Part shown: positions 1 to 56,308 of the stretch, one piece after another
How the letters are laid out: every line of letters begins with the position of its first letter
How positions within the stretch are numbered: the stretch's first letter is position 1
Assembly: GCA_016235675.1 (NCBI GenBank)
Contig: JACRJN010000054.1
Coordinates: 1-56,308, forward strand
Direction of reading: 5' to 3'
Length of the DNA: 56,308 bases
DNA from: Candidatus Schekmanbacteria bacterium
GTDB taxonomy: Bacteria > SZUA-182
The notes under the pieces: generated by a model
Databases searched by the model: none
Told to the model about the DNA's origin: nothing
The model's input: the letters and a program-made list of their open reading frames with translations, nothing else
Translations under genes and position numbers: made by a program

Positions 1-122
1 ATCTCCCCCTTTGGCAAAGGGGGATTAAGGGGGATTTTATAATAATGGCTTTATACCACCAGACTTTTGTTGAAAATCATAAGAAAATCTCCCCTGTCCC
101 CTCTTTTCCAAAGAGGGGGAAG
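1..122. repeat. Imperfect inverted repeat of CCCCCTTTGGCAAAGGGGG type
   Basis: Two G/C-run blocks lie in opposite orientation, at about 1-44 (CTCCCCCTTTGGCAAAGGGGG) and about 86-121 (CCCTCTTTTCCAAAGAGGGG). Each is itself palindromic. I see no gene in 1-164. It belongs with the many short palindromic elements of this window and may also act as a terminator hairpin for the minus-strand gene that ends at 165. Confidence 0.6.
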
Positions 123-164
123 TTATTTACGGATAAGTTCTTAGCCATTGGTTAATCCTGATAA

Positions 165-1055
165 TCAGAATCTATAACAAACCCCCAAACCCCCGCCACC
201 TTCCGGAAATAAACTCAGCTTCAAATTCAAATTATTCTTGATCTCCTCCCGTTGGGTCTTTTTCAATTCCTGATTATATTTATGGGCACTGTTGGCGGCG
301 CTGTAGATATTGCCCAGATACCAGCCGGTTTCAAAAAACAGTAAAATCCCGGCGGTTACTTTTTTATCATTGGAATAGGCTTCGGTTATCCCCCAGATGA
401 ACAATCCGTTCAGCATAAACGACATGGCAGCGTCCTGAATCCGTCCGGCATACAATTGACCGGCTCCCGGTAAAACCATTGATAACACGGAGGCTAATCC
501 GGGTGATTTTAGGGGCAGCCCCTTTTCCTTTTCTGCTATAGAAATCAATGCGGATTTTTGCGGGAAATCGGTTTGTTGGAATGTATTGACCGCACCGGCC
601 CAGTCGTCTTGCTCGATAAAACTTGCCGCTTCCAGTTTTCGGTTGTCTAAAAGCAGAAGCGATTGGGGAAATTCCTGGCGCAAACGCTCTAAATAGTTGC
701 GGCATAGGGTATATTGCTCTTGCTTGTAGCTGCAAACTGCTAATTTATACAAAATCTGCTGACGTAACTGCTCCGAAACGGGGGTGGCTAATGCCGTCTG
801 CCAGGCTTTTTCGGCACTGTCCCATTCCTCCCCGGCAAAATAGCAGGCCCCGATTTGAAAACGCGCTGTTTCCACTCTGGAATCCTGCGGATAGAGAAAG
901 ATAAAGCGCTGGTATTCGGTGACAGAGCGATAATATTCGCCCTGATTATATAAATGCTCGGCAAACCCGAATAATTGATCGGAATCTTGAGCCGATACTT
1001 TCGAAGAGAGGAAAAACAGGCTGATTAGAATAAATACAAAATATCTTTTAAGCAT
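165..1055 (-). CDS. Secreted or periplasmic TPR-containing protein with C-terminal membrane segment
   Basis: A 296-aa protein beginning with a clear signal peptide (MLKRYFVFILISLFFLSS, cleavage near AQ at residues 22-23). Residues about 27-160 form tetratricopeptide-like helical repeats, with typical phrases such as LYNQGEYYRSVTEYQRF and ARFQIGACYFAGEEWDSAEKA, as in YbgF/BamD-like envelope proteins. From about residue 185 a Gly-rich hydrophobic stretch (VLSMVLPGAGQLYAGR) and further hydrophobic segments suggest a small membrane domain. The protein ends with an aromatic residue (CYRF), as many outer-membrane-associated proteins do. The upstream gap to 1322 is filled with repeats, so it is probably transcribed separately from the carbamoyltransferase. 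Exact function is unknown; an envelope assembly scaffold is the likely class. Confidence 0.7.
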   Translation of the reverse strand: MLKRYFVFILISLFFLSSKVSAQDSDQLFGFAEHLYNQGEYYRSVTEYQRFIFLYPQDSRVETARFQIGACYFAGEEWDSAEKAWQTALATPVSEQLRQQILYKLAVCSYKQEQYTLCRNYLERLRQEFPQSLLLLDNRKLEAASFIEQDDWAGAVNTFQQTDFPQKSALISIAEKEKGLPLKSPGLASVLSMVLPGAGQLYAGRIQDAAMSFMLNGLFIWGITEAYSNDKKVTAGILLFFETGWYLGNIYSAANSAHKYNQELKKTQREEIKNNLNLKLSLFPEGGGGLGVCYRF

Positions 1056-1128
1056 GATGGATTAAAATTTCCCCCTGGTGTAGTGCCGAGGCTTTAGGGA
1101 CTTAGAAATTTCAATTATACCGTTTATG

Positions 1129-1216
1129 GTCATTGCGAGCGACCGGAGGGAGCGAAGCAATCTCTGGTTCCGAGCGGCTGGAGATTGCTTCGGCGATAAG
1201 ACTGCCTCGCAATGAC
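1129..1216. repeat. Palindromic repeat, family A (GTCATTGCGAGC...GCAATGAC)
   Basis: An approximately 88-bp element with ends GTCATTGCGAGC / CTCGCAATGAC and an inner inverted pair AAGCAATCTC / GAGATTGCTTCGG. It is one of eight copies I can find in the window (others near 5378, 10184, 25508, 29181, 33277, 37965 and 51088). It sits in the gap between two minus-strand genes. Confidence 0.85.
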
Positions 1217-1227
1217 AATTTCACTTT

Positions 1228-1313
1228 GATGTTTCGGGTGTGTCCTCACACCGAAACCGTAAAGGGGTAGCGTTCCCCTTTGAAGTTTCGGCGTGGGGAC
1301 ACGCCGAAACATC
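1228..1313. repeat. Palindromic repeat, family C (GTTTCGGCGTG...CCGAAAC)
   Basis: Two hairpin units, GTTTCGGGTGTGTCCTCACACCGAAAC and GTTTCGGCGTGGGGACACGCCGAAAC, separated by AAAGGGGTAGCGTTCCCCTTT, which is also palindromic. The whole block reads GATGTTTCGG...CCGAAACATC, so it is a large imperfect palindrome. The same arrangement recurs at about 6232-6312 and 50219-50298. Confidence 0.8.
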
Positions 1314-1322
1314 GACTTGGTA

Positions 1323-2990
1323 TTAAACCAAAAAATTACCGATCGCCAAATGATCCAGCTTGCCGTCCAGATAGGTGGTAATCGCGTCCTCAGGGGTGCA
1401 GACTATCGGGGCTTCGTGCATATTGAAACTGGTATTGATTACGCTGGGGATACCGGTCAACTCGTGATATTTTTTGATAATGCGGTAGAAACCGGGATTG
1501 GATTCCGGGGTAACGAACTGCGGGCGGGCGGTGCCGTCCACATGAACCGCCGCCGGGGATTTCTCCTGCATAAAAGGCTTGCAATCGAAGGTGATGGTCA
1601 TATACTGAGCGGCGTTTTCGGCTCCCGATACCCCGATATAGCATTGATCGCGGTATTCAAAAAGGGTGGCGGGTGCAAAGGGCATAAACTCGGTGCGATT
1701 GAGCCGCTTATTCAACCAATCGTTAACGGATGGATCGCTGGCGGAATAAAGAATAGAGCGATTTCCCAAAGAGCGCGGCCCATACTCCATCCGTCCGTTA
1801 AAACGCGCCACCACTTTATTTTGCACAAGCTTTTCCGCGACTTTATCCTCTATGTCTTCATAATATTGATATTTAACCCTGAATCGTTTCAATTCCGCTT
1901 CAATCGCCTGGTGGGAGTATTCGGGGCCGAAGAAAACATTCTTTATTTTCTCAGGCCGGATTCCACTTTTGGCCAAAAGATATAACGCGGCGCCGGTTCC
2001 GCTGCCATCATCACCCATTGCCGGATGAATGAAAATTTTCTCAACCTGATCTACCTCATGCACCCTTTGATTCAACTTCACATTAGCCGCTACCCCGCCG
2101 GCCAGTACTACTGCGGTCTGTTGATATTTAACCAGATAATGGCGCACCAGTTTCGTTACCACATCCTCCAAGACCTTTTGGTAAGCCGCCGCCACTTCTT
2201 CCCGATGATAACGGTGAGCCAAACGCTGACAGAAGGTGAAATCCATGGCGTTTATATAGCGATAAGTTTCCTCGGTCTCTTCGAATTTCTTTTTCACCGT
2301 ATCGTATAATACCGAAGGATCGCCGAAGGCCGCCAGCCCCACGATTTTGCCCTCGTGATGACACATTTTGAACCCCAACGCTCCGGTAACCTGCGCATAG
2401 AACATACCCAGAGAATGAGGATAATCGATGGAATGACAGCGTTCGATACCGGCAGGCGAGCCTAAGGAAACGCTGCCCGCCAAGCCGTCGCCATACCAAT
2501 CCAGCGTCAATATCAGGGCGCGTTCGAAGCCGGAGGTATAAAAAGCCGCCGCCGCATGGGATAACTGATGTTCCACCCGCTGAAGTTTAGGCATAAGACC
2601 CAAGTCGGTCAGATTTTTTTCTAGTTCGATGTTAAAGCGGCGATGATCGCTTATGGCTTTGTATGACCATTTGAGAAAAGAGGCTTGATGGGAAAGGGTG
2701 GGTAAAATATTATGCGGATTGGTAATATTTTTTTTCAAATCGTCAAGATAGCTTTTAATCAACAATTCTTTTTGCTTGCGCCAATCCAGAAAGGGATAGG
2801 CTACGCAATCAATATCCTGCGCCCTGATTCCGGTCATATCAAACAGCATTTTAAGCGCTTTATGCGGAAAACCGTTTTGGTGTTTGATGTGGGTCAGACG
2901 TTCTTCCATTACCGCATAACGAACAGCCGCCCCGTCGATTAAAGAGACACAGGTATCGTTATCTAATGAAGAAATGCCCAGAATTTTAAT
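1323..2990 (-). CDS. NodU/CmcH family carbamoyltransferase with ATT start codon
   Basis: This enzyme family transfers a carbamoyl group from carbamoyl phosphate, via carbamoyl-adenylate, to sugars or other small molecules. The Kae1-like N-terminal domain contains the metal-binding H-x3-H in EHQLSHAAAA (His 141 and 145 in full-length numbering). The C-terminal domain carries the family signature MEYGPRSLGNRSIL. The first ATG (2909) lies too far downstream. In frame upstream, up to a stop codon, there is no ATG, GTG or TTG, yet residues matching the family N-terminus (KILGIS) are encoded. An ATT at 2990 sits 6 nt after AAAGGAG, so I take it as the start, giving 555 aa. The usual HD motif near the N-terminus reads ND here. 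It is next to a polysaccharide deacetylase gene on the same strand, so surface glycan or secondary metabolite modification is plausible. The substrate cannot be told. Confidence 0.88.
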   Translation of the reverse strand: MKILGISSLDNDTCVSLIDGAAVRYAVMEERLTHIKHQNGFPHKALKMLFDMTGIRAQDIDCVAYPFLDWRKQKELLIKSYLDDLKKNITNPHNILPTLSHQASFLKWSYKAISDHRRFNIELEKNLTDLGLMPKLQRVEHQLSHAAAAFYTSGFERALILTLDWYGDGLAGSVSLGSPAGIERCHSIDYPHSLGMFYAQVTGALGFKMCHHEGKIVGLAAFGDPSVLYDTVKKKFEETEETYRYINAMDFTFCQRLAHRYHREEVAAAYQKVLEDVVTKLVRHYLVKYQQTAVVLAGGVAANVKLNQRVHEVDQVEKIFIHPAMGDDGSGTGAALYLLAKSGIRPEKIKNVFFGPEYSHQAIEAELKRFRVKYQYYEDIEDKVAEKLVQNKVVARFNGRMEYGPRSLGNRSILYSASDPSVNDWLNKRLNRTEFMPFAPATLFEYRDQCYIGVSGAENAAQYMTITFDCKPFMQEKSPAAVHVDGTARPQFVTPESNPGFYRIIKKYHELTGIPSVINTSFNMHEAPIVCTPEDAITTYLDGKLDHLAIGNFLV

Positions 2991-3008
2991 ATAAATCTCC
3001 TTTCAATA

Positions 3009-3159
3009 GAGGTAGTTGCAAAAGTATCTGTCATCCCCGAACGCTTTTATCCCCGATAACTACTTCGGGGACGGATATGGTTTTTCAAGCAGTTAAAACC
3101 AGATTCCCGCTCAAAATCGTTGCGGGAATGACACTTCGGGGGACTTTTGCAACTACCTC
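3009..3159. repeat. Large palindromic repeat, family F (GAGGTAGTTGCAAAAGT ends)
   Basis: The terminal inverted repeats GAGGTAGTTGCAAAAGT (3009-3025) and ACTTTTGCAACTACCTC (3143-3159) are perfect. Inside lie further inverted pairs (ATCCCCGA / TCGGGGA and ATTCCCGC / GCGGGAAT). A related mosaic occurs at 21095-21249. The stop codon of the polysaccharide deacetylase gene (3158-3160) overlaps the right terminus. Confidence 0.85.
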
Positions 3160-4174
3160 AATAAGTAATCACCTGGGGGAAGTGAATACGTTCTTGAAAA
3201 ACTATTTGATTATCTTGCGGACTTACCCGCAGACGATATAATGATAAAAAGTCGCAACTTGGTAAATTATTCACCCCATGGCAGGCTGTGGTGGCGAATT
3301 TAAACCCGGCTTGCCTCACCGCCGCAACGATACGCCGATCGACGGCATGACCCTGGCCGACGGGGTAACAAAAACTCACCGGTTCGGTTTTTAATGCGCC
3401 TTCCAACAATTCTTTACTTTTTCCAATCTCTCGCTGCAAATCTTCATCGGTTAATTCGGTCAGGATGGGATGGCTTAAAGTATGTCCGCCGAATTCTATA
3501 CCGTATTCAGCCATTTGATGGATTTCATTCCAATTCAAAGTTGCACGAAAATCAGACGGTTCCGGTACGTTGAGTATTTCGCTGATTTTATTCAAGATCT
3601 TTATACGATGCTGGTTTTTTACTTCCTTTAATAAAGCGATAATCTTATTTTTCGCTTCTGATTTTTCCTGATTGGTAGCAATGGCTAATGTGCCTGATTC
3701 GGCTAATTTTAAATTTTTAACTTTGGTATTTTGAACTAGATAATAAATATAATCCCACCAAAACAATTTTTGCTGCCCGATATAATCCCAGGTTATAAAA
3801 ATCGTAGCCGGGACTCCATATTTCTTCAGGATCGGCCAGGCTATATCAAAATTATCTTTATAGCCGTCGTCTAAAGTAATGATTACCGGCGTCCGTTTTA
3901 ATTCCCGTTTCCCTTCCAGTACTTCGGACAATTGGGCAAAGGTTATTACTTCATAATTTTTGGCCAGATATTTAACTTGATTTTCAAATTGCTCAGGAGT
4001 TGCGCTGATCAATTCCGGGTCTAAATAATCCGCCTCTGCGTTGTGCTCGGCGATGCGGTGATAGGCCGGAATAATTATTTTATGGTTGCGGCTGAAAATT
4101 CTCTCTAAGCGGCATTGCAGTAAGCCCATTCCCGAATAACAGAGGATTCCCGCGGCCAAATCGCGTTTTGTCAC
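3158..4174 (-). CDS. Polysaccharide deacetylase (NodB domain) family protein
   Basis: A 338-aa protein of the carbohydrate esterase 4 class, which removes N-acetyl or O-acetyl groups from surface polysaccharides or peptidoglycan with a divalent metal. The NodB motif 1 appears as ITLDDGYKDN (first Asp is the base, second Asp the metal ligand) at about residue 100. Motif 2 appears as GGHTLSHP, giving the H-x3-H metal ligands at about residue 228. The phrase YGVPATIFIT is typical of the family. The start is GTG at 4174, with AAAGG about 11 nt upstream. No clear signal peptide is seen, although the N-terminus is moderately hydrophobic. The neighbouring carbamoyltransferase is on the same strand, but a large repeat lies between them. 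Confidence 0.85.
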   Translation of the reverse strand: MTKRDLAAGILCYSGMGLLQCRLERIFSRNHKIIIPAYHRIAEHNAEADYLDPELISATPEQFENQVKYLAKNYEVITFAQLSEVLEGKRELKRTPVIITLDDGYKDNFDIAWPILKKYGVPATIFITWDYIGQQKLFWWDYIYYLVQNTKVKNLKLAESGTLAIATNQEKSEAKNKIIALLKEVKNQHRIKILNKISEILNVPEPSDFRATLNWNEIHQMAEYGIEFGGHTLSHPILTELTDEDLQREIGKSKELLEGALKTEPVSFCYPVGQGHAVDRRIVAAVRQAGFKFATTACHGVNNLPSCDFLSLYRLRVSPQDNQIVFQERIHFPQVITY

Positions 4175-4237
4175 TGAAGATCGAACCTTTCTTTTATTAT
4201 TTTAACTTTGCAGATCAAAAACCAGTTACTTTATACC

Positions 4238-4352
4238 CAATACCGTTCACTTAACGTAGCGCAGACCCTTAGGTCTGCACCGGCTATAGGGTCGAACGTT
4301 ACGTCTGGGGCAGGGCTAAAGCCCTGCGCTACGTTTTAAGTGAACGGTATTG
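4238..4352. repeat. Nested palindromic repeat (family K with family B inside)
   Basis: The outer inverted repeats CAATACCGTTCACTTAA (4238-4254) and TTAAGTGAACGGTATTG (4336-4352) are perfect. Inside is a second palindromic unit, ACGTAGCGCAGACCCTTAGGTCTGC...GCAGGGCTAAAGCCCTGCGCTACGT (family B). The same two-layer arrangement recurs at 51240-51347. Confidence 0.88.
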
Positions 4353-4392
4353 ACTTTATACCATAAATTAGCATGTTGCTACAAGAAAAAAT

Positions 4393-5448
4393 TCATTCTG
4401 CCTGATAAGATTTGCCCAGGCAAGCGGGCGGTTTGGTTTCTCCGATTAATCCGCCCATAACAAACAAAGTGAGAATAAAAGGCAGCATTAATAAGAATTG
4501 CGCCGGTATGGTTAATTCGATTCCCTGTAAAAATTCGGCTAAGGCTTCCGCCAGACCGAAAAACAGACATACCAGCAAGATATTAAAAGGTTTCCAGCGT
4601 CCTAAAATCAAAACAGCCAGAGCGATAAAACCGCGTCCAGCCGTCATTCTTTCCACAAATTGGGATAAGTCGGCCAGAGACAGATAAGCTCCGGCCATAC
4701 CGCTTAACGCCCCGCTCATCAATACCCCGAAATAGCGGATGCGAAAAACATTAATCCCGCAGCTTGCGGCCACGCCTGGGTCTTCGCCTGCCGCGCGCAT
4801 TCTCAATCCCAATCTGGTATTGTTGATAAGAAAAAAGGTAACTATAACCAAAATAACGGCAAAATAAAATAGTATTGATTGATTGCCCAATAATTCGGAT
4901 AGCAAGGGGATAGGATGCAGGGAAACCTGAGGTAATTTCTCAACCGAAGGAGAACTGCCGTAACCGCCGAAAATCTTAAAAAGCAGCCCCCCGGTTAACC
5001 CGATAGCTAAAATATTGACGGCAATCCCGCTGACTATTTGATTAATGCCCAAACTAACAGAGGTTACGGCCAAAATTAAGGCTAAAATTATCCCGGCCGC
5101 GATTGCCGCCGCTAAACCGATCCAGGGATTATGGCTATAATAAGTACCGATTATTCCCGCCAGCGCGCCGCTCAACATCATCCCTTCCAGGCCGATATTC
5201 ACTACACCGGTACGCTCTGAATATAATCCCCCCGTCGCCGCTAAGATCAGCGGTACGGATTTGGCGAAGGCCAGAGGAAAGAGCGGCCAGATTGAGGATA
5301 GATTTTCCAAGGTGAATTTTTTCCCGTTAAAAAAATTGTTTAATTTTTTGGTGGTGTTCTCATCAGAGACCTGAGGCGTCATTGCGAGCGAAGCGAAGCA
5401 ATCTCCATGCGTGCGGATGAGATTGCTTCGCTTCGCTCGCAATGACAT
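4393..5448 (-). CDS. ABC transporter permease of the nucleoside/BMP type (NupQ/YufQ-like), N-terminus encoded by a repeat
   Basis: A multi-spanning inner-membrane permease of the branched-chain amino acid/ribose/nucleoside superfamily. The hallmark GGLYSERTGVVNIGLEGMML identifies the nucleoside (basic membrane protein-dependent) subgroup, which moves nucleosides with a partner permease, an ATPase and a lipoprotein. None of those partners is visible here; its neighbours are LivF, LivG and LivM. The open frame starts at an ATG that overlaps the livF stop (TAATG), preceded by GGGGGA. However, residues 1 to about 33 (MSLRAKRSNL...CFASLAMT...) are the translation of a family A repeat. The conserved part begins around residue 47, where a TTG (5310) could be the original start. 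Whether the extension is translated is undecided. Confidence 0.82.
   Translation of the reverse strand: MSLRAKRSNLIRTHGDCFASLAMTPQVSDENTTKKLNNFFNGKKFTLENLSSIWPLFPLAFAKSVPLILAATGGLYSERTGVVNIGLEGMMLSGALAGIIGTYYSHNPWIGLAAAIAAGIILALILAVTSVSLGINQIVSGIAVNILAIGLTGGLLFKIFGGYGSSPSVEKLPQVSLHPIPLLSELLGNQSILFYFAVILVIVTFFLINNTRLGLRMRAAGEDPGVAASCGINVFRIRYFGVLMSGALSGMAGAYLSLADLSQFVERMTAGRGFIALAVLILGRWKPFNILLVCLFFGLAEALAEFLQGIELTIPAQFLLMLPFILTLFVMGGLIGETKPPACLGKSYQAE
5357..5446. repeat. Palindromic repeat, family A, inside a coding region
   Basis: The core spans 5378-5446 (GTCATTGCGAGC...CTCGCAATGAC). The flank 5357-5377 (GTTCTCATCAGAGACCTGAGGC) matches the host sequence around other A copies at 33359-33382 and 51059-51087. 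It is in frame with the permease gene and supplies its annotated start codon. Confidence 0.85.
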
Positions 5449-6161
5449 TATTCCCCCAAATACGCGCTGCGGATTTCCTCGCTGTGGAGAAGTTCATCGC
5501 CGGTACCGTGGGCAACCAGGCTGCCAGTTTGCAGGACATAGCCGCGGCGGGCGATACTCAAAGCCATGTGGGCGTTTTGTTCGACTAATAGGATGGCAGT
5601 GCCGGAGCGGTTTATTTGTTGGATGATCTCGAAGATTTTGTCCACCAGGGCGGGGGATAATCCCATAGAGGGTTCGTCCATCAAAAGCAGTTTGGGCTTA
5701 GCCATCAGAGCGCGGCCGATAGCCAGCATTTGTTGCTCGCCCCCGCTTAAGGTTCCGCCGGCCTGACGCCGTCGCTCTTTCAGGCGCGGAAACAGGTTGT
5801 AAATTTGCTCGATTTGGGGCTGTAAACTGGGTAAGCTTGCTTTATGGATATAGGCGCCGATTTGCAAATTTTCCTCCACGCTCAAACGGGGGAAAATGCG
5901 CCGTGATTCCGGTACCGTGGCAATCCCGGCGGCCACAATCTGCGCCGCCGATAAATTATCAATCCGCTGCCCCCGGAAATTAATCTCCCCCGAATGGGCG
6001 CGCACCAATCCCAGAATCGATTTCATGGTAGTGCTTTTGCCCGCTCCGTTGCTGCCCAGCAGACAGACGATCTCCCCCTCCTCCACCCTCAGGCTGATTT
6101 CTTTCAGGATTTGGATTAGCCCGTAGTAGGTTATTAAGTTGTTGATTTCCAGTAAGGGCAA
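5448..6161 (-). CDS. livF: Branched-chain amino acid ABC transporter ATP-binding protein LivF
   Basis: A 237-aa ATPase that, with LivG, powers uptake of branched-chain amino acids or related substrates at the inner membrane. Walker A is GSNGAGKST, the ABC signature is LSGGEQQML and Walker B is LLLMDEPSMGL. PESRRIFPRLSVEENL is the hallmark LivF segment. An ATG exists at 6209, but it lies in a repeat (ACGAAGCACACGAAG) and adds 16 unrelated residues. TTG at 6161, 7-8 nt after GGGAT, gives the usual LivF N-terminus and length. The next gene overlaps its stop by one base (TAATG). A 250-bp repeat mosaic separates it from livG. Confidence 0.92.
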   Translation of the reverse strand: MPLLEINNLITYYGLIQILKEISLRVEEGEIVCLLGSNGAGKSTTMKSILGLVRAHSGEINFRGQRIDNLSAAQIVAAGIATVPESRRIFPRLSVEENLQIGAYIHKASLPSLQPQIEQIYNLFPRLKERRRQAGGTLSGGEQQMLAIGRALMAKPKLLLMDEPSMGLSPALVDKIFEIIQQINRSGTAILLVEQNAHMALSIARRGYVLQTGSLVAHGTGDELLHSEEIRSAYLGE

Positions 6162-6187
6162 TTTTTTTATCCCGTTATTTTTGATTA

Positions 6188-6406
6188 CCACGAAGCACAC
6201 GAAGAGCACGAAGAAATTATAGAAATCGGATATTTCGGCGTGTCCTCACGCCGAAATCTTTAAGGGGTAACGTGCCCCTTTACAGTTTCGGTGTGGGGAC
6301 ACACCGAAACATCAAAACAAGATTGCCCTATATCCGGTAGCACAGGCTTCCAGCCTGTGCTACCATATTGATATTTCTTCTTCGTGTCCTTCGTGTGCTA
6401 CCGTGG
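6188..6406. repeat. Nested repeat mosaic between livG and livF
   Basis: The outer inverted pair is CCACGAAGCACACGAAGAGCACGAAGAAAT at the left and ATTTCTTCTTCGTGTCCTTCGTGTGCTACCGTGG at the right (imperfect). Inside are a double family C unit (about 6232-6312, TTTCGGCGTGTCCTCACGCCGAAA and TTTCGGTGTGGGGACACACCGAAA) and a family D unit (about 6337-6364, GGTAGCACAGGCTTCCAGCC with its complement). It therefore has three families in two layers. Confidence 0.85.
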
Positions 6407-6412
6407 CAAAAT

Positions 6413-7204
6413 TTAACAGCGTGCCGCCTTCCCCAAATACGCCTCGATCACCCGCTCGTTTCTCCGCACCTCGTCGAAGGTTCCTTCGGCGATCTTCTGG
6501 CCGTAGTCGAAGGCGATCACCCGGTCGGACAGACCTTTGACCATCAGCATATCATGTTCGATGACCATCAGGGTGTAGCCGGATTCCCGCAGGCGATGCA
6601 GGTCGGCCATCAGTTCTTTAGTCTCATGCGGATTCATGCCCGCCGCCGGTTCATCCAGAAGCAGCAAGCGGGGAGACGATGCCAGGGCGCGCACAATCTC
6701 CAGGCGCTTGCGGTAGGCGTAAGGCAGCGTCTTGGCCGGTTCGTTGATCAGCGGCAAAAGCTGCCGGAATAAAGCCAGGCGGCGCTGAGCCTCGGTGACG
6801 ATATATTGTTCCTCTTTTTTCTGGGCGGGCGTTTTAAATAAGGCGGACAGCGGACCGGATTGGGTGCGGCAGTGAAACCCCACCATCACGTTTTCCAGAA
6901 CGGTCATATCGGGAAAGATGCGGATGTTCTGAAAGGTGCGGGCTACACCCTGGGCGGTTATTTTATGCGGACGCAAACCGACCAGATTGACCGCCCGGTG
7001 ATCTTGCAGCCAGACTTCGCCCTCATCCGGCTGATATATCCCGGAAATCAGATTAAACAGGGTGGTCTTGCCGGAACCGTTGGGGCCGATCAGGCTTAAA
7101 ATCTCACCGGCTCGCAGTTCTATGTCTACCTGGCTAACCGCTTTCAATCCGCCGAAGGCTTTACTCAAGCGGCGGATGCTCAAAAGCGGGGGTGCCTGAC
7201 TCAT
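6413..7204 (-). CDS. livG: Branched-chain amino acid ABC transporter ATP-binding protein LivG
   Basis: A 263-aa ATPase partner of LivF. Walker A is GPNGSGKTT and Walker B is LLLLDEPAAGMNP. The segment GVARTFQNIRIFPDMTVLENVMVG is characteristic of LivG, as is the C-terminal ending with RVIEAYLG. Its ATG (7204) lies inside the 3' end of livM, overlapping by 44 nt, so the two genes are translationally coupled. The C-terminal AARC follows directly after the conserved YLGK. Confidence 0.93.
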   Translation of the reverse strand: MSQAPPLLSIRRLSKAFGGLKAVSQVDIELRAGEILSLIGPNGSGKTTLFNLISGIYQPDEGEVWLQDHRAVNLVGLRPHKITAQGVARTFQNIRIFPDMTVLENVMVGFHCRTQSGPLSALFKTPAQKKEEQYIVTEAQRRLALFRQLLPLINEPAKTLPYAYRKRLEIVRALASSPRLLLLDEPAAGMNPHETKELMADLHRLRESGYTLMVIEHDMLMVKGLSDRVIAFDYGQKIAEGTFDEVRRNERVIEAYLGKAARC

Positions 7205-8354
7205 CCTCTTCCTCCAAAAGTTCCTGTTTGCGGCGACGGCTGGGGATTAACCCCTGCGGACGGAAAATCATCATCATAATTAAGGCCGCTCCGAAAATCA
7301 GCATCCGGTATTGCTGAAAATCACGCAATTTTTCCGGCAGAACGACTAACACAATTGCACCTATGATGACTCCGGGAATACTGCCCATTCCGCCCAAAAC
7401 CACCATGCACAAGATCATGGCCGATTCCATAAAGGTAAAGCTCATGGGGTCGACAAATCCGATCAGGCTGGAATAGACCACCCCGCCCATCGCGGCGAAC
7501 CCGGCTCCGACGGCAAAGGCCAGCAGCTTAATCACCGTGACGTTGATGCCCAGGCTTTCAGCCGCCAGCGCATCTTCCCGGATTGCCATCCAGGCGCGGC
7601 CGATACGGGAATGATTGAGACGATCGGCAGCCATCCCGATCGCGCAAGCCAGTAAAATTATCAGGAAATAGTAGTTAGCCACCCGCGGCAAACCGAAACC
7701 CGGCGTTTTATCGAAAGAATACCTGGCGATGACCGGGCCGGGGATGCCGGAGATGCCCTTCGGCCCGTTGGTCAAAGTATCCCAGTTGGTTAAGATGATC
7801 CGGGTGATTTCGCCAAACCCCAGGGTGACAATCGCCAGATAATCCCCCCGCAGACGCAGAGAGGAACTGCCCAAGCAAAGCCCGATGATTCCCGCTAAAA
7901 GAGCGGTAGCCGGAAGCAGCAGCCAGAAAGCCCAGCGCGCTTGCGGGAAATGGTGAAAAAATATCGCCGAGCTATAAGCCCCGATCGCATAAAACGCCAC
8001 ATACCCCAAATCCAGCAGCCCGACAAACCCCACCACCACATTCAACCCCAGCGCCAGACAGACGTAGACCCCGGCCAGCGTCGCTACATGTATCCAGTAA
8101 GGGCTTTGCAGCCAGGTGAAGATCAGCGGGTAGGCCAGCAGGCAAAGCGCCAGTGACGCATAATATGTGCGCCTGGTGCGTTTGATCAATTCCCCGGCCT
8201 TAAGCAGCCAGCCGCCGCGCTGGAGGGCATACATCCCCCCCGCCCCGGCCAGGACAAAACCCAGGAAGGGCGCGGCCTCGTGGATGTTGAGCCCCAGGAT
8301 TAAGAGGGCGAAGCCGGTTAGGACTATGATGATGGTGTAGATATTTTCTGGCAT
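7161..8354 (-). CDS. livM: Branched-chain amino acid ABC transporter permease LivM
   Basis: A 397-aa inner-membrane permease with about ten hydrophobic segments. LGLNVVVGFVGLLDLGYVAF and LRLRGDYLAIVTLGFGEI are classic LivM signatures. The extra hydrophobic N-terminal region (residues 1-85) is seen in many LivM proteins. The sister permease LivH and the binding protein LivJ are not in the window; directly upstream is a SemiSWEET gene. The C-terminal tail is charged and cytoplasmic (SRRRKQELLEEEDES) and its coding sequence overlaps livG. The start ATG 8354 has only a weak AGAG upstream. Confidence 0.93.
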   Translation of the reverse strand: MPENIYTIIIVLTGFALLILGLNIHEAAPFLGFVLAGAGGMYALQRGGWLLKAGELIKRTRRTYYASLALCLLAYPLIFTWLQSPYWIHVATLAGVYVCLALGLNVVVGFVGLLDLGYVAFYAIGAYSSAIFFHHFPQARWAFWLLLPATALLAGIIGLCLGSSSLRLRGDYLAIVTLGFGEITRIILTNWDTLTNGPKGISGIPGPVIARYSFDKTPGFGLPRVANYYFLIILLACAIGMAADRLNHSRIGRAWMAIREDALAAESLGINVTVIKLLAFAVGAGFAAMGGVVYSSLIGFVDPMSFTFMESAMILCMVVLGGMGSIPGVIIGAIVLVVLPEKLRDFQQYRMLIFGAALIMMMIFRPQGLIPSRRRKQELLEEEDESGTPAFEHPPLE

Positions 8355-8379
8355 ATAATATCTCTATGTAACCCTTTAT

Positions 8380-8407
8380 TGTTTCGGCGTGAAACACACC
8401 GAAACAT
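8380..8407. repeat. Palindromic repeat, family C, single unit
   Basis: A hairpin unit TGTTTCGGCGTGAAACACACCGAAACA lies in the gap between the SemiSWEET gene and livM. It resembles the units at 50219-50298. Confidence 0.8.
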
Positions 8408-8428
8408 CCACTTATCCCGAAGTTTTAG

Positions 8429-8683
8429 TTATTTATATTTAATTTTGAGAAATAAAATAATCACGGTAAAGATTAAGGTTATTCCATTAGCCATCATCAG
8501 CGGCAGGTCGTTGACCAGAATGCCGTAGGCAAACCACAGGCATAGCCCTATCGATAACAAAGCATACATACCCAGAGACAAGTCTTTGGTATGCCTGGTT
8601 TTGATGACCTTAATCGCCTGCGGCAAGAATGATGTGGTGGTGCAGGTAGCCGCCAGTAAGCCGAGTGTGGTAAGCCAGTTCAT
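8429..8683 (-). CDS. SemiSWEET-type sugar transporter (MtN3/PQ-loop family)
   Basis: An 84-aa protein with three transmembrane helices, the size of bacterial SemiSWEETs, which dimerise to facilitate sugar diffusion across the inner membrane. The PQ motif is present in TTTSFLPQAIKVIKTRHTKDLS near residue 20, and the conserved ALLSIGLCLWFAYGI and Asn-containing MANGITLIF segments follow. The start chosen is ATG 8683, 2 nt after the stop of the HAD gene and preceded by GGGGGA. An ATG nine codons earlier lies inside the HAD gene and adds no homologous residues. It is probably co-transcribed with the HAD phosphatase. Confidence 0.88.
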   Translation of the reverse strand: MNWLTTLGLLAATCTTTSFLPQAIKVIKTRHTKDLSLGMYALLSIGLCLWFAYGILVNDLPLMMANGITLIFTVIILFLKIKYK

Positions 8684-8684
8684 C

Positions 8685-9473
8685 TCAATCCCCCAAATCC
8701 ACCAATTCAATCTGCGCCCGGTTCCATTCGTTAATAGGCCGCTTTAATTTAGCGAAATAATCGATAATCTGTTCCTCGGTATAGCCGTTGATCACTTCAA
8801 GGATGGGGATCAAAACCGCCAACGCGTTATCGGAGATAACGGTTCGCTTGGCAATGTGCCCCATATAAGGCGAGGAAGAAACGGCAATGGGGAAACCGTT
8901 ATAGGCCCTGACATGCAGCATGACATGGACATCCGAGGTTCCGTCTCCCACATAGATGATTTGGCTGCGGGGAATCTTTTGCCGGATTTTTAATTCATCC
9001 AGGGTGGCGACTTTAGCGTCCCCAGCTCCGGTGCGAATAACTTCAGTCACAATCCCAAGCTCGTCATAACTGAAGGTGGTTGCATAGATATTTTCCGGAG
9101 GGATAATTCCTTCCAGAGCCTGAGAAATAATGTCCCAGGGGCCTGCCGAGGTAACACAGGTATAAAATTCTGTATTATCTATCCCGTTGTTAAGCAAAGA
9201 AATAAATTGGGCGACATTCTTTTTAAGCTTCGTCTCTTTCCCCACTTCCTGCAATAAGGTCTTGCTGACCTTGCCGCAAAAATCTTTATCGGAAGTGATT
9301 AAATAGGCCAACTCCCCTCCCAACTGGACGATGTTCTTGCGTCTTATATCTTCGACCTTCCCGTCGAAACCTCGCGGGGAGATGCCTAATTTTTCGGCCA
9401 GCAGGTAACCGCTGTCATCCAGACTGAGGGTTTTATCAAAATCGGATACAAATAAATATTTTTCCTTTGACAT
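8685..9473 (-). CDS. HAD superfamily phosphatase (phosphoserine phosphatase/MtnX-like)
   Basis: A 262-aa haloacid dehalogenase-type hydrolase. Motif 1 is VSDFDKTLS (nucleophile Asp and acid/base Asp within DFDKT) at about residue 10. Motif 4 is YVGDGTSDV at about residue 170. The middle helical region is the cap. The layout resembles MtnX/SerB-like small-molecule phosphatases, but the substrate is not determinable. The ATG at 9473 has AAGGAAT 7 nt upstream. It forms a two-gene unit with the SemiSWEET gene, which suggests a sugar phosphate or related metabolite as substrate (inference only). Confidence 0.8.
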   Translation of the reverse strand: MSKEKYLFVSDFDKTLSLDDSGYLLAEKLGISPRGFDGKVEDIRRKNIVQLGGELAYLITSDKDFCGKVSKTLLQEVGKETKLKKNVAQFISLLNNGIDNTEFYTCVTSAGPWDIISQALEGIIPPENIYATTFSYDELGIVTEVIRTGAGDAKVATLDELKIRQKIPRSQIIYVGDGTSDVHVMLHVRAYNGFPIAVSSSPYMGHIAKRTVISDNALAVLIPILEVINGYTEEQIIDYFAKLKRPINEWNRAQIELVDLGD

Positions 9474-9539
9474 GGTATATTCCTTATTCTAAAAAACATG
9501 GGAATTACTTTACCTGCCTTATTTAATAAAGTCAAATTA

Positions 9540-9577
9540 AATAAAAGGGGCGGATTGAATTTATGTCAATCCGCCCC
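9540..9577 (-). terminator. Rho-independent terminator of the Cys-rich small gene
   Basis: A perfect 12-bp stem: GGGGCGGATTGA (9547-9558) pairs with TCAATCCGCCCC (9566-9577) across a 7-nt loop. Read on the minus strand it is followed by TTTTATTT, and it begins 8 nt after the stop codon of the gene at 9585-9692. Confidence 0.88.
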
Positions 9578-9584
9578 CCGGCCA

Positions 9585-9692
9585 TTACTTGGCTTGCTTG
9601 TCCGGTACGCAGCCGCAGCCGCAAGAGCCTTTGCTTCCGGCATTACCCTGGGGCTTTTTCGCCTCGGGCTTTACTTGTTCCTTCTTTGCCAT
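9585..9692 (-). CDS. 35-aa Cys-rich small protein, likely metal-binding, under ArsR-type control
   Basis: An open frame of 35 codons with a near-ideal ribosome binding site (AAAGGAGGTGA, then 5 nt, then ATG). The product starts MAKKEQVKPEAKKPQGNAG and ends GSCGCGCVPDKQAK. It has a Lys-rich N-terminal half and a CGCGC cluster, a plausible thiolate metal site. A promoter with TTGTAT, 17 bp and TATACT lies just upstream, and a strong terminator follows the stop. The ATATGCGCAT operator-like palindrome in its promoter is repeated upstream of the adjacent ArsR regulator, whose own C-terminus contains CICGC. I infer a small metal-buffering or metal-delivery protein regulated by that ArsR. I do not recognise a named family. 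Confidence 0.8.
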   Translation of the reverse strand: MAKKEQVKPEAKKPQGNAGSKGSCGCGCVPDKQAK

Positions 9693-9712
9693 ATGTCATT
9701 CACCTCCTTTGT

Positions 9713-9744
9713 TTAAGTATATGCGCATGTTCTTATATATACAA
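9713..9744 (-). promoter_or_regulatory. Promoter and ArsR-type operator of the Cys-rich gene
   Basis: On the minus strand, TTGTAT (9744-9739), a 17-bp spacer and TATACT (9721-9716) form a good sigma-70-like promoter. The palindrome ATGCGCAT overlaps the spacer next to the -10 box, inside TTAAGTATATGCGCAT (9713-9728). This 16-mer is repeated exactly at 10073-10088 upstream of the ArsR gene. Confidence 0.75.
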
Positions 9745-9756
9745 CGATAAAAAAAC

Positions 9757-10056
9757 TTACCCGCTTGGGTTTTTTCCTCCGTCCCGGCATCCGCAGATAC
9801 AAATCCGGTTAAGCCTTTGTCGGCATAACTCCAGCATCTCTTTGTTTAATGAGTAATAAATCCAATAACCCTGTCTTTCATCCTTCACCAGTTCCGCCCC
9901 TTTAAGCACCCGCAAATGTTGAGATACCGCGGATTGGGTTATCCCCAGCGCCCCGGCCAAGGCGTTGACGCTCATCGGCTCATTTTTAAGGTGTTCGATA
10001 ATTTCAATTCTCTTGTCCACAGAGAGCAGTTTGAATAATTCGGCGGATTCTTTCAT
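9757..10056 (-). CDS. ArsR/SmtB family metalloregulator
   Basis: A 99-aa winged-helix repressor, the standard size for the family. These proteins leave their operator when a metal, metalloid or thiol stress signal binds. The recognition helix region reads LGITQSAVSQHLRVLKGAELV (residues about 40-60), followed by the wing RQGYWIYYSL. The usual ArsR metal box (ELCVCD) in the recognition helix is absent. Instead the C-terminus holds CRQRLNRICICGC, so sensing through C-terminal cysteines is likely. An operator-like palindrome ATGCGCAT lies in its own promoter and in that of the downstream Cys-rich gene, pointing to autoregulation and a two-gene regulon. Confidence 0.9.
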   Translation of the reverse strand: MKESAELFKLLSVDKRIEIIEHLKNEPMSVNALAGALGITQSAVSQHLRVLKGAELVKDERQGYWIYYSLNKEMLELCRQRLNRICICGCRDGGKNPSG

Positions 10057-10072
10057 GGTTGAAACCTATCTA

Positions 10073-10088
10073 TTAAGTATATGCGCAT
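10073..10088 (-). promoter_or_regulatory. ArsR-type operator upstream of the ArsR gene
   Basis: TTAAGTATATGCGCAT is identical to 9713-9728. Read on the minus strand it includes a TATACT -10 box 20 nt before the arsR-like ATG. The -35 region is weak. A second dyad, GTAAC-N5-GTTAC, lies about 20 bp further upstream (about 10103-10117). Confidence 0.7.
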
Positions 10089-10147
10089 TTACTAATATAA
10101 TAGTAACCTATCGTTACCAGATTGTCAAGCCATAAAAACAAATAATT

Positions 10148-10305
10148 TCTAGTATAACGTTTCATAAAAAGGTATACAAACCTGTCATTGCGAGCTTAAG
10201 CGAAGCAATCCCGATTCTACCGGGCACTTCCGAGATTGCTTCGGCGATAAAGCTGCCTCGCAATGACAATTAAATGTACATATTTTAATGAAACGCTATA
10301 CTAGA
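10148..10305. repeat. Nested repeat: host element with TCTAGTATAACGTTTCAT ends containing a family A copy
   Basis: The outer inverted repeats TCTAGTATAACGTTTCAT (10148-10165) and ATGAAACGCTATACTAGA (10288-10305) differ at one base. Inside, 10184-10267 is a family A copy. A related host element, also with a family A copy inside, lies at 29146-29297. The rest of the gap to 10440 holds further small palindromes (GGGACTTTAGTCCC type at about 10377-10390) and a family C-like hairpin at 10404-10437, which may terminate the minus-strand gene ending at 10441. Confidence 0.85.
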
Positions 10306-10440
10306 GGACGAAGGGCAATTTACAGGAGCAGAGGCTTTAGCCTCGTGTAAACGCATGAAATGAACATGCGCTTGACGGGACTAAAGTCCCTACTCCAATT
10401 TTTGGGGTGTTTCGGCTTGCGGACAAACCGAAACCCCTCG

Positions 10441-10875
10441 TTAGGAGTTATTTTGCTTTTTCGCCGCAGGTTTGGAGACCCTTTTCATAACAGGCCGGGC
10501 GTTTTTCGTCCCTTTCCCGTCAGACGGGGCTTCGGCTGCCGCCTTAACCTTAAATTGTTTCTCAGGCTTTGCCGGTTGCGGCACTGCTGTGCCTGTTCCG
10601 CTCCAGATATTTCTCATTTCCGCCAACTCGGAGGCCACTTCGTGCTGCAAACCGTTTACGGAGGTTCTGAGATTGACCACAAAATCCGTCAGATTGGATT
10701 TCATCTCACTGGCCGATCTCTCACGCGTGGAACGCACATCAGCCTGAAAATCCGACATGTCTTGTTTCAGACCATTGACGAAACTACGGACATCCTGCAT
10801 CGCCTCGTTGCGTTTTACCCGCAAAAAACCGATTTCAGAGTGTAAACGATTCATATCGTCTGTCAATCGACCCAT
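10441..10875 (-). CDS. Helical gas-vesicle-associated protein, GvpC-like candidate (paralogue of the next gene)
   Basis: A 144-aa soluble, highly charged, mostly helical protein. Residues 1-95 are predicted coiled or amphipathic helix (MGRLTDDMNRLHSEI, then SFVNGLKQDMSDFQADVRST and DFVVNLRTSVNGLQHEV, two loosely repeated units). The helical part ends in AEMRNIWSGTG, reminiscent of the end of cyanobacterial GvpC. The last 45 residues are a Lys/Pro/Ala-rich tail. Its N-terminus is clearly related to the next protein upstream (MGRMSSDMQRLHNEI). It follows gvpA on the same strand, with GGAG 7 nt before ATG. I infer a vesicle-shell-binding accessory protein; the GvpC equivalence rests on size, position and helical repeat character only. 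Confidence 0.55.
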   Translation of the reverse strand: MGRLTDDMNRLHSEIGFLRVKRNEAMQDVRSFVNGLKQDMSDFQADVRSTRERSASEMKSNLTDFVVNLRTSVNGLQHEVASELAEMRNIWSGTGTAVPQPAKPEKQFKVKAAAEAPSDGKGTKNARPVMKRVSKPAAKKQNNS

Positions 10876-10892
10876 TTCATTTCTCCTTGTGA

Positions 10893-10985
10893 AAACAGGC
10901 TTTAGGCTCCGGGCGTTAGGCCAACAAAAGGGTAGTCTTTTGTTTTTTAGCCCGAAGCCTAAAGCCCATAGCCTGAAGCCTTTTC
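10893..10985. repeat. Palindromic repeat, family G (AGGCTTTAGGC...GCCTGAAGCCT)
   Basis: An imperfect inverted repeat: the left arm runs CAGGCTTTAGGCTCCGGGCGTTAGGC and the right arm GCCCGAAGCCTAAAGCCCATAGCCTGAAGCC. Another copy lies at 20129-20222. Confidence 0.8.
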
Positions 10986-10992
10986 CCCATTA

Positions 10993-11262
10993 TTAATTTG
11001 CGCTGCCGAACCATGCCTGATGGGCGCCGGATAACTCGGCTATAATTTGTTTTCTCATCCCTTTGACATAAGCACGGCGTTCATCCCTGTTTTTTTTCAA
11101 CATTCTTTGCATCTTCAAACCTGTTTCGATATTGGCGGTGTGAAATTCATGCAGCATACCGGCAACATCTTTTTTCAGGTTTTTCATCCTCTGTATACGA
11201 TCATTGTGTCCGTTCATTATTTCGTTGTGCAAGCGCTGCATATCGCTGCTCATTCTTCCCAT
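10993..11262 (-). CDS. Small helical gas-vesicle-associated protein, GvpC-like candidate
   Basis: An 89-aa highly charged protein, predicted to be one long amphipathic helix or coiled coil. It begins MGRMSSDMQRLHNEIM and ends IAELSGAHQAWFGSAN. Both ends match the 144-aa downstream protein (MGRLTDDMNRLHSEI and SELAEMRNIWSGTG), so the two are paralogues. The start at 11262 was chosen because CAGGAGGAAGAAA places a GGAGG 7 nt before this ATG and because the conserved N-terminus begins here; an upstream ATG (11295) adds 11 unrelated residues. It lies about 100 bp after gvpA on the same strand and is probably in the same transcript. A vesicle surface or assembly role is inferred. Confidence 0.6.
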   Translation of the reverse strand: MGRMSSDMQRLHNEIMNGHNDRIQRMKNLKKDVAGMLHEFHTANIETGLKMQRMLKKNRDERRAYVKGMRKQIIAELSGAHQAWFGSAN

Positions 11263-11364
11263 TTTCTTCCTCCTGGCTGTATGAAAGCCATTCAAACTTA
11301 TCCCGTAGGAGGAGGAATTTTATTTCCCCCTTCCTACACAGGATAAATTAATGCTGTATCGTGC

Positions 11365-11583
11365 TTACGCCGGGATAGCTGCACTGGCGGTTAAACCGAT
11401 AGCTTCCGCATATTTCAGATAGGTTTCCACCGAAGCGATAACAACCCGTGCTTCGATTGACAGCAACTCAATGCCTACCAAGGATACTTTTACCCAGGCA
11501 TCGATAACGATACCTTTGTCCAATATACGATCGATAACCTCGGCCAAGCTTGAGGAGTCTGTTGACTTTTGAATCTTTGCCAT
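11365..11583 (-). CDS. gvpA: Gas vesicle structural protein GvpA
   Basis: A 72-aa main rib protein of the gas vesicle wall, almost at consensus. [39 protein letters not shown] and [16 protein letters not shown] are the defining helix-strand-strand-helix segments. It is preceded by GGGGG about 9 nt upstream of ATG. Only two small helical genes follow. None of gvpF, gvpG, gvpK, gvpL, gvpN or gvpJ, normally needed for assembly, is present in the window. They may lie elsewhere in the genome, or this copy may be used differently. A sigma-54-like promoter sits about 90 bp upstream. Confidence 0.97.
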
Positions 11584-11672
11584 GTTACTTACCCCCTTTC
11601 ATTAGGATTTTTAAATTTTGGACGCCCGAATTTGTTTTTTAATAACTATACAGCATGCTGCAACGTAATATA

Positions 11673-11690
11673 TACAATAAGTGTGCCAAC
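11673..11690 (-). promoter_or_regulatory. gvpA: Possible sigma-54-type promoter of gvpA
   Basis: The minus strand reads TTGGCACACTTATTGTAT. It has a full -24 element (TGGCAC) and a -12 element TTGT in place of TTGC, at the correct 5-nt separation. It lies about 90 nt upstream of the gvpA ATG. Because one of the two invariant -12 bases is changed, this is tentative. Confidence 0.4.
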
Positions 11691-11971
11691 TGGTAGATAT
11701 TGTCATTAAGCTATATTATTAATTAGTTATACGCACCAATCAATAAAAACCATGCAGAACGATAGCAGCTTGTAGCGTGTGAAATATACCACCGTGCCAT
11801 ATTAGTATGGCGGGAAGTATATAATTTTTGCGCAATCAGGGTTATAGAAATGAAACTTAAACTTGTTTTAGTCTTTTTTATGGTATAAAATGGTGTGCAA
11901 CTTGGGGTGGGTTCGGATTTTAAACCTTGGATTGATTTCTGTAGAGACGCTCGAAACACATTGTAAAAAAA
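11691..11971. other. Non-coding stretch upstream of gvpA
   Basis: No convincing gene: a 78-codon open frame on the minus strand has no ribosome binding site and no recognisable sequence. The region is AT-rich and probably holds upstream regulatory DNA for gvpA. Confidence 0.5.
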
Positions 11972-12113
11972 TGAGGGTAATAAATATCAATGTGCGGTAT
12001 TTGATAAACCGGCGATTCCTAATCTAAATCGGTTTATCGAAACTTCCTTTTGGCATCCGGCTCCCAATTTAGATGCTTTCAAGAAAGTACCCACAAATAA
12101 TTTATTACCCTCA
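11972..12113 (-). terminator. Terminator-like stem with a large structured insert after the cytochrome gene
   Basis: A perfect 14-bp inverted repeat, TGAGGGTAATAAAT (11972-11985) and ATTTATTACCCTCA (12100-12113), encloses 114 nt. On the minus strand the second arm is followed by TTTTTTT, as in a rho-independent terminator, and the element starts 16 nt after the cytochrome stop codon. The insert holds further hairpins (GATAAACCG...CGGTTTATC and GCATC...GGATGC). It may be a split terminator or a small structured RNA. Confidence 0.6.
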
Positions 12114-12129
12114 ATAAATTTAAATCCAA

Positions 12130-12480
12130 CTATTTACCGTGACAATCTTCGCACTTAGTCGGACCTTTCTTTTCTTTCTGGTGACAGCCCTTACATTTAT
12201 CATGATAGGCATCTTTTATGGCCGGAGCTTCACCCTTCTTCTCCTGATGGCATGTCTTACAGGCTTTCATCGGTTCGCCTTCTTTTGCCTTATGATGACA
12301 AACCTTGCAATCGCCGTTTCTTTTTTGATGCTCATGATGTTTGAAGCCGGCTACCGCCTTGCTTTTGCCGTTGAAATCCAACTTGATTTCAGCCGGGCCG
12401 TTATCCGTAGCTAACACTACGCTGGCAGTGGTCATCAACAAAGCTAGCCCACCCAATACCGCCACGATTTTTTTGCTCAT
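12130..12480 (-). CDS. Small periplasmic tetraheme cytochrome c (c3/c7-like)
   Basis: A 116-aa precursor: signal peptide MSKKIVAVLGGLALLMTTASVVLA, then a mature domain with four CxxCH heme sites (CKVCHH, CKTCH, CKGCH, CEDCH). Additional histidines (GFKHHEHQ, DAYHDK) can act as distal ligands for bis-His hemes. Size and spacing fit the class III c3/c7 group, soluble electron carriers in the periplasm of anaerobes. GTG AAG AGA precedes the ATG, but the ATG at 12480, 8 nt after GGAGG, is the better start. A close paralogue lies at 13192-13554 on the same strand, sharing the sequence LDFNGKSK before the heme region. Confidence 0.9.
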   Translation of the reverse strand: MSKKIVAVLGGLALLMTTASVVLATDNGPAEIKLDFNGKSKAVAGFKHHEHQKRNGDCKVCHHKAKEGEPMKACKTCHQEKKGEAPAIKDAYHDKCKGCHQKEKKGPTKCEDCHGK

Positions 12481-12513
12481 TCTCTTCACCTCCCTCCTTT
12501 GATTTATAAATAA

Positions 12514-12571
12514 TGTCGTTACCTGATTTATCAGGTAGAGCCCGTGGTACCTGATAAATCAGGTAACGACA
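12514..12571. repeat. Palindrome TGTCGTTACCTGATTTATCAGGTA / complement
   Basis: A 24-bp perfect inverted repeat (12514-12537 and 12548-12571), each arm itself containing ACCTGATnnATCAGGT-type symmetry. It lies in the leader of the cytochrome gene. A related half (CCTGATAAATCAGGTAACTACA) occurs in the element at 51416-51518. Confidence 0.88.
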
Positions 12572-12579
12572 ATCGTATG

Positions 12580-12896
12580 ATAACCTGAGTTCGGGATAAG
12601 GTATCAAGGCAATCTATTGTAGGGGCTATAGTTTCCCCGCCCTGGTGGGAATGCGCCATTCACGCACAATTGTACCAAGGGCGGGGAAACCCCCAATGCT
12701 GTTGACTTAAGGAATTTTGTTTTGATGTTTATGTAGCGCAGACCTTTAGGTCTGCTACGGCCACAGGGGTCAAATGCCGCGTTTGGGCAGGGCTAAAGCC
12801 CTGCGCTACGTCTTAAGTCAACAGCATTGGGGGAAACCCCGCCCCTACAAGTTTTGTTGCCCACAACCTTATGAAATTATCCCGAACTCAGGTTAT
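12580..12896. repeat. Four-layer nested palindromic element
   Basis: Layer 1: ATAACCTGAGTTCGGGATAA (12580-12599) and its exact complement (12877-12896). Layer 2: a family J element TTGTAGGGGC...GCCCCTACAA (12617-12850). Layer 3: a family K element CCAATGCTGTTGACTTAAG (from 12693) with complement ending at 12830, interrupting the J element at GGGGAAACC. Layer 4: family B units AGACCTTTAGGTCTGC and GCAGGGCTAAAGCCCTGC (about 12732-12811). An intact J-type arm order is visible for comparison at 38168-38262. No gene is seen in 12897-13191 apart from a small TTTAGCCCTG unit. Confidence 0.92.
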
Positions 12897-13191
12897 AATA
12901 TTATCATCGTAGTGCAGGGCTTTAGCCCTGCATCCTTAAGCAGACCTATAGACAAAAAAAGAGGGCGATAAAAATTATAAACACGTCGTTCAGAACTAAA
13001 AATATGACTTATTATTTAATAACAAATCATATTTAGAAAAAACCCCTTCGTAAAAAGAGATTCCCTCTATTTATTTCTGAGCTATCTCCCTAAGAAGGCA
13101 AACCCTTCCTTTACACCCTCTCCCCTAAAAAGGATGTAACGGAGAATGTTTATAAATCTTATCACCCTCAACGCATTAAAGGCAATTCAGA

Positions 13192-13554
13192 CTACTTTCT
13201 TTCGTGGCAGTCTTTGCAATCCTTATTCGGACCCTTACCTTCCTTTTGATGACAACCCTTACATCTGGTATGGTAAGCATCCTTCATTGCCGGCTTCTCA
13301 CCTTCGGCCTTTTCGCCGTGACAGGTTTTACAAGCCTTGGGAGCATCAGTATCGCCATCTTTATGATGACATACCTTACAGTCCCCTTTCAGTCTTTCTT
13401 GATGGGCATGATGCGGGAAGTTAGCAACATGCTTGCTTTTCCCGTTAAAATCCAAAGTAGGAGATGCCGGCCCGGAACCAACTTTCCCGGCCACAGCTCC
13501 GCTTACAGTCGCCATCAATATAATACCGCTCAATATCGCTGTAATTTTCTTCAA
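13192..13554 (-). CDS. Small periplasmic tetraheme cytochrome c, paralogue of 12130-12480
   Basis: A 120-aa precursor with signal peptide (LKKITAILSGIILMATVSGAVAG) and four CxxCH sites (CKVCHH, CKTCH, CKGCH, CKDCH). The mature part aligns along its whole length with the other cytochrome (LDFNGKSK, HHAHQERLKGDCKVCHH, MKDAYHTRCKGCHQKE). The open frame extends further upstream, but TTG at 13554 sits just before the signal peptide and about 8 nt after a GGGGG site, so I take it as the start. It probably carries electrons in the periplasm alongside its paralogue. The duplication suggests dose or partner specialisation. No reductase or quinol oxidase gene is adjacent. Confidence 0.88.
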   Translation of the reverse strand: MKKITAILSGIILMATVSGAVAGKVGSGPASPTLDFNGKSKHVANFPHHAHQERLKGDCKVCHHKDGDTDAPKACKTCHGEKAEGEKPAMKDAYHTRCKGCHQKEGKGPNKDCKDCHERK

Positions 13555-14066
13555 TCCACTCACCCCCTTTCGTTGTTTAAATTTAAATCTAAGAATATAA
13601 CTGACCAAGATTTTAACAAATATTCTTAATCCCCAAAAAGGACATTCATTATCTAATTTATTCTGTTTTAATTTTTCATGATATTTAAGGTGAGATAATT
13701 TTGCGGAATAGCTCTTGGTTTTCAACCAGGCAACGGGTTTTGATTTAGAAGTAGATTAAATCAAAGCAGCACCGTTTCCAAGACGATTATTCATTTTAAG
13801 CATTTTCCACATTTAAGGAATCAAACTATTCCTTTTCACCATCATCGCATGAAAAACCTCAAAAACTACTGGAATTGCATTTTGAAACATCTCGGTAACG
13901 GCACCGTAATTATATTATCATTTACGAATCATTGTCAAGAAATATTTTAGGCTTGTCATGCTGTATTATCAACTAGTTGCAGCAAGCATATTCTTTTGCC
14001 TGTTTTATGCACACAATCAATGTATACATAATCACAATCGGCTGAACTTTTTTAATTAGGTTTACC
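13555..14066. other. Non-coding gap upstream of the cytochrome gene
   Basis: AT-rich, divergent region between the minus-strand cytochrome and the plus-strand signalling block. It contains a weak inverted repeat (GCACCGTTTCCAAG at 13769 and CTCGGTAACGGCAC at 13891) and a small hairpin AAGGAAT-N6-ATTCCTT (about 13815-13834). A 33-codon frame at 13849 has no ribosome binding site. No gene is supported. Confidence 0.5.
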
Positions 14067-14103
14067 GGGGGAAGTGGCTATAACTTCCCCCATTTATTTT
14101 TTA
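14067..14103 (+). terminator. Rho-independent terminator without an obvious upstream gene
   Basis: A 9-bp perfect stem, GGGGGAAGT (14067-14075) and ACTTCCCCC (14083-14091), with a 7-nt loop, followed by ATTTATTTTTT on the plus strand. No plus-strand coding region precedes it, which suggests an untranslated RNA or the end of a decayed gene. Confidence 0.75.
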
Positions 14104-14194
14104 AGAGTAGTTGCAATTTAACTTATACTGGGTTAAAATAACAATAAAGTAATTTATAACTCTCTATTTACTTCGAAAATAAACCTCTTGATTA

Positions 14195-14249
14195 CGTAGT
14201 CTAAAGCCCTTTAGGGCTGATCTTCCAGGGCTAAAGCCCTGGCACTACG
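14195..14249. repeat. Palindromic repeat, family B (CGTAGT...AAAGCCCTTTAGGGCT)
   Basis: Arms CGTAGTCTAAAGCCCTTTAGGGCT and AGGGCTAAAGCCCTGGCACTACG. Close copies lie at 23706-23761 and 36199-36251, with related copies near 17393-17562. Confidence 0.85.
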
Positions 14250-14264
14250 ACTACGGAAGCCTAT

Positions 14265-16967
14265 ATGCCCAAGATCGCGATTATCGGTAATGAACAAGCT
14301 AACCCTGCCTTAATACCGTTCTTTGCCGCTCAAGCGGGGATAGAATTAATCTATGTCCCCGATCATTCCGTCAAGGAACATCTGGCCGATTTTAATGATT
14401 TAGCACTTATCATCAACTCTACAAACGATCCCTATGTACAAGAATTCCTCCTCCAAAAAAATGGACAAGGCATTGAAGTAATCGGTAGTTATGGAAACCG
14501 CCTGCTGCTTACCCTGTTGGAAGAAAAACGCAAAATAACTCAGGAAGCGGAAGAAAATCTACGTAAGCAAAAAGAGATCTACGAGCTGGGGATAAAGCTG
14601 AATTCGGCCATGAGTGTCCGGGAGATGGCCGATTCCATTATCGCTTGCGCCAACAGATTGACCCGGACTCCGGCCGGCAGCCTGGTAGTGTATAACGCCG
14701 GAAATAATTCCATGCAATTGGTAAGCCTCCAGGGATTCAGTTCCGGTTTTTCTAAGGTAAAGGAATGGCCGGTGCGCATTGGGGGACTGACCGATTACAT
14801 CATGCAGCAAAAGAAGCCGATAGTAATTTGTGACGTGAACCTTGAGCCTTCCTTCGACAATCCCGTTATGTTATCCGAGGGTGTGCGCTCCGTGATGGCC
14901 GTTGCGCTGATTTATGAAAACAATATCAAGGGGATTCTCTATGTCGATGATTTCGTTCCCCGCTTTTTTAATGAAGAAGAGATAACGGAACTGGCCCTTT
15001 TGGCTAACCAGGCGGCCTCCGGCCTGCAAAAGATTTCGCTTTTAAATGAAATCTCCCAAACCAAAGATTATTTGGAAGCCATCCTGAAAAATTCACCCGA
15101 CATGATTATCACTACCGATCAAAATACTAATATAGTCGAATTCAATCCCGGTGCCGAAACTATGCTGGGTTATAAAAAAGAAGAAATGATCGGCAAATCG
15201 GCGGAAATACTGTACCCCGATTATATTGAGCGGCGCCAAATCATGAAAAATGTCATCGGGCAGGGCATGGTTACCAATTATGAGACAAAATTACGCACCA
15301 AAAACGGCGAGCTTCTTGACATCAGCCTGAGCCTATCCTTGTTGAAAGATAAAGAGGGGCGGACTATCGGTACGGTAGGGACGAGTAAAAACATTACCAA
15401 GCAAAAGAAATTGGAAGCGGAACTGCACGCCGCCAATGAAGAACTGGAAAACAAAATCGCTGAAGTCAAAAAAGTCGACAAAATGAAATCCGATTTTCTC
15501 TCCGTCGTTTCTCATGAATTACGCACTCCCTTAACCTCGATTCTGGGATTTTCCAAAATGATCCTGCGCCGTTTCACCAAAGAAGTTATGCCCTTGCTGC
15601 CTGTTTCGGACGAGAAGGCACAAAATTCCGCCCAAAAAATCAAGGAAAATCTGGAAATTGTGGTCTCGGAGGGCAACCGTCTTTCCCGGTTGATCAATAA
15701 TGTATTGGATCTGGCCAAAATCGAGGCGGGAAAAATCGAATGGAATATTGTCCCCTGTCAATTGGAAGAGATTTGTAATTCCGCCATTACCGCGGTAAAT
15801 TCATTAGCCGAGGAGAAGAATCTGACCATAAAGACCGATTTCGAGCCGCAACTGCCGGAGGTTAATGTCGATCATGACCGCTTGATACAAGTGGTTACAA
15901 ATTTATTAAGCAATGCGATTAAATTTACCGATAATGGTTCAGTAACTTGTTCCATCAAAAAAGTAGCTGGTCAACTGGAGGTGCGGATAATCGATACCGG
16001 CATCGGTATCAAACCGGAGGACACTGCAAAGGTTTTTGAAAAATTCAAGCAAGTCGGGGATACTTTGACTAATCGTCCCAAGGGAACGGGGCTGGGCTTG
16101 CCCATCTGCAAGGAAATAATCGAATGCCATGGAGGATGTATCTGGGTGGAAAGTGAATTCGGCAGCGGCTCTCAGTTTGCTTTTAGCTTAAAGCCGATAC
16201 AGGCCGCTCAAGCCATAACCTTGACCAAGCTTCAGTTATTTCAAGAGGTTAAGGATAAATTGTATAGCCGGATTCAAAACATCGAAAAGGGGCAAAAGAT
16301 TTTGGTGGTGGACGATGAAGAAAGTATCCGCAAACTGGTGCGTCAGGAATTGGAGGAGGCCGGTTATAAAGTTACGGAGGCCATGGACGGCAGCCTGGCA
16401 CTATCCATGGCTCGCCGTGAACAGCCCGATTTAATCATCCTGGATCTTTTAATGCCCGGTATCGACGGCTTCGATGTGATGACCATCCTGAAAAACGACC
16501 AAAAGACCGCCCATATTCCGATCCTGATTTATTCGATTATAGAAGACCGGGAAAGGGGCTACCGCCTGGGGGCGCATGATTATGTCACCAAATCCGCCGG
16601 GGCGGATGTGCTTTTGGGCACGGTCTCATCTTTAATGGCTTCTTCGCGCAACAAAAAGAAAAAGGTATTGATTATCGAAAACGATGATAACGTTACCAAA
16701 GGAATGCGGGAAATTTTGGAAGAACAGGATTATGAAGTAATCAGCGCCAGAAACGGCTCAGAGGGGATTTCCGCAGCAGGGCGCGAGGCGCCGGATTTGG
16801 TTATCATCGATAATGCTATATCCAAAATCGATAACAATAAGATTCTCAAAGCCTTAAAGCAGGAAAAGGCCACGGAAAACACCTGCATTATTGTTTTAAC
16901 CGACGATTATAACAGCAACGACAAGCTGGATTCCGGCAAGGTTTTGGGCGAATTAAAGAAAAAATAA
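14265..16967 (+). CDS. Hybrid sensor histidine kinase (GAF-PAS-HisKA-HATPase-REC-REC)
   Basis: A 900-aa cytoplasmic signalling protein. Residues about 1-95 form a small alpha/beta domain (KIAIIGNEQANP) followed by a coiled linker. A GAF domain spans about 110-255, and a PAS domain with PAC motif about 268-390. HisKA carries the phospho-acceptor in SVVSHELRTPL (His 417). The ATPase domain spans about 520-640, with the N box (LLSNAIKF), DTGIGIKPED and GTGLGLPI. The first receiver (about 677-795) has DDEE, the acceptor Asp 727 in LDLLMPGIDG and a Lys in VTKSAG. The second receiver (about 798-893) is degenerate: it keeps Asp 849 but lacks the usual MP and a clear T/K pair. There are no membrane segments. 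A stand-alone receiver gene follows 15 bp later, making a phosphorelay likely. Confidence 0.95.
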   Translation: MPKIAIIGNEQANPALIPFFAAQAGIELIYVPDHSVKEHLADFNDLALIINSTNDPYVQEFLLQKNGQGIEVIGSYGNRLLLTLLEEKRKITQEAEENLRKQKEIYELGIKLNSAMSVREMADSIIACANRLTRTPAGSLVVYNAGNNSMQLVSLQGFSSGFSKVKEWPVRIGGLTDYIMQQKKPIVICDVNLEPSFDNPVMLSEGVRSVMAVALIYENNIKGILYVDDFVPRFFNEEEITELALLANQAASGLQKISLLNEISQTKDYLEAILKNSPDMIITTDQNTNIVEFNPGAETMLGYKKEEMIGKSAEILYPDYIERRQIMKNVIGQGMVTNYETKLRTKNGELLDISLSLSLLKDKEGRTIGTVGTSKNITKQKKLEAELHAANEELENKIAEVKKVDKMKSDFLSVVSHELRTPLTSILGFSKMILRRFTKEVMPLLPVSDEKAQNSAQKIKENLEIVVSEGNRLSRLINNVLDLAKIEAGKIEWNIVPCQLEEICNSAITAVNSLAEEKNLTIKTDFEPQLPEVNVDHDRLIQVVTNLLSNAIKFTDNGSVTCSIKKVAGQLEVRIIDTGIGIKPEDTAKVFEKFKQVGDTLTNRPKGTGLGLPICKEIIECHGGCIWVESEFGSGSQFAFSLKPIQAAQAITLTKLQLFQEVKDKLYSRIQNIEKGQKILVVDDEESIRKLVRQELEEAGYKVTEAMDGSLALSMARREQPDLIILDLLMPGIDGFDVMTILKNDQKTAHIPILIYSIIEDRERGYRLGAHDYVTKSAGADVLLGTVSSLMASSRNKKKKVLIIENDDNVTKGMREILEEQDYEVISARNGSEGISAAGREAPDLVIIDNAISKIDNNKILKALKQEKATENTCIIVLTDDYNSNDKLDSGKVLGELKKK

Positions 16968-16982
16968 CCGGAAAGGACAAAT

Positions 16983-17384
16983 ATGACCCCTGACGATAAC
17001 AGCGCAAAAACCATCTTGATTGTGGATGATGAGCCGCATATCCGCGCCCTGCTTGCGGAGACATTGGAAGAATTTACCGATAGGGGGGTGCGTCTGCTGA
17101 TTGCCGATAACGGAGCAAGCGGATTGGAAATGGCCTTAACCTACAGGCCGAATTTGATTTTACTGGATGTGATGATGCCCAAAATGAACGGCTACGATGT
17201 TTGCGAAGCGATTAAAAAGAAACATAATCTGACTGATATATATATTGCTATGCTCACCGCCAAGGGGCAGGAATCGGATAAAGAACGGGGACATGAGGTA
17301 GGCGCGGATATATACCTGACCAAGCCTTTCGATCCCGATGAAATTGTAGCCAAGGCTTCGGAGGTCTTGGGGATTGCTGTTTAA
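16983..17384 (+). CDS. Single-domain response regulator (CheY-like receiver)
   Basis: A 133-aa receiver with no output domain. The acidic pair is DDEP, the phospho-acceptor Asp is in LILLDVMMPKMNG, the Thr switch is in AMLTAKG and the conserved Lys is in YLTKPF, so all active-site residues are intact. It begins 15 bp after the hybrid kinase, with GGAAAGGAC as ribosome binding site, and is almost certainly in the same operon. It probably acts as a phosphate shuttle or a protein-interaction regulator for the cyclic nucleotide proteins that follow. Confidence 0.95.
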   Translation: MTPDDNSAKTILIVDDEPHIRALLAETLEEFTDRGVRLLIADNGASGLEMALTYRPNLILLDVMMPKMNGYDVCEAIKKKHNLTDIYIAMLTAKGQESDKERGHEVGADIYLTKPFDPDEIVAKASEVLGIAV

Positions 17385-17392
17385 TCTTAAAG

Positions 17393-17562
17393 TGTAGCGC
17401 AGGGCAAAAGCCTCAGCCTCTTTTCAAACGCCGCGTTCTGCCAATCGTGGGGTGAGGGGCAGACCTAAAGGTCTGCACTACGTAAAATCAAAGTTTCTTT
17501 CCTTTACGTAGTTCCTGCCCTTTAGGGCTGGCCTCGACTGGGGCTAAAGCCCCGGCGCTACG
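17393..17562. repeat. Two palindromic family B units
   Basis: Unit 1 (about 17393-17483) runs GTAGCGCAGGGC...GCAGACCTAAAGGTCTGCACTACGT. Unit 2 (about 17506-17562) runs TACGTAGTTCCTGCCCTTTAGGGCTGG...GGGGCTAAAGCCCCGGCGCTACG. They fill the gap between the receiver gene and the first cyclic-nucleotide-binding gene. Confidence 0.8.
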
Positions 17563-17600
17563 AATACATTTATGTTCTTAAAATCAGAGGGAGAACGTCT

Positions 17601-18062
17601 ATGGTCAAGCCTGAACTGCTCAAGAGTTTCTCACTGTTCCGGGAAATGGACAACGATCAGCTAAACGAATTTACCGGCTATATTCAGGAGAGGAATTATG
17701 CGGAAGGGGCTTTCATTTGCTGCAAGGGCGACCCCGGAGGGGATTTGTTTTTAATTAAAAACGGTACGGTTTCTGTATCCTTGCCCTTGTATCGCTATGA
17801 CAGCCAATATAAGACCATTGCCGAGTTGGGCCGGGGCAATTTTTTTGGAGAGCTTTCCTTTTTTGACGGCCAGGAACGTTCCGCCGATATTCAAGCCAGC
17901 AGCGATGTCGAGCTTTTAGTGCTTTCCCGCCGGGATTATGACCAAATCGTAAAGACCGATTTTCATCAGGGTTGTCTTGTCCAGCAAAAAATCATTGCCG
18001 CCCTGGTGGGAATCATCCGCCAAATGAATGAAACTTATTCGTCGGCAGGTTTTTTATTGTAA
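17601..18062 (+). CDS. Stand-alone cyclic nucleotide-binding domain protein
   Basis: A 153-aa protein made of one CNB (CAP-like) beta-roll without any DNA-binding or kinase domain. The phosphate-binding cassette region appears as GRGNFFGELSFFDGQERSADIQA, containing FGE but with Asp-Gly-Gln-Glu-Arg-Ser in place of the usual R-A/T-A, so nucleotide binding should be tested. It has a strong ribosome binding site (GAGGGAG). A paralogue with the same length and architecture follows at 18166. Both precede a class III cyclase, which suggests they are local effectors or buffers of the cyclic nucleotide. Confidence 0.88.
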   Translation: MVKPELLKSFSLFREMDNDQLNEFTGYIQERNYAEGAFICCKGDPGGDLFLIKNGTVSVSLPLYRYDSQYKTIAELGRGNFFGELSFFDGQERSADIQASSDVELLVLSRRDYDQIVKTDFHQGCLVQQKIIAALVGIIRQMNETYSSAGFLL

Positions 18063-18086
18063 TCTCTTTGATTTGTCCCTACATCC

Positions 18087-18137
18087 GGTAGCACAGGCAT
18101 CTTGCCTGTGTATCACAGGCTGGAAGCCTGTGCTACC
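18087..18137. repeat. Palindromic repeat, family D (GGTAGCACAGGC...GCCTGTGCTACC)
   Basis: Arms GGTAGCACAGGCATCTTGCCTGTG and CACAGGCTGGAAGCCTGTGCTACC. Related copies lie at about 6337-6364, 23803-23879 and 46438-46488. It separates the two CNB genes. Confidence 0.85.
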
Positions 18138-18165
18138 AAGATTGACATTATGAAAGGGTAATAAC

Positions 18166-18627
18166 ATGGAACAAACAGCTATTTTAAGAAAGTTTCCCTT
18201 GTTTGATAAACTGAACAATAAAGAATTGGAACAAATTGCAGGCAGATTAACCGAACAAAATTTCAAGGACGGAGAGAAAATCTGTCTGAGAGGCAAACCC
18301 GGCGGTAATTTGTATTTAATTGGGCAGGGTACCGCGGCAATAACTCTGCCGCTCTATCATTATGACCAAAAACAAGAAGTGGTTTCCTACTTCGGATCGG
18401 GAATGTTCTTCGGAGAGCTTTCCTTTTTTGACGGCAAACCCTGCTCGGCTGATGTCAATGCTAAAGGGGAGGTAAAATTATTCGTATTGAGTAAAGATTC
18501 CTATGACACCTTAATTCTGGAAGACCCGGAAACCGGCTATGATATTCAAAACAAGATTATTCTCAATTTGATTCGAACGATTAAAAAAATGAATGATAAG
18601 TATTCTTATAATGCCTTTATCCATTAA
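18166..18627 (+). CDS. Stand-alone cyclic nucleotide-binding domain protein, paralogue
   Basis: A 153-aa single CNB domain, clearly homologous over its full length to the preceding CNB protein (KFPLFDKLNNKELEQIAGRL, GGNLYLIGQGTAAITLPLYHYD, GMFFGELSFFDGKPCSADVNA, ending KKMNDKYSYNAFIH). The binding cassette again keeps FGELSFFDG. The gene ends 2 nt before the cyclase ATG, so the two are translationally coupled and the protein probably interacts with or responds to the cyclase. Good ribosome binding site (GAAAGGG). Confidence 0.88.
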   Translation: MEQTAILRKFPLFDKLNNKELEQIAGRLTEQNFKDGEKICLRGKPGGNLYLIGQGTAAITLPLYHYDQKQEVVSYFGSGMFFGELSFFDGKPCSADVNAKGEVKLFVLSKDSYDTLILEDPETGYDIQNKIILNLIRTIKKMNDKYSYNAFIH

Positions 18628-18629
18628 CC

Positions 18630-20126
18630 ATGTACGAAATTAAAAAGCTTATCGACAGGCAGGAAAGCCTCTTTCTACTTGAAAAACTTTCCAAACTCTT
18701 TACCTCCGATTCCTGGTTGGGAATTACCGACCCGGCGGGTAATGTAATTGTGCAAAATACACAACTTACCCGTTCCCTGCCTTTGATAACCCCTGGCGCC
18801 GACAATTCATTTTTTGAAATTGACGGATTTATCTCAACCCCTTTAATTTCCGGCGATGCGGTATTAGGAAATCTGCTGGCTGAGAACCGGCCTAATTCTC
18901 AGGCTTTACTGGAAACGGCTGCCGCTTTGATCATCAAACAAATAAACAATAAAATAGAAAAAAAGGAATTGCTGCGGGAAACTTTGGATACTTATAAGGA
19001 AATTAATCTTCTTTACAATATCGGCGAAAGCCTGGGACATTGTCCGGATGTAGAGCAATTAGCGCAGATTATCTTGCAGGAAATCCAAAAAACCATTAAG
19101 TCCGAAAATTGTTCCCTCATGTTGCTGGATGAAAAAACAGAACAATTGAAAATTAAATCCGCCATTGGGGTAAAATCCGTACATCCGCTCAAAATCAAGC
19201 CGGGATTAGGTATTGCCGGAAACGTAGTGCAGCAGGCCAAAACCATTATCTGCAACGATACTTGGCAGGATAAGCTTTTTATCAGGGGAGAGAAAGAAAT
19301 TCGCTCCCTGCTCTGTGCGCCTCTGAAAACCAGAAATAAGGTTTTGGGGGTGATCAATTTCAGCAATAAACTGGATGGGAAAATTTTTACCGCGCGGGAT
19401 GCCAAACTTCTGTCCGCGCTATCCAATCAAGCCGCTAACTTTATCGAAAGCATTCTGCGTCACGAGTATAAACTTTACGAAGACAGGTTAATCAGGAACT
19501 TAGAGCGCTATTTATCCCCCCATATCGTTAAAAATCTTCTGAAAGACAATCATGAACTCAAGCTAGGCGGGGGTAAAAAAAAGGTGACAATCCTTTTTGC
19601 CGATATTCGCAATTTTTCCACTTTAAGCGAAGAAATCGCCCCGGAGACCCTGGTCAAATTCTTAAATGAATATTTTACTCATATGGTGGATATTATCTTT
19701 AAAAACGGGGGGGCGGTGGATAAATTCGTCGGCGATGAGATCATGGCCATTTTCGGCGCTCCCATCACACAAGGCAACGATGACGTGCGGGCGATCAAAA
19801 CCGCAATCGAAATGCAAAGAAAAATGCAGCAATTGCGCGCCCTGTGGCAGCAAAAAGGGTTAAAGCCCTTCAGTATCGGGATAGGTATTAATTCCGGCGA
19901 GGTTATCGCGGGGAATATCGGTTCCAAAAAACACATGGATTATACGGTCATCGGCGATGCGGTAAACATTGCCAAACGCCTGGAATCGCAAGCTAAAGCG
20001 GATAAAATTCTCACCAGCCGCAATCTGTACGACGCCGCCGGAAATATTTATCGGTTCAAGGAATTCGGCAACGTTATGGTTAAGGGGAAGAAAAATCCGG
20101 TGAATGTTTTTGAGATAATTTATTGA
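18630..20126 (+). CDS. GAF-domain class III adenylate/guanylate cyclase
   Basis: A 498-aa soluble cyclase. Residues about 1-110 are a less-defined sensor segment, about 125-275 a GAF domain (LMLLDEKTEQLKIKSAIG, LLCAPLKTRNKVLGVINF), then a short helical linker. The catalytic domain spans about 305-495. The two metal-binding aspartates are present (FADIRNF, Asp 325; VGDEIMAIFG, Asp 369). The base-recognition and transition-state region reads IGSKKHMDYTVIGDAVNIAKRL, with Asp 437 in the position typical of adenylate cyclases, followed by the conserved Asn and Arg. cAMP is therefore the likelier product. It is coupled to the CNB gene immediately upstream and followed by an MBL-fold hydrolase. Confidence 0.93.
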   Translation: MYEIKKLIDRQESLFLLEKLSKLFTSDSWLGITDPAGNVIVQNTQLTRSLPLITPGADNSFFEIDGFISTPLISGDAVLGNLLAENRPNSQALLETAAALIIKQINNKIEKKELLRETLDTYKEINLLYNIGESLGHCPDVEQLAQIILQEIQKTIKSENCSLMLLDEKTEQLKIKSAIGVKSVHPLKIKPGLGIAGNVVQQAKTIICNDTWQDKLFIRGEKEIRSLLCAPLKTRNKVLGVINFSNKLDGKIFTARDAKLLSALSNQAANFIESILRHEYKLYEDRLIRNLERYLSPHIVKNLLKDNHELKLGGGKKKVTILFADIRNFSTLSEEIAPETLVKFLNEYFTHMVDIIFKNGGAVDKFVGDEIMAIFGAPITQGNDDVRAIKTAIEMQRKMQQLRALWQQKGLKPFSIGIGINSGEVIAGNIGSKKHMDYTVIGDAVNIAKRLESQAKADKILTSRNLYDAAGNIYRFKEFGNVMVKGKKNPVNVFEIIY

Positions 20127-20128
20127 AA

Positions 20129-20222
20129 CAGGCTTTAGGCCATAGGCTTCGGGCTTTAGGCTAATAGCAGGCTGCTCTCGCGTTTTAGCCTGAAGCCTGT
20201 AGCCCATAGCCTGAAGCCTGCT
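20129..20222. repeat. Palindromic repeat, family G
   Basis: Imperfect inverted repeat with left arm CAGGCTTTAGGCCATAGGCT and right arm AGCCCATAGCCTGAAGCCTG. Same family as 10893-10985. Confidence 0.8.
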
Positions 20223-20234
20223 GAAAGGGCTTTT

Positions 20235-21053
20235 GTGAAAGTAAAATATTACGGTACCCGCGGTTCTTTGCCGGTGCCGGGTAAAGACACAATAAAATAT
20301 GGTGGAAACACCGCTTGTGTTCGTATAAACAATGGCTCCACCCTGATTATCATGGATGCAGGTACCGGTTTGCGCAAACTGGGCAATGAGTTAATGGAAA
20401 CGGAATTTGCGCAAGGTAAAGGTGTGGCGCATATCTTTTTTAGTCACGCCCACTGGGACCACATCAGCGGATTTCCCTTTTTCGCACCGGCTTATATCAA
20501 GGGCAATCGATTTTTCTTATACGGCTGCCATAATCCGGATTCCCCTTTACGACAGATACTATCCCGGCAGCAAAATTGGATAAACTTCCCTGTCTCTTTG
20601 GAGGAAATGGCTTCCCACATTGAATTTATCGATTTACAGGCGGGACAAAAAATAAAGTGTGCCACGATAAATATTTCCTGCTTTGCCCTTAACCATCCGG
20701 CGGGAGCCTTTTCCTACGCTTGTTCCGTTTCCGGCAAAATAGTTGTTTATGCTTCCGACTACGAACATGAAGCTGAATTCGATTTAAAATTGGCGGATTT
20801 TGCCGGGGAGGCCGATTTATTGATTTACGACGCCATGTTTACCCCGGAGGAATACCAATTCAAAAAAGGCTGGGGGCACAGCACCTATTTGGAAGGAATC
20901 AAAATTGCAAATTCCGCCGGGATTAAGCAATTACATTTATTCCACTACAATCCCGAACACAGCGATCAACATATTGATGAAATTGAACGTCTCGCACAAA
21001 AATTATTTCCGCAGACATTTGCGTCCAAAGAAGGGTGGGAGATTGAAATATAA
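20235..21053 (+). CDS. MBL-fold metal-dependent hydrolase, possible cyclic nucleotide phosphodiesterase
   Basis: A 272-aa metallo-beta-lactamase-fold enzyme of the PhnP-like group. The N-terminus KYYGTRGSLPVPG and YGGNTACVRI are typical. The metal motif is SHAHWDHISG (H-x-H-x-D-H), followed by a later His (ALNHPAGAF), an Asp (YASDYEHE) and a His near the C-terminus (LFHYNPEHSD). The start codon is GTG at 20235, with GAAAGGG 5-6 nt upstream. Its position directly after a class III cyclase and two CNB proteins suggests, but does not prove, that it degrades the cyclic nucleotide. RNase Z-like or other phosphoesterase activity is the alternative. Confidence 0.85.
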   Translation: MKVKYYGTRGSLPVPGKDTIKYGGNTACVRINNGSTLIIMDAGTGLRKLGNELMETEFAQGKGVAHIFFSHAHWDHISGFPFFAPAYIKGNRFFLYGCHNPDSPLRQILSRQQNWINFPVSLEEMASHIEFIDLQAGQKIKCATINISCFALNHPAGAFSYACSVSGKIVVYASDYEHEAEFDLKLADFAGEADLLIYDAMFTPEEYQFKKGWGHSTYLEGIKIANSAGIKQLHLFHYNPEHSDQHIDEIERLAQKLFPQTFASKEGWEIEI

Positions 21054-21094
21054 ATTGATAAGGGATAAGGGATAACGAAAAAATAATTATCCAT

Positions 21095-21249
21095 TGAGGT
21101 TGTTGCAAAAGTCCCCACAATCTTATTCCCGCAGTGATTTTAAGCGGGAATCTGGTTTTATCCCCGATAACCTCATTCGGGGATGACAGCTTGAAAAACC
21201 ATATCTGTCCCCGAAGTAGTTATCGGGGATAAAGGCATTCGGGGATGAC
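21095..21249. repeat. Palindromic repeat mosaic, family F
   Basis: Begins TGAGGTTGTTGCAAAAGT, matching the terminus of the element at 3009. It continues with ATTCCCGCAGTGATTTTAAGCGGGAAT and several ATCCCCGATAA / TTATCGGGGAT pairs, which also occur in that element in a different order. Confidence 0.8.
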
Positions 21250-21308
21250 AAAATGGGAGTTACAGAACAGGCGATATTACCTGTTTGATCGCAATTTGGT
21301 ACCATTGG

Positions 21309-21743
21309 TTAAAATCCTTTGTTTTTGCCCAAGGCATTTTCCAAATCCATAGCATGTTCCTGCTCGACTGCCAAAATCTCCCGCAATTTCTGGGCTAAAT
21401 GAAACAAATCCAGTTGTTCGGCTTGCTTGATGCGGGCGATATAACGCTTAATGGCGTCATTCTCTCCCTCTAAATCCTGGCGCAACATGGTATCGTTATC
21501 CGCAGAAATCTGCGCCGGTTTGACCTCGATTGTAGGCACACCCCCCAAATAATCGATTTGATCGGCAATCAACAAGGCATGTTGCAATTCTTCCCCGGCA
21601 TGAATGATTAATTCCTTCTGAATAGAATTGTACGCGGCCCCGCTCATAACCCCGCTATGTTGAGTATACTGCACTATGGCTCTATACTCTTGTGATAAAT
21701 CCAGATTCAGCAAATCCAGCAAGTTTTCTTTAGATATGGCCAT
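21309..21743 (-). CDS. Ferritin-like (bacterioferritin/Dps-type) protein
   Basis: A 144-aa four-helix protein of the ferritin-like superfamily. The di-iron ligand pattern is visible: Glu in DLSQEYRAIVQY, the E-x2-H pair in GEELQHALLIADQ, Glu in LEGENDAIKRY, and a second E-x2-H in AVEQEHAMDLE. The likely role is iron storage or peroxide detoxification. The start chosen is ATG 21743, following GGGAGGGAGAAGCG. The open frame continues upstream but has no comparable ribosome binding site and would reach into the end of pyrF. It is on the same strand as pyrF, about 70 bp downstream. Confidence 0.88.
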   Translation of the reverse strand: MAISKENLLDLLNLDLSQEYRAIVQYTQHSGVMSGAAYNSIQKELIIHAGEELQHALLIADQIDYLGGVPTIEVKPAQISADNDTMLRQDLEGENDAIKRYIARIKQAEQLDLFHLAQKLREILAVEQEHAMDLENALGKNKGF

Positions 21744-21814
21744 CGCTTCTCCCTCCCGACACAATGATATTAATAAATACAATGGGTTACTACAATATAT
21801 GCCAAAGGAATTCT

Positions 21815-22546
21815 TCAATAAACCACCGTCGCCATCTGGCGCAGGATTTCCCGCACCGCTTCCACCGGTTGGGGGGCTTGGGTGATCGGACGTCCGATGA
21901 CTAAATAATCGGCGCCTTGCAGCATCGCCTCACGCGGGGTCAGCACCCGCTTCTGATCATCCTGGACTAATTGCGCCGGGCGCACTCCGGGGGTGACAAT
22001 CAGAAAATCCCGGCCCAACTCCTGACGCAGTATCGCTACTTCCTGAGGGGAAGCCACCACCCCGTCCAGGCCGGAATCTTTGGCCATTTTAGCCAGATGG
22101 ATTACTTGTTGTGTAAGATCGGCGCTGACGTTTAATTCTTCGTGCAGGGCGGTTTCTCCTAAGCTGGTAAGGATGGTGATGGCTAAAAGTTTAGGTTTGC
22201 GCAATCCCTCTTTTTGGCAAACCTCATTTAACCGTTTAACCGATTCCGTCATCATTTGCTTGCCGCCCTGGGCGTGTAAGGTGAGGAAATATACCCCCAG
22301 GCGGGCGGCTTCCGCTACTGCTCCGGCTACTGTGTGGGGAATGTCGTGAAACTTCAAATCCAGAAAAACCTCGCCCCCGAGACCGCGGATATATTCGACC
22401 AATTCCGGCCCCCAGGCGGTATACCCCCAGCAGCCGACCTTATAAAAAAATACCAAACCGGTCATTTTAGCAACCAGATGCTTTAAACCTTCTTTATCGC
22501 TGCCGTCCAGAGCAAGAATCAAATGATTTCTGGAATTCTGCGGCAT
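21815..22546 (-). CDS. pyrF: Orotidine 5'-phosphate decarboxylase
   Basis: A 243-aa enzyme of the final step of de novo UMP synthesis. The catalytic signature is FLDLKFHDIPHTV (the Asp-Lys-Asp network). LILALDGSD at the N-terminus, VVASPQEV, TPGVRP and DYLVIGRPIT (phosphate binding) are all present in the expected order. The length fits the shorter bacterial pyrF type. The neighbouring HEAT-repeat gene on the same strand ends 35 bp upstream of its start. Confidence 0.96.
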   Translation of the reverse strand: MPQNSRNHLILALDGSDKEGLKHLVAKMTGLVFFYKVGCWGYTAWGPELVEYIRGLGGEVFLDLKFHDIPHTVAGAVAEAARLGVYFLTLHAQGGKQMMTESVKRLNEVCQKEGLRKPKLLAITILTSLGETALHEELNVSADLTQQVIHLAKMAKDSGLDGVVASPQEVAILRQELGRDFLIVTPGVRPAQLVQDDQKRVLTPREAMLQGADYLVIGRPITQAPQPVEAVREILRQMATVVY

Positions 22547-22580
22547 AGTTTTTCTCCTTCATCCCAACCGGGGGTCAAAG

Positions 22581-23624
22581 TCAATTCGTAATCATTTCCA
22601 AAGCTTGCCTGGCATACAAACTTACCTTTTCGTTTTTATCCTTCGCCGCCTCTTTCAGGGCATTTACGGCCAAATCATCGCCATTACGCGCCAACGCATT
22701 AACCGCGATTATTTTTAAAGCAGCATCCAAATCGCTTTGTGAAATCTTGACCAGAAAAGGTGTCAGCGCCGGATTTTTTTCCCGCCGGGAATCGATATAA
22801 TAGAGCAGGCGGGAAGCCATTTCCTTGTCCGGGTTATGCCCCCATTGAGCGATATATTCAGGGAAATAAACCTCCGGCGCTAAATTCAGCAGGGTGGTTA
22901 TGGCGTAAGGTCTGCTCAGGGTTCCTGAAGACGCGGCCTCTTTTTCTAAAAGCGGCAGGGCGTTCTTGTCTTCGATTGCCATCAATACCTGAATGGCAGC
23001 CAGACGCGCCTCTCTGTTTGTTTCTTTGTCGTTAATCCTGGCAATCACAGCGGGGAGCGCTTTGATCCCGAATTTGCGCAAGGCTTGTACCTCATATGAC
23101 TTGGTTTTGCCCAATAAAGAAATAAGCAAATCCAGGCTGTCGTCTTTTTGCAATTCCCCCAGGGCAAGGATCGCGGTCACCAGCGCCCGTTCCTCGTCCT
23201 CGTCGGGAAATTCCTTGATGGGACCAGCCGCCTTGATCATCTGTTTTAAGCTGTCGTTGGCCGCGATAATTTTCATTTTACCGCACATTCCCGCGCAAAC
23301 CGCCCTGACCATCGGATGGGGATGCTTTAATTCTTTAAGGAAAACCTCAGCATATTTTTTATCCTGAACCCCGGCGATACAGTTAATAATTTTTTCTCTC
23401 ACAGGATTTTTTAAGCTTTGAATTAAATCGAACAAAAGATATATTTCATCAATATTATCCGGGGTCAATTTCGCTAATTCTTCTATTAAAGCCGGGTTTC
23501 CTGGCGCGGCTTTTAAATTGGTAATTATTTCCGGGATGGTTTTGGCTTCGATAGAAACGGGAAAGCAAATTCCTGCGGCAAGCAAGATTAATAAAATTAT
23601 TTTCTTTTCCGGTTTAAAAAACAT
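22581..23624 (-). CDS. Secreted HEAT-repeat protein
   Basis: A 347-aa protein with a signal peptide (KKIILLILLAAGICFPVSIEA). The rest is a right-handed solenoid of HEAT/PBS-lyase-type repeats, about 35 residues each: HPMVRAVCAGMCGKM, DSLDLLISLLGKTKSYEVQALRK, TNREARLAAIQVLMAIEDKNALPLL, DLAVNALKEAAKDKNEKVSLYARQAL. Such solenoids act as protein interaction scaffolds; the partner is unknown. The ATG lies in a sequence (GGTTTAAAAAACATATTTCACC on the plus strand) that is duplicated 154 bp upstream. Same strand as pyrF, probably co-transcribed. Confidence 0.85.
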   Translation of the reverse strand: MFFKPEKKIILLILLAAGICFPVSIEAKTIPEIITNLKAAPGNPALIEELAKLTPDNIDEIYLLFDLIQSLKNPVREKIINCIAGVQDKKYAEVFLKELKHPHPMVRAVCAGMCGKMKIIAANDSLKQMIKAAGPIKEFPDEDEERALVTAILALGELQKDDSLDLLISLLGKTKSYEVQALRKFGIKALPAVIARINDKETNREARLAAIQVLMAIEDKNALPLLEKEAASSGTLSRPYAITTLLNLAPEVYFPEYIAQWGHNPDKEMASRLLYYIDSRREKNPALTPFLVKISQSDLDAALKIIAVNALARNGDDLAVNALKEAAKDKNEKVSLYARQALEMITN

Positions 23625-23807
23625 ATTTCACCGTTAAAATTAAAGCCGGTAGTTGCGTAGAAATAGGGAAACCTTTTTGTTTGCATCAGGAAAAAATCTT
23701 GAATTCCGTAGTCCCAGCCCTTTAGGGCTGAATTTCCAGGGCTAAAGCCCTGGCACTACGGCGGGTTTAAAAAACATATTTCACCGTTAAAAAATTAAAG
23801 CTGGTAG
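23610..23807. repeat. 44-bp direct duplication flanking a palindromic repeat
   Basis: 23611-23652 and 23764-23807 are near-identical: both run GGTTTAAAAAACATATTTCA, then CCGTTAAAA(AA)TTAAAGC(C/T)GGTAG. The first copy contains the start codon of the HEAT-repeat gene. Between them lies a family B palindrome (23706-23760) plus a TTGCGTAGAAATAGGGAAACC stretch that resembles the host element at 33248. Confidence 0.85.
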
Positions 23808-23879
23808 CGCAGGCATCTCCCGTTTTCACGAGAGCAAGCTTGCCTGCGTCATTTTCACAGGCTGGAAGCCTGTGCTACC
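23803..23879. repeat. Palindromic repeat, family D, overlapping the end of coaE
   Basis: Arms GGTAGCGCAGGCATC and CAGGCTGGAAGCCTGTGCTACC, with an internal GAGCAAGCTTGC unit. The stop codon of coaE (23875-23877) is the complement of CTA in its terminal GCTACC. Confidence 0.85.
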
Positions 23880-24495
23880 TGGTGGTTCCATCTGTTATCA
23901 GCAGAAGTTGTTGATATATATCCCGTACCTGTTCTTTGGTCTGCTCCGGGCTGCTGTTGGTGTCGATGACCCAGTCGGCGCGCTGGATTTTCTCCGCCAG
24001 GGGCATTTGACTGCGCAGCCGCTTGCGGAAATTCATCTGGCTTAAGCGCCCCTCGCGTGCCAGCAGTCGTTCGAATTGTTTATGTCTGGCTGCGGTTACG
24101 ACCAGGATGCGATCCCAGGCAAACGGCCATTCCACTTCAAATAACAAGGGTATATCGGCGATAACGGTGGCCTGGGGGGAGGTTTCGGCTAATTCTTTTA
24201 GTTGTTGTTCTATTTGCCGGATAACCAAAGGGTGGATAATCGCGTTTACCGCCCAGCGTTTTTGGTCGGAATCGAATATCCGGTCGGCGATATATTTGCG
24301 CTTCAATTGATTATCGGCGGAAAGCACCTCCGGGCCGAAATAATCTACAATTTTTTGCCAGGCGGGTAATCCCGGCTCCACTAATCTGTGTGCAATTTGA
24401 TCCGCATCGATGATCACCGCGCCCAACTCTTTGAAAAAACCGGCTACGGTACTTTTACCTGTGGCAATACCGCCGGTCAGTCCTGCTACCAGCAT
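23875..24495 (-). CDS. coaE: Dephospho-CoA kinase
   Basis: A 206-aa enzyme that phosphorylates the ribose 3'-OH of dephospho-CoA, the last step of CoA synthesis. The P-loop is GLTGGIATGKST, followed by GAVIIDADQIAHRLVEPG and DIPLLFE, all CoaE signatures. The C-terminal residues end DGTTR, and the TAG stop lies inside a family D repeat, so the original end may have been trimmed or replaced. Length is normal for the family. The start is the only reasonable ATG. The thioredoxin-like gene ends 26 bp upstream on the same strand as coaE continues. Confidence 0.96.
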   Translation of the reverse strand: MLVAGLTGGIATGKSTVAGFFKELGAVIIDADQIAHRLVEPGLPAWQKIVDYFGPEVLSADNQLKRKYIADRIFDSDQKRWAVNAIIHPLVIRQIEQQLKELAETSPQATVIADIPLLFEVEWPFAWDRILVVTAARHKQFERLLAREGRLSQMNFRKRLRSQMPLAEKIQRADWVIDTNSSPEQTKEQVRDIYQQLLLITDGTTR

Positions 24496-24521
24496 TTTAT
24501 CTGACCCTTCCTCTGAAACAA

Positions 24522-25436
24522 TTACTTCGCAGCCGCCGGATGGGTTTCAGCCAATGCCTTATCTATCGCCGCTTTAAATTCCGACAGCGGTTTTGCTCCG
24601 GAGAGTTTTTTCCCGTTGATAAAGAAGGCGGGGGTGCCGGTTGCACCGTTTTTCAGCGCCTGCTCCTGTTCCTTTAAAATTTCCTTTTTCAATTCCTCGT
24701 TTTGCCTGTCAACATTAAACTGTCCGATATTAAGCCCCAATTGACCGGCCAGCTTCAACAAGGTTTCATCAGTTAAATTTTGGGTGTTTTCAAAAATTAA
24801 ATTGTGCATCTCCTCAAATTTACCTTGCTTTCCAGCGGCACGGACAGCCAAAGCCGCGGGCAAGGCGTTTTGATGAAAGGAAAGCGGGTTATTCATGGTA
24901 TATATCTTGACCTTGCCTCGATATTCACTCCTTACCGCCTGTAAAACACCCTGCACGTGTTTGCAGAACGGGCATTGATAGTCGGTATATTCAATTATCG
25001 TTACCGGGGCATTCGCCTCCCCCCTGAGAGGGGCGTGCATCGTATCTAATTGATAAACCTTATTGGGGTCTTCTTCCTTCTTGTCTTTTTTAGACCTCTG
25101 CACCCAATCTTGAAACCCGGCGAAATAACCGAGGATAAAATCTTCAGATTTCCCTTCCTTGATTAAATCCACTACTTTATTTCCCACCGGACGGCTGAAG
25201 GGACAATTAGGGTCGGTCTTGATACACTCAGCCCAGGTGTCTTTATTGCAGCCGCAAACACAGCTATGGGCGTTAAGAATTTTTAAAGCCAGTTCTTTTT
25301 GTGGTGGATTCAATTTCGACAGCGCTAATTCCTGTTCCGAAAAATCGCTTTCTTTATAGCCGGTAGGATTGGCCTGTGCCAAGGGGAGAAAAGTCATGAG
25401 CAGAAAAACAGTCATCAAAAAATAAATTCTTCGCAT
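24522..25436 (-). CDS. Secreted DsbA-like thioredoxin-fold protein with Cys-rich N-terminal domain
   Basis: A 304-aa exported protein (signal peptide IYFLMTVFLLMTFLPLAQA). The C-terminal thioredoxin fold (about residue 130 onward) has TDYQCPFCKH, with CPFC the redox pair, and the cis-Pro in GATGTPAFFINGK, placing it in the DsbA/DsbG-like (Thioredoxin_4) group. The N-terminal segment (about 35-100) contains HSCVCGCNKDTWAECIKTD and is followed by a Lys-rich linker. This region resembles CcmH-like helical domains, but I am not certain. A role in disulfide isomerisation or c-type cytochrome maturation is plausible, given the cytochromes in this genome. Confidence 0.85.
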   Translation of the reverse strand: MRRIYFLMTVFLLMTFLPLAQANPTGYKESDFSEQELALSKLNPPQKELALKILNAHSCVCGCNKDTWAECIKTDPNCPFSRPVGNKVVDLIKEGKSEDFILGYFAGFQDWVQRSKKDKKEEDPNKVYQLDTMHAPLRGEANAPVTIIEYTDYQCPFCKHVQGVLQAVRSEYRGKVKIYTMNNPLSFHQNALPAALAVRAAGKQGKFEEMHNLIFENTQNLTDETLLKLAGQLGLNIGQFNVDRQNEELKKEILKEQEQALKNGATGTPAFFINGKKLSGAKPLSEFKAAIDKALAETHPAAAK

Positions 25437-25507
25437 TAATATTGCTCCTTTATTTCGAAAATAAGATTTTTCTAGTACACGATTTTATAAATAATTGAGT
25501 TTATGCT

Positions 25508-25614
25508 GTCATAGCTCAGCAGCCTTATCGCCGAAGCAATCTCAGACGCACGAACTTTAGATTGCTTCGCTTAAGCTCGCAATGACGCCTCAGGTTTCTG
25601 ATTGAGAACGCCGC
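25508..25614. repeat. Palindromic repeat, family A, with one flanking host arm
   Basis: Core 25508-25586 (GTCATAGCTC...CTCGCAATGAC, left end slightly mutated), then GCCTCAGGTTTCTGATTGAGAACGCCG, which matches the host arm beside the A copies at 5357, 33359 and 51059. Confidence 0.82.
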
Positions 25615-25635
25615 TAATATATTGACAAGTAAACA

Positions 25636-26166
25636 TTAAGATGTCAAGTTTAATTTATCCAGATAAGCCTTATAAATATGGTAATCCTTTAAGCTGAATA
25701 ATACAAAAACCACCTGATCTATTTCCGGATAATCGGCAAGACATTGTCTGGCGGTATCCACCGCTATCGCTACGGCCTTTTTTATCGGATAACCGTAAAT
25801 CCCCGTACTGACAGAAGGGAAGGCGATGGTCTTTATTCCGTTTTCGGCGGCAACGACAAAACAGCGCCGGTAACAACTCCGCAATTTCTCCGGCTCTTTC
25901 TGATTTCCGCCGCTCCAAACGGGGCCTACCGTATGAATTACATGTTTAGCCGGCAGATTGTAGCCTTTGGTAATCTTAGCCTCGCCGGTAGGACAGCCTT
26001 TTAAAGTCCGGCATTCCTCTAACAGCTTCGGCCCGGCTGCCCGATGAATCGCCCCGTCCACTCCCCCTCCGCCTAACAGACTGTTATTGGCCGCATTGAC
26101 GACGGCATCCACGGAAAGCCCGGTAATATCTCCCTGTATTATCCTGATTTTGCCGTAATCTTCCAT
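25636..26166 (-). CDS. Macro domain protein (MacroD-type ADP-ribosyl hydrolase)
   Basis: A 176-aa stand-alone macro domain that binds ADP-ribose and, in the MacroD class, removes it from proteins or deacetylates O-acetyl-ADP-ribose. Signatures are [36 protein letters not shown] and [13 protein letters not shown], with the catalytic-loop Asn and Asp of MacroD enzymes present. The ATG at 26166 follows GGGGGA at 6 nt. The open frame extends 48 codons further, but that part has no similarity and no ribosome binding site. It stands alone, divergent from cobU. Confidence 0.93.
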
Positions 26167-26334
26167 GAGTTTTCCCCCTGTCGTTGAGATTTGGATAAAT
26201 CGCTCGGCAATCAAAATTATACAACATCGGAGTAAAAAGCCAAGTAAATAAGGATCAAACTCTTGCAAATAATGGAAGTTTCTTATATTATGATGGCTAG
26301 CTATTGTCAATTATTATGAAATAAAGGCAGATAG

Positions 26335-26862
26335 ATGGGGCAAATAACTCTAATCGTCGGCGGCTGTCGCAGCGGGAAAAGCGCTTATGCCCAGGAACTG
26401 GCCGGTAAATTTCGGAAAGTTTTATATATAGCCACAGCCTGTGCAGGTGACGCCGAGATGTCAGAGCGGATAAAAATCCACAAAAAACAACGTCCGGCTC
26501 ATTGGCAGACCTGGGAAATATCCAGTCATCTAAGTGAGGGGTTGAAAAAAATCGATCCGGTAACCCAAATAATCCTGATTGATTGCTTGACTTTATACCT
26601 AAATAATTTTATCTTAGAACTAAGTGAAAAATCTGCTTGTCAAAACAAATGGCAGCAGGAATTAAGCCAAATACTGGCGGTTGCTAAAATCATTCCAGCC
26701 GCGGCAATATTTGTCAGCAATGAAGTTGGCCAGGGAATTGTTCCGGCAGATAGCATATCCAGATTATACCGGGATTTGCACGGTGCCATGAATCAAACGG
26801 TAGCCAAAGCCGCCGATTGCGTATATAAAATGGAAGTGGGCATCCCTTTAAAAATCAAGTGA
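26335..26862 (+). CDS. cobU: Adenosylcobinamide kinase / guanylyltransferase
   Basis: A 175-aa bifunctional enzyme of B12 nucleotide-loop assembly: it phosphorylates adenosylcobinamide and activates it with GTP. The P-loop is VGGCRSGKSAYAQ, and the family motifs YIATA, RIKIHKKQRP (guanylylated His region), LIDCLTLYLNN and VSNEVGQGIVP are in order. The length is typical. pheA begins 7 bp downstream, so the two are co-transcribed. No other cobalamin gene is in the window. Confidence 0.96.
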   Translation: MGQITLIVGGCRSGKSAYAQELAGKFRKVLYIATACAGDAEMSERIKIHKKQRPAHWQTWEISSHLSEGLKKIDPVTQIILIDCLTLYLNNFILELSEKSACQNKWQQELSQILAVAKIIPAAAIFVSNEVGQGIVPADSISRLYRDLHGAMNQTVAKAADCVYKMEVGIPLKIK

Positions 26863-26869
26863 GTAACTC

Positions 26870-27943
26870 ATGGAAGATTTGGAACAATTAAGATTAGAAA
26901 TCGATCAAACCGATGAAGAAATTGTTCGTCTGTTGAATAAACGGGCGCAAATCGTTCTCAAGGTGGGCAAGGCTAAGGAAAAACTTAATCTGGGGTATTA
27001 CGATCCCAGCCGGGAAAACGCGGTTTATGAGAGATTGCAAAAACTCAATCAAGGCCCTTTCGGCAATGAAGCTCTAAAAAGCGTTTTCCGGGAAATAATG
27101 TCCGCGTCTTTAGCCTTGGAACATCCGCTTAAAGTGGCGTATTTCGGGCCGAAGGCGACCTTTACCCATTTAGCCTGTATGAAGCGCTTCGGTTTGTCGG
27201 CACAATTTATCCCGGTGCGCGGGATTGAGGACGTTTTTGGGGAAGTGGAGCGTGATTTAGCCCAATATGGCGTGGTGCCGGTGGAAAATTCCACCGAGGG
27301 GATTGTCAGCCACACCCTGGACATGTTCATCGATTCGGAATTAAAAATTTGCGGGGAGATTTTATTGCCCATTTCCCATAACCTGCTTTCCAAAAGCGAC
27401 CATATCGCACAAATAACCAAGATATACTCCCATCGCCAGCCCATTGCGCAAACCCGCCGTTGGTTGCGGGACAATTTACCGGATGTCGATATAATTGAAG
27501 TGGCCAGCACGGCCAAGGCGGCGGAACTGGCGGCCGAAGACCCGGAATCGGCGGCAATTGCCAGCGATCTGGCGGCACAATTATATGATCTGAAGATTCT
27601 GAAACAGCGCATCGAGGATAATGTCAACAACGTCACACGTTTTTTGATAATCGCCCAGAAACACGCCTGCCCTACGGGCAAGGACAAAACTTCCCTGATG
27701 TTCGCCATCAAGGATAAAGTCGGGGCGCTGCATGACATGCTGCAAGCCTTCGCCCGCTATAATGTCAATCTGACTAAAATCGAATCCCGCCCCTCGAAAA
27801 AGAAGGTGTGGGAATATATTTTTTATGTGGATACGCAAGGGCATATCGACGACTCAGAGGTTAAAAGCGCCCTGGAGGAATTGCAGTCTCAGGCGTTGTT
27901 TGTAAAGTTTCTGGGGTCTTATCCGCAGGGGGAGTTGGGGTAA
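26870..27943 (+). CDS. pheA: Bifunctional chorismate mutase / prephenate dehydratase
   Basis: A 357-aa enzyme converting chorismate to phenylpyruvate for phenylalanine synthesis. Residues 1-85 form the AroQ-type mutase helices (LRLEIDQTDEEIVRLLNKRAQ, VGKAKEK). Residues about 90-270 are the dehydratase (VAYFGPKATFTHLA, VPVENSTEGIV, NNVTRFLII with the catalytic Thr). Residues about 280-355 are the ACT regulatory domain (GALHDMLQAFARYNVNLTKI, ESRPSKKK), which binds Phe for feedback inhibition. All domains look complete. Its ATG lies 7 bp after cobU. Confidence 0.97.
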   Translation: MEDLEQLRLEIDQTDEEIVRLLNKRAQIVLKVGKAKEKLNLGYYDPSRENAVYERLQKLNQGPFGNEALKSVFREIMSASLALEHPLKVAYFGPKATFTHLACMKRFGLSAQFIPVRGIEDVFGEVERDLAQYGVVPVENSTEGIVSHTLDMFIDSELKICGEILLPISHNLLSKSDHIAQITKIYSHRQPIAQTRRWLRDNLPDVDIIEVASTAKAAELAAEDPESAAIASDLAAQLYDLKILKQRIEDNVNNVTRFLIIAQKHACPTGKDKTSLMFAIKDKVGALHDMLQAFARYNVNLTKIESRPSKKKVWEYIFYVDTQGHIDDSEVKSALEELQSQALFVKFLGSYPQGELG

Positions 27944-28028
27944 GCTTAATGTTTTGTTGGCGTATTTTGGGTGTTTCGGCTTGTCCCCCAATCCAAAACC
28001 TAAAAGATCACGTAAAGGCACCACATAA

Positions 28029-28202
28029 ATGAACGAAATCAGTACTATAATTAACCTTATAAAAGAGATTGGTTATACCCCGGCGATTATTCTGCTGATT
28101 TTGCTTTTTCATTTTTGCACTGTACGCAATTTGGAAAAACAGAATGAAAAACTACTGGAAATAATTATCGATCTCGCAAGGGAGGGGAAACAAAATGATT
28201 AA
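28029..28202 (+). CDS. 57-aa single-pass membrane protein with coiled C-terminus
   Basis: A small open frame: N-terminal amphipathic segment (MNEISTIINLIKEIGY), one transmembrane helix (about residues 16-31, TPAIILLILLFHFCTV), then a charged coiled-coil tail (NLEKQNEKLLEIIIDLAREGK). It overlaps the next small gene by 8 nt, has AAAGG upstream, and precedes the MNT nucleotidyltransferase gene. It is similar in layout to holin-like or TA-associated small membrane proteins, but I do not recognise a family. Confidence 0.6.
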   Translation: MNEISTIINLIKEIGYTPAIILLILLFHFCTVRNLEKQNEKLLEIIIDLAREGKQND

Positions 28203-28335
28203 AATTATAGTGGATTTATTATTTTTACTCGTTATTGTTCTGTTACTTGTTAACGAACAACTTTGGCTCAAAAAACATAACGAAAAAATAAACCAGATAT
28301 TAGATGAATTAAAACTAAAACATAAAACGTCCTAA
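28195..28335 (+). CDS. 46-aa single-pass membrane protein with coiled C-terminus
   Basis: A second tiny frame with one transmembrane helix at the very N-terminus (IIVDLLFLLVIVLLLV), then EQLWLKKHNEKINQILDELKLK, a coiled-coil tail resembling that of the upstream 57-aa protein. A strong ribosome binding site (GGGAGGGG) lies about 6 nt before ATG. The 8-nt overlap with the upstream gene and the 8-bp gap to the MNT gene suggest a four-gene operon. The pair may form a membrane heterodimer. Confidence 0.62.
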   Translation: MIKIIVDLLFLLVIVLLLVNEQLWLKKHNEKINQILDELKLKHKTS

Positions 28336-28343
28336 AATACCAA

Positions 28344-28733
28344 ATGCCCAAAACAGCCGCTTTGATTAAACAAAATCAAACTCACTCCCTCGGTAAAGCC
28401 TTCAAATGGCTTACGGAAAACGAACGCCGGGGGGTAGAATATTTTGCCGAAAAGGTTAAAGAGTTGCTGGGTGAAAAGCTTTTGGAATTAAAGCTTTTCG
28501 GCTCCAAAGTGCGGGGGGATTTTGATGAGGAATCGGATATAGATATTTTGGTGGTAATCGATTCGGAAGATTGGAGATTTAAAGAAAAAATCAGTTACAT
28601 AACGGCGGATGCCAATATTGATTTCGATTGCAATCTATCCCCTGTGATTTATTATAAAAAAGACCATGAAAAAAACAAATATTTCAATACTCTGTTTATT
28701 CAGGAGTTAGAAAATCAAGGGATACCTATATAA
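28344..28733 (+). CDS. Minimal nucleotidyltransferase (MNT), antitoxin-type partner of HEPN
   Basis: A 129-aa protein of the polymerase-beta fold. The active site is KLFGSKVRGDFDEESDIDILVV (GS, then D-x-D). In MNT-HEPN modules this protein is usually the antitoxin; it can AMPylate and neutralise the HEPN ribonuclease. Its stop TAA overlaps the ATG of the following HEPN gene (TAATG), as is usual for such pairs. The N-terminal 25 residues are Lys/Gln-rich and less conserved. Confidence 0.88.
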   Translation: MPKTAALIKQNQTHSLGKAFKWLTENERRGVEYFAEKVKELLGEKLLELKLFGSKVRGDFDEESDIDILVVIDSEDWRFKEKISYITADANIDFDCNLSPVIYYKKDHEKNKYFNTLFIQELENQGIPI

Positions 28734-29142
28734 TGGATCAGAATTGTATAGACCTTGCCCAATATAGGTTGATGAAGGCCAAGGAAAGACTAAATTCAGC
28801 TATTATTTTATTACAAAAAATAAAAGGGATGATTCTATCGGACGCTCTTATTATGCTATTTTTACGGCAGCACGAGCTTTATTAGCTACAAAAGGGTTGG
28901 ATAGCAAGAGACATTCGGGAGTAATTGCTTTATTCAATCAAAATTTTATCAAAGACGGTCCATTGGATAAAGAAGCATATCAAGCATTAGTAAAGGCTAA
29001 AGCAAACAGGGAAGAGGTGGATTATGGGGATCAAGTCAGTTTTAGCCAAAAAGAGGCGGAGGATCAGCTTGTTGTAGCCGAAAATTTTTTGACTAAAGTG
29101 GAAAAAGTCCTGAAGGGAATCCTAAAAAAACAAGAAGAATAA
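28733..29142 (+). pseudogene. HEPN domain protein interrupted by a one-base frameshift
   Basis: The gene starts at ATG 28733 (MDQNCIDLAQYRLMKAKERLNSAIILLQK) and runs into an early stop. The next frame continues with the typical HEPN core (RDDSIGRSYYAIFTAARALL, GLDSKRHSGVIALFNQNF) and stays open to 29142. The break lies at a run of six A's (28815-28820). Adding one A restores a full HEPN protein (QKNKRDDSIGRSYY). It is therefore an inactivated toxin or a sequencing indel, or possibly a slippage site. The second half lacks a start codon close to the core. Confidence 0.85.
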
Positions 29143-29145
29143 CTA

Positions 29146-29297
29146 CTAGAGCGTTCTATAACTAACGATGTATACACCCTGTCATTGCGAGCAAAGCGAA
29201 GCAATCTCGATTGGATTGTAGCGCTTGAGATTGCTTCGGCGGTAAGGCTGCCTCGCAATGACATTAAACGTGGTATGTTATTTACGGGACGTTACAC
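29146..29297. repeat. Nested repeat: host element (CTAGAGCGTTCTATA...TACACTACA) with a family A copy
   Basis: The left flank ACTAGAGCGTTCTATAACTA and right flank ACGGGACGTTACACTACA are inverted-repeat-like and resemble the host ends at 10148-10305. The family A copy is 29181-29262. The right end reaches to 4 nt before the rimO ATG, so it shapes the rimO leader. Confidence 0.8.
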
Positions 29298-29300
29298 TAC

Positions 29301-30653
29301 ATGATTCAAAAACCGTCCGTCGGCCTAATCAGTTTAGGCTGCGCCAAAAATTTAGTAGACAGCGAGGTAATGCTGGGGCTTTTGAAGCAAGCCGGCTATT
29401 CCCTGACGAAAAACGCCGAGGAAGCGGAGATTCTGATCGTCAACACCTGCGCCTTTATCGATAGCGCCAAGGAAGAGGCGGTCAATACCATCATCGAGAT
29501 GGGGGAGTATAAAAAAACGGGGAACTGCAAGCTATTAATCGTCACCGGCTGTCTGGCTCAGCGTTACAAAGATGAATTGCTGACCCGACTACCGGAGATT
29601 GACGCCCTTATCGGCACCGGCCAGTTCCCGCAGATTGTGCAGATTTGTGAAAACCTGCTGGCCAACCCCGGCACAAAGCCGCGTATCTTGGTCGGAACGC
29701 CCGATTTTATTTACAGCGAAACTACCCCCAGATTACGGACTACCCCCGGCTATAGCAGCTATCTGAAGATCGCCGAGGGTTGCAATCACCATTGCACCTA
29801 TTGTATCATCCCCCAATTGCGGGGCAGATTGCGCAGTCGTCCGATTCCTTCCATCGTCAAAGAGGCTCAGGATTTAGCGCGGCAAGGGGTAAAAGAGCTT
29901 AATCTGATTGCTCAGGATACCACCGGTTACGGGCAGGATTTATCCCCGGAGCATAATATCATAAATTTGCTGGGCAAATTGGCGCGGGTCGAAGGGGTAG
30001 AGTGGATTCGCCTGCTTTACGGACATCCCGCCCACATTTCCCTGGAATTGCTAAACTTGATGGCCGAAGAAGAAAAAATTTGCCCCTATATCGATTTACC
30101 CTTGCAACACATAAACGATGATATTCTTAAGCTGATGGGACGGCAGGTTTCCCGGCGGCAGATCGAGGATTTGCTCAACAGGATGCGGCAGATGCTTCCC
30201 GATCTGGCAATCCGCACCTCTCTGATGGTGGGGTTTCCCGGCGAGACCGATAAGCATTTCCGGGAACTGATCGAATTTGTCCGCACCACACGGTTTGAAT
30301 GCCTGGGAGTTTTTACCTATTCGCGTGAAGAAGGCACCCCTGCCGCCAAATTGCCGCGGCAAGTCTCAGCAAAGGTCAAGCAACAGCGGCGGGATTATTT
30401 GTTTCAGATACAGCAGGAAATCGCCTTTGAGCATAACCGGGAGTTGATCGGTCAAAAAACCGGATTACTGGTTTGCGACAGCGGCGGGGATAATTCCCGT
30501 CCCTGGGGACGTACTGTTTATCAGGCGCCGGAAGTGGACGGCATTTGTTATATCGCAAGTAAAGATGCGCAGGTAGGCCGGATTTACCGCGCCCAAATTA
30601 CCGCCGCCGAAGATTATGATTTGGCGGGAGAGATTGTACCCTATGGCGGCTAG
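29301..30653 (+). CDS. rimO: Ribosomal protein S12 methylthiotransferase RimO
   Basis: A 450-aa radical SAM enzyme that adds a methylthio group to an Asp of ribosomal protein S12. It has the N-terminal UPF0004 domain (SLGCAKNLVDSEVML, VNTCAFIDSAKEEA, TGCLAQRY) with its three cluster cysteines. The radical SAM motif is GCNHHCTYCIIPQLRGRLRSR (C-x3-C-x2-C). A C-terminal TRAM domain follows (about 385-445). SLGCAKNLVD and the RGR-type loop separate RimO from MiaB. The last codons overlap the following ABC ATPase gene by 11 nt. Confidence 0.96.
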   Translation: MIQKPSVGLISLGCAKNLVDSEVMLGLLKQAGYSLTKNAEEAEILIVNTCAFIDSAKEEAVNTIIEMGEYKKTGNCKLLIVTGCLAQRYKDELLTRLPEIDALIGTGQFPQIVQICENLLANPGTKPRILVGTPDFIYSETTPRLRTTPGYSSYLKIAEGCNHHCTYCIIPQLRGRLRSRPIPSIVKEAQDLARQGVKELNLIAQDTTGYGQDLSPEHNIINLLGKLARVEGVEWIRLLYGHPAHISLELLNLMAEEEKICPYIDLPLQHINDDILKLMGRQVSRRQIEDLLNRMRQMLPDLAIRTSLMVGFPGETDKHFRELIEFVRTTRFECLGVFTYSREEGTPAAKLPRQVSAKVKQQRRDYLFQIQQEIAFEHNRELIGQKTGLLVCDSGGDNSRPWGRTVYQAPEVDGICYIASKDAQVGRIYRAQITAAEDYDLAGEIVPYGG

Positions 30654-31659
30654 CGATTATGCTATTTTGATCGAGGGGGTGACCAAGCGCTATCCCGTCA
30701 TCAAACGTTACCGGGAAATGCTGCGCCACCCCTTTAAGCGCCAGGAGGTGACCGCACTGGCGGGCGTGGATTTGACCGTCCAGAAGGGTGAGCTTTTCGG
30801 GCTTTTGGGGGTCAACGGAGCGGGCAAAACCACTTTGATAAAAATCCTCTGCACCCTGGTGTATCCCAATGAGGGGCGGGCATTAGTCAACGGCTATGAC
30901 ACCGTCCGGGAAAGCTGGGATGTCCGCTGCTCCGTGGGCTATGTAATCAGCGACGAGCGCAGCTTTTATTGGCGGCTGACCGGGCGCCAGAATCTGGAGT
31001 TTTTCGCCGTCTTATATAATCTGAACAAGACGCAAGCCAAACAGCGCGTCGACTCATTGCTGGATTTGGTGGGACTGACCAAGGCGGCGGGTAAAATGTT
31101 TAAGGACTATTCCACCGGGATGCGGCAAAAAATGGCCATCCTCCGGGGATTATTGATTGATCCCGCGGTGCTCTTTATGGACGAACCCACCCGCAGCCTG
31201 GATCCTGCCGCCGCCCATCATTTAAGAGAGTTTGTCATCAATGAAATTGTCCAGAAGCAGGGGCGGACGGTGTTTTTCAGCACCCATAACTTGCAGGAAG
31301 CCGAGATGTGCCATCACATCGCCATTCTCGATCAGGGAAAGATCAAGTTGTGCGGCACACCGGTTCAAATCAGGGAACAGTACAGCCGCCCGCGTTACTG
31401 GCTGCAATTGCAATCTTACGCCAATCATTTGCAGGAATTATTGTCGGCCTATCCCGGTATGACGCATGTTCAGGCGGCTGATAAACCGGGGGGATTGGGT
31501 AAAGGCTGGGAAGTGGAACTGGCAAGCTCCGATGGGGCGATCAACGATCTATTGGCGTATCTGATGCAAAAGCAGGTTTCGATTGAAGCCTGTTATCCGC
31601 AAAAAGCCAGCCTAGAGGAGATTTTCCAGCATTTGACTTTGAAAAACGACCCGACATAA
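30643..31659 (+). CDS. ABC-2 type exporter ATP-binding protein
   Basis: A 338-aa ATPase of the daunorubicin/viologen-exporter group. Walker A is GVNGAGKTTLIK, the signature is DYSTGMRQKMAILRG and Walker B is VLFMDEPTRSLDP, with the switch His in FFSTHNLQEAE. The C-terminal 100 residues are the usual accessory domain. The start ATG 30643 (MAASDYAILIEGV) lies inside the end of rimO, with GGGAGAG upstream. The matching permease is at 33425-34237; a three-gene module with no transport role is placed between them, probably a later insertion. Confidence 0.9.
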   Translation: MAASDYAILIEGVTKRYPVIKRYREMLRHPFKRQEVTALAGVDLTVQKGELFGLLGVNGAGKTTLIKILCTLVYPNEGRALVNGYDTVRESWDVRCSVGYVISDERSFYWRLTGRQNLEFFAVLYNLNKTQAKQRVDSLLDLVGLTKAAGKMFKDYSTGMRQKMAILRGLLIDPAVLFMDEPTRSLDPAAAHHLREFVINEIVQKQGRTVFFSTHNLQEAEMCHHIAILDQGKIKLCGTPVQIREQYSRPRYWLQLQSYANHLQELLSAYPGMTHVQAADKPGGLGKGWEVELASSDGAINDLLAYLMQKQVSIEACYPQKASLEEIFQHLTLKNDPT

Positions 31660-31729
31660 AATTTAAAGGGTAATTATACAATAATAAGTAGAACAGGGCG
31701 CAATAATAGTAAAGATCAAAGGAGAGGTT

Positions 31730-32503
31730 ATGCCAGAAAAAATTTTAAAAAATAAACCGTTAGTAGAAAGCATATTGGAGATAAAATGGACACTAGCCTC
31801 ACCGGCTCCTAACATATTGATAGACCCCCATTATAAGCTATTGCTTGGCCGTTTGTATGAGCGGCTTTCGAGCAACTATCCTGAGCACGAACAATTACCA
31901 AGCGCTATGATTCCTGATGAAATGGCGGCGCATATTGTTCAGCACCGGTTCAGATATTCATCGGGAGATTGGCCGTTAGTACAAATAGGGCCTGGTATTA
32001 TAACAATAAATGATACTCATAAATATACATGGGATGACTTTAGGTCACGTTGTATTGATATTATCCATAAGTTATTTTCAGCCCATCCTAAACCCTCTGA
32101 TCTAAAGATAGAGGGATTGTTTCTTAGGTATATCGACGCTGTGGAGTTTGATTATGAATCTACGGATATTTATACATTTTTGCGTGAAAAAATGAAAGTC
32201 ACTCTTGAGCTTCCCCAAAATCTGTTTACTAACAATATCAGAAAATTACCAAACTTGTTTAGTTGGCAATCCGCATTCTCCTGCGCAAATCCAAAGGGGA
32301 TGGTAACCGTCTGTTTTGCTACCGGTCATAAAGAAGCAAAACCCGCACTTTTATGGGAAACAATGGTTCATACCACAGGGGCAAATGTACCTCCACTTCC
32401 CGAAGGCTTTCAAAAATGGATCGATTCCGCTCATACTATTACCGATGACTGGTTCTTTAAAATTATTGAGGGAGAGCTTGAGAGGAGGTTCAGCGGTGAA
32501 TAA
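31730..32503 (+). CDS. TIGR04255 family protein
   Basis: A 257-aa protein with the family hallmarks: N-terminal KPLVESILEIKW, then VQIGPGIITINDTHKYTWDDF and LRYIDAVEFD. The family is sporadically distributed, and its function is not known to me. The next gene overlaps its end by 8 nt and a PemK/MazF gene follows, making a tight three-gene operon. It has its own ribosome binding site (AAAGGAGAGG) about 5 nt upstream. AT content is somewhat higher than in the flanking exporter genes, consistent with acquisition. Confidence 0.85.
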   Translation: MPEKILKNKPLVESILEIKWTLASPAPNILIDPHYKLLLGRLYERLSSNYPEHEQLPSAMIPDEMAAHIVQHRFRYSSGDWPLVQIGPGIITINDTHKYTWDDFRSRCIDIIHKLFSAHPKPSDLKIEGLFLRYIDAVEFDYESTDIYTFLREKMKVTLELPQNLFTNNIRKLPNLFSWQSAFSCANPKGMVTVCFATGHKEAKPALLWETMVHTTGANVPPLPEGFQKWIDSAHTITDDWFFKIIEGELERRFSGE

Positions 32504-32858
32504 TTTAAATACTATTGGCTATCATTTCCCCAATACTACGGCATTAGGATTGACTTCAGGAAATTGGCAGGAGGATTATGTTGTTTCTTCCCAACCGAAA
32601 ACAGATCCTCTTGCTCTTTTACGTCATCTTCAGAGAGGTTCACGCGGGCAATTCATTCCTTCAGGGGTAGAAACACTCGCAACTAAAACACGGGGATATG
32701 ATAAATGCTTTAATAATGTAACAACATCAGGACAAAAAGAATTATCGACAGGGAAATTAGGTTGGTCACCCGAAGAAGCTTTGGAAACGAGAATGCGCTT
32801 ACGCACTTTCGAAGAAGATTGGAGTTTTGCGGGGATGGAGGCTTATGATGAATTGTAG
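32496..32858 (+). CDS. Probable antitoxin of the PemK/MazF pair (120 aa)
   Basis: Starts at GTG 32496 with GAGGAGG upstream, overlapping the end of the TIGR04255 gene. The C-terminal segment (SPEEALETRMRLRTFEEDWSFAGMEAYDEL) has the acidic, Trp-Met-Tyr pattern that antitoxins preceding PemK/MazF toxins use to wrap the toxin. The N-terminal 80 residues do not resemble AbrB or ribbon-helix-helix domains; they contain SGNWQEDYVVSSQPKTDPLALL. It overlaps the toxin gene by 11 nt. The antitoxin role follows from position and tail. Confidence 0.65.
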   Translation: MNNLNTIGYHFPNTTALGLTSGNWQEDYVVSSQPKTDPLALLRHLQRGSRGQFIPSGVETLATKTRGYDKCFNNVTTSGQKELSTGKLGWSPEEALETRMRLRTFEEDWSFAGMEAYDEL

Positions 32859-33192
32859 CCGAGGCGATGTAATACTCGTGCGCTTTCCCAATTCCGATCT
32901 AAAAACATATAAGAAACGTCCCGCCCTTGTGGTTCAAGCGGATAATTTAAAAACAGAATTTAAGCAACGTATAGTGGCATTAATTACATCAAATCCTGAC
33001 AGAAGAGGGGAAACACGTGTTCACGTTTCCCAAAATAGCGAGTTGGGCAGGCAAATGAAAATAGTGTCTGATTCCGTAATTGTAACTGATAATTTAGCGA
33101 CAGTTTTAGAAAGGGAGATTGATAAAGTTATTGGTAACTGTTCTAAAATGGAAGATATTGATAAGGCGCTAAGGAAAAGCTTGGCTTTATAA
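32848..33192 (+). CDS. PemK/MazF family endoribonuclease toxin
   Basis: A 114-aa toxin of the MazF/PemK (CcdB-like barrel) fold. RGDVILVRFPNSD, KKRPALVVQADN and IVALITSN are the conserved strands, and Arg and Ser/Thr residues of the RNase site (KKRPAL, ITSN) are kept. Two adjacent ATG codons exist (32845 and 32848); the second is 6 nt after GGAGG. It is translationally coupled to the upstream antitoxin-like gene. Confidence 0.9.
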   Translation: MNCSRGDVILVRFPNSDLKTYKKRPALVVQADNLKTEFKQRIVALITSNPDRRGETRVHVSQNSELGRQMKIVSDSVIVTDNLATVLEREIDKVIGNCSKMEDIDKALRKSLAL

Positions 33193-33247
33193 AAATAATT
33201 ACCTTGTTTCTTCCTCTTCTGTGTTTCTGTGGTCTATTAATTTTTTG

Positions 33248-33382
33248 GTCGCGTAGCAATAGGGAGACCCCGAAGTGTCATTGCGAGCGGAGCGAAGCAA
33301 TCTCCATGTGTGCGTATGAGATTGCTTCGGCGATAAGGCTGCCTCGCAATGATGCTTCGGGTCTCTGATTGAGAACGCTGCC
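33248..33382. repeat. Nested repeat: host element GTCGCGTAGCAATAGGGAGACC...GGGTCTCTGATTGAGAACGCTGCC with family A inside
   Basis: Family A core at 33277-33353. The flanks match those of the A copy at 51059-51195 in inverted order (GTAGCGTTCTCAATCAGAGACCC and GGGGGCTCCCTATTGCTACGCGACC), so the same host plus guest composite exists twice in opposite orientation. Confidence 0.88.
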
Positions 33383-33424
33383 AATTTTTTTGATTCCGGC
33401 TACCCGGATTAGGTTTTAAATACC

Positions 33425-34237
33425 ATGGATATTTTCGCCAAACCCTGGGCTTTTGTGCGCAAGGATTTTACCGCCTCAGCCAGCTATAAATTAAGTTTTC
33501 TGATGCAGTTTTTCAGCATCTTCATTTCCGCCTCCATGTTTTTTTTCATCTCGCGGTTATTGGGCGGGACTATGAATCCCTATCTTAAAAAATACGGCGG
33601 GGATTATTTTTCCTATGTCATTATCGGCGTGGCTTTCGGCGATTATCTGGGACTGGCGTTAAAGTCGATGACTGAGACCATCCGCAGCGGACAGGTGGCC
33701 GGAACGTTGGAAGCGCTGCTGGCAACCCCCACCCGGATTCCCACCATTATAGTCTCTTCGAGCCTGTACAGCTTCATCTGGACGTCCCTGCGGGTGGTGG
33801 TATATCTGGTTTTAGGCAGTCTGGTTTTCGACTTGCAAATTCAACAGGCTAATTATCTGGGAGGCTTAATCGTCCTGATATTAACCATCTTGGCTTTCAG
33901 TTCCTTCGGCATTCTGTCCGCCAGCTTTATCATGGTGTTAAAAAGGGGCGACCCGTTTACCTGGATTTTTACCACCTTATCCGGATTGGTGGGCGGGGTT
34001 TATTATCCGATAACCGTTCTTCCCCAATGGCTGCAAATCGTTTCCCGCTATTTGCCCATAACCTATTCTTTGGAGGGGATGCGGTATGCCCTGCTTAAGG
34101 GGTATACTTTACGACAACTTCTGCCTAATATTACCGTACTTAGCCTTTTTTCTTTGGTAATGCTTCCCGTGGGGCTGGCCTGTTTTCATTTCGCGGTAAG
34201 GAAGGCCAAAAGCGACGGCACGCTGACGCAGTTTTAA
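33425..34237 (+). CDS. ABC-2 type exporter permease
   Basis: A 270-aa inner-membrane permease with six predicted transmembrane helices (for example FLMQFFSIFISASMFFFIS and YLGGLIVLILTILAFSSFG). The ABC-2 signature region is PFTWIFTTLSGLVGGVYYPITVLPQWLQ, followed by RYLPITYSLEGMRYAL. It is the expected partner of the ATPase at 30643-31659. The substrate is unknown; the group includes polysaccharide, drug and lipid exporters. Confidence 0.9.
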   Translation: MDIFAKPWAFVRKDFTASASYKLSFLMQFFSIFISASMFFFISRLLGGTMNPYLKKYGGDYFSYVIIGVAFGDYLGLALKSMTETIRSGQVAGTLEALLATPTRIPTIIVSSSLYSFIWTSLRVVVYLVLGSLVFDLQIQQANYLGGLIVLILTILAFSSFGILSASFIMVLKRGDPFTWIFTTLSGLVGGVYYPITVLPQWLQIVSRYLPITYSLEGMRYALLKGYTLRQLLPNITVLSLFSLVMLPVGLACFHFAVRKAKSDGTLTQF

Positions 34238-34257
34238 AATCAGGCCGGAAGCGGGTA

Positions 34258-34770
34258 ATGGAAAACACCTTAAAAATCATCAATGAAATGGAAGAGCACG
34301 GGGTTATCGGAAGATATGCCGTTTGCGGCGGGATTGCAGCAATATTTTATATAGAGCCGATACTTACTTATGATTTGGATATTTTTTTCGTCCCGGCAAA
34401 AGAAACCCGGGGACTGATTACCCTTTCACCAATATATGATTACCTGGCAGAAAAAGGCTATCCCCCTGAGAGGGAACAAGTTATCATTGAAGGCGTTCCG
34501 GTTCAATTCATTCCGGTTTATAACGAGCTTGTCCGGGAAGCGGTAGAAAATGCGGTAGCAACTAAATACAAGCAAACCGGCATGAGGGTTATCAAAGCAG
34601 AATATCTGGTAGCCATAATGCTGCAAACATTTAGACCGAAAGACAAAGAACGAATAATTAAATTTATGGATGAAGCGGAACTGGATGGGGAATATTTGCA
34701 GAAAATCTTGCAAAAATACGGCTTAAACGAAAAATATGAACAGCTTATGAGACTATATTATGAGAAATAA
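34258..34770 (+). CDS. Nucleotidyltransferase-fold protein (AbiEii/MenT-like)
   Basis: A 170-aa protein with the core motif AVCGGIAAIFYIEPILTYDLDIFF (GG followed by D-x-D), typical of stand-alone nucleotidyltransferases used as toxins or antitoxins, and a helical C-terminal half (FMDEAELDGEYLQKILQKYG). The next 61-aa gene overlaps by 11 nt, a normal arrangement for a two-gene toxin-antitoxin operon. Which of the two would be toxic cannot be read from the sequence. Confidence 0.75.
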   Translation: MENTLKIINEMEEHGVIGRYAVCGGIAAIFYIEPILTYDLDIFFVPAKETRGLITLSPIYDYLAEKGYPPEREQVIIEGVPVQFIPVYNELVREAVENAVATKYKQTGMRVIKAEYLVAIMLQTFRPKDKERIIKFMDEAELDGEYLQKILQKYGLNEKYEQLMRLYYEK

Positions 34771-34945
34771 GACTGTAAATACATCTGAAGTGGAAAAGCT
34801 ATTTATGGGGAAAGCTCTGTTCCATAAAGAAAGGGCAAAACTCCCGTTTGAGAAAAAAATAGAGGTATTGGTTAAATTGCAACAGCTAGCTTCGGAGATA
34901 AAATCAACCGGCGCTAAAAAAGCGGGAAAAGTCTGGGGAATTTAA
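34760..34945 (+). CDS. 61-aa partner of the nucleotidyltransferase-fold protein
   Basis: A small basic helical protein (FMGKALFHKERAKLPFEKKIEVLVKLQQLASEI). Its start overlaps the upstream gene (ATGAGAAATAA). I recognise the pattern of short partners that follow AbiEii-like nucleotidyltransferases but no named family. Confidence 0.6.
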   Translation: MRNKTVNTSEVEKLFMGKALFHKERAKLPFEKKIEVLVKLQQLASEIKSTGAKKAGKVWGI

Positions 34946-34999
34946 CTTAAAGCTAATATTGAGAACAAACAGGGGATAGTATAAGCCAAGGAGATTGCT

Positions 35000-36145
35000 T
35001 TGCCCAAAATACTTAACGTCGTCGGGGCGCGTCCCAATTTCATGAAGATTGGCCCGCTGCTGGATGAGATGAAAAGGCATCGGGAGATTGAAGCCTCGCT
35101 GATCAACACCGGCCAGCATTATGATCAGGTTATGGCCGAGACCTTTTTCCAGCAACTGGGATTGCCTGTGCCGGATATGAATCTGGAGGTAGGTTCCGCC
35201 TCCCATGCCCAACAAACCGCCCAAATCATGCTGCGTTTCGAGCCGTTACTTTTGCAGAACAAGCCGGATTTGGTGCTGGTGGCAGGGGATGTCAATTCCA
35301 CCATTGCCTGCGCTTTGGTTGCGGCAAAATTAGGAATCAAGGTCGCCCATGTAGAGGCCGGACTGCGTAGTTTCGACCGCACCATGCCGGAGGAGATTAA
35401 CCGCATCCTGACTGATTCCATCTCCGATTTTTTATTTACCACCGAAATCAGCGGCAATGAAAATCTGTTGCGGGAGGGCATCAGTCCGGAGAAAATCTTC
35501 TTTGTGGGCAATGTGATGATCGATACCCTCAACCGGCATAAGGAGAAGGCGCAACAGTCACCGATAATTAATCAGTTAGGTTTGACGACACCCTATGCCT
35601 TGCTGACCCTGCATCGTCCCTCTAATGTAGACAACCGGAACAACCTGGCCGAACTTTTGGCCACCTTGCAGGAAGTAAGCCGGCGGATTCCCCTGATCTT
35701 TCCCGTTCATCCCCGTACCGCCAAGCAAATCGCCGGGTTTGGTTTTGGCGAAATGCTGCACGAAATCGATCTGAATCGGCCTAAGATTGCTAACGGGATT
35801 AACATCCTGCCGCCTTTAGGCTATCTGGAATTCTTGTGTCTAATGAGCAAAGCCCGGCTGATTTTAACCGATTCGGGAGGGATACAGGAAGAAAGCACCG
35901 TTTTGCAGGTTCCCTGCCTGACCCTGAGGGAAAACACTGAACGCCCGGTAACGGTTATCGCGGGAACTAATACCCTGGTAGGCGGTGATCGGGAAAAGAT
36001 TTTAACCCATACCGCCGCGATTTTAGCGGGAGCTTATAAAAAAGGGCGTCTGCCCGAAAAGTGGGACGGACAGGCGGCGCAGCGGATTGTGAAGGTTTTG
36101 AAAGTAGCGCAGACCTTTAGGTCTGCTACCGGCTACCGGGTTTGA
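35000..36145 (+). CDS. wecB: UDP-N-acetylglucosamine 2-epimerase (non-hydrolysing)
   Basis: A 381-aa enzyme interconverting UDP-GlcNAc and UDP-ManNAc for surface polysaccharide synthesis. GARPNFMKIGPLLDEM, INTGQHYDQVM, VAGDVNSTIA, VEAGLRSFDR, MPEEINR, LTLHRPSNVDN and LTDSGGIQEEST are all family signatures. The start is TTG (AAGGAG 8 nt upstream). The last 13 residues (VAQTFRSATGYRV) are encoded by a family B palindrome, so the natural C-terminus has been replaced or extended by a repeat. Confidence 0.95.
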   Translation: MPKILNVVGARPNFMKIGPLLDEMKRHREIEASLINTGQHYDQVMAETFFQQLGLPVPDMNLEVGSASHAQQTAQIMLRFEPLLLQNKPDLVLVAGDVNSTIACALVAAKLGIKVAHVEAGLRSFDRTMPEEINRILTDSISDFLFTTEISGNENLLREGISPEKIFFVGNVMIDTLNRHKEKAQQSPIINQLGLTTPYALLTLHRPSNVDNRNNLAELLATLQEVSRRIPLIFPVHPRTAKQIAGFGFGEMLHEIDLNRPKIANGINILPPLGYLEFLCLMSKARLILTDSGGIQEESTVLQVPCLTLRENTERPVTVIAGTNTLVGGDREKILTHTAAILAGAYKKGRLPEKWDGQAAQRIVKVLKVAQTFRSATGYRV

Positions 36146-36251
36146 TGTGGATCCGAAAGCAGGGCTGAAGCCCTGGACTACGTCTTAACTTAAATTTCGT
36201 AGTCCCAGCCCTTTAGGGCTGAATTTCCAGGGCTAAAGCCCTGGCACTACG
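36104..36251. repeat. Two palindromic family B units overlapping the wecB end
   Basis: Unit 1 (36104 to about 36183) runs GTAGCGCAGACCTTTAGGTCTGC...GCAGGGCTGAAGCCCTGGACTACG. Unit 2 (about 36199-36251) runs GTAGTCCCAGCCCTTTAGGGCT...AGGGCTAAAGCCCTGGCACTACG. Unit 1 is translated as the end of WecB. Confidence 0.85.
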
Positions 36252-36302
36252 GCTACTTTCAGGGGAGCATTTGCCCTGCATCCGGTAGCAAAATGGGATT
36301 TC

Positions 36303-37886
36303 ATGGCCAACCAAGCAGCATCCGACAGAATAATTCAAACCAAGCACCTGCTTTTATTGCTCGCCTGGGCGTCATTACTGCATTTCCCCTTTATTTACCG
36401 GTATGGAGCAAGCGAGGGGGATAGCTATGTCCTGGTCAACGGCATCATCGACGCCGTCAACCGGGGCGATTTCATGCGCAACCAGTTATTGGTCTTCGAT
36501 TTTTACAGCTTCGGTTATTACTGGCTGATTTTCAAGCTCCAGCCGCTTTTAGCGCTCACTTCCGCACAGATTTTCCCCCTGGTAAATCATCTGGCGTTTC
36601 TTTGCAGCGTATTGGTTACTATTCCGATGTACCTGTTTCTCAAGGAGATGCTGAGCGCCAGAATCGCCTTCTATACGCTTATTGCCTATCATCTGGCGCC
36701 ATCCGTTTTTGATGTCAGCGGCTACGGCCATCCTGCCAGCGCCGCCTGCCTGGTGATGTGGGTTGCGATTTATCTGTTTTACCGGAGTTTAAAACATTTG
36801 GAGCAGAAGAAAACATTAGCCTACCTTGATCTAATTTCAGCCAGCGTTTTTTGCGTTTTAGCGATGGCTTTACGCACCGATGTCTTTTTCCTGCTTTGGC
36901 CGTTTTTGTTGGGAACACTCTATTATAAAAATTTTTGGCAGAGGCGCCACTTGTTCCATTTTGCCATTTTCTCGGTGGCCTGTTTTGTCCTTTTCAGTCT
37001 TCTTCAATATGCCGCCATCGGGGTAACCTGGAATGACTTTTCCCCGATACACTTTTTCACTGAATTGAATAAATTTCACGTTACCGGCAATTGGTTACAA
37101 CGAGTGGCGCGCCCATTAATCACTTTGGCTTTAGCCGTCGGCCCATTGATGGCTCTAATGGCGCTGATTTCCTGTTTTTATCTGTACCGCCGGCAGCGGC
37201 GTGTCTTCATTTTCCTGGCCGCCTGGGTGATCCCGATTGTATTGTTCTGGCTGCCCTATCCTACCCCGGCACGGCATTCTCTCTATGTCTTTCCGGGGAT
37301 CGTTACCGCGGTAATATGCCTGCTGGATGGAATCGGTAAAAGATATTTCCCCTGGCTGGTTGCTATCTTTATGGCGCTGAACTATTTCTCCCCCTTGCTT
37401 TTTTACCGCGCTATTATCTCAAGCCACGAGCAAAAGGGCTTGCCCGCCGGTCAAAAGCAGGTCAGCTTTAACGCCCCGCTTTTGCCGGCCATGGAAAATC
37501 ATTACTACATGCAAAAGGAAATCGACGGATACCAGCGACAGGCTCAAATCCTGGCTGCAATTCATGATAAATCGGTCATTTACATCGATAACTTTGAACA
37601 ATTAGCCGTCCATGCCCTGATTACCTCCAAGCCCGGATACTATTGGAGCGGACGAATTTACTTCGATGCCAGGGACGGCTTCATCTATAATCAGATAAGT
37701 ACCCCGCAGAACCAATACCTGCTCGTCACCGCCCCCACCGGCAGCCGCCCGCAGGACGCCCTGAAAAAATTCACCCCGCAGGAGGAATACGCCCCTTATT
37801 ACATTGCCGTCTTTCCGGATACGTTAAGGAAATACCCGCAGTTGAAGATACCGCAAGGGTATAGACGGCTGGATTTGGCGGGATGA
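36303..37886 (+). CDS. Multi-spanning membrane protein, possible GT-C glycosyltransferase
   Basis: A 527-aa integral membrane protein with about ten transmembrane helices and a soluble C-terminal segment of roughly 130 residues. An acidic patch in the first loop (ASEGDSYVLVNG) and the overall layout resemble GT-C (ArnT/PMT-like) glycosyltransferases, but I see no decisive motif. The position after wecB fits a role in cell-surface glycan assembly. The start ATG 36303 has GGGA upstream, just after the repeat block. Confidence 0.65.
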   Translation: MANQAASDRIIQTKHLLLLLAWASLLHFPFIYRYGASEGDSYVLVNGIIDAVNRGDFMRNQLLVFDFYSFGYYWLIFKLQPLLALTSAQIFPLVNHLAFLCSVLVTIPMYLFLKEMLSARIAFYTLIAYHLAPSVFDVSGYGHPASAACLVMWVAIYLFYRSLKHLEQKKTLAYLDLISASVFCVLAMALRTDVFFLLWPFLLGTLYYKNFWQRRHLFHFAIFSVACFVLFSLLQYAAIGVTWNDFSPIHFFTELNKFHVTGNWLQRVARPLITLALAVGPLMALMALISCFYLYRRQRRVFIFLAAWVIPIVLFWLPYPTPARHSLYVFPGIVTAVICLLDGIGKRYFPWLVAIFMALNYFSPLLFYRAIISSHEQKGLPAGQKQVSFNAPLLPAMENHYYMQKEIDGYQRQAQILAAIHDKSVIYIDNFEQLAVHALITSKPGYYWSGRIYFDARDGFIYNQISTPQNQYLLVTAPTGSRPQDALKKFTPQEEYAPYYIAVFPDTLRKYPQLKIPQGYRRLDLAG

Positions 37887-37938
37887 AAAAATGTCCCTTC
37901 AAACTGTTTCTGGATCGTGATAATCATCCCCACTCCAT

Positions 37939-38090
37939 CCCCAATGCTGTTGACTTAAGGAATTGTCATTGCGAGGCAGCCTTACCGCCGAAGCAATCTC
38001 AAACGCACGTGGGGCTTGAGATTGCTTCGCTCCGCTCGCAATGACAGATATGGGGAACCCTTTCTATAATTCCTTAAGTCAACAGCATTG
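37939..38090. repeat. Nested repeat: family K host with a family A guest
   Basis: Outer arms CCCCAATGCTGTTGACTTAAGGAATT (37939-37964) and AATTCCTTAAGTCAACAGCATTG (38068-38090) are exact complements over 23 bp. Inside is a family A copy (37965-38045). The same host at 12693-12830 carries a family B guest instead. Confidence 0.9.
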
Positions 38091-38156
38091 AGGGTTAGGG
38101 TGGGGGGTATGTCAATATCTTCTAAGCGAGTCACCCGGGGGCCGGGGTCAAACTTA

Positions 38157-38279
38157 AAAGGAACTTTCTTGTAGGGGCGGGGTTTCCCCGCCCTGGTGGG
38201 GATGGAACCCTTACTCACAATTGTACCAAGGGCGGGGAGACTAAAGCCCCTCATTCACCCTTGTACACATTAAAGTTCC
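38157..38279. repeat. Palindromic repeat, family J, inside another inverted pair
   Basis: Outer pair AAGGAACTTT (from 38157) and AAAGTTCCTT (to about 38280). Inner family J element TTGTAGGGGCGGGGTTTCCCCGCCCTGGTGGG...ACCAAGGGCGGGGA (about 38169-38240). It fills the gap before the hypothetical gene at 38294, together with the element at 37939; no gene is present in 37887-38293. Confidence 0.8.
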
Positions 38280-38293
38280 TTAGAAGTCCCTTA

Positions 38294-39817
38294 TTATTGA
38301 GAATCTTTATCAATTACCGGGTTACCGGCAAGAACTTGCGCTAAATCAACGAACATTCTCAAATCCATACTTATGCCTGCGTACCATTGCCCGCCATCAT
38401 TCGCCAATGCCCATCCGCCTGCCAAATCAAAATATTTATGTAATTGCCAAGAAGCACCGGCAAGCAAAAATGTTTTGTTTTGTATATTACTGTTTTTATC
38501 TCCACCTTTGAGAATTGTAGTGCCGATATTCCAATCAAATCTATTAGCAAATTGATATTTAAGCCTCTTCCACATTGTACTAGTCTCAAATGCCCAAAAT
38601 TCAGTTAAATCTTTATCAATATCTCTGGCGGGATTGACAACCCGTAACAATACGATGGTTCGTACATCCTTATCGCCGAGCAGATAAGCCTCTCCGGCCC
38701 TTATACTCCACCAGCTTTTCCCGGTTACTTTATAGTGAGCCTCGCGGTTGTCCGGTGTAGTAATGGTTAATCGCTCATTTGGTTTTAAATCCTCTTTAAG
38801 TTGATAATAAAACGTATAGTTACCGCTCTCTGCTTGGGATGTTGTTGGAAAAGGGTTAATTGTTCCATTTATTTGGGACGAAGTCAATTTCTCGACATCG
38901 GGTGGTGGTAATGTTACCCCGTATTTTTTTATATCCTTTATTAGTTTGTTTGTTTCTTGCGAACTCTTTAATATACTATAGTTTAAGGGTGGAACATAAT
39001 CGGTTTTTACAATGCCGGTAGCTGTCAATTTATAATCTTTAAGCTCTACAGTGTCGGTACTATTAATTGTTGCGCTGTCAATAGTAACGCTGTTTATTGA
39101 CGTATTAAATAAATATACCGTATCAATTGTGGCGGCATTTGTTGTAGCATTGAAAATCCTTGCAACTTCACTTTTAAAATCTATTTTAACTTTATCCTCA
39201 TCAATTTCAAATTTTGTAATTTCATGATTAGCGGAATCTAAAAGGGTAAATTCTTTACCATTATCAGTAACATTTTCAGCGTATTTAACAATAAGCTTAA
39301 AACCGGCGCTGCCTTTTTCCTTTATAGATATTTCCTTATCCTTTTTCTCAATACAATATATTACTGTTTTATTAGGCTCATTATTTATGACCGTATATTC
39401 CGTTAACCTCTTGCCGGTACTGTCCGGCACCATTTTTCTTTTTATCGAACACAAATCTTTATAACTATTACATTGATCACATTTTTTAAGTCTGACAATA
39501 TACCTATCTTCATGTTTATCGATTCGATAAACTCTTATATCCTTATCATCCTTATTTTTAAGGCTGATTAAATAGTCCTTCGGAGATAATGTCATCTTTA
39601 TTAGCATCGGGCTGTCTGCATCGATGCTATCTTCAAGACGTAACGGCAGATCATTTTGGATTACTTCCAGTGTCGTTCCAAAGCTGTTATCAACGATGGT
39701 TTCAATGGCGATAATATACAAATCGGTCATGTTTAATTTTAAATGATCTGCCGCAACGATATTCGGATAGACTAAAACCAAACAGACCAATAAAAACAAT
39801 GAAACCGCTTTTCTCAT
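38294..39817 (-). CDS. Secreted hypothetical protein (507 aa)
   Basis: Starts at ATG 39817 (AAGGAG 7 nt upstream), with a signal peptide (RKAVSLFLLVCLVLVYPNIVA). The mature protein is Asp/Lys/Ser/Thr-rich and beta-strand-like. A middle part contains a run of short repeated beta units (NATTNAATIDTVYLFNTS, INSVTIDSATINSTDTVELK), reminiscent of pectate-lyase-like or polymer-type repeats. The C-terminal part (KYQFANRFDWNIGTTILKGGD, GASWQLHKYFDLAGGWALAND, QWYAGISMDLRMF) alternates hydrophobic and polar residues like outer-membrane beta strands. It also has a small Cys cluster (CDQCNSYKDLC). I do not recognise the family; an outer-membrane-associated protein is likely. Confidence 0.65.
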   Translation of the reverse strand: MRKAVSLFLLVCLVLVYPNIVAADHLKLNMTDLYIIAIETIVDNSFGTTLEVIQNDLPLRLEDSIDADSPMLIKMTLSPKDYLISLKNKDDKDIRVYRIDKHEDRYIVRLKKCDQCNSYKDLCSIKRKMVPDSTGKRLTEYTVINNEPNKTVIYCIEKKDKEISIKEKGSAGFKLIVKYAENVTDNGKEFTLLDSANHEITKFEIDEDKVKIDFKSEVARIFNATTNAATIDTVYLFNTSINSVTIDSATINSTDTVELKDYKLTATGIVKTDYVPPLNYSILKSSQETNKLIKDIKKYGVTLPPPDVEKLTSSQINGTINPFPTTSQAESGNYTFYYQLKEDLKPNERLTITTPDNREAHYKVTGKSWWSIRAGEAYLLGDKDVRTIVLLRVVNPARDIDKDLTEFWAFETSTMWKRLKYQFANRFDWNIGTTILKGGDKNSNIQNKTFLLAGASWQLHKYFDLAGGWALANDGGQWYAGISMDLRMFVDLAQVLAGNPVIDKDSQ

Positions 39818-39945
39818 TACCACGCTCCTTCTGTGATTTTCAGGTGATTGTTTAGGGTTATATAACAGTACAATTACTTTTAAGTTTAAACCCGGTCATA
39901 GACCGAATGTTACGCTTAATACCGGATAATTTAAGGAATATAAAA

Positions 39946-40200
39946 TCAATACGTTGTTACTAATTGTATTTTTTCATACAACGTTTCAGGCGCGATATCC
40001 GCTCCATTAGGCCAAGTTATTGTTCCCCCGTCAATTGTTGCCTGTTTAAAGAAATTTAAATCCCGTAACGGTTTAAATATTGGGCCTTTTTGCAGATATT
40101 CTTCAAAATCTATATCTCCATTTGCCCCGTCATCGAATTCAACATGAAAAACATATCTGCATTTGTATTCAATTTTAATTACTTCATTTAAATTCCACAT
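39946..40200 (-). CDS. DUF2442 family protein
   Basis: An 84-aa protein with the DUF2442 pattern: [21 protein letters not shown], then [36 protein letters not shown]. These proteins are usually encoded next to DUF4160 proteins, as here (2 bp apart), and the pair is often regarded as toxin-antitoxin-like. Biochemical function is unknown. Confidence 0.88.
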
Positions 40201-40202
40201 TT

Positions 40203-40463
40203 TTACCTCAACGGTTCAATTGGTTTAATTTCCTGGCCTTCTTTGGCCGATTCCCAATCTTCTTCAAGTTCTATAACATGAAGGTCTATCCATTCCCTGA
40301 TAAGCTTTGTGGCCGTTCTTGAATATAAACCCCCGCGGATTATATTCCCTGAAAAATCGAATAGGGCTTTTCCCCCTTGATACTCAGCATGAAGATGAGG
40401 CGGGTTATGTTCGTCATAATACATTCTGATCATTATGCCAAAAAACCGGGAGATAGTCGGCAA
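40203..40463 (-). CDS. DUF4160 family protein
   Basis: An 86-aa protein with the DUF4160 signature: [32 protein letters not shown] (His-rich PPHxHAxY) and a conserved C-terminal helix. It is 2 bp upstream of the DUF2442 gene on the same strand. The conserved histidines suggest an enzymatic or metal-binding role, not established. Confidence 0.9.
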
Positions 40464-40635
40464 CTTTATTTCCTTTCTGAAATTATCTTTGAAAGGTTAT
40501 CAAGAAAGATATTGTTTGTCAATGGGTAGCAATATTTATAGAGAAGAATTTATATGCCGCAAATCGCCCATTTTTCACCTTTTACTTTCTCCTGCAACCT
40601 GCTATAATAATAAGCTTGAAAGGAGAACGACTATT

Positions 40636-43600
40636 ATGTTACAAGCTCTGTTGAAGAAAACGGCGGCCTTGCCGAAAAAGATGTTTGGCAGCAAATATGA
40701 GCGTGAGTTAAAACGCTTGCGCCCGTATGTCGATCAGATAAATGCGCTGGAACCGCAAATCAGTCTTTTAAGTGAAGCGCAATTAAAAGCTAAGACTGAA
40801 GCGTTCAAAAAACAGGTCCGGGAGGAATACCAGAAAATCCAGCCGGAAGTGGACAGTATCAAGGCGGAGATCGCCCAAAGCAGCGGCGCCGAGCGTCAAA
40901 AGTTACGGTTAAGGTTAAGGGAGTTGGTCAACACCGTATTCGCCGATATTTTGTGCGAAGCCTTCGCCATGGTGCGGGAGGCAGGCTCGCGCACCCTCAA
41001 CATGCGCCATTTTGATGTCCAGTTGATGGGCGGGATTATGCTGCACGAGGGGAAAATCTCCGAAATGAAAACCGGCGAAGGCAAGACCTTGGTGGCAACA
41101 TTGCCGGTCTATCTCAATGCCTTGCTGGGCCGAGGCGTGCATGTCATCACGGTCAACGACTATCTGGCGCGGCGCGACAGCGAGTGGATGGGGAAAATCT
41201 ATACCTATCTGGGGCTGACGGTGGGTATCATCCAGCATGAGATGAACGATCAGCAGCGCCAGCAGGCTTATGAGGCCGATACAACCTACGGCACCAACAA
41301 CGAATTCGGCTTCGACTATCTGCGGGACAACATGAAATTCCGCCTGGAGGATTATGTCCAGCGCGGGCATAACTTCGCCATCGTGGACGAGGTGGACAGC
41401 ATCTTAATCGACGAAGCCCGCACCCCGCTGATTATCTCCGGTGAGGTGGAACAGGCCGGAGACGAGGCTTTCGATGCCTATAATCCCTATATCCGGGAAT
41501 TGGTGCGCCATAAACAGCAAAGCCTGATACAGGAATTGTTGCAACAGGCCAACAAACTAAGTACCGATACTCAATTGGACGAAAAGGCGGAAGTGCTCCT
41601 GCTTTGCAAATACGCCGATCCCAAAAACGCCGGTTTCTTGCAGGTCATGGAGGATAAACGGCTGGCCAAGGCTCTGGAAGAGGTAGAGGGCAACCACCGC
41701 CGGGAAAAGACCTTATCTGGCCTGCTGGATGAAAAGATTTATTACGCTCTAAACGAGGAGGGCAAGAGCGCCGAACTGAACAAAATCGGGCGGGATTATT
41801 TGGCGCAGCGCAACCCCAAGCTTTTCGGCAACGTCAGTTTCAAAAATCAGGACGCGGCCTTCCACGACAAGATTTACGAGATTCAGCGCAACCCGGATTT
41901 AGCCCCGCAGGACAAAGAGAAAATGTTGGCGCAACTGCAATGGCAGATGGAGACGGGGCTGGCTATCGAACATAATATCAACCAGTTGCTCAAGGCCCAT
42001 ACCGTCTTTGAAAACGAGGTGGATTATGTGGTCAAAGACGGCCAGGTGATTATCGTCGATGAGTTCACCGGACGGATGATGCCGGGACGGCGCTGGAGCG
42101 ACGGCTTGCATCAGGCAGTGGAGGCCAAAGAGGGCGTGAAAGTGGCCAAGGCCAATCAGACTTTAGCCACCATCACCCTGCAAAACTATTTCCGCATGTA
42201 CGACAAACTGGCCGGTATGACCGGTACGGCAGATACCGAGGCGCTGGAATTCAACAACATCTACGGTCTGGATGTGGCGGTGATTCCTACCAATAAACCG
42301 ATGGTACGCACCAATTATCCCGATGTCATTTACCGCACCGAACGGGAAAAGTTCAAGGCGGTCTGCAATGAAATTGTCGAGGTGCATAAAACCGGACAGC
42401 CGATGCTGGTGGGCACCATCTCCATCGAGAAATCGGAACGCTTGAGCGCTCTGTTGAAGCAGCGCGGGGTCAGGCACGAGGTCTTGAACGCCAAATATCA
42501 TGAAAAGGAAGCGCACATCGTCGCCCAGGCCGGCCGGCTGGCGGCGGTAACCATCGCCACCAACATGGCCGGACGCGGTACCGATATTGTGCTGGGCGGG
42601 GCCGAGGCGGAATTGAATACCCCGGAGCATGACGCCTGGCTTGCCGAGCATAAAAAGGTGGTGGAATTGGGTGGGCTGCATATCATCGGCACCGAGCGGC
42701 ACGAGAGCCGCCGTATCGATAATCAGTTGCGCGGCCGATCCGGTCGGCAGGGCGATCCCGGCTCCTCCCGTTTCTATATCTCCCTGGAAGATGACCTGAT
42801 GCGGCTTTTCGGCTCCGAGCGCATCTCCAATATCATGCTCCGCTTAGGGATGGAAGAGGATCAGCCCATCGAGCATAACCTGGTATCCAGGGCGCTGGAA
42901 AACGCCCAAAAGCGGGTGGAGGGTAACAACTACGAAATCCGCAAGCGCCTGCTGGAATACGATGATGTGATGAACAAGCAGCGCGAGGTGATTTACGCCC
43001 AGCGCCGTCAGGTCTTGGAAGGGGAAAGCCTTAAAAGTTGGGTGCTGGAGATGATGGGGGAAGTGGTCGATAAGATTATCGACAATCACATTGACCCGGA
43101 ACAACATCCCGATGAATGGGATTGCCACGCCTTAGGCGATGCCCTGCTGCGTCAGTTCGGCATGGTATTTCCCGTCGAGCAGTGGCATAACGAGCTGAAT
43201 TATCAGCAACTGCGGGATAAAATACAGGAAACGGTGCAAGCGGTGCACACTTATAAAGAGCAACAGCTTACCGAACCGATGATGCGGCATATCGAACGAA
43301 TTATTATGCTCCAGACCATCGATACCAACTGGAAGGAGCACCTGCACGCCATCGATCAACTGAAGGAGGGTATCAACCTGCGCGGTTACGGGCATAAAGA
43401 CCCATTGGTGGAATACCAGCGCGAGGGCTTCGAGATGTTCGCCCAGATGATCGAGATGATCAAGCAGGAAGTGGCGCATCATCTGCTGAGAGTACGGGCG
43501 GTGGAAGAGGAAGAACAGGTGGAAGAGCAACGCCAGCACCATGTCGAGGAGCAGATCAAGGAACCCTCCCATGTCCCGCAAAAGCACACCGGCACCAAAG

Positions 43601-43668
43601 TAGGCCGCAACGACCCCTGTCCCTGCGGCAGCGGGAAAAAGTTTAAGAAGTGCCACGGGGCGAAGTGA
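40636..43668 (+). CDS. secA: Preprotein translocase ATPase SecA
   Basis: A 1010-aa motor that drives proteins through SecYEG. Walker A is [11 protein letters not shown], Walker B is [19 protein letters not shown], the helicase motif region [13 protein letters not shown] is intact, and the C-terminal zinc domain is [18 protein letters not shown]. It is about 110 residues longer than E. coli SecA because of an insertion between [13 protein letters not shown] and [11 protein letters not shown], as in Bacteroidetes/Chlorobi-type SecA. The start ATG 40636 follows AAAGGAG. The frame is open further upstream but overlaps the DUF4160 gene and has no homology there. Confidence 0.97.
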
Positions 43669-43688
43669 GGTTTTTTAAGGGGATGATT

Positions 43689-43868
43689 ATGCACTTAACA
43701 TTTGATAACCTGGTAGAAGAAATTAAAAGCTTATCCACTGAAGAAAAAGAAGAACTGGAATTTTTACTTGAGAAGTTTTTGCTTGATGAGTGCAGGGAAG
43801 AAATCTACAAAAATTACCGGAAAAGCTTGCAGGAATTCAGCGTATCAATAAGCTTAAAGGTATGTTAA
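43689..43868 (+). CDS. Orphan antitoxin-like small protein (59 aa), C-terminus possibly frameshifted
   Basis: MHLTFDNLVEEIKSLSTEEKEELEFLL followed by EKFLLDECREEIYKNYRKSLQEF is the acidic/basic helix pattern of short antitoxins that control PIN or RelE-type toxins. The expected tail is missing; in another frame the DNA right after continues as INKLKGMLKVL, which resembles the usual ending of this family. No toxin gene follows; a palindrome lies there instead. Start ATG 43689, 6 nt after GGGG. Confidence 0.5.
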   Translation: MHLTFDNLVEEIKSLSTEEKEELEFLLEKFLLDECREEIYKNYRKSLQEFSVSISLKVC

Positions 43869-43875
43869 AAGTATT

Positions 43876-43921
43876 GTAGGGTGGGCTGTGCCCACCAAAT
43901 GGTGGGCACAGCCCACCCTAC
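43876..43921. repeat. Near-perfect palindrome, family H
   Basis: GTAGGGTGGGCTGTGCCCACC, then AAAT-type centre, then its complement. A related, less perfect copy lies at 47661-47710. Confidence 0.9.
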
Positions 43922-43970
43922 TATATAGATCGTTCAATCACCAACCAAAAATCCCAAGGGAGAGTAATGC

Positions 43971-44828
43971 ATGAGCGCTCAGATTATTAGCGGAAATCAG
44001 ATTTCCAAGAAAATTCGCCAGGAATTGGCGGCGCAGATTGTCGAGTTGAAGGCCAAACACAACCTGACGCCCGGTCTGGCTGTTGTGCTGGTTGGGGAAA
44101 ACCCGGCCTCTCAGGTCTATGTCAACATGAAGGAAAAGGGTTGCACCGAAGTAGGGATTTATTCGGAAAAGCACTTGCTGCCCAAAGATGCCACACAATC
44201 GCAGCTTATGGATTTGATTGACAAGCTCAACAACGACCCCAAGATTCACGGGATTTTGGTTCAACTTCCCCTTCCCAAACAGCTTGATGAAAAAGAGGTA
44301 CTGAACGCCATCTCCCCGGCCAAAGACGTGGACGGTTTTCATCCCTATAACGTGGGTAAATTGTTGGTGGGCGAACCGACTTTTGTAGCTTGTACCCCGT
44401 TCGGGGTAATCAAGATGCTGGAATACAGCGGGATCGAGATTAAAGGCAAGCGGGCGGTGGTGGTAGGCCGCAGCAATATCGTGGGCAAGCCGGTTGCCCT
44501 GTTGCTTCTGCAAAAAGACGCTACCGTGACGGTTTGTCACTCACGCACCAAGGATTTGGCGGCGGAAACCCGGCGCGCCGAGATTTTGATCGCCGCCATC
44601 GGCAAGCCTAAGTTTATCACCGCCGATATGGTCAGTGAAGGCACAGTAGTCATCGATGTCGGCGTCAATCGCCTGGATGACGGATCGCTTGCCGGAGATG
44701 TTGATTTCGAGGCGGTCAAGGAAAAGGCCGCGGCCATCTCCCCGGTTCCGGGCGGGGTCGGCCCGATGACGATTGCTATGCTGTTGTCTAATACGGTGCA
44801 GGCGGCGAAGGATAGTCAGGGGATATAA
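43971..44828 (+). CDS. folD: Methylenetetrahydrofolate dehydrogenase / methenyl-THF cyclohydrolase FolD
   Basis: A 285-aa bifunctional enzyme interconverting 5,10-methylene-, methenyl- and 10-formyl-THF. The signatures VGENPASQVYVNMKEKGC (catalytic Lys), GILVQLPLPKQ, KDVDGFHPYN, GKRAVVVGRSNIVGKPVA and PVPGGVGPMTIAMLL are all present. It starts after GGGAGAGTAATGC. With metV-metF 4 kb downstream and lpd directly after, it supports active folate-based C1 metabolism. Confidence 0.97.
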   Translation: MSAQIISGNQISKKIRQELAAQIVELKAKHNLTPGLAVVLVGENPASQVYVNMKEKGCTEVGIYSEKHLLPKDATQSQLMDLIDKLNNDPKIHGILVQLPLPKQLDEKEVLNAISPAKDVDGFHPYNVGKLLVGEPTFVACTPFGVIKMLEYSGIEIKGKRAVVVGRSNIVGKPVALLLLQKDATVTVCHSRTKDLAAETRRAEILIAAIGKPKFITADMVSEGTVVIDVGVNRLDDGSLAGDVDFEAVKEKAAAISPVPGGVGPMTIAMLLSNTVQAAKDSQGI

Positions 44829-44838
44829 GATTAACTGC

Positions 44839-44954
44839 CGAGATACGAGGTACGAGATACGAGATACGGAAAAACAAATCGGATGTTTCGGTGTGTCCCC
44901 ACGCCGAAACATCTGGATTCTTTCGTACCTCATATCTCGTATCTCGTACCTCGT
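44839..44954. repeat. Nested repeat: CGAGATACGAGGTACGAGATACGAG arms with family C inside
   Basis: Left arm CGAGATACGAGGTACGAGATACGAGATAC and right arm GTACCTCATATCTCGTATCTCGTACCTCG form an imperfect inverted repeat, each arm a short direct repeat of GAGATAC. Between them lies a family C hairpin, TGTTTCGGTGTGTCCCCACGCCGAAACA. Confidence 0.88.
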
Positions 44955-44976
44955 GTTTTCCAAGGAGTTCCAACAC

Positions 44977-46371
44977 ATGGAAGCTTTTAACGTTGCAGTA
45001 TTAGGCGGCGGGCCGGGAGGCTATACCGCCGCCATTCGCGTCGCTCAATTGGGCGCAGCGGTTTGTCTGGTGGAGATGGATAAGGTGGGCGGAACCTGCT
45101 TAAACCGCGGTTGCATCCCTACCAAGGCGCTGCTGACTTGTGCCGAAGTCTTGGCTCACATCAAACATGCCGAAGAATATGGCGTGGAAGTGACGCAGAT
45201 TAAGCCCAGCTTCGCCCGCATGGTGGAACGCAAGGACAAGATTGTTGCCAATCTCATCTCCGGCGTCGGATTTTTGCTGAAAAGCTACGGCGTGACCGTG
45301 CTCAAAGGCCGCGGCGTGCTTACCGCCAAGGATAAGGTGTGGGTCGAGGGCTGCAACGGCGGCGGGGTGGAATTACAGGCCGATAAAATCATCATCGCCA
45401 CCGGCTCCCGTCCGGCCCTGATTCCGGCCTTCAACATCGACGGCAAAAAAATCATCACCAGCAACGAAGCCCTGAACTTAAAGGAACTGCCCGAAAGTAT
45501 CATTATTGTAGGCGGCGGGGTTATCGGCTGCGAATTTGCCTGCATCTTCTCCGAACTGGGCGTCAAGGTCACCATTCTGGAGCTTTTACCCAACATCCTG
45601 CCTACCGAAGATAAAGTCATCGGACAGCGTTTGCGCCTGATTCTGAAAAAGCGGGGGGTGGAAATCCTCAACCAGTCACAAATCACCAGGATTGAGGTGC
45701 AGGGCGATAAAGTGGTCGCCTCACTGGAGGGCAAGGAGCCGGTCAGCGCCGATATGGCCTTGATTTCCATCGGGCGTTCCATGAATACCGAAGACATCGG
45801 CTTAAGGGAAATGGGCATCGCACAGGGACGGCGCGGCGAAATTCTGGTTGATGACAAAATGGAAACCAACGTCCACGGGATTTACGCCATCGGGGATGTG
45901 GTCGGCAAGATTATGCTGGCGCATGTCGCCGCCAAGCAAGGACTGATAGCGGCGGCCAACGCCATGGGCGGCAATGCCAGTATGAATTATAGCCTGGTGC
46001 CAAGCTGTATCTTCACCTCCCCCGAAATCGGTAGCGTGGGTTTGACCGCCGACAAAGCCAAAGAGCAGGGCTTTGACGTCACCCTGGGCAATTTCTCCTT
46101 CATGGCGCTGGGCAAGGCTCAGGCCATGGGCCAGACCGAGGGCACAGTACGCCTGGTGGTGGACGTCAAGACTGATAAGATTTTAGGCGCGCAAATCATG
46201 GGGCCCCACGCCACCGACTTAATCGCCGAAGTGACCCTGGCCATTAAAATGGGCGCCACCGCTCATCAAATCAGCGAAACCATCCATGCCCACCCGACCT
46301 TAGCCGAAGCCATCTTCGAAGCCTCCGAAGACGTGCACGATGTAGCGATTCATGCGGCGAAGAAGAAGTAA
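44977..46371 (+). CDS. lpd: Dihydrolipoyl dehydrogenase
   Basis: A 464-aa FAD-dependent disulfide reductase (E3 of 2-oxoacid dehydrogenases or L-protein of glycine cleavage). The FAD site is VLGGGPGGYTAAIRVAQLG, the redox disulfide GGTCLNRGCIPTKALL, the NAD site VGGGVIGCEFA, the second FAD motif GIYAIGDV, and the C-terminal dimerisation HAHPTLAEAI includes the catalytic His-Glu. Start ATG 44977 follows AAGGAG; the frame upstream runs through the repeat and is not coding. No lipoyl-bearing partner gene is in the window. Confidence 0.95.
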   Translation: MEAFNVAVLGGGPGGYTAAIRVAQLGAAVCLVEMDKVGGTCLNRGCIPTKALLTCAEVLAHIKHAEEYGVEVTQIKPSFARMVERKDKIVANLISGVGFLLKSYGVTVLKGRGVLTAKDKVWVEGCNGGGVELQADKIIIATGSRPALIPAFNIDGKKIITSNEALNLKELPESIIIVGGGVIGCEFACIFSELGVKVTILELLPNILPTEDKVIGQRLRLILKKRGVEILNQSQITRIEVQGDKVVASLEGKEPVSADMALISIGRSMNTEDIGLREMGIAQGRRGEILVDDKMETNVHGIYAIGDVVGKIMLAHVAAKQGLIAAANAMGGNASMNYSLVPSCIFTSPEIGSVGLTADKAKEQGFDVTLGNFSFMALGKAQAMGQTEGTVRLVVDVKTDKILGAQIMGPHATDLIAEVTLAIKMGATAHQISETIHAHPTLAEAIFEASEDVHDVAIHAAKKK

Positions 46372-46437
46372 CGAGCGGTTTTTTCTGTCTCCATCCCTTC
46401 CTTTATAACGGGGGGATGGGAATAAATTCCTGCATCC

Positions 46438-46488
46438 GGTAGCACAAGCTTCCAGCCTGTGCGTCACAAGCTGGAAGCTTGTGCTACC
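46438..46488. repeat. Palindromic repeat, family D
   Basis: Arms GGTAGCACAAGCTTCCAGCCTGTG and CACAAGCTGGAAGCTTGTGCTACC. Its right end (ACCAAGGA) supplies the ribosome binding site region of the antitoxin gene at 46501. Confidence 0.85.
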
Positions 46489-46500
46489 AAGGATAAAATC

Positions 46501-46731
46501 ATGCAAAAAAAACTTACAATCAGCATAGACGAAGAAGTCTATACAAAATTATACCTTATGGTAGGGCGTAGAAAAATCAGCCATTTCGTGGAGGATTTAA
46601 TCCGTCCGTATGTCATCAAATCGGAACTGGAAGCAGGCTACCGGCAGATGGCAAAGGACAAGACCAGGGAAAAAGAAGCCTTGGAATGGGCTGAAGCTAC
46701 TTTTGGAGACAGCGTTCATGAACCGTGGTGA
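46501..46731 (+). CDS. MazE-like antitoxin (ribbon-helix-helix type)
   Basis: A 76-aa protein: KKLTISIDEEVYTKLYLMVGRRKISHFVEDLI is a ribbon-helix-helix DNA-binding start, and the C-terminal REKEALEWAEATFGDSVHEPW is the toxin-wrapping tail. The MazF-type toxin gene begins 14 nt before its end. Start ATG 46501 was chosen; an upstream ATG lies in the family D repeat. Confidence 0.85.
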   Translation: MQKKLTISIDEEVYTKLYLMVGRRKISHFVEDLIRPYVIKSELEAGYRQMAKDKTREKEALEWAEATFGDSVHEPW

Positions 46732-47041
46732 TGTGTGGTGGGTAAATTTTGAGCCTTCAATGGGCGGAGAAATTCGCAAGAAACGCCCGGCGGTGATAGT
46801 CAGCAATGATACCTCCAATAGATTTATAAATCGTGTTCAGGTGGTGCCGCTTACAAGCAATACCGATCGCCTTTATCCCAGTGAAACTTATGTCATATTA
46901 AACGGAAAACAGGGGAAAGCTATGGCGGATCAATTAACTACGGTTAGTAAGTTGCGCTTATCCGAGAAAATCGGCAGACTATCGGAAGAAGATATGCAGA
47001 AAATTAATACGGCAATAAGGACGCAGCTTGGGGTATCTTAA
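46718..47041 (+). CDS. mazF: MazF family endoribonuclease toxin
   Basis: A 107-aa toxin: NRGDVWWVNFEPSMGGEIRKKRPAVIVSND and VQVVPLTSNTDRLYPSE are classic MazF, with catalytic Arg and Thr in KKRPAV and PLTSN. It ends with KINTAIRTQLG, the usual C-terminal helix. Overlaps the antitoxin gene by 14 nt, giving a complete mazEF-type module. Confidence 0.94.
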   Translation: MNRGDVWWVNFEPSMGGEIRKKRPAVIVSNDTSNRFINRVQVVPLTSNTDRLYPSETYVILNGKQGKAMADQLTTVSKLRLSEKIGRLSEEDMQKINTAIRTQLGVS

Positions 47042-47084
47042 CCAAACGTTTCTTCTTATGCCGCATAACAAAAGAAATCAAACC

Positions 47085-47276
47085 ATGAACCCCAATCAAA
47101 TCAGACAGACAGGGATGGAAGCATTAATAAAAGCTCTAGGGCCGGTGGGTACGGCAAGATTCATCCAACAATTTGAAACCGGTTACGGCGATTATACTAA
47201 AGATAGAGATAAGTGGCTGGGCGAGATAGGTGTGCGGCAGGCGGTAGGGGAAATCAGGGCTAGGCGGGGGAAATAG
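47085..47276 (+). CDS. 63-aa conserved hypothetical protein (toxin-antitoxin-associated type)
   Basis: MNPNQIRQTGMEALIKALG, PVGTARFIQQFETGYGDYTKDRDKWLG is a pattern I know from small proteins encoded near toxin-antitoxin genes in many bacteria; function not known to me. It follows mazF by 44 bp. An in-frame ATG at 47058 is an alternative start. The ribosome binding site is weak. Just after it is a family C hairpin (47289-47314). Confidence 0.65.
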   Translation: MNPNQIRQTGMEALIKALGPVGTARFIQQFETGYGDYTKDRDKWLGEIGVRQAVGEIRARRGK

Positions 47277-47288
47277 TTGCCATTATCT

Positions 47289-47314
47289 GTTTCGGCGTGA
47301 GGACACGCCGAAAC
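47289..47314. repeat. Palindromic repeat, family C, single unit
   Basis: GTTTCGGCGTGAGGACACGCCGAAAC, a perfect hairpin except for the loop. A degenerate relative is at about 47629-47656. Confidence 0.85.
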
Positions 47315-47340
47315 ATCGATATCATAAAGGAGAAAGCAAA

Positions 47341-47619
47341 ATGGATAACACCTGTAACAAAAAGCATAGATATAATCCAAAATTTAACGACTTACCATTA
47401 GACCAAGGAAATGAAGGCAGACATAAATATGCCGGTTGTGCATATGAACTTGGAAAAAACCATGGACTTGAAAAACGTTCTGAACTTAACATAAACATTG
47501 ATCTTGATAATCTACCTTTTAGCCAAGCTGGTACTGTAAGACATAGAAGTCCACATGTGGCTTATGCAAGGGGGTATTATGATGGCATTAGAGAATCGTA
47601 TAATCTTGATTTAATATAG
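47341..47619 (+). CDS. 92-aa hypothetical protein with internal duplication
   Basis: AAAGGAGAAAGC precedes the ATG. The sequence consists of two similar halves: residues about 15-48 (NDLPLDQGNEGRHKY, AYELGKNHGLEKR) and about 53-90 (DNLPFSQAGTVRHRS, AYARGYYDGIRES). Each half has LP, Q, G, RH and AY-x-x-G positions aligned. It is rich in His, Asn and Tyr. I do not recognise a family. Confidence 0.65.
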   Translation: MDNTCNKKHRYNPKFNDLPLDQGNEGRHKYAGCAYELGKNHGLEKRSELNINIDLDNLPFSQAGTVRHRSPHVAYARGYYDGIRESYNLDLI

Positions 47620-47660
47620 TCCTTATTTGTTTCAACGTGGGAATACGTCGAAGCATCCAT

Positions 47661-47710
47661 TGTAGTGTGGGCTGTGTCCAGCAAAACCAGTGGGCACAGC
47701 CCACACTACA
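47661..47710. repeat. Palindromic repeat, family H
   Basis: TGTAGTGTGGGCTGTGTCCA...TGGGCACAGCCCACACTACA. Related to 43876-43921. Ends 10 nt before the mntA ATG. Confidence 0.85.
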
Positions 47711-47720
47711 GAATAAAATC

Positions 47721-48149
47721 ATGAAACCAACCACCCTTCCCACAACCGAAAAAGAAGCCATCATCCGGCAACTAACGGACATTTTAGCCGAGCGGGAGGA
47801 GATTATCTTCTCCTATCTGCACGGTTCCTTTGTGGATGGGCAATACTTCCGGGACTTGGATGTGGCGGTGTATGTGGATGAGAAGTGCATAAACCGGGAA
47901 GGTGCCTGGGATTATGAATTTAAATTAGCTTCGGATTTGAACGATCAAATCAGGCGGGTGACTATAGACACCAAGGTTTTTAATTATGCTCCGATAGGGT
48001 TTCAATATCATGTAACTTGTGGTAGATTATTAACCAACCGGGATGATGATTTGCGGGTGGATGTGATTAGCAGGGTTTGGAATCTTTATTTTGACTTGCA
48101 GCCTTTAAACAGACGTCTTTTTAAAGATTTGGTGGGTGTCGATGAGTAA
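47721..48149 (+). CDS. mntA: MntA-type nucleotidyltransferase antitoxin
   Basis: A 142-aa MNT protein: SYLHGSFVDGQYFRDLDVAVYVDE holds the GS and D-x-D active site, and the C-terminal half has a conserved PIGFQYHVTCGRLL segment. In type VII toxin-antitoxin systems this enzyme AMPylates the HEPN toxin HepT. It overlaps the next gene by 8 nt. Ribosome binding site weak; a palindromic repeat ends just before the start. Confidence 0.9.
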   Translation: MKPTTLPTTEKEAIIRQLTDILAEREEIIFSYLHGSFVDGQYFRDLDVAVYVDEKCINREGAWDYEFKLASDLNDQIRRVTIDTKVFNYAPIGFQYHVTCGRLLTNRDDDLRVDVISRVWNLYFDLQPLNRRLFKDLVGVDE

Positions 48150-48561
48150 AATTAATATTGAGCGTGTAAATCAATTTATCAGTGAAATGAATGAGGCATT
48201 GAAGTCTGTCAAATCTATATTAGAATCATCCACAGAAGACATAATTCAAAACAAAATGCAACTGGATATTTTAAAATATAATTTGATTATTGCAATACAG
48301 GCGACTATCGACATCTGCTACCACGTTTCCGGCAAATTGGGCATGGCTCCACAAAGTTATAAGGATTGCTTTAAAAATTTAACCGAATTAGGAATAATAG
48401 ATAAATATTTATCTAAACGGTTAGAGGACTTGGCCGGGTTGCGTAATATATTGATTCATTTGTATTGGAAAGTGGATAATGCCCTGGTTTGTAAAACCGC
48501 AAAAGAAAACCTTGATTGTTTCCCGTTGTTTGTAAAATCTTTGGCGAAATTGGATGTTTGA
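48142..48561 (+). CDS. hepT: HepT-type HEPN endoribonuclease toxin
   Basis: A 139-aa all-helical HEPN protein. The RNase motif R-x4-H is present as LRNILIHLYW, including the following Tyr that the partner MntA modifies. IQATIDICYHVSGKLGMAPQSYKD is the usual central helix. Unlike the HEPN gene at 28733, this one is intact. Start ATG 48142 overlaps the end of mntA. Confidence 0.92.
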   Translation: MSKINIERVNQFISEMNEALKSVKSILESSTEDIIQNKMQLDILKYNLIIAIQATIDICYHVSGKLGMAPQSYKDCFKNLTELGIIDKYLSKRLEDLAGLRNILIHLYWKVDNALVCKTAKENLDCFPLFVKSLAKLDV

Positions 48562-48599
48562 AATGAGGGAATATAAGAATAGCTAAAGGAGAAAAATAA

Positions 48600-49265
48600 A
48601 TGATTATCACCAAACCGAAACCCATGGCGCAGGTTATGCGCTGCCTTGCGGGGATACAGCGGGTCTTTCTGGTGGGGTGCGGCGAATGCGCCACCACTTG
48701 TATGACCGGCGGGGCAGAGCAAATTCAAGAAATGAAGGCCAAACTGGAAGCCGAGGGCAAGGAGGTTGTCGGCTCGTTTGTCGGCGAATCGGATTGCCAT
48801 ATCCTGGACATGAAGCGTCAGGTGCGCCTGAATAAAGAAGCGGCGGACAAGGCCGAAGCCTTTCTGGTTTTGTCTTGCGGCGCCGGGGTGCAGACTTTCA
48901 GCGAGATTCTGGACAAGCCGGTCTATGCTGCCAATGATACCATGTTTTTAGGCAACATCCAGCGCTTCGGGGTCTTTGCCGAGCGCTGCTCCCTTTGCGG
49001 GGATTGCGTGCTGAACGAAACCGGCGGGATCTGCCCGGTCACCAACTGCCCCAAGGGGCTGCTCAACGGCCCTTGCGGGGGGATGAATAAAGGCATGTGC
49101 GAGGTCAATCAGGAGCGGGAATGCGCCTGGGTCATGATTTATAAACGCCTGCTTTTGCTCAACCAATTAGATAAGATGAAAACGCCGCTGGCCGCTAAAA
49201 ATTACGCCACATCCAACAAACCGCACAGCCTGACTTTGGAACGCAAGAAAGGGGGGGCCGCATGA
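48600..49265 (+). CDS. metV: MetV-type methylenetetrahydrofolate reductase C-terminal domain protein
   Basis: A 221-aa iron-sulfur and zinc-binding subunit found with MetF in acetogens and other anaerobes. GCGECATTCMTGG and CSLCGDCVLNETGGICPVTNC, then GPCGGMNKGMCEV, give the cysteine clusters of the MTHFR_C family. It probably feeds electrons to MetF for reduction of methylene-THF to methyl-THF. Its stop overlaps the metF ATG (ATGA), so the two are coupled. Strong ribosome binding site (AAAGGAG). Confidence 0.93.
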   Translation: MIITKPKPMAQVMRCLAGIQRVFLVGCGECATTCMTGGAEQIQEMKAKLEAEGKEVVGSFVGESDCHILDMKRQVRLNKEAADKAEAFLVLSCGAGVQTFSEILDKPVYAANDTMFLGNIQRFGVFAERCSLCGDCVLNETGGICPVTNCPKGLLNGPCGGMNKGMCEVNQERECAWVMIYKRLLLLNQLDKMKTPLAAKNYATSNKPHSLTLERKKGGAA

Positions 49266-50197
49266 CCGGATTAGCAGAAGTCTTCAGCCTGGGGAAATTC
49301 GCCGTAACCGCCGAGGCCGGGCCGCCGAAGGGCACCAATGTTCAGCAGATGCTGGAACACGCCCACCTCCTGAAAGGCCGGGTACACGCCGTCAACGTCA
49401 CCGACAACCAAAGCTCAGTGATGCGCATGGGATCGCTGGCCGCCAGTCACTTATTGATAGAGGCCGGGCTGGAGCCGGTCTTCCAGATGACCTGCCGAGA
49501 CCGCAACCGTCTGGCTATCCAATCCGATCTGCTCAGCGCCCATGTATTAGGCATCAGGAACGTTTTGGCTCTGACCGGGGACTATATCAGCGTAGGCGAT
49601 CACCCGCAGGCCAAGCCGGTTTTCGATCTGGAATCGGTGCAGCTTTTGCAGGTCATCGCCCGCCTGAACAGCGGCTATGATTGCGCCACCGTTTCCGCTG
49701 GCAAGCCAACGACAACCGGTATTCAACTGGACGGGGCAACGGAATTCTTTCCCGGAGCGGTTGTTGCTCCTGAAGCCGAACCGCTTGAGCCGCAATTGAT
49801 CAAGTTTGAAAAGAAGGTCAACGCCGGGGCCAAATTTTTCCAGACCCAGGCAATTTATAATATGGACAAATTCGCTAAATTTATGGAAACTGCCCGCCAA
49901 TTCGACGTCAAGATCATGGCCGGTATCCTGTTGCTTAAATCGGCGGGAATGGCCAATTACCTGAACAAGTTCGTTCCCGGTATCCAGGTGCCGGATGATC
50001 TGATCGCCGAACTCAACGCCGCCAAAGAGCGCGCGCAAGACGACAAGAAGCTGGCCGCCAAATACCAGATGGAAGCCGGAATCTCGATCGCCGGCCGCCA
50101 AATCCGCCGGATGAAAGACCTCTGCCACGGCGCCCACGTCATGGCCATCGGCGCCGAGGATAGGGTACCGGCTATTTTGGATGAAGCGGGGCTGTGA
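49262..50197 (+). CDS. metF: Methylenetetrahydrofolate reductase MetF
   Basis: A 311-aa FAD-dependent TIM barrel. TAEAGPPKGTN at the start, FQMTCRDRNRLAIQSDLL, NVLALTGDY, AGAKFFQTQAIYN and MAGILLLKSAGMANYLNKFVPG are the family landmarks. With MetV it forms the reductase of the methyl branch of the acetyl-CoA pathway or of methionine synthesis. The gene is the last of this two-gene operon; a family C repeat follows. Confidence 0.95.
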   Translation: MTGLAEVFSLGKFAVTAEAGPPKGTNVQQMLEHAHLLKGRVHAVNVTDNQSSVMRMGSLAASHLLIEAGLEPVFQMTCRDRNRLAIQSDLLSAHVLGIRNVLALTGDYISVGDHPQAKPVFDLESVQLLQVIARLNSGYDCATVSAGKPTTTGIQLDGATEFFPGAVVAPEAEPLEPQLIKFEKKVNAGAKFFQTQAIYNMDKFAKFMETARQFDVKIMAGILLLKSAGMANYLNKFVPGIQVPDDLIAELNAAKERAQDDKKLAAKYQMEAGISIAGRQIRRMKDLCHGAHVMAIGAEDRVPAILDEAGL

Positions 50198-50218
50198 AGA
50201 TTATCCATTTGATGTTGA

Positions 50219-50298
50219 TGTTTCGGTGTGTGTCACACCGAAACCATAAAGGGGAACGTTACCCCTGGTTAATTTCGGCGTGAAACACACCGAAATAT
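50219..50298. repeat. Palindromic repeat, family C, double unit
   Basis: Units TTTCGGTGTGTGTCACACCGAAA and TTTCGGCGTGAAACACACCGAAA separated by AAGGGGAACGTTACCCCT. Same architecture as 1228-1313. Confidence 0.85.
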
Positions 50299-50360
50299 CC
50301 GAAAGGTCTGCGCTACGATAAATGTAACTTGGTATTAATCATCTCAGGGATGGAGAACGT

Positions 50361-51005
50361 ATGGAAATTTTACTTTCACCTGTCGAAGTAAGAATTTTAG
50401 GCTCTCTGATTGAAAAAGAACTAACCACCCCTCAATATTATCCCCTTTCTCTGAACGCCTTGACCAACGCCTGTAACCAAAAATCGAACCGCGATCCGGT
50501 GATGGAACTGAACGATGAAGAACTCTCTATAGTGCTGGAAGAGTTGCGGTTCAAAAAATTGATCTGGCAGGTTTCCAGCGCCGGGGACAGAGTAGACAAG
50601 TATAAGCATAATATCCAGGCTATCAATAACTTTGCTATTCAGGAAATAAGTATCTTAGCCGAGCTTTTCCTGCGGGGGCCGCAAACTTTGGGAGAATTGC
50701 GCACCCATACCGCCCGGTTTTATGAATTTGAAAGCCTGGACGAGGTGGAAAAGATACTGCAAGGGCTGATCGATGATCCCAAAGGGCCTTTTGTGCAAAA
50801 ACTTCCCAGAGAAGCCGGCAGAAAGGAAAACAGATATGCCCATCTCTTGTGCGGGGAAGTAATCATCGAAAGCCAACCGGATCAAGGGGAAATCCAAATC
50901 AAAACCCCGCGCCTGGAAGCTTTGGAACGGGAAATAGCTTTTCTGAAAGAGGAATTGGTCAGGTTAAAGGAACAATTCAATTTGTTTAAAAAGCAATTTG
51001 AATAA
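50361..51005 (+). CDS. YceH/DUF480 family protein
   Basis: A 214-aa protein with two winged-helix-like domains. SPVEVRILGSLIEKELTTPQYYPLSLNALTNACNQKSNRDP is the unmistakable DUF480 N-terminus, and LRGPQTLGELRTHTARFYEF marks the second domain. It ends with a coiled coil (LEREIAFLKEELVRLKEQF). Function not established; a regulatory DNA-binding role is often assumed. A good ribosome binding site (GGGATGGAG) precedes the ATG. Confidence 0.93.
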   Translation: MEILLSPVEVRILGSLIEKELTTPQYYPLSLNALTNACNQKSNRDPVMELNDEELSIVLEELRFKKLIWQVSSAGDRVDKYKHNIQAINNFAIQEISILAELFLRGPQTLGELRTHTARFYEFESLDEVEKILQGLIDDPKGPFVQKLPREAGRKENRYAHLLCGEVIIESQPDQGEIQIKTPRLEALEREIAFLKEELVRLKEQFNLFKKQFE

Positions 51006-51058
51006 ATAACCCAGGTTGCCGCCGTACATGGTTTTTGTTTAACCAGTTACAATATGTT

Positions 51059-51195
51059 GGTAGCGTTCTCAATCAGAGACCCGAAGCGTCATTGCGAGGC
51101 AGCCGATATGCCGAAGCAATCTCATCCACACGCATGGAGATTGCTTCGCTACCGCTCGCAATGACACTTCGGGGGCTCCCTATTGCTACGCGACC
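51059..51195. repeat. Nested repeat: same host plus family A composite as 33248-33382, inverted
   Basis: Left flank GGTAGCGTTCTCAATCAGAG, family A core 51088-51165, right flank GGGGGCTCCCTATTGCTACG and CGACC. Confidence 0.88.
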
Positions 51196-51239
51196 AAAGG
51201 TTAAAAAAAATTAACTTATGGTACCCTCACCCTAGCCCC

Positions 51240-51347
51240 AATACCGTTCACTTAAGACGTAGCGCAGGGCTTTAGCCCTGCTTATGGGGTGGTTTTGGCG
51301 GGAACGAAGGAGCAGACCTAAAGGTCTGCGCTACGTTAAGTGAACAG
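51240..51347. repeat. Nested repeat: family K host with family B guest
   Basis: CAATACCGTTCACTTAA at the left and TTAAGTGAAC at the right (last bases diverged), with AGCGCAGGGCTTTAGCCCTGC and GCAGACCTAAAGGTCTGCGCT inside. Same composite as 4238-4352 with the guest inverted. Confidence 0.86.
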
Positions 51348-51415
51348 CTTAGCCGCCCTTCAGTCTCATGTCCCATTTGGGATTCTCCTTTCTGTTGCCT
51401 TGGTGTATCTTGTTA

Positions 51416-51518
51416 ATACCAAGTTGCGTTCAAAATGATACAAATGTAGTTGCCCAATTCCTTGGGCAGAAAGAACCTGATAAATCAGGTAACTACATTT
51501 TTAAACGCAAGTTGGTAT
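51416..51518. repeat. Palindromic element with ATACCAAGTTGCGTT ends
   Basis: Terminal inverted repeats ATACCAAGTTGCGTT and AACGCAAGTTGGTAT (one mismatch), then AAATGTAGTTG / GTAACTACATTT inside, then CCCAATTCCTTGGG and CCTGATAAATCAGG small palindromes. Confidence 0.85.
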
Positions 51519-51658
51519 AAGGACTGCCTGTCCCCCCTGATGCTTACATTTTTTTAATACGAAAAATCGGCGGATTTTCTTCCCTGGAATATTGAAAAAA
51601 AGTTACTCATGTGTTAAGCTAAATATAAATTCCACTGAATTGGCGACAGGTAAGCCAT

Positions 51659-52858
51659 ATGAATTACCAGCAACTTTCGGATATAGAATTGATTGAGCTT
51701 TTCTTGCGGCAAGACGCGGATTGCGTTGCCATACGGGATGAGTTGTTTGGCCGCTATTATCCGCGCCTCGATCAGCGTATCCGGGCGGTGCTGCATAATT
51801 GCGGCCTGCCGTACTCGCCGGGGGTGTTTTATTACAATGAAATATTCTTGGATATTTATAAACAGCTATTTGAATTGGATGCCTTGAGAGTAATTCTGCA
51901 AAAGTATGATGCCGGAAAAGGGGTGTTCAGTAGTTGGTTTTTAAACTATGTGGTGGTCAATAAGGTCAGGGATTGGCTGAAAAAAAAGCGTGATTTCAAC
52001 AAGGAAAGGAACATCGACCGGCTGAAAACCAGAATCAGTCAGGAACAAAGGGAATTGTCTTTGACCGAACCGCAGGCAAATGACGGTGAGGGGCTAGCGT
52101 TAGCCGAACTGTTGCAGTCAAAAGAAACGCTGGAGGATGAGGAACGGCAAAAAGTTGTTAACACCGCGCTTAATCGGCTTTCTTCCAATCAAAGAGCGGT
52201 CATTTACCTGATGTTTAGCGCTTATATTGATTTGCCGGAGGAAAGTTTGGTGTATTTAGCCCGAGAAATAAAAATAGCTTTACCCTTGGTCAAGGAAAAG
52301 CTAAGCAGCATCTCTTTAGAAATCAGGCAATCGGAAAAATATCGGCAGGGGGAGCGGATCGAACTTGCCCTGGCTTGTTTATTCCAGCAAAAGGAGATGT
52401 TGGAAAAAAAACTGGCTGCTATAGAATGGGAATTAACTAACCTTTTTCCCGACCGGGAAAATCCCCTTCAAAATGATATTACCCGCCTGCAACTGAAAGA
52501 CTTTATCCAAGCCCGGCAAGATTTAACCCTGGTGTACAAAAAGGGGTGTCTGACAGAATCGGAATATCATTATAACTTATTGTTAATCAAGCATCAGCAC
52601 ACCGCAAAACAATTAGCGAATACCGTACAAAAATGGTCTAAATCAGTCCGGGAATACAATGCCGGTAAATACATCGCCTGCCCCGGTTATAAACGACTGG
52701 CGGCTTTATTTAATATCCCTGAAGGGACTATCGCCAGCCGCATCAATCGTGCGGTGAATAATTTAAAAGAGTTGTTGCAAGGGGAAGAAAAGGGCTATAA
52801 TGATCGTATATGTAAACCAGGGGTTTCCTGTCTTGGGGGTGATGGACATGTCCTTTGA
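51659..52858 (+). CDS. Long sigma-factor-like protein (ECF/sigma-70 type)
   Basis: A 399-aa protein, about twice the length of an ordinary ECF sigma factor. Residues about 5-115 resemble sigma region 2 (LRQDADCVAIRDELFGRYYPRLDQRIRAVL, KGVFSSWFLNYVVVNKVRDWLKKKRD). A region-4-like segment (LNRLSSNQRAVIYLMFSAYIDL) lies at about 175-200, followed by a long helical insert. A second helix-turn-helix of region-4 type is at about 342-375 (RLAALFNIPEGTIASRINRAVNNLKELL). It may direct RNA polymerase to a dedicated regulon or have become an adapter. The following gene overlaps by 11 nt and a CHAT protease gene comes next. I do not recognise this exact architecture as a described family. Confidence 0.72.
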   Translation: MNYQQLSDIELIELFLRQDADCVAIRDELFGRYYPRLDQRIRAVLHNCGLPYSPGVFYYNEIFLDIYKQLFELDALRVILQKYDAGKGVFSSWFLNYVVVNKVRDWLKKKRDFNKERNIDRLKTRISQEQRELSLTEPQANDGEGLALAELLQSKETLEDEERQKVVNTALNRLSSNQRAVIYLMFSAYIDLPEESLVYLAREIKIALPLVKEKLSSISLEIRQSEKYRQGERIELALACLFQQKEMLEKKLAAIEWELTNLFPDRENPLQNDITRLQLKDFIQARQDLTLVYKKGCLTESEYHYNLLLIKHQHTAKQLANTVQKWSKSVREYNAGKYIACPGYKRLAALFNIPEGTIASRINRAVNNLKELLQGEEKGYNDRICKPGVSCLGGDGHVL

Positions 52859-53570
52859 ATCGGAGAAAATACAACCGGAATTTTTACAGCAATTGCGTTC
52901 TGTGTTTGAGGCCAAATCCCGGCGATATGAGCAAACGCGGTCTTATTGCGGGCACGAAACTAACGCGGAGCAGTTGGAATTCAGGCTGTGGGAATACGCA
53001 TCGGGAGATATGCCGGATGATTTAGCCGAACCCTTTTGGGAGCGGATACAGGAATGCCCGTATTGCTTAGAGAAACTATTGCAGATTCAGCAATCTATCC
53101 GGCATGTAGACAAGCAGCTTTCTTATCCGCCGGCACAAATAAATAAGCTGATTAAGCAAAAAAACGGGGCTAATCTTTTGGACATAGCGCTTGGATGGGT
53201 TAAGGGTTTATTAGAGTTGATCAACACCACCGGTTTATTATTGCCTCCCGAACCCGTTCCCGTCATCAGAGGCTCTGCTCAAATCTCCCTTCCGGCGTTA
53301 AGAATAGCTGAAGAATTTGAAAAATGTACCGTGCAGGTGTTGGCCGAAAAAACCGATCATCAAACCTGCAATATCGAGGTGAAAGTTCAGCCTCTAATCC
53401 CTCTTGCTGAAGATTTAAAGGTTACCCTGAAAAAATCGCAGCGTTTGCTGATTTCAAAATCGTTAACGGGCGATGGAATCGGCTTTGAAGAATTGACGCC
53501 GGGAAGTTATCAAATAATCCTGGCGCTGGGGAATGAAAGCTGGGGGCAGATTCTGCTGCAAATAGATTAG
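52848..53570 (+). CDS. Zinc-finger-like protein, possible anti-sigma factor
   Basis: A 240-aa soluble protein. The start at 52848 is preceded by GGGGG at 8 nt. Residues about 30-75 hold YCGHE and, after LEFRLWEYASGDMP, the pair ECPYC. This looks like an anti-sigma zinc-binding domain (zf-HC2 type: L-x2-Y-x2-G-x-L/M followed by CxxC), although the ligand set is C34, H36, C70 and C73 rather than the classical H-x3-C-x2-C. The C-terminal half (about 135-240) is beta-rich (IEVKVQPLIPLAEDLKVTLKK, FEELTPGSYQIILALGN), resembling small Ig- or carboxypeptidase-regulatory-like folds. No membrane helix is clear. Overlap with the sigma-like gene strongly suggests direct partnership. Confidence 0.65.
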   Translation: MSFESEKIQPEFLQQLRSVFEAKSRRYEQTRSYCGHETNAEQLEFRLWEYASGDMPDDLAEPFWERIQECPYCLEKLLQIQQSIRHVDKQLSYPPAQINKLIKQKNGANLLDIALGWVKGLLELINTTGLLLPPEPVPVIRGSAQISLPALRIAEEFEKCTVQVLAEKTDHQTCNIEVKVQPLIPLAEDLKVTLKKSQRLLISKSLTGDGIGFEELTPGSYQIILALGNESWGQILLQID

Positions 53571-53631
53571 TACAGCATCCATTTTCGAAGTAAACAAAAA
53601 CCCAAAGCCTGCATTTAGGTGGTGATTCATA

Positions 53632-55878
53632 TTGAACACTAAGCCGTCATCTGAAAACAACATCTTTGTATTAAAGGTATTTCAAAAGCAACAGCACCTT
53701 GAAGTAAGCGCCTTTGAAAGAAAAGGCCCCTTGCGGAATTTTGTCGAACACCGCTTTAGAGAGGACGAAGTCGATCGTTGTCATCAGGAGCTAATCGCCC
53801 TTTTCAACAAATGCAACCGTCAGGGGGAAATCTCACAGGATCAGCTTAAAAAATTGAAAGCCTTAGGCCAATTGCTCTATGACGAGTTATTGCCCCTAAC
53901 CGCCAAGCAAAGCCTAAATTCCACCCAGGCGGAATATCTTATTTTAGATGTAGACGACAAATTGAATCACCTTCCTTGGGAATTGCTTTTCGACGGTTCC
54001 CGCTTCTTATGCCTGCGTTTTAGTATGGGAAGAATTATCCGCACTACGGATGTTCCCCAAGCCGCTAAGTCACGAAATCTTAACTCCCCCTTAAAAATGC
54101 TTGTCTTATTCGATCCTAAAGGCGATCTTGCGGCGTCTTGGGGAAAAGACGAATTAACGGAAGGGGAGTTAATCCTGGATTTTCTTTCCCGGCAGAATTC
54201 ATTGGCGGCGGATTTTAAAGGCAGCCCGATTGACGGCAATTACCTAAAAATGTACCTGCGGGATTATGACTTGATCCATTATGCGGGGCACGCTGAATAT
54301 GACTTACAGGCTGTGGAAAAAAGCGGCTGGCTGCTGTCCGATAAAAAACTGTTGGCTTCAGATATAGTCAAGATGCAAGGGGTGGAAAAGTCATTTCCCT
54401 CTCTTGTATTTTCCAACGCCTGCCAATCCGGGATCGCCGGCAAATGGAAGGCGCTGAATATCTACGACCTGGCCAAAGCCTTTCTGATAACCGGCGCACA
54501 GCATTACATCGGCACCCTCTGGGACATCTTGAATAAAACCAGTTCCCATTTGGCCTTGGCCTTCTATGCGGAGTTAGTTCAGGGGAAACCGGTGGGGGAG
54601 GCTTTAAAAAACGCCCGCTTACAGACAATTCAGGCACAGGGAGAAAAATCCATCATCTGGGCTAGTTATATCCTCTACGGTGACCCCACCGTTACTTATT
54701 TAAATCAGGCAAGCGTTGAACAAACAGACCGGCTTCAAAGCACAACCTCGGATATTAAACGGGGAACATGCCCAAAGCCGGTAACCGCGGTCTCTAAAAA
54801 AACTTGGATGTCTGGCGCTGTTTTATCGGGAGTCGTTTTACTGTTTTGGGTTGCTTTCCGCTTACACCATTCTCAGGAGGATGCTTTATTAAATCGAAAA
54901 TATAAAGCGGCTTTGGAGTATTTGGAGTCGGGAAATTATAGCGCCGCCATAACCTTAAGCCGGGAATTAGAGAAACTAAATCCCGGCACTGCCTATAGTT
55001 CGATAATTTTGGGTGACGTGTTTCTGGTTCAGGGGAATCTTAGCAAAGCGGTTATTGAATACACCAATGCCGCTGAAGGGGCAAGCTCATCGTCGCAGGA
55101 GAAAAGCCTGGCCTATAATCGCCTGGGACGGCTATATTCAAGTCAAAACAACTATAAACAAGCCCTGGCTTATTATGATCAAGCCATTAGCCATAATTCC
55201 CAAGATTCCCAATTATATTTTAACAAAGGGATGCTCTGCAAAAAAATAGGGGATTACCCGCAAGCCCAAAGGCAATTCGACCAGGTATTGCACTTAAATC
55301 CTCAAGACCGGCTGGCGGCTGTATTTAAAGAAGAGATCGGGCAATGTCTCGCCGACCTGGAAAATTCGGAGCGCAAAGAGAGGATAGATAAATTAATCAA
55401 TGAATTAGTTGAGGCATATCATAACCAAAACAGACCGCGTTCTGTCACCGGGGAGAAATCGGATACGCTGCCGACTATTACCTTTCTGGACTTTAAAAGC
55501 CGTGTTTCTGTAACCTCCCCTGAGGGTGAAGATGAATACATACTGCTCAAAACTATTGAGTATTTAAACCGGAGCGGGCAGGTCAAAGTGGTGGAACGTC
55601 AGTTAGTCGCGCATCTTCTGGAAGAACTTAAACTGGGGGCATCCGCACTGGCAGACCCGCAGGTATCGATCCGGCTGGGCAAGATACTGGCGGCTAAAGT
55701 GATCATTACCGGCAATATAATCAGAGAGGGAAGCCGCTTTATTATAGGAATGCGCCTGATTGAAACGGAAACCACCGCAATCCGTGCTGCAATTGCCGAA
55801 ACGCCGGAGACAACGCTTTCCCTGGATGAGATAGCCCGGATTCTGGCCGATAAGATTGTGGGCAGTATACAAAGATAA
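53632..55878 (+). CDS. CHAT protease with TM, TPR and CsgG-like C-terminal domain
   Basis: A 748-aa protein starting at TTG 53632 (AGGTGGTGA upstream). Residues about 100-360 form a CHAT caspase-like peptidase: LPWELLFDG, then the catalytic dyad His 220 in HYAGHAEY and Cys 264 in FSNACQSG, then GAQHYIGTLWDI and ILYGDPTVTYL, all typical. A single transmembrane helix lies at about 392-410 (SGAVLSGVVLLFWVAF). TPR repeats follow at about 425-585 (AAITLSRELEKLNPGTAYS, LAYNRLGRLYSSQNNYKQALAYYDQAI). The last 140 residues (about 605-745) look like a CsgG/LpoB-type domain (TITFLDFKS, VKVVERQLVAHLLEEL, LGKILAAKVIITGNI). The peptidase would face the cytoplasm and the TPR-CsgG part the periplasm, so it could relay envelope status to the sigma-like pair upstream. 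Confidence 0.85.
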   Translation: MNTKPSSENNIFVLKVFQKQQHLEVSAFERKGPLRNFVEHRFREDEVDRCHQELIALFNKCNRQGEISQDQLKKLKALGQLLYDELLPLTAKQSLNSTQAEYLILDVDDKLNHLPWELLFDGSRFLCLRFSMGRIIRTTDVPQAAKSRNLNSPLKMLVLFDPKGDLAASWGKDELTEGELILDFLSRQNSLAADFKGSPIDGNYLKMYLRDYDLIHYAGHAEYDLQAVEKSGWLLSDKKLLASDIVKMQGVEKSFPSLVFSNACQSGIAGKWKALNIYDLAKAFLITGAQHYIGTLWDILNKTSSHLALAFYAELVQGKPVGEALKNARLQTIQAQGEKSIIWASYILYGDPTVTYLNQASVEQTDRLQSTTSDIKRGTCPKPVTAVSKKTWMSGAVLSGVVLLFWVAFRLHHSQEDALLNRKYKAALEYLESGNYSAAITLSRELEKLNPGTAYSSIILGDVFLVQGNLSKAVIEYTNAAEGASSSSQEKSLAYNRLGRLYSSQNNYKQALAYYDQAISHNSQDSQLYFNKGMLCKKIGDYPQAQRQFDQVLHLNPQDRLAAVFKEEIGQCLADLENSERKERIDKLINELVEAYHNQNRPRSVTGEKSDTLPTITFLDFKSRVSVTSPEGEDEYILLKTIEYLNRSGQVKVVERQLVAHLLEELKLGASALADPQVSIRLGKILAAKVIITGNIIREGSRFIIGMRLIETETTAIRAAIAETPETTLSLDEIARILADKIVGSIQR

Positions 55879-55930
55879 AAATAGATCCACAGAAACATGA
55901 AGGGTCGAAACACGGGAAAAATTGAGAGTG

Positions 55931-56062
55931 TTCACCTGAAGATACATAACGATATTTCTTTCGGCCTGTTCTCAGGCCGAAAGTCGCACGATTTCAAGGA
56001 ATTGCGGGTTTCGGCTTGAGGACAAGCCGAAACAAAATAGCTTTGTTGTATCTATAGGTGAA
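55931..56062. repeat. Nested repeat: TTCACCTGAAGATACA arms around two family C units
   Basis: Outer arms TTCACCTGAAGATACA (55931-55946) and TGTATCTATAGGTGAA (56047-56062), 14 of 16 matching. Inside are CTTTCGGCCTGTTCTCAGGCCGAAAG (55958-55983) and GTTTCGGCTTGAGGACAAGCCGAAAC (56008-56033). A family K fragment (TTAAGTCGACAACATTGGGG) follows near 56078 and a CCCTCCCCCTTGAGGGGGGAGGG palindrome near 56132. No gene in 55879-56178. Confidence 0.85.
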
Positions 56063-56178
56063 CCCCAACGCTACATTTTAAGTCGACAACATTGGGGGGA
56101 GACCCCATAAGCGCTAAGTTGTTTTCAATCCCCTCCCCCTTGAGGGGGGAGGGCTAGGGTGGGGGTAATTCGGAATTT

Positions 56179-56308
56179 ATGAGTAGTGTCAAAGCTAGAG
56201 AGTTGCGGAAAAACTTAACAGACGCCGAGCGAAAATTGTGGCAAATGCTTCGACTAAAACAAACTAGTTATAAATTTCGGCGGCAGCACCCCATTGGTCA
56301 ATTTATAG
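56179..56308 (+). CDS. DUF559 endonuclease-like protein, partial (cut by window end)
   Basis: Only the first 43 codons are in the window: SSVKARELRKNLTDAERKLW, QMLRLKQTSYKFRRQHPIGQFI. This is the typical start of DUF559 (Vsr/restriction-endonuclease-fold) proteins, with LTxAExxLW and FRRQxPIG. The catalytic Asp and Glu-x-Asp/His residues lie beyond the end. No ribosome binding site is evident (GGTAATTCGGAATTT). Confidence 0.85.
   Translation, partial: MSSVKARELRKNLTDAERKLWQMLRLKQTSYKFRRQHPIGQFI

Follow-up and report, generated by a model that had tools for sequence, protein, structure and literature searches.

A 22-bp operator dyad couples a CxCGC-tailed ArsR-type regulator to a 35-residue Cys-rich protein in a probable metal-responsive module

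The window, that is the whole 56,308-nucleotide stretch of Candidatus Schekmanbacteria DNA analysed here, carries on its minus strand, in this order, an arsR gene, a gene encoding a 35-aa protein, a terminator, a HAD phosphatase gene and a PQ-loop gene (Table 1). The small gene had been picked out from the sequence together with a ribosome binding site and a terminator, and these elements are indeed present, AAGGAGGTGA standing ahead of the ATG and a strong terminator lying behind the frame. On the other hand, the description of its promoter as a textbook one was overstated, since the consensus promoter scan that detects the arsR promoter lists nothing for the small gene, the likely -10 hexamer (TATACT) falls inside the operator and only TTGTAT is found upstream of it. 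By consensus, the small-gene promoter is weak, and this counts against our main reading of the locus.

Table 1. Features of the arsR-small gene locus (positions in the window)
Feature	Position	Strand	Basis or remark
ArsR/SmtB-type repressor gene, 99 aa	9757..10056	-	PF01022 and NF033788 matches; fold nearest CzrA, SmtB
Codons of C-x7-CICGC (C78 to C90), proposed sensor site	9787..9825	-	Conserved in relatives; function inferred
Small gene, 35 aa, Lys-rich then CGCGC	9585..9692	-	Frame conserved among relatives
CGCGC codons, residues 24-28 of the 35-aa protein	9609..9623	-	
Operator O1, at the arsR promoter	10074..10095	.	27.9 bits; 1 mismatch
Operator O2, before the small gene	9714..9735	.	20.1 bits; 2 mismatches; same place in relatives
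arsR promoter TTGACA-17-TACTAT	10100..10128	-	Consensus promoter scan
Candidate -10 TATACT of the small gene, within O2	9716..9721	-	Read from sequence
Shine-Dalgarno sequence of the small gene	9700..9709	-	Similar in relatives
Intrinsic terminator after the small gene	9545..9579	-	14-pair stem, T-rich tail

Just upstream of the arsR promoter lies a MITE-like element (10148-10305) with 31-nt inverted ends that are 84% complementary; its 17-nt end has 37 matches in the genome with at most 2 mismatches versus 3 for the reversed pattern, several of them arranged in facing pairs about 125-140 bp apart. The surroundings also comprise a gas vesicle protein gene (PF00741; 11365-11583, minus strand), behind which stand two small coiled-coil-like genes of no clear family (10441-10875 and 10993-11295), and two similar small multihaem cytochrome c genes, one matching class III cytochrome c (12130-12489) and the other alike by eye (13192-13725).

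The regulator belongs to the ArsR/SmtB family on the basis of family profiles (PF01022, HTH_5, 48.7 bits for a cut-off of 22; NF033788, HTH_metalloreg, 89.7 bits for a cut-off of 55) and of its winged-helix fold, the top Foldseek matches being 6cdb and 1smt (E about 5e-6) and the nearest solved folds the metal sensors CzrA and SmtB. In the AlphaFold2 model (alignment A1, mean pLDDT 83.8), the last helix spans residues 72-85 and the tail is disordered from residue 92. The ELCVCD box, which is the mark of alpha3N-type metal sensors, had been noted as missing and replaced by CICGC near the C-terminus, and this is what we find: Cys residues occur only at positions 78, 86, 88 and 90, with none before residue 78, Cys78 lying inside the last helix of the model and CICGC (86-90) directly after it. 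DxHx10Hx2E, given as the alpha5 sensor motif of the last helix in the available text of PMC8790569, is absent as well, the regulator having no His after residue 47. The proposed echo between this tail and the CGCGC of the small protein is also borne out, as a CxCxC motif is common to both proteins and recurs in relatives.

A scan of named genome contigs yielded 80 loci with relatives of the regulator, 30 close (L029-L058) and 50 distant (L059-L108). The close regulators show 63-85% identity over nearly the whole protein and come from records, mostly metagenome bins, whose titles name Nitrospirae, Deltaproteobacteria, Nitrospinota, Omnitrophica, Spirochaetia, Methylomirabilota and others. The module's ArsR proteins end in CxCGC, usually within C-x7-CxCGC; the C-terminal motif occurs in all 30 close regulators (in L058 by a second pattern), and a CxCxC tail in none of the 50 distant ones. 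A CxCxC frame is found within 330 nt downstream in 29 of the 30 close loci, L054 being the exception, and by the same rule in 2 of the 50 distant loci, where it looks like chance. Together with the window and 38 stretches from further genome searches, which may overlap the contig loci at species level, the 30 close contig loci make up a final set of 69, divided by profile score into 39 close loci (155 or more) and the remaining 30, hereafter tier 2. Among the 25 tier-2 rows readable by rule, the position of Cys78 is occupied by Cys in 18 and by Tyr in 7, CxCGC being found by the second pattern in the other 5; the L178 regulator has CTCVC instead.

The small gene follows the same distribution. 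When a start codon and a stretch resembling a ribosome site are demanded, a Cys-rich small ORF is detected after arsR in 35/39 close and 24/30 tier-2 loci, versus 66 (2.1%) of 3196 pieces taken at random from these loci; at distant ArsR loci the same finder returns 6/50, five being helix-type Cys-rich proteins. No small gene was found at L054, L151 and L153, and L041 retains the Cys motif in a frame broken upstream. The three Cys residues are invariant in the 26 aligned members, and pN/pS pooled over 52 non-independent pairs among relatives amounts to 0.32, meaning that the frame is maintained as a protein. The 35-aa protein of the window has no Pfam or NCBIfam match, hence none to a known metallothionein family; searching 26 members against NCBIfam gave stray weak matches only. 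A rule-based sorting distinguishes three forms. A Lys-rich stretch precedes CGCGC in 34 ORFs of the close loci, the Cys motif leads and a Lys-rich tail ends the protein in 17 ORFs of tier 2, and CxCGC is fused to a DUF5320-like helix, with DUF5320 matches below cut-off, in 9 ORFs of tier 2 and 1 of the close group. The rule misfiles some members, as L178 and the second ORF of L173 were counted as Cys-first and look helix-type. Three Cys residues are few for a metal buffer, which also counts against our main reading, as do the loci lacking an intact small gene and the Tyr that takes the place of Cys78 in part of tier 2.

The operator is a 22-bp dyad, TAAGTATAT-N4-ATATACTTA, with one copy before arsR and one before the small gene. 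An exact 16-mer repeat had been reported in the two promoters, and TTAAGTATATGCGCAT indeed has exact copies at 9713-9728 and 10073-10088, the only ones in the 2.98-Mb assembly. The ATGCGCAT palindrome, which the original prediction took as the operator, is merely the centre of the dyad in the window: the octamer alone is not significant (3 seen in the window versus 1.5 expected, a count reached in 15 of 100 shuffles), and the real unit is the 22-bp dyad. O1 and O2 are the only dyad sites with at most 2 mismatches in the assembly, and sites with 3 mismatches stay near the level of a reversed-pattern control, on which ground a larger regulon in this genome was rejected; a third site could be missing, because the assembly is 89.65% complete.

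Outside the window, a palindromic 22-bp matrix learned from the regions upstream of 32 arsR genes, with the window left out and the arsR-small gene gap excluded from training, finds a second site in that gap, most often beginning 42-46 nt upstream of the small gene's start codon. With this matrix, O1 and O2 of the window score 27.9 and 20.1 bits. With sites called at 10 bits or more, the operator is present downstream of arsR in 37, upstream in 36 and at both places in 34 of the 39 close loci, the corresponding figures for the 30 tier-2 loci being 22, 17 and 15; the best score among 2195 random 150-nt pieces was 12.5 bits. In L051, one of the two close loci that miss the downstream site, a long gap places the site farther off. 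Similar sites precede many distant ArsR genes, and the dyad therefore belongs to a wider ArsR group. An RNA hairpin in the small-gene leader, instead of a DNA operator, was rejected: the arsR promoter has this dyad too, and by eye the two halves look non-covarying. The original prediction had been staked on the conservation of the small frame and of the operator: both are conserved, and a two-operator, two-gene regulon with a real small gene recurs in relatives from several phyla.

A terminator between the two genes was also considered and rejected. Although 25 of 29 loci have a T-run after the arsR stop, a hairpin of -6 kcal/mol or lower comes before it in 4 only, and the gap of the window holds a 4-pair stem only; being mostly devoid of a hairpin, the T-run more probably represents sequence upstream of the promoter. 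Most loci of L029-L057 present a GC-rich hairpin immediately after the small gene, usually without a T-run, whose counterpart in the window has a T-rich tail and is the terminator. This hairpin may trim or stabilise the small-gene transcript.

While the pair itself recurs, the view of a two-gene module falls short for most close relatives, where a third gene encoding a CopD-like membrane protein comes next (28 of 39 close loci, 38 of which have 700 nt of room; 4 of 30 tier-2 loci, 29 of which have it). It is the only widely recurrent neighbour of the close loci (22/31), the next clusters covering at most 6 loci. All 10 members scanned match the CopD profile PF05425 at E 0.1 or better, the first one with 34.4 bits for a gathering score of 32.1, and all 10 also match NF033808, far below its cut-off. 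The protein thus resembles CopD by profile and differs from it by its length of about 155 aa and its sub-threshold NF033808 score; no match to it was found in the window's own assembly, which is 89.65% complete. This result and the rarity of the gene in tier 2 both weigh against our main reading. At L054 and L151, where no small gene was found, arsR and an operator are followed by CopD. The module is present twice in one genome (G653), with both the small gene and CopD at L150 and with CopD only at L151.

In an ArsR tree built from 63 of the 69 rows (those under 80 residues were dropped), the phyla of the records are mixed and few forks are resolved, so that transfer of the module between lineages is likely, not proven. 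Plasmid carriage was rejected, none of the 1193 records matching ArsR doing so at 60% identity or more. Eight distant ArsR genes whose products are devoid of the CxCGC tail (L062, L066, L072, L078, L080, L082, L083 and L086) are directly followed by a gene for a small Cys/His-rich protein with a C-terminal helix, several of them with a second operator-like site. As far as sequences tell, the pairing of a regulator with a small Cys protein is thus a theme wider than the CxCGC-tailed ArsR proteins.

The operators, the gene pair, its conservation, the Cys motifs and the CopD linkage of the relatives, all of which can be read in the sequences, probably point to a soft-metal-responsive autorepressor acting on two dyads to control itself and a tiny thiolate peptide that buffers the metal. 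In this model, the ArsR-type protein would occupy both dyads, at the arsR and the small-gene promoters, until a soft, thiol-loving metal ion binds C-x7-CxCGC at the end of the last helix. The repressor would then leave the DNA, allowing synthesis of more repressor and more CGCGC protein, and the latter, whose three thiolates would bind this ion so as to buffer it or hand it on, would close a feedback loop to which most close relatives seem to have added a CopD-like membrane protein. Repression, metal binding by either protein, the identity of the metal and buffering are the parts of this scheme that we infer. As regards the ion, we tentatively place Cu(I) ahead of Zn, Cd, As(III) and others, because the CopD-like gene lies just behind in most close relatives, this linkage being the one point that favours copper. 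A review (PMC7558416) calls the role of CopD unsettled and states that, within the ArsR family, Cu(I) sensing is known only for BxmR (spelled BmxR there).

Other readings of the same features have to be weighed. The module may sense sulfur species or redox changes, the Cys cluster of the repressor being oxidised or persulfidated and the small protein serving as a thiol carrier. SqrR and BigR are sulfur-sensing relatives of ArsR, and DsbD-like and rhodanese-like genes were recognised by eye near 5 tier-2 loci each; however, CxCGC is a tight tripod, unlike the Cys pair of SqrR whose residues are far apart, and CopD-like genes are the neighbour that recurs in the close loci, which makes this reading improbable. 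Equally improbable is a partner role for the small protein, in which it would deliver metal to the repressor or strip it away with no bulk buffering. The same CxCGC-type tripod in both proteins and their shared control would fit such a role, but L054 and L151 keep repressor and operator without a detected small gene.

We regard as very improbable that the small ORF is a cis-acting leader peptide of the CutF/CruR style, whose Cys motif and C-terminal Pro-Pro would sense copper during translation and control the downstream gene, CopD in relatives. Many close relatives do have CGCGCxPP near the C-terminus and a hairpin between the small gene and CopD, reminiscent of the Cys motif, Pro-rich end and stem-loop of CutF as described in the available part of PMC9973294. 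Yet PP is not associated with CopD, since it occurs in 14 of the 21 loci that have CopD and in 6 of the 8 that lack it, and the window's protein ends in VPDKQAK, with no PP in its last 15 residues, no CopD and a terminator behind. Furthermore, the peptides of tier 2 have the Cys motif first and the Lys-rich tail last, or fuse CxCGC to a helix, and these arrangements speak against a stalling leader peptide. A precursor of a modified, methanobactin-like peptide, suggested by the look of a leader followed by Cys residues, was rejected because no biosynthetic enzyme recurs beside the small gene.

Going back to the metal-responsive autorepressor and its buffering peptide, one may speculate further on a minimal circuit in which a C-x7-CxCGC repressor and a tripod protein of 28-45 residues compete for the ion, the peptide setting the threshold of the sensor, and which has spread between phyla with three forms of peptide (tail-Cys, head-Cys and helix-fused) built on one CxCGC core. 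If so, the peptide would in effect be a single-site, ultra-small metallothionein with a polybasic tail. In any case, the locus points to a recurrent, unnamed family of small proteins tied to a definite regulator, a definite operator and, in relatives, a membrane protein, a module undescribed in the open-licence literature searched. Were it confirmed, the module would add a sensor site to those known in ArsR proteins, its peptide would count among the smallest proteins that buffer metal, and its presence would mark metal handling in many uncultured bacteria of groundwater.

Several known systems share part of these features. CutF (PMC9973294) and CruR (PMC9426467), as far as the available texts describe them, are short ORFs with a Cys motif, often located before a metal-related gene and sometimes with PP near the end; the present protein differs from them in that it has no signal peptide by eye, PP is not kept, the Cys motif is at either end and no CopD lies behind. 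The As(III) sensor AfArsR likewise clusters three thiolates of a single chain near its C-terminus, spaced as CC-x5-C (NCCHGTRDCA) in the available text of PMC11212059, compared with CxCGC here; unlike AfArsR, no ars genes were recognised on inspection of the recurrent neighbours. The cyanobacterial metallothionein repressors and their targets, SmtB-SmtA, BxmR-BmtA and AzuR-NmtA, combine an ArsR/SmtB repressor with a gene that is adjacent or co-regulated, lies behind an inverted repeat and encodes a small Cys-rich protein. According to what is available of PMC8790569, they employ a DxHx10Hx2E or alpha3N site and a 12-2-12 dyad, whereas the module described here has C-x7-CxCGC, a 9-4-9 dyad, two separate operators in tandem orientation and a peptide with 3 Cys in 35 aa that matches no family. 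The plan of an ArsR/SmtB repressor coupled to a small protein, here a probable metal binder, is thus one that is already known.

Follow-up and report, generated by a model that had tools for sequence, protein, structure and literature searches.

Reinforcement of gas vesicles is known almost wholly from the GvpC proteins of cyanobacteria, haloarchaea and Serratia. In haloarchaea, GvpC (PF05465) is a repeat-containing helical protein encoded beside gvpA. Experimental work in Anabaena and Serratia describes GvpC as binding to the outer face of the GvpA ribs and raising the collapse pressure (PMC9994262, PMC4982088), and in a gvpC mutant of Serratia sp. ATCC 39006 this pressure falls from 0.43 to 0.14 MPa (PMC4982088). 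Anabaena GvpC is built of 33-residue repeats, each lying across four GvpA subunits (PMC9994262, PMC10185304). A gas vesicle cluster from Desulfobacterium vacuolatum yields vesicles when placed in E. coli (PMC10344784). Among proteobacteria, GvpC is described as conserved in seven clusters, and the cluster of Desulfomonile tiedjei is discussed in the same paper (PMC4982088).

Here, we analyzed a stretch of 56,308 nucleotides (the window) in which gvpA is followed by genes for two small helical proteins. We consider it highly probable that these genes form an extra three-gene shell cassette (gvpA, short rod, long rod) whose GvpC-type rods reinforce the shell, with a full gvp set on other contigs of the genome. 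We observed the genes themselves, gvp genes genome-wide, co-occurrence of the small proteins with gvpA, their placement in the gvpC slot, a 33-residue repeat in their longer relatives, helices in the structure predictions and a recurring short-then-long gene order. The small proteins are best read as a known kind of protein, GvpC-type, in a variant that lacks annotation and has its two rods in a conserved arrangement.

Genes and predicted shapes of the window cassette

The three genes are consecutive on the minus strand of the window. The first, gvpA (positions 11365-11583), encodes the main gas vesicle shell protein of 72 aa. Judged by its sequence, its identity as GvpA is certain: it scores 136.2 bits against NF006874, above the curated cut-off of 100 bits, and 63.3 bits against PF00741, in agreement with the preliminary description. 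Next come the candidate short GvpC-type rod protein, of 89 aa and without a C-terminal tail (10993-11262), and the candidate long one, of 144 aa and tailed (10441-10875). These had been taken for relatives with common terminal motifs, and both the ORFs and the motifs were confirmed: the two proteins have the N-terminal motif MGR-x3-DM-x-RLH-x-EI and a Trp-containing motif at the helix end in common. One profile recovers both of them and a third copy from the genome at E 3e-45 to 2e-31, these three proteins being its rows. Against the broader family profile introduced below, of which both are seeds, the 89-aa protein scores 78-79 bits and the 144-aa protein 110-120 bits. No Pfam or NCBIfam model matches either protein over its cut-off; DUF6730 (PF20503) scores the 89-aa protein at 15.6 bits (E 0.032), short of its 27-bit gathering threshold. 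The small proteins also drew weak hits to NheA, HBL, apolipoprotein and baculovirus PEP, all below every cut-off, which were dropped as coiled-coil noise.

A sigma-54-like -24/-12 element, TGGCACACTTATTGTA, precedes the gvpA start by 105 bp (11673-11688, minus strand). It is a candidate by consensus match only and the sole match to the pattern used in the 56-kb window. Such an element occurs within 400 bp upstream of 9 of the 94 gvpA genes in the loci fetched for comparison, against an expectation of 0.0048 for each gene; none is found at the second gvpA copy of the genome, on contig C127. Directly 3' of the stop of the 144-aa gene, a hairpin (10405-10437, minus strand; z -3.07 against dinucleotide shuffles) may mark the end of the transcript; it has no T-run and is absent from the output of the terminator scan. 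Scans for sigma-70 promoters and for terminators performed at chance level. The strand of the cassette also carries two adjacent class III multihaem cytochrome genes (12130-12489 and 13192-13725) upstream of it and, downstream, an ArsR-family regulator gene (9757-10056), which no evidence links to the cassette.

AlphaFold2 models, built with 16-17 sequences, predict a single long helix in each small protein: from residue 3 to 85 in the 89-aa protein (mean pLDDT 94.5) and from residue 2 to 91 in the 144-aa protein (pLDDT about 97), the latter followed by a low-confidence tail of ~53 residues with a net charge of +9. At 1.5 Å per residue, these predicted helices of 83 and 90 residues would be about 125 and 135 Å long, and with GvpA subunits spaced at 12.7 Å (PMC9994262) either would span ~10 of them. 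We infer that each protein, as one long straight alpha-helix, follows the ribs of GvpA on the outside of the vesicle, that the rods would bind the shell and make it stiffer and harder to collapse, and that in the longer protein the tail would point away from the shell.

Relation of the small-protein family to GvpC

We fetched 80 loci by GvpA alone, with 10,324 ORFs, and built a family profile from an alignment (A2) of 17 members without cyanobacteria, three of them from the genome of the window and the others from the 80 loci. Looking for the motif beside gvpA in other genomes, a check proposed in the preliminary description, gave a positive answer: all 48 ORFs that match the profile at E<=1e-3 are directly downstream of gvpA. 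A distance rule is passed by 47 of them, in 37 loci, the stop-to-stop ORF of locus L063 overlapping gvpA. About 31 of the 80 loci have no family match at E<=0.05, and many of these are cyanobacterial or cut by a contig end. In Desulfobacterota, Acidobacteria, methanotrophs and purple sulfur bacteria, members of the family are encoded right behind gvpA, which is the position of gvpC in cyanobacteria.

Besides being helical and encoded right after gvpA, the longer members share the period of cyanobacterial GvpC (PF01304, TIGR02641). Among 20 distinct sequences with a helical part of at least 115 residues, lag 33 gives the strongest self-similarity of 46 lags in 16 and one of the two strongest in 18; this peak is absent from all five coiled-coil false positives. 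The window proteins are too short for a 33-residue period, and their best lags are 18 and 40. The family profile also scores at least 15 bits against 16 of 32 cyanobacterial GvpC proteins outside its seeds, compared with 0/32 reversed sequences and 0/3200 shuffles keeping the hydrophobic pattern. This set consists of hand-listed ORFs downstream of gvpA; an iterated set of 65 ORFs had drifted into GvpN and was discarded. A profile-profile comparison of the family with cyanobacterial GvpC gives 84.5% (reversed controls, 2.6% and 1.5%) and aligns their conserved C-terminal Trp-Gly ends. In the opposite direction, the cyanobacterial GvpC profile scores longer family members at up to 52.5 bits, the 144-aa protein at 28.9 bits and generic coiled coils at 29.9 bits. 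Coiled coils thus score as high as the 144-aa protein, so the link of the window proteins to cyanobacterial GvpC rests on their longer relatives. Sequence comparison makes a good case for the link of the family as a whole, and is suggestive only of homology for the window's own two proteins.

Several features set the family apart from cyanobacterial GvpC. It has an N-terminal motif of its own, MG-x-LT-x-DM-x-RL-x-x-EI; the window proteins amount to about one repeat, whereas GvpC of Anabaena flos-aquae has five of 33 residues; and there are two genes here, one with a long C-terminal tail. The curated models miss these proteins: PF01304, TIGR02641 and PF05465 give no match over cut-off for the window proteins, and TIGR02641 matches 0 of the 17 members of A2. 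The cyanobacterial models recover their positive controls (Tolypothrix GvpC, PF01304, 176 bits; Planktothrix GvpC, TIGR02641, 48.5 bits). The haloarchaeal model PF05465 finds no family member over its cut-off, a long member (L016) coming below it at E 0.12. Closer at hand is proteobacterial GvpC, as a MAG named Desulfomonile tiedjei (L039) has a 264-aa family member after gvpA. Judged from the description in PMC4982088 rather than from the sequences, the window family is probably the proteobacterial GvpC family; as a difference from the Serratia type, short tail-less partners go unmentioned in the portions of that paper available to us. By analogy with cyanobacterial GvpC, shell reinforcement would be the expected role. 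In the cyanobacterial proteins themselves (L054, L064, L083, L087, L092 and others), a shared C-terminal segment behind the rod, possibly a winged helix, was noted by eye.

Wherever two genes of the family could be measured together, their order is constant: a short protein without a tail is encoded first, and a longer one with a C-terminal tail after it (11/11 loci: the window, L017, L023, L026, L027, L029, L030, L101, L102, L103 and L105, with L023 and L105 from one genome). The first protein has 72-101 aa, with 3-10 residues beyond the end motif; the second has 129-222 aa, with a tail of 44-98 residues and a tail net charge of 0 to +9. A second gvpA lies between the pair members in 7 of the 11 loci, and none does in the window and three Acidobacteria loci. 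A twelfth pair, L111, was judged by eye and stands outside the count. Also left out were L025 (whose second ORF runs off its contig), L037 and L040 (weak, end motif unassigned), the duplicates L099 and L100, and the cyanobacterial locus L060 (three proteins); L104 has the short gene only before its contig ends, and L062, L110 and the C127 unit of the same genome have one short protein only. Locus L060 (Arthrospira sp. PCC 9108, 6964-11356) contains three tandem gvpA-gvpC units, a parallel to multiplied shell cassettes.

The literature searched, mostly not at full-text depth, held no description of the short-then-long pair. One possible reading, which we offer tentatively, is a two-part reinforcing system in which short tail-less and longer tailed GvpC-type rods, encoded in that order, share the work. 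The short rod could, for example, cover those parts of the vesicle that are strongly curved or form early (the cones) or cap the ends of long rods; the long rod could band the cylinder, with its tail linking vesicles to one another or to other structures in the cell. Where an extra gvpA accompanies each rod (gvpA-short-gvpA-long), it would keep the supply of shell and rod in step. The conserved pair makes the bacterial use of two different rods testable, and the minimal one-repeat members (72-101 aa) of this unannotated, widespread GvpC-type family offer compact natural building blocks for adjusting vesicle stiffness, on which the ultrasound response depends.

The tails also bear on a different account, in which the small proteins act not as reinforcing rods but as assembly or clustering factors, with a role like that of GvpU, GvpV or GvpH. 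Tails on the longer members could connect one vesicle with another or with other structures in the cell, and the amphipathicity expected of a shell-bound helix was null against shuffles: the hydrophobic moment was equalled in 112 (89-aa protein), 626 (144-aa protein) and 922 (76-aa relative on C127) of 1000 shuffles, compared with 9 of 1000 for Tolypothrix GvpC, and the family-averaged profile in 962 of 1000. Against such a role stand the occurrence of the family in the gvpC slot and the 33-residue repeat that it has in common with GvpC, and we regard it as unlikely. The preliminary description had left a choice between a divergent GvpC-like shell-strengthening pair and a new class of accessory protein. 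The pair is well supported: gene position, presence together with GvpA, the straight helices of the predictions and the 33-residue repeat in longer relatives all favour it. The new class was too strong a claim, since this family occupies the place of gvpC and GvpC-type is its best reading even though the curated GvpC models miss it.

Other gvp genes and the two gvpA copies

The window is contig C3 of a 3.0 Mb assembly of 190 contigs (completeness 89.65%). It had been described as having none of the other gvp genes, and for the window this stands: PF00741 matches C3 once only, no further gvp gene is present, and tblastn with 13 cluster proteins from the same genome returns only gvpA, by way of gvpJ and gvpS. 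For the genome it fails, as contigs C127 and C10 supply gvpG, three gvpF/L genes, gvpN, gvpS, gvpK and gvpJ, plus a second gvpA-small-protein unit. PF00741 matches four genes in the whole assembly: one gvpA each in the window and on C127, and on C10 two genes of GvpJ/S type. On C127, the only contig with matches to PF06386 and TIGR02640 (GvpL/F and GvpN), a 76-aa relative of the window small proteins lies directly behind gvpA, with gvpN (347 bits) further on; the contig also encodes gvpG (PF05120, 57.4 bits), the three GvpL/GvpF proteins, Hsp20 and two DnaJ-type zinc-finger proteins. Contig C10 carries a two-domain ArsA-type ATPase gene, gvpS, gvpK (114.5 bits) and gvpJ, and the two contigs may be neighbours in the genome. 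A stripped-down gas vesicle system was accordingly rejected: the window holds an extra shell cassette, because the same genome has the other gvp genes on these two contigs.

The two small DnaJ-type zinc-finger proteins (PF00684, Anti-TRAP-like; L005 2002-2367 and 3980-4360, on C127) lie within the gvp cluster, one of their genes between the GvpC-type gene and gvpN; such proteins are not known among the usual gvp cluster genes. On C10, the ArsA-type ATPase gene (L006 6858-8816) precedes gvpS-gvpK-gvpJ; a 2010 description already placed ArsA homologues in gas vesicle operons (PMC2963123).

The gvpA copies of the window and of C127 differ at 37 of 219 nucleotides (83% DNA identity) and are identical at 71 of 72 residues (NG86 dN 0.006, dS 1.84), and their flanks are unlike except for the start of one small gene. 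To judge from these sequences, long purifying selection on two working copies would give such a divergence, as would separate acquisition of one. The same numbers bear on the possibility of a relic, in which the cassette would be a gvpA unit left without function after duplication. Its placement apart from the remaining gvp genes, on another contig of a fragmented assembly, would fit a relic, yet the 37 nucleotide differences change one residue, the ORFs are intact and a sigma-54-like element lies upstream, so that we hold a relic to be very unlikely. Among nine genomes of the source phylum examined, GvpA occurs in one, the window's own.

Co-occurrence of the family with GvpA

For an independent test of co-occurrence, we used alignment A2 to search whole genomes unselected for gvpA (692 genomes, two phyla). 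GvpA is present in each of the 23 genomes that have the family at E<=1e-5 (19/19 in the first phylum, of 395 genomes, and 4/4 in the second, of 297), four of the 23 having supplied seeds. The preliminary description had made its reading depend on co-occurrence with gvpA elsewhere, and at this threshold it is without exception. At E<=1e-3, in the phylum of L017's genome, 21 of 22 family-positive genomes have GvpA against a background of 36/395, the sole exception (G074) being the weakest match. In the phylum of L026's genome, 4 of 8 do against a background of 17/297, and the four GvpA-less genomes hold five generic coiled-coil ORFs matched at E 2.4e-5 to 2.9e-4. Among the 36 matches listed for L017's phylum, 29 follow a same-strand gvpA at a distance of at most 1.5 kb and 31 at a distance of at most 4 kb, while 5 have no gvpA upstream on their contig. 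That unrelated short helical ORFs simply happen to follow gvpA has next to no probability left: helical low-complexity proteins do match one another easily, as those five ORFs did, but the account is refuted by the 23 of 23 genomes with GvpA, by M8, R10, E14 and R22 being invariant and a Trp near-invariant in 17 members, and by reversed and shuffled controls near zero.

On plasmids of Methylocella tundrae and Spartinivicinus ruber, NCBI annotates the protein between gvpA and gvpN as "hypothetical". The Spartinivicinus protein matches the family (E 9e-6), in parallel with the gene order of C127; the Methylocella protein gave no match at E<=1e-3, and gvpA on a Thiodictyon plasmid is without a family-type neighbour. 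Annotation pipelines could use the family to name such "hypothetical" proteins beside gvpA. No relative was found by tblastn with the genome's own three small proteins against viral and genome contigs (144 and 125 pattern stretches), a search that cannot reach proteins of such small size and high divergence; tblastn with the long member of L039 against plasmids returned nothing. Two long members (L016 8382-9494 and L052 8362-9510) end, after the tail, in a helix-hairpin-helix-like domain, matched by PF14520 at 29.6 bits in L016 and read by eye in L052; from these sequences, it is possible that some GvpC-type rods carry a DNA-binding or adaptor domain.

Follow-up and report, generated by a model that had tools for sequence, protein, structure and literature searches.

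Within the window, by which we mean the whole 56,308-nucleotide stretch of DNA analysed here, one composite repeat has jumped into another. Four inverted repeats—O, J, K and B, from the outside inward—lie concentrically at 12583–12893, and at this locus the event on display is the entry of a ready-made unit, K with B inside it, into a second ready-made unit, O with J inside it: one insertion, not three in succession. To judge by their sequences, all four families appear to be mobile. The explanation that we propose as a whole, of one mobile element lodged in another, each with a REPIN passenger aboard beforehand, seems to us highly probable. The parts are as follows.

12583–12893, strand not given: O, the outermost MITE, with IS982-type ends and TIR ACCTGAGTTCGGGATAA; the same TIR bounds fragments of IS982 transposase in the relative G007.
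12619–12848, strand not given: J, a GTAG-tagged REPIN of two inverted REP hairpins, with K in the hairpin of its right arm; delimited from 14 uninterrupted copies.
12683–12693, + strand: left copy of K's target duplication (TSD), 11 bp, GGGGAAACCCC; from the window sequence and a survey of TSDs in the K family.
12694–12829, strand not given: K, an IS4-subgroup-like MITE with an 18-bp TIR, CAATGCTGTTGACTTAAG, carrying B; delimited from family-wide ends and TSDs.
12733–12809, strand not given: B, a GTAG-tagged REPIN, GTAGCGCAGACCTTTAGGTCTGC ... GCAGGGCTAAAGCCCTGCGCTAC, the cargo of K; delimited from standalone copies in genome G001.
12830–12840, + strand: right copy of K's TSD, 11 bp, GGGGAAACCCC; same basis as the left copy.

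The 317-bp region contains 22 exact 12-mer inverted-repeat seeds, where 500 first-order Markov simulations lead one to expect 0.006; its longest exact arm, of 22 nt, compares with 12 nt at most in the simulations. The concentric arms match over 34 nt at 85% for O, 33 nt at 91% for the J/K junction and 23 nt at 83% for B. Each of the four belongs to a dispersed repeat family; the full nest, used as a query, finds 69 matches in the genome, and the four-part arrangement occurs once. A preliminary description had recognized four concentric families and taken the palindromes for mobile, non-autonomous elements, and on both points it was right. Family counts here rest on pattern and sequence searches and on individually retrieved loci, in the draft genome of an uncultured bacterium, of 190 contigs and 89.65% completeness; its sparsely sampled phylum is represented by nine genomes. 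Synteny with named relatives proved unusable, the best protein match being 65% identical. Two related genes for small multi-haem c-type cytochromes with CxxCH motifs flank the nest on the minus strand (12130–12489 and 13192–13725), and a separate perfect palindrome with 24-nt arms, TGTCGTTACCTGATTTATCAGGTA, lies beside it at 12514–12571, upstream of the first of these genes.

The insertion of K into J can be read with confidence because the site is found both occupied, with an 11-bp duplication, and empty. In the window, the right arm of J runs GGGCGGGGAAACCCC, then K, then GGGGAAACCCCGCCCC; the 11-bp GGGGAAACCCC is doubled perfectly, and K sits in the hairpin loop of the arm between the two direct repeats. 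O with J but without K is found at two other loci, L014 (contig C182, 240–414) and L015 (C153, 22004–22171). Thus K does split J, as had been claimed, and these two loci are better unoccupied copies than the J near 38168 offered earlier. GAAAC, suggested as the target duplication, is instead only the centre of the real one. B was inside K before the jump, since about ten places hold the K+B unit: 135–137 bp long (136 bp in the window), dispersed, 94–99% identical, and set in many unrelated flanks with TSDs of its own. J, likewise, was inside O, since O+J is found three times in the genome with the same interior. Of the order of insertion proposed earlier, then, the entry of K+B into O+J stands, but the successive insertion of all four does not, both units having been formed already.

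K is the best characterized of the four. Its end pattern matches 224 times in the genome, against 4 for the reversed control. This genome and two relatives of its class together yielded 71 K-type elements; a TSD of 9–12 bp with at most one mismatch flanks 32 of them, where shuffled pairing predicts 0.86. One subfamily has GTTG ends and 11-bp repeats, often in GC palindromes; another has GTTC ends and 10-bp repeats centred on TA. Palindromic targets of the GTTG subfamily include GGGGAAACCCC (twice), GGGGTTTCCCC, GGGCACAGCCC and GGGCTTGTCCC, and the 11-bp sites are more symmetrical than background in both their inner positions (2.13 against 1.25 of 5 pairs) and their outer ones (3.27 against 2.03 of 8). 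Some K sites are plainly non-palindromic. Sites that fall in one repeat family do not count as independent, so the figures support a preference but do not measure it. The general claim that these palindromes prefer palindromic targets holds only in part: GTTG-subfamily K is often found in GC hairpins, O seems to use TANNTA sites, and the REPINs show no target duplication; target preference is family-specific. At two loci, L212 and L160, the copies of the target on either side of K are inverted, not direct (GGGGTCTCCCC/GGGGAGACCCC at L212), which gives the impression that the flank was corrected into a perfect palindrome.

The ends of K fit the published IS4-subgroup consensus, -AATR--------WTW, and 12–15 of their 18 positions are identical to those of Escherichia coli IS4, depending on variant and end: 13 in the window's variant, compared with the left end, and 14–15 in some other variants, the highest figure coming from one in G005. 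These likenesses suggest a transposase of the IS4 subgroup; K works in the manner of an IS4 MITE, and its parent was probably an IS4 element. The target of K also resembles GGGNNNNNCCC, the target of IS231. An IS231 origin was considered and set aside, the ends of K fitting subgroup IS4 better than those of IS231, which begin CAT... (PMC2266710). A search for an autonomous parent, with K ends around a YREK DDE transposase, came back empty: in nine (incomplete) genomes of the class, PF01609 loci lack K TIRs as IS ends, and Nterm_IS4 (PF13006) is absent from the genomes searched. Two TIR pairs in G005 about 3.2–3.4 kb apart (L199, L200) were rejected as autonomous K, for they enclose ordinary genes, and L312 was rejected as a parent, its transposase gene being interrupted by K.

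What K carries varies. Its TIRs frame five palindromic cargoes or more: B, GTCATTGCGAG, GTCATCCCCGAA, CTCCC and further REPs in this genome, and in G005 a different palindrome, of the GTCATTCTGAG type; K elements with different cargoes have little in common beyond their TIRs. No K without cargo was recovered among the K elements. One candidate, L209 (G000:C68:3698–3727), is 30 bp long and consists of two overlapping TIRs with neither cargo nor TSD; it looks like a recombination product and was not counted as an empty K. At L220 (G000:C116:4720–5330), a third MITE-like family, with TIR GGGACTTGGAA and carrying the GTCATTGCGAG palindrome, occupies positions 42–314, within the left TIR of a K-B element and with an apparent TTA duplication.

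The O-end pattern matches 82 times in the genome, against 4 for the reversed control. A 6-bp TANNTA duplication flanks 4 of 11 copies where 0.45 would be expected, the shuffle maximum being 4; no clear TSD was found at the window copy. In G007, the O TIR adjoins the C-termini of IS982 transposases at L327 and L321 (CCTGAGTTCGACATAA / CCTGAGTTCGGGATAA); the C-terminus matches NF033520 with E 2.8e-16, a partial match that falls below the whole-protein cut-off. The enzyme that mobilizes O would, on this showing, belong to the IS982 family. As cargo, O carries J, a GTAGTCCC REP pair, or a CCCCTCTTTGCC palindrome. A likeness between the O+J interior and IS982 ends was tested and is not significant (0.06). 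At many contig ends of G000, an O end of the variant CTGAGTTCGGAATAA is found no more than about 30 bp from the break, which suggests a recently spread, near-identical element that broke the assembly.

J and B are another kind of element. All 14 uninterrupted J copies, 75–82 bp long, start with GTAG and end with CTAC, and none of the 14 is bounded by a TSD of 3 bp or more; dozens of J matches occur in the genome, and many copies stand alone. B likewise has GTAG and CTAC at its outer ends in the window, and at all nine G001 loci inspected it is a standalone REPIN with no K end in the locus. The same genome encodes a REP-associated tyrosine transposase (RAYT) flanked by GTAG hairpins (NF047646, 100.5 bits, cut-off 80), the flanking REP of which, GTAGCACAGGC..., is related to those of B and J but different; in this genome, neither B nor J was found directly beside a RAYT. 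In G005, a degraded RAYT sits among J-type REPINs. J and B were probably spread by enzymes of the RAYT type. At L303 (G005:C59, 1420–1826), a J-type REPIN splits the degraded REP-associated transposase ORF, and a near-identical REPIN lies just beyond the end of the gene.

The families also nest the other way round. K is found inside J at L002, L212 and L237, but J is found inside K at L273, with an 11-bp TSD, ACAATGTTACG, and K-B occupies a B hairpin at L217, where the TSD, GCTTTAGCCC, is 10 bp long. The four are independent of one another: all occur in other combinations.

Could the nest be a single composite repeat instead, whose four palindromes arose and spread together, and whose K-less copies are deletions? 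K+B and O+J do each act as composite units. The preliminary description would have accepted this had every J carried the same K and B, but 14 distinct two-ended J copies are without K. J stands alone at many sites, K+B sits in many unrelated flanks with its own TSDs, the full arrangement exists only once, and for L014 and L015 to have lost exactly K and one 11-bp repeat would take something much like transposition. Copies that are unoccupied, or placed independently, largely refute this account, which we find scarcely credible. Template switching during replication, by which hairpin-templated repair rather than insertion would generate the nested symmetry, would suit the inverted flanks at L212 and L160 and the J arms at L014, which look symmetrized. 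It would not readily create an 11-bp direct repeat around a sequence 95–99% identical elsewhere, however, and as the main process it is refuted by the direct TSDs of the K elements; as the origin of the nest it is highly improbable, but it may act after insertion.

There remains the assembly itself, which might have merged short reads that came from O+J in one place and K+B in another. With 190 contigs, and many O ends at contig ends, the genome invites the suspicion, and because it is incomplete, its repeat-rich joins carry some risk. But a misjoin would not restore both halves of J with a perfect TSD, and other contigs, at L002 and L237, also have K inside J between 11-bp repeats. A chimera is very unlikely.

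Insertion of one loaded MITE into another, then, is the history we prefer. O, an IS982-type MITE with the REPIN J as cargo, would have stood between the two cytochrome genes; K, an IS4-type MITE with the REPIN B as cargo, would then have moved by cut and paste, with an IS4-family transposase supplied in trans. That enzyme's staggered cut would have fallen on GGGGAAACCCC, the 11-bp loop region of the right hairpin of J, and repair of the gaps would have doubled those 11 bp. How K and O first came by their cargo we infer rather than observe. A bolder suggestion, which on balance we doubt, is that MITE ends (K and O) are exchangeable frames, short TIRs repeatedly loaded with palindromic passengers (REPINs B and J, and the GTCATTGCGAG, GTCATCCCCGAA and CTCCC types), such that RAYT single-strand systems and DDE systems form a mutual carrier network, each the other's target and cargo.

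Bacterial MITEs and REPINs are usually studied family by family. Where they insert into each other in both directions, with readable junctions and TSDs, several families can be placed together on one relative clock, and two questions become open to test: how palindromic cargo gets into MITEs, and whether hairpins between genes are safe landing sites that spare the genes.

In the literature searched, which covered few subscription papers, we found no earlier description of such a stack. Its parts have precedents, nevertheless. QMITE2 of Coxiella burnetii, a MITE with direct repeats of 7–11 nt, holds a GTAG REP that is targeted by IS1111 (PMC5896051), but there the invader is autonomous, whereas here it is a MITE with a second REPIN, and nesting runs in both directions. 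ISRm22, of the IS4 family, enters the axis of REP palindromes and has a palindromic target consensus (PMC1525189); it is autonomous, with 6-bp repeats, whereas K is non-autonomous, with 10–11-bp repeats, and enters several palindrome families and some non-palindromic sites. The IS4 subgroup has the end consensus given above and target repeats of 10–13 bp (PMC2266710); K agrees in its ends and in its 10–11-bp TSDs, and differs in that no transposase with K ends was found. O resembles the IS982 family in its TIR, which starts with AC and in G007 lies against the C-termini of IS982 transposases, and perhaps in a short, AT-rich TSD, but is a non-coding derivative of about 160–311 bp with REPIN or other palindromic cargo. 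J and B resemble GTAG REPINs (PMC3733652, PMC3116915, PMC2817692) in their two inverted hairpins, GTAG at both ends, high copy number, the absence of a TSD in the case of J, and the presence in the genome of a RAYT with GTAG hairpins; they differ in having no RAYT directly beside them here, and in serving also as cargo inside DDE-type MITEs. What this locus adds is depth, a single stack made of two MITE and two REPIN families, nesting that is reciprocal, and the use of the same ends around different cargoes. Each step resembles known biology; the depth and the two-way nesting are unusual.

Follow-up and report, generated by a model that had tools for sequence, protein, structure and literature searches.

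In the RseA/DegS/RseP-sigmaE and RsiW-SigW systems, an anti-sigma factor that itself spans the membrane is proteolysed in response to an envelope signal. Cutting of an anti-sigma factor by a CHAT protease is established for Craspase, the type III-E CRISPR system, in which Csx29 (TPR-CHAT) cleaves a flexible loop of Csx30 and so relieves CASP-sigma; no residue of Csx30 is essential for cleavage (PMC10028731). The same logic is established with a different protease, CalpL, a Lon protease activated by cA4, which cuts CalpT bound to CalpS (PMC11417357), and control of sigma factors in this way has so far been described mainly for proteases linked to CRISPR. CHAT genes have also been noted near genes of ECF54 sigma factors, which are described without an anti-sigma factor (PMC8999054). 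The mechanisms reviewed for soluble anti-sigma factors comprise conformational change, partner switching and mechanosensing complexes (PMC8999054).

Here we describe a three-gene cassette from a 56,308-nucleotide stretch of DNA (the window) that encodes an ECF-type sigma factor, a soluble anti-sigma-like protein and a CHAT protein with a single predicted transmembrane helix. If it works as proposed below, it would resemble the RseA/DegS/RseP-sigmaE and RsiW-SigW systems in coupling an envelope signal to anti-sigma proteolysis, but with the anti-sigma factor soluble and the protease, as predicted, spanning the membrane. The likeness to Craspase (Csx29, Csx30, CASP-sigma) comprises the CHAT domain, the ECF sigma factor and a presumed anti-sigma substrate cut in a loop (PMC10028731); the locus differs in its predicted membrane anchor and periplasmic part, in its zinc-type anti-sigma protein and in its apparent lack of Cas7-11. 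Neither Cas7-11 nor any other RAMP protein was matched in the 89.65% complete genome of the window, in which controls were positive, and membership of type III-E CRISPR Craspase was rejected on this ground. The likeness to CalpL/CalpT/CalpS would consist of a protease that cuts a soluble anti-sigma factor and frees an ECF sigma factor (PMC11417357), whereas the protease here is a CHAT protein with a predicted periplasmic sensor, not Lon.

As in ECF54 and the EACC2-caspase/ECF-sigma/DUF1822 association, an ECF sigma gene lies here close to a gene for a CHAT or caspase-like protein (PMC8999054, PMC8195603). An anti-sigma-like gene distinguishes the locus from ECF54, a comparison made by gene content, and the published account of EACC2 features a caspase domain and DUF1822 in place of CHAT-TM-CsgG or a zf-HC2 partner (PMC8999054, PMC8195603). 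Chain B of PDB entries 8rot and 8rw5, a 991-aa CHAT domain-containing protein, gave weak matches to the CHAT profile (E=0.34) and, through its N-terminus, to the anti-sigma profile (E=0.018); it is one fused protein, whereas the genes here are separate, and no paper on it was found in the open-licence literature searched. Nor was a paper found that describes a sigma / zf-HC2 / CHAT-TM operon, an absence that is weak evidence as it concerns open-licence literature only.

Gene content and conservation of the cassette

The first-pass annotation had described three tightly linked genes, the second overlapping the first, and all three reading frames are present and intact in the window. The sigma gene (51659..52858, + strand; 399 aa) overlaps the anti-sigma-like gene (52848..53570, + strand) by 11 bases; the latter frame is open from 52800, with 52848 as the best start. 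The CHAT gene follows (53632..55878, + strand; 748 aa, TTG start), and the contig ends 430 bases past it. Imperfect inverted repeats (51080-51173, 51257-51336 and 51439-51503), possibly small mobile or repetitive elements, lie within the 650-base gap that precedes the sigma gene, and a nucleotidyltransferase and HepT-like pair (47637-48561), a probable MNT/HEPN toxin-antitoxin system, is found ∼3 kb upstream of it. At the other end, the start of a DUF559-like reading frame, recognized by eye, is cut by the contig end (56181-56308).

The sigma gene product had been called double-length and sigma-factor-like. Its identity as a sigma factor held, with a match to NCBIfam sigma70-ECF (E=2.4e-12) and a 47-bit match to a relatives-only profile that covers both the region 2 and region 4 parts; the doubling did not, and judged by these matches and the predicted model the protein is a single ECF sigma factor with an insert rather than a head-to-tail pair of sigma factors. 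Residues ∼1-190 carry region 2 and the first part of region 4, and residues 342-384 the region 4 helix-turn-helix; between them an insert of ∼150 residues (190-340), mostly helical in the model, splits region 4. A tandem duplication was rejected because the matches of the second half fall mainly on the final part of region 4 and long helices intervene in the model. Sigma factors of the relatives are 184-242 aa long (one truncated copy apart); they have the contiguous region 4 and the total of ∼200 aa that are typical of ECF sigma factors, if not strictly defining, and the window protein has neither. Likewise, Pfam sigma region 2 was matched in 32 of 41 aligned relatives but not in the window copy. 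The sigma profile matched SigW (2.8e-20), a Foldseek search with the window sigma model was uninformative, and a plasmid search gave no sigma match. Upstream of 42 operons no shared promoter motif stood clearly above shuffles, and autoregulation by the sigma factor is therefore unsupported.

A search with the CHAT half over 112 genomes turned up close relatives from the same class and from a single other group; their loci comprised a sigma gene (∼205 aa), a partner (∼240 aa), the CHAT gene and a further gene (∼690 aa). With the CHAT alignment as query, a scan of contigs from bacterial genomes produced 80 loci, with labels including Deltaproteobacteria/Desulfobacterales, Nitrospirae, Nitrospinia, Omnitrophota and others. 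Co-occurrence of the sigma gene with CHAT-TM-TPR-CsgG, named beforehand as the observation on which the first interpretation could fail, was conserved: sigma and anti-sigma-like genes were both present at 49 of the 58 loci with more than 2 kb upstream, on contigs of such distantly related groups as Desulfobacterota, Nitrospirota and Omnitrophota, and in nearly all of the 49 the three genes run sigma, anti-sigma, CHAT along a single strand, overlapping or separated by short gaps. Because these 58 loci had been chosen by CHAT, a reverse search was run with the anti-sigma-like profile over 297 genomes sampled evenly across a single phylum, and over some smaller sets in addition. This identified 21 full-length anti-sigma-like proteins, with this CHAT adjacent to 20; at the exception (L183; G198:C235) the sigma and full-length anti-sigma pair had no CHAT gene in the ∼5.7 kb downstream examined; the next reading frame, of 1454 residues, has a signal-like start. 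Neither a sigma nor a partner gene was present at any of 25 further CHAT loci, a modest control given flanks of only ∼1.5 kb. The linkage of sigma, anti-sigma and CHAT genes is far beyond chance.

The anti-sigma-like protein and its loop arginine

The partner protein was initially read as zinc-finger-like. The window protein alone has no Pfam match and only a weak match to RsrA in NCBIfam (0.081), so relatives were needed to settle this reading; they upheld it, with zf-HC2 matched by 42 of 50 aligned homologues. The alignment profile also matched the solved anti-sigma factors 3hug_B, DdvA (8rlz), RsiW (5wuq) and ChrR (2q1z). By resemblance, the product is an anti-sigma factor, which would bind and inhibit the neighboring sigma factor. 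The zinc-ligand His found in 59 of 62 homologues is Arg in the window copy, so that H-x3-C-x2-C is replaced by R-x3-C-x2-C with an additional upstream C-G-H; this nearby Cys-Gly-His might substitute for the lost ligand.

In the predicted model, numbered from 52851, a helical N-terminus is followed by a beta hairpin, a coil (127-148) and a C-terminal beta-sandwich (149-238) that was confidently modelled (mean pLDDT 81). The protein has no membrane helix, and the Foldseek hits of the model were all generic beta-sandwiches of Ig/FN3-like type (best E 0.008). An Arg (codon 53268..53270, + strand; PVPVI-R-GS) falls in the predicted coil, ahead of the beta-sandwich, and occupies one alignment column in 61 of 62 non-redundant homologues, while neighboring loop residues vary. 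Within one residue of that column it is present in all 64 of 64 homologues, usually after Val or Ile and before Gly (41) or Ser (14). Zinc-finger-only relatives have neither an adjacent CHAT gene nor the loop motif. Its conservation and predicted position suggest that this Arg is likely the P1 residue of a putative CHAT cut site (Arg/Gly), but it could instead be structural, and the dispensability of any single residue for cleavage of Csx30 counts against an Arg cut-site model.

The CHAT protein and its outer-membrane companions

Domain profiles and hydropathy agreed with the CHAT-TM-TPR-CsgG architecture originally assigned. The CHAT domain (PF12770) covers residues 77-351 (E=5.7e-34; 118 bits against a cut-off of 24), TPRs lie at residues 424-561, and the CsgG/LpoB-like part matches PF03783 (E=2.3e-6). 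A single hydrophobic helix (residues 393-411; 54808..54864, + strand) has a charge bias that places the N-terminus inside, and a helix just after CHAT is found in 48 of 52 homologues; the predicted topology thus has a cytoplasmic caspase-like domain and a periplasmic TPR/CsgG-like part. The active site picked out in the first-pass annotation, His220 (YAGH; codon 54289..54291, + strand) and Cys264 (FSNAC; 54421..54423, + strand), is invariant in 44 of 44 homologues, as are several further residues. Because the dyad is invariant, an active enzyme appears to have been kept, and protease activity is predicted.

When the full-length CHAT profile was compared with the PDB the results were swamped by TPR proteins, and the search was repeated with the CHAT domain alone. 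The Pfam separase C50 model was scored by 16 CHAT family members and the gingipain C25 model by 8; separases and Arg-gingipains cleave after Arg. In 18 of 44 relatives (including L065 and L067), CHAT is preceded in the same protein by a class III adenylate/guanylate cyclase domain, with catalytic motifs mostly intact.

Two further proteins accompany the cassette. One, a frequent neighbor, is a TPR/Ig/CsgG protein whose N-terminus often resembles that of a lipoprotein; the other, a FadL/OMPP1-type outer-membrane barrel, is a neighbor at 42 loci. Such companions fit envelope sensing, although we infer the signal itself. The window locus has no adjacent lipoprotein or barrel, the contig ending shortly after the CHAT gene. 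Its own genome carries a TPR/Ig/CsgG lipoprotein on another contig (C77), and no convincing FadL-type barrel was found there. The window copy is atypical in its sigma region 4 insert and in a zinc finger without the usual His, oddities that may reflect divergence or partial decay, with reading frames and active site intact.

A proposed relay and its alternatives

We consider it fairly probable that the cassette relays an envelope signal to transcription and that its membrane-spanning component is the protease and not the anti-sigma factor. In the resting cell, the ECF sigma factor would be held by the soluble zinc-type anti-sigma protein, with the CHAT protein seated in the inner membrane, its caspase-like domain cytoplasmic and its TPR/CsgG-like part periplasmic. 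The periplasmic part, which in many relatives could meet the TPR/Ig/CsgG lipoprotein and the FadL-type barrel, would sense an envelope signal and activate the CHAT domain; this would cut after the invariant Arg, in an exposed loop that joins the sigma-binding domain to the C-terminal beta-sandwich. Thus weakened, the anti-sigma protein would be degraded or let go, and the sigma factor would direct its genes. The original interpretation, in which the CsgG-like part activates the protease either to free the sigma factor or to make a lethal cut, is on the whole partly supported.

What appears to set the cassette apart from the described systems is that its anti-sigma protein is soluble, of zinc type and equipped with a dedicated loop, that its CHAT protein is predicted to span the membrane and to carry a CsgG-like part in the periplasm, and that outer-membrane proteins accompany it. 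The chances seem to us about evenly balanced that these traits amount to an inverted, CRISPR-free and envelope-sensing layout, in which a transmembrane caspase-like protease, coupled with barrel and lipoprotein, acts on a soluble anti-sigma factor by cutting its dedicated Arg-Gly/Ser loop, and to which the fused cyclases (18/44) suggest a second-messenger arm. If so, CHAT proteases would control sigma factors outside CRISPR, envelope signals would have a new route to a soluble anti-sigma factor, and the cassette could be a relative of the wiring from which Craspase-type signaling arose.

An alternative that we regard as unlikely makes CHAT the output: the sigma factor and a redox-type zinc anti-sigma factor would control expression of CHAT, lipoprotein and barrel, and CHAT would cut some other target. 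Soluble zinc anti-sigma factors do usually answer cytoplasmic oxidative signals (PMC8999054), and the regulon of a sigma factor often consists of the genes downstream of its own. Yet the beta-sandwich and loop Arg go with this CHAT (20/21) and both are missing from zinc-finger-only relatives, no shared promoter motif was seen, and the zinc site is degenerate in the window copy. Quite unlikely, in our view, is a three-protein complex in which CHAT regulates the anti-sigma protein by binding and the Arg loop is a docking or structural element, not a cut site; here the reported action of soluble anti-sigma factors through conformational change, partner switching and mechanosensing complexes (PMC8999054), and the predicted adjacency of the Arg to the folded beta-sandwich, must be set against a His/Cys dyad invariant over 44 divergent members, which argues for catalysis. 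The invariant loop Arg makes the cleavage idea of the relay model directly testable in a single experiment.

A lethal role, as put forward in the first-pass annotation, or an anti-phage one, with CHAT as executioner, is unsupported here and very improbable: CHAT proteases act in defence systems such as Craspase (PMC10028731), PADLOC found the CHAT part weakly similar to BovA and the nucleotidyltransferase/HepT pair lies ∼3 kb upstream in the window, but no relatives were found among the viral contigs searched, the genome has no RAMP-type Cas match, and the conserved neighborhood holds outer-membrane and periplasmic proteins rather than defence, toxin- or pore-like genes.

Two more CHAT proteins are encoded in the same genome (L001 on C67 and L003 on C118); they are not in sigma operons, and one is apparently joined to an NTPase-like part.
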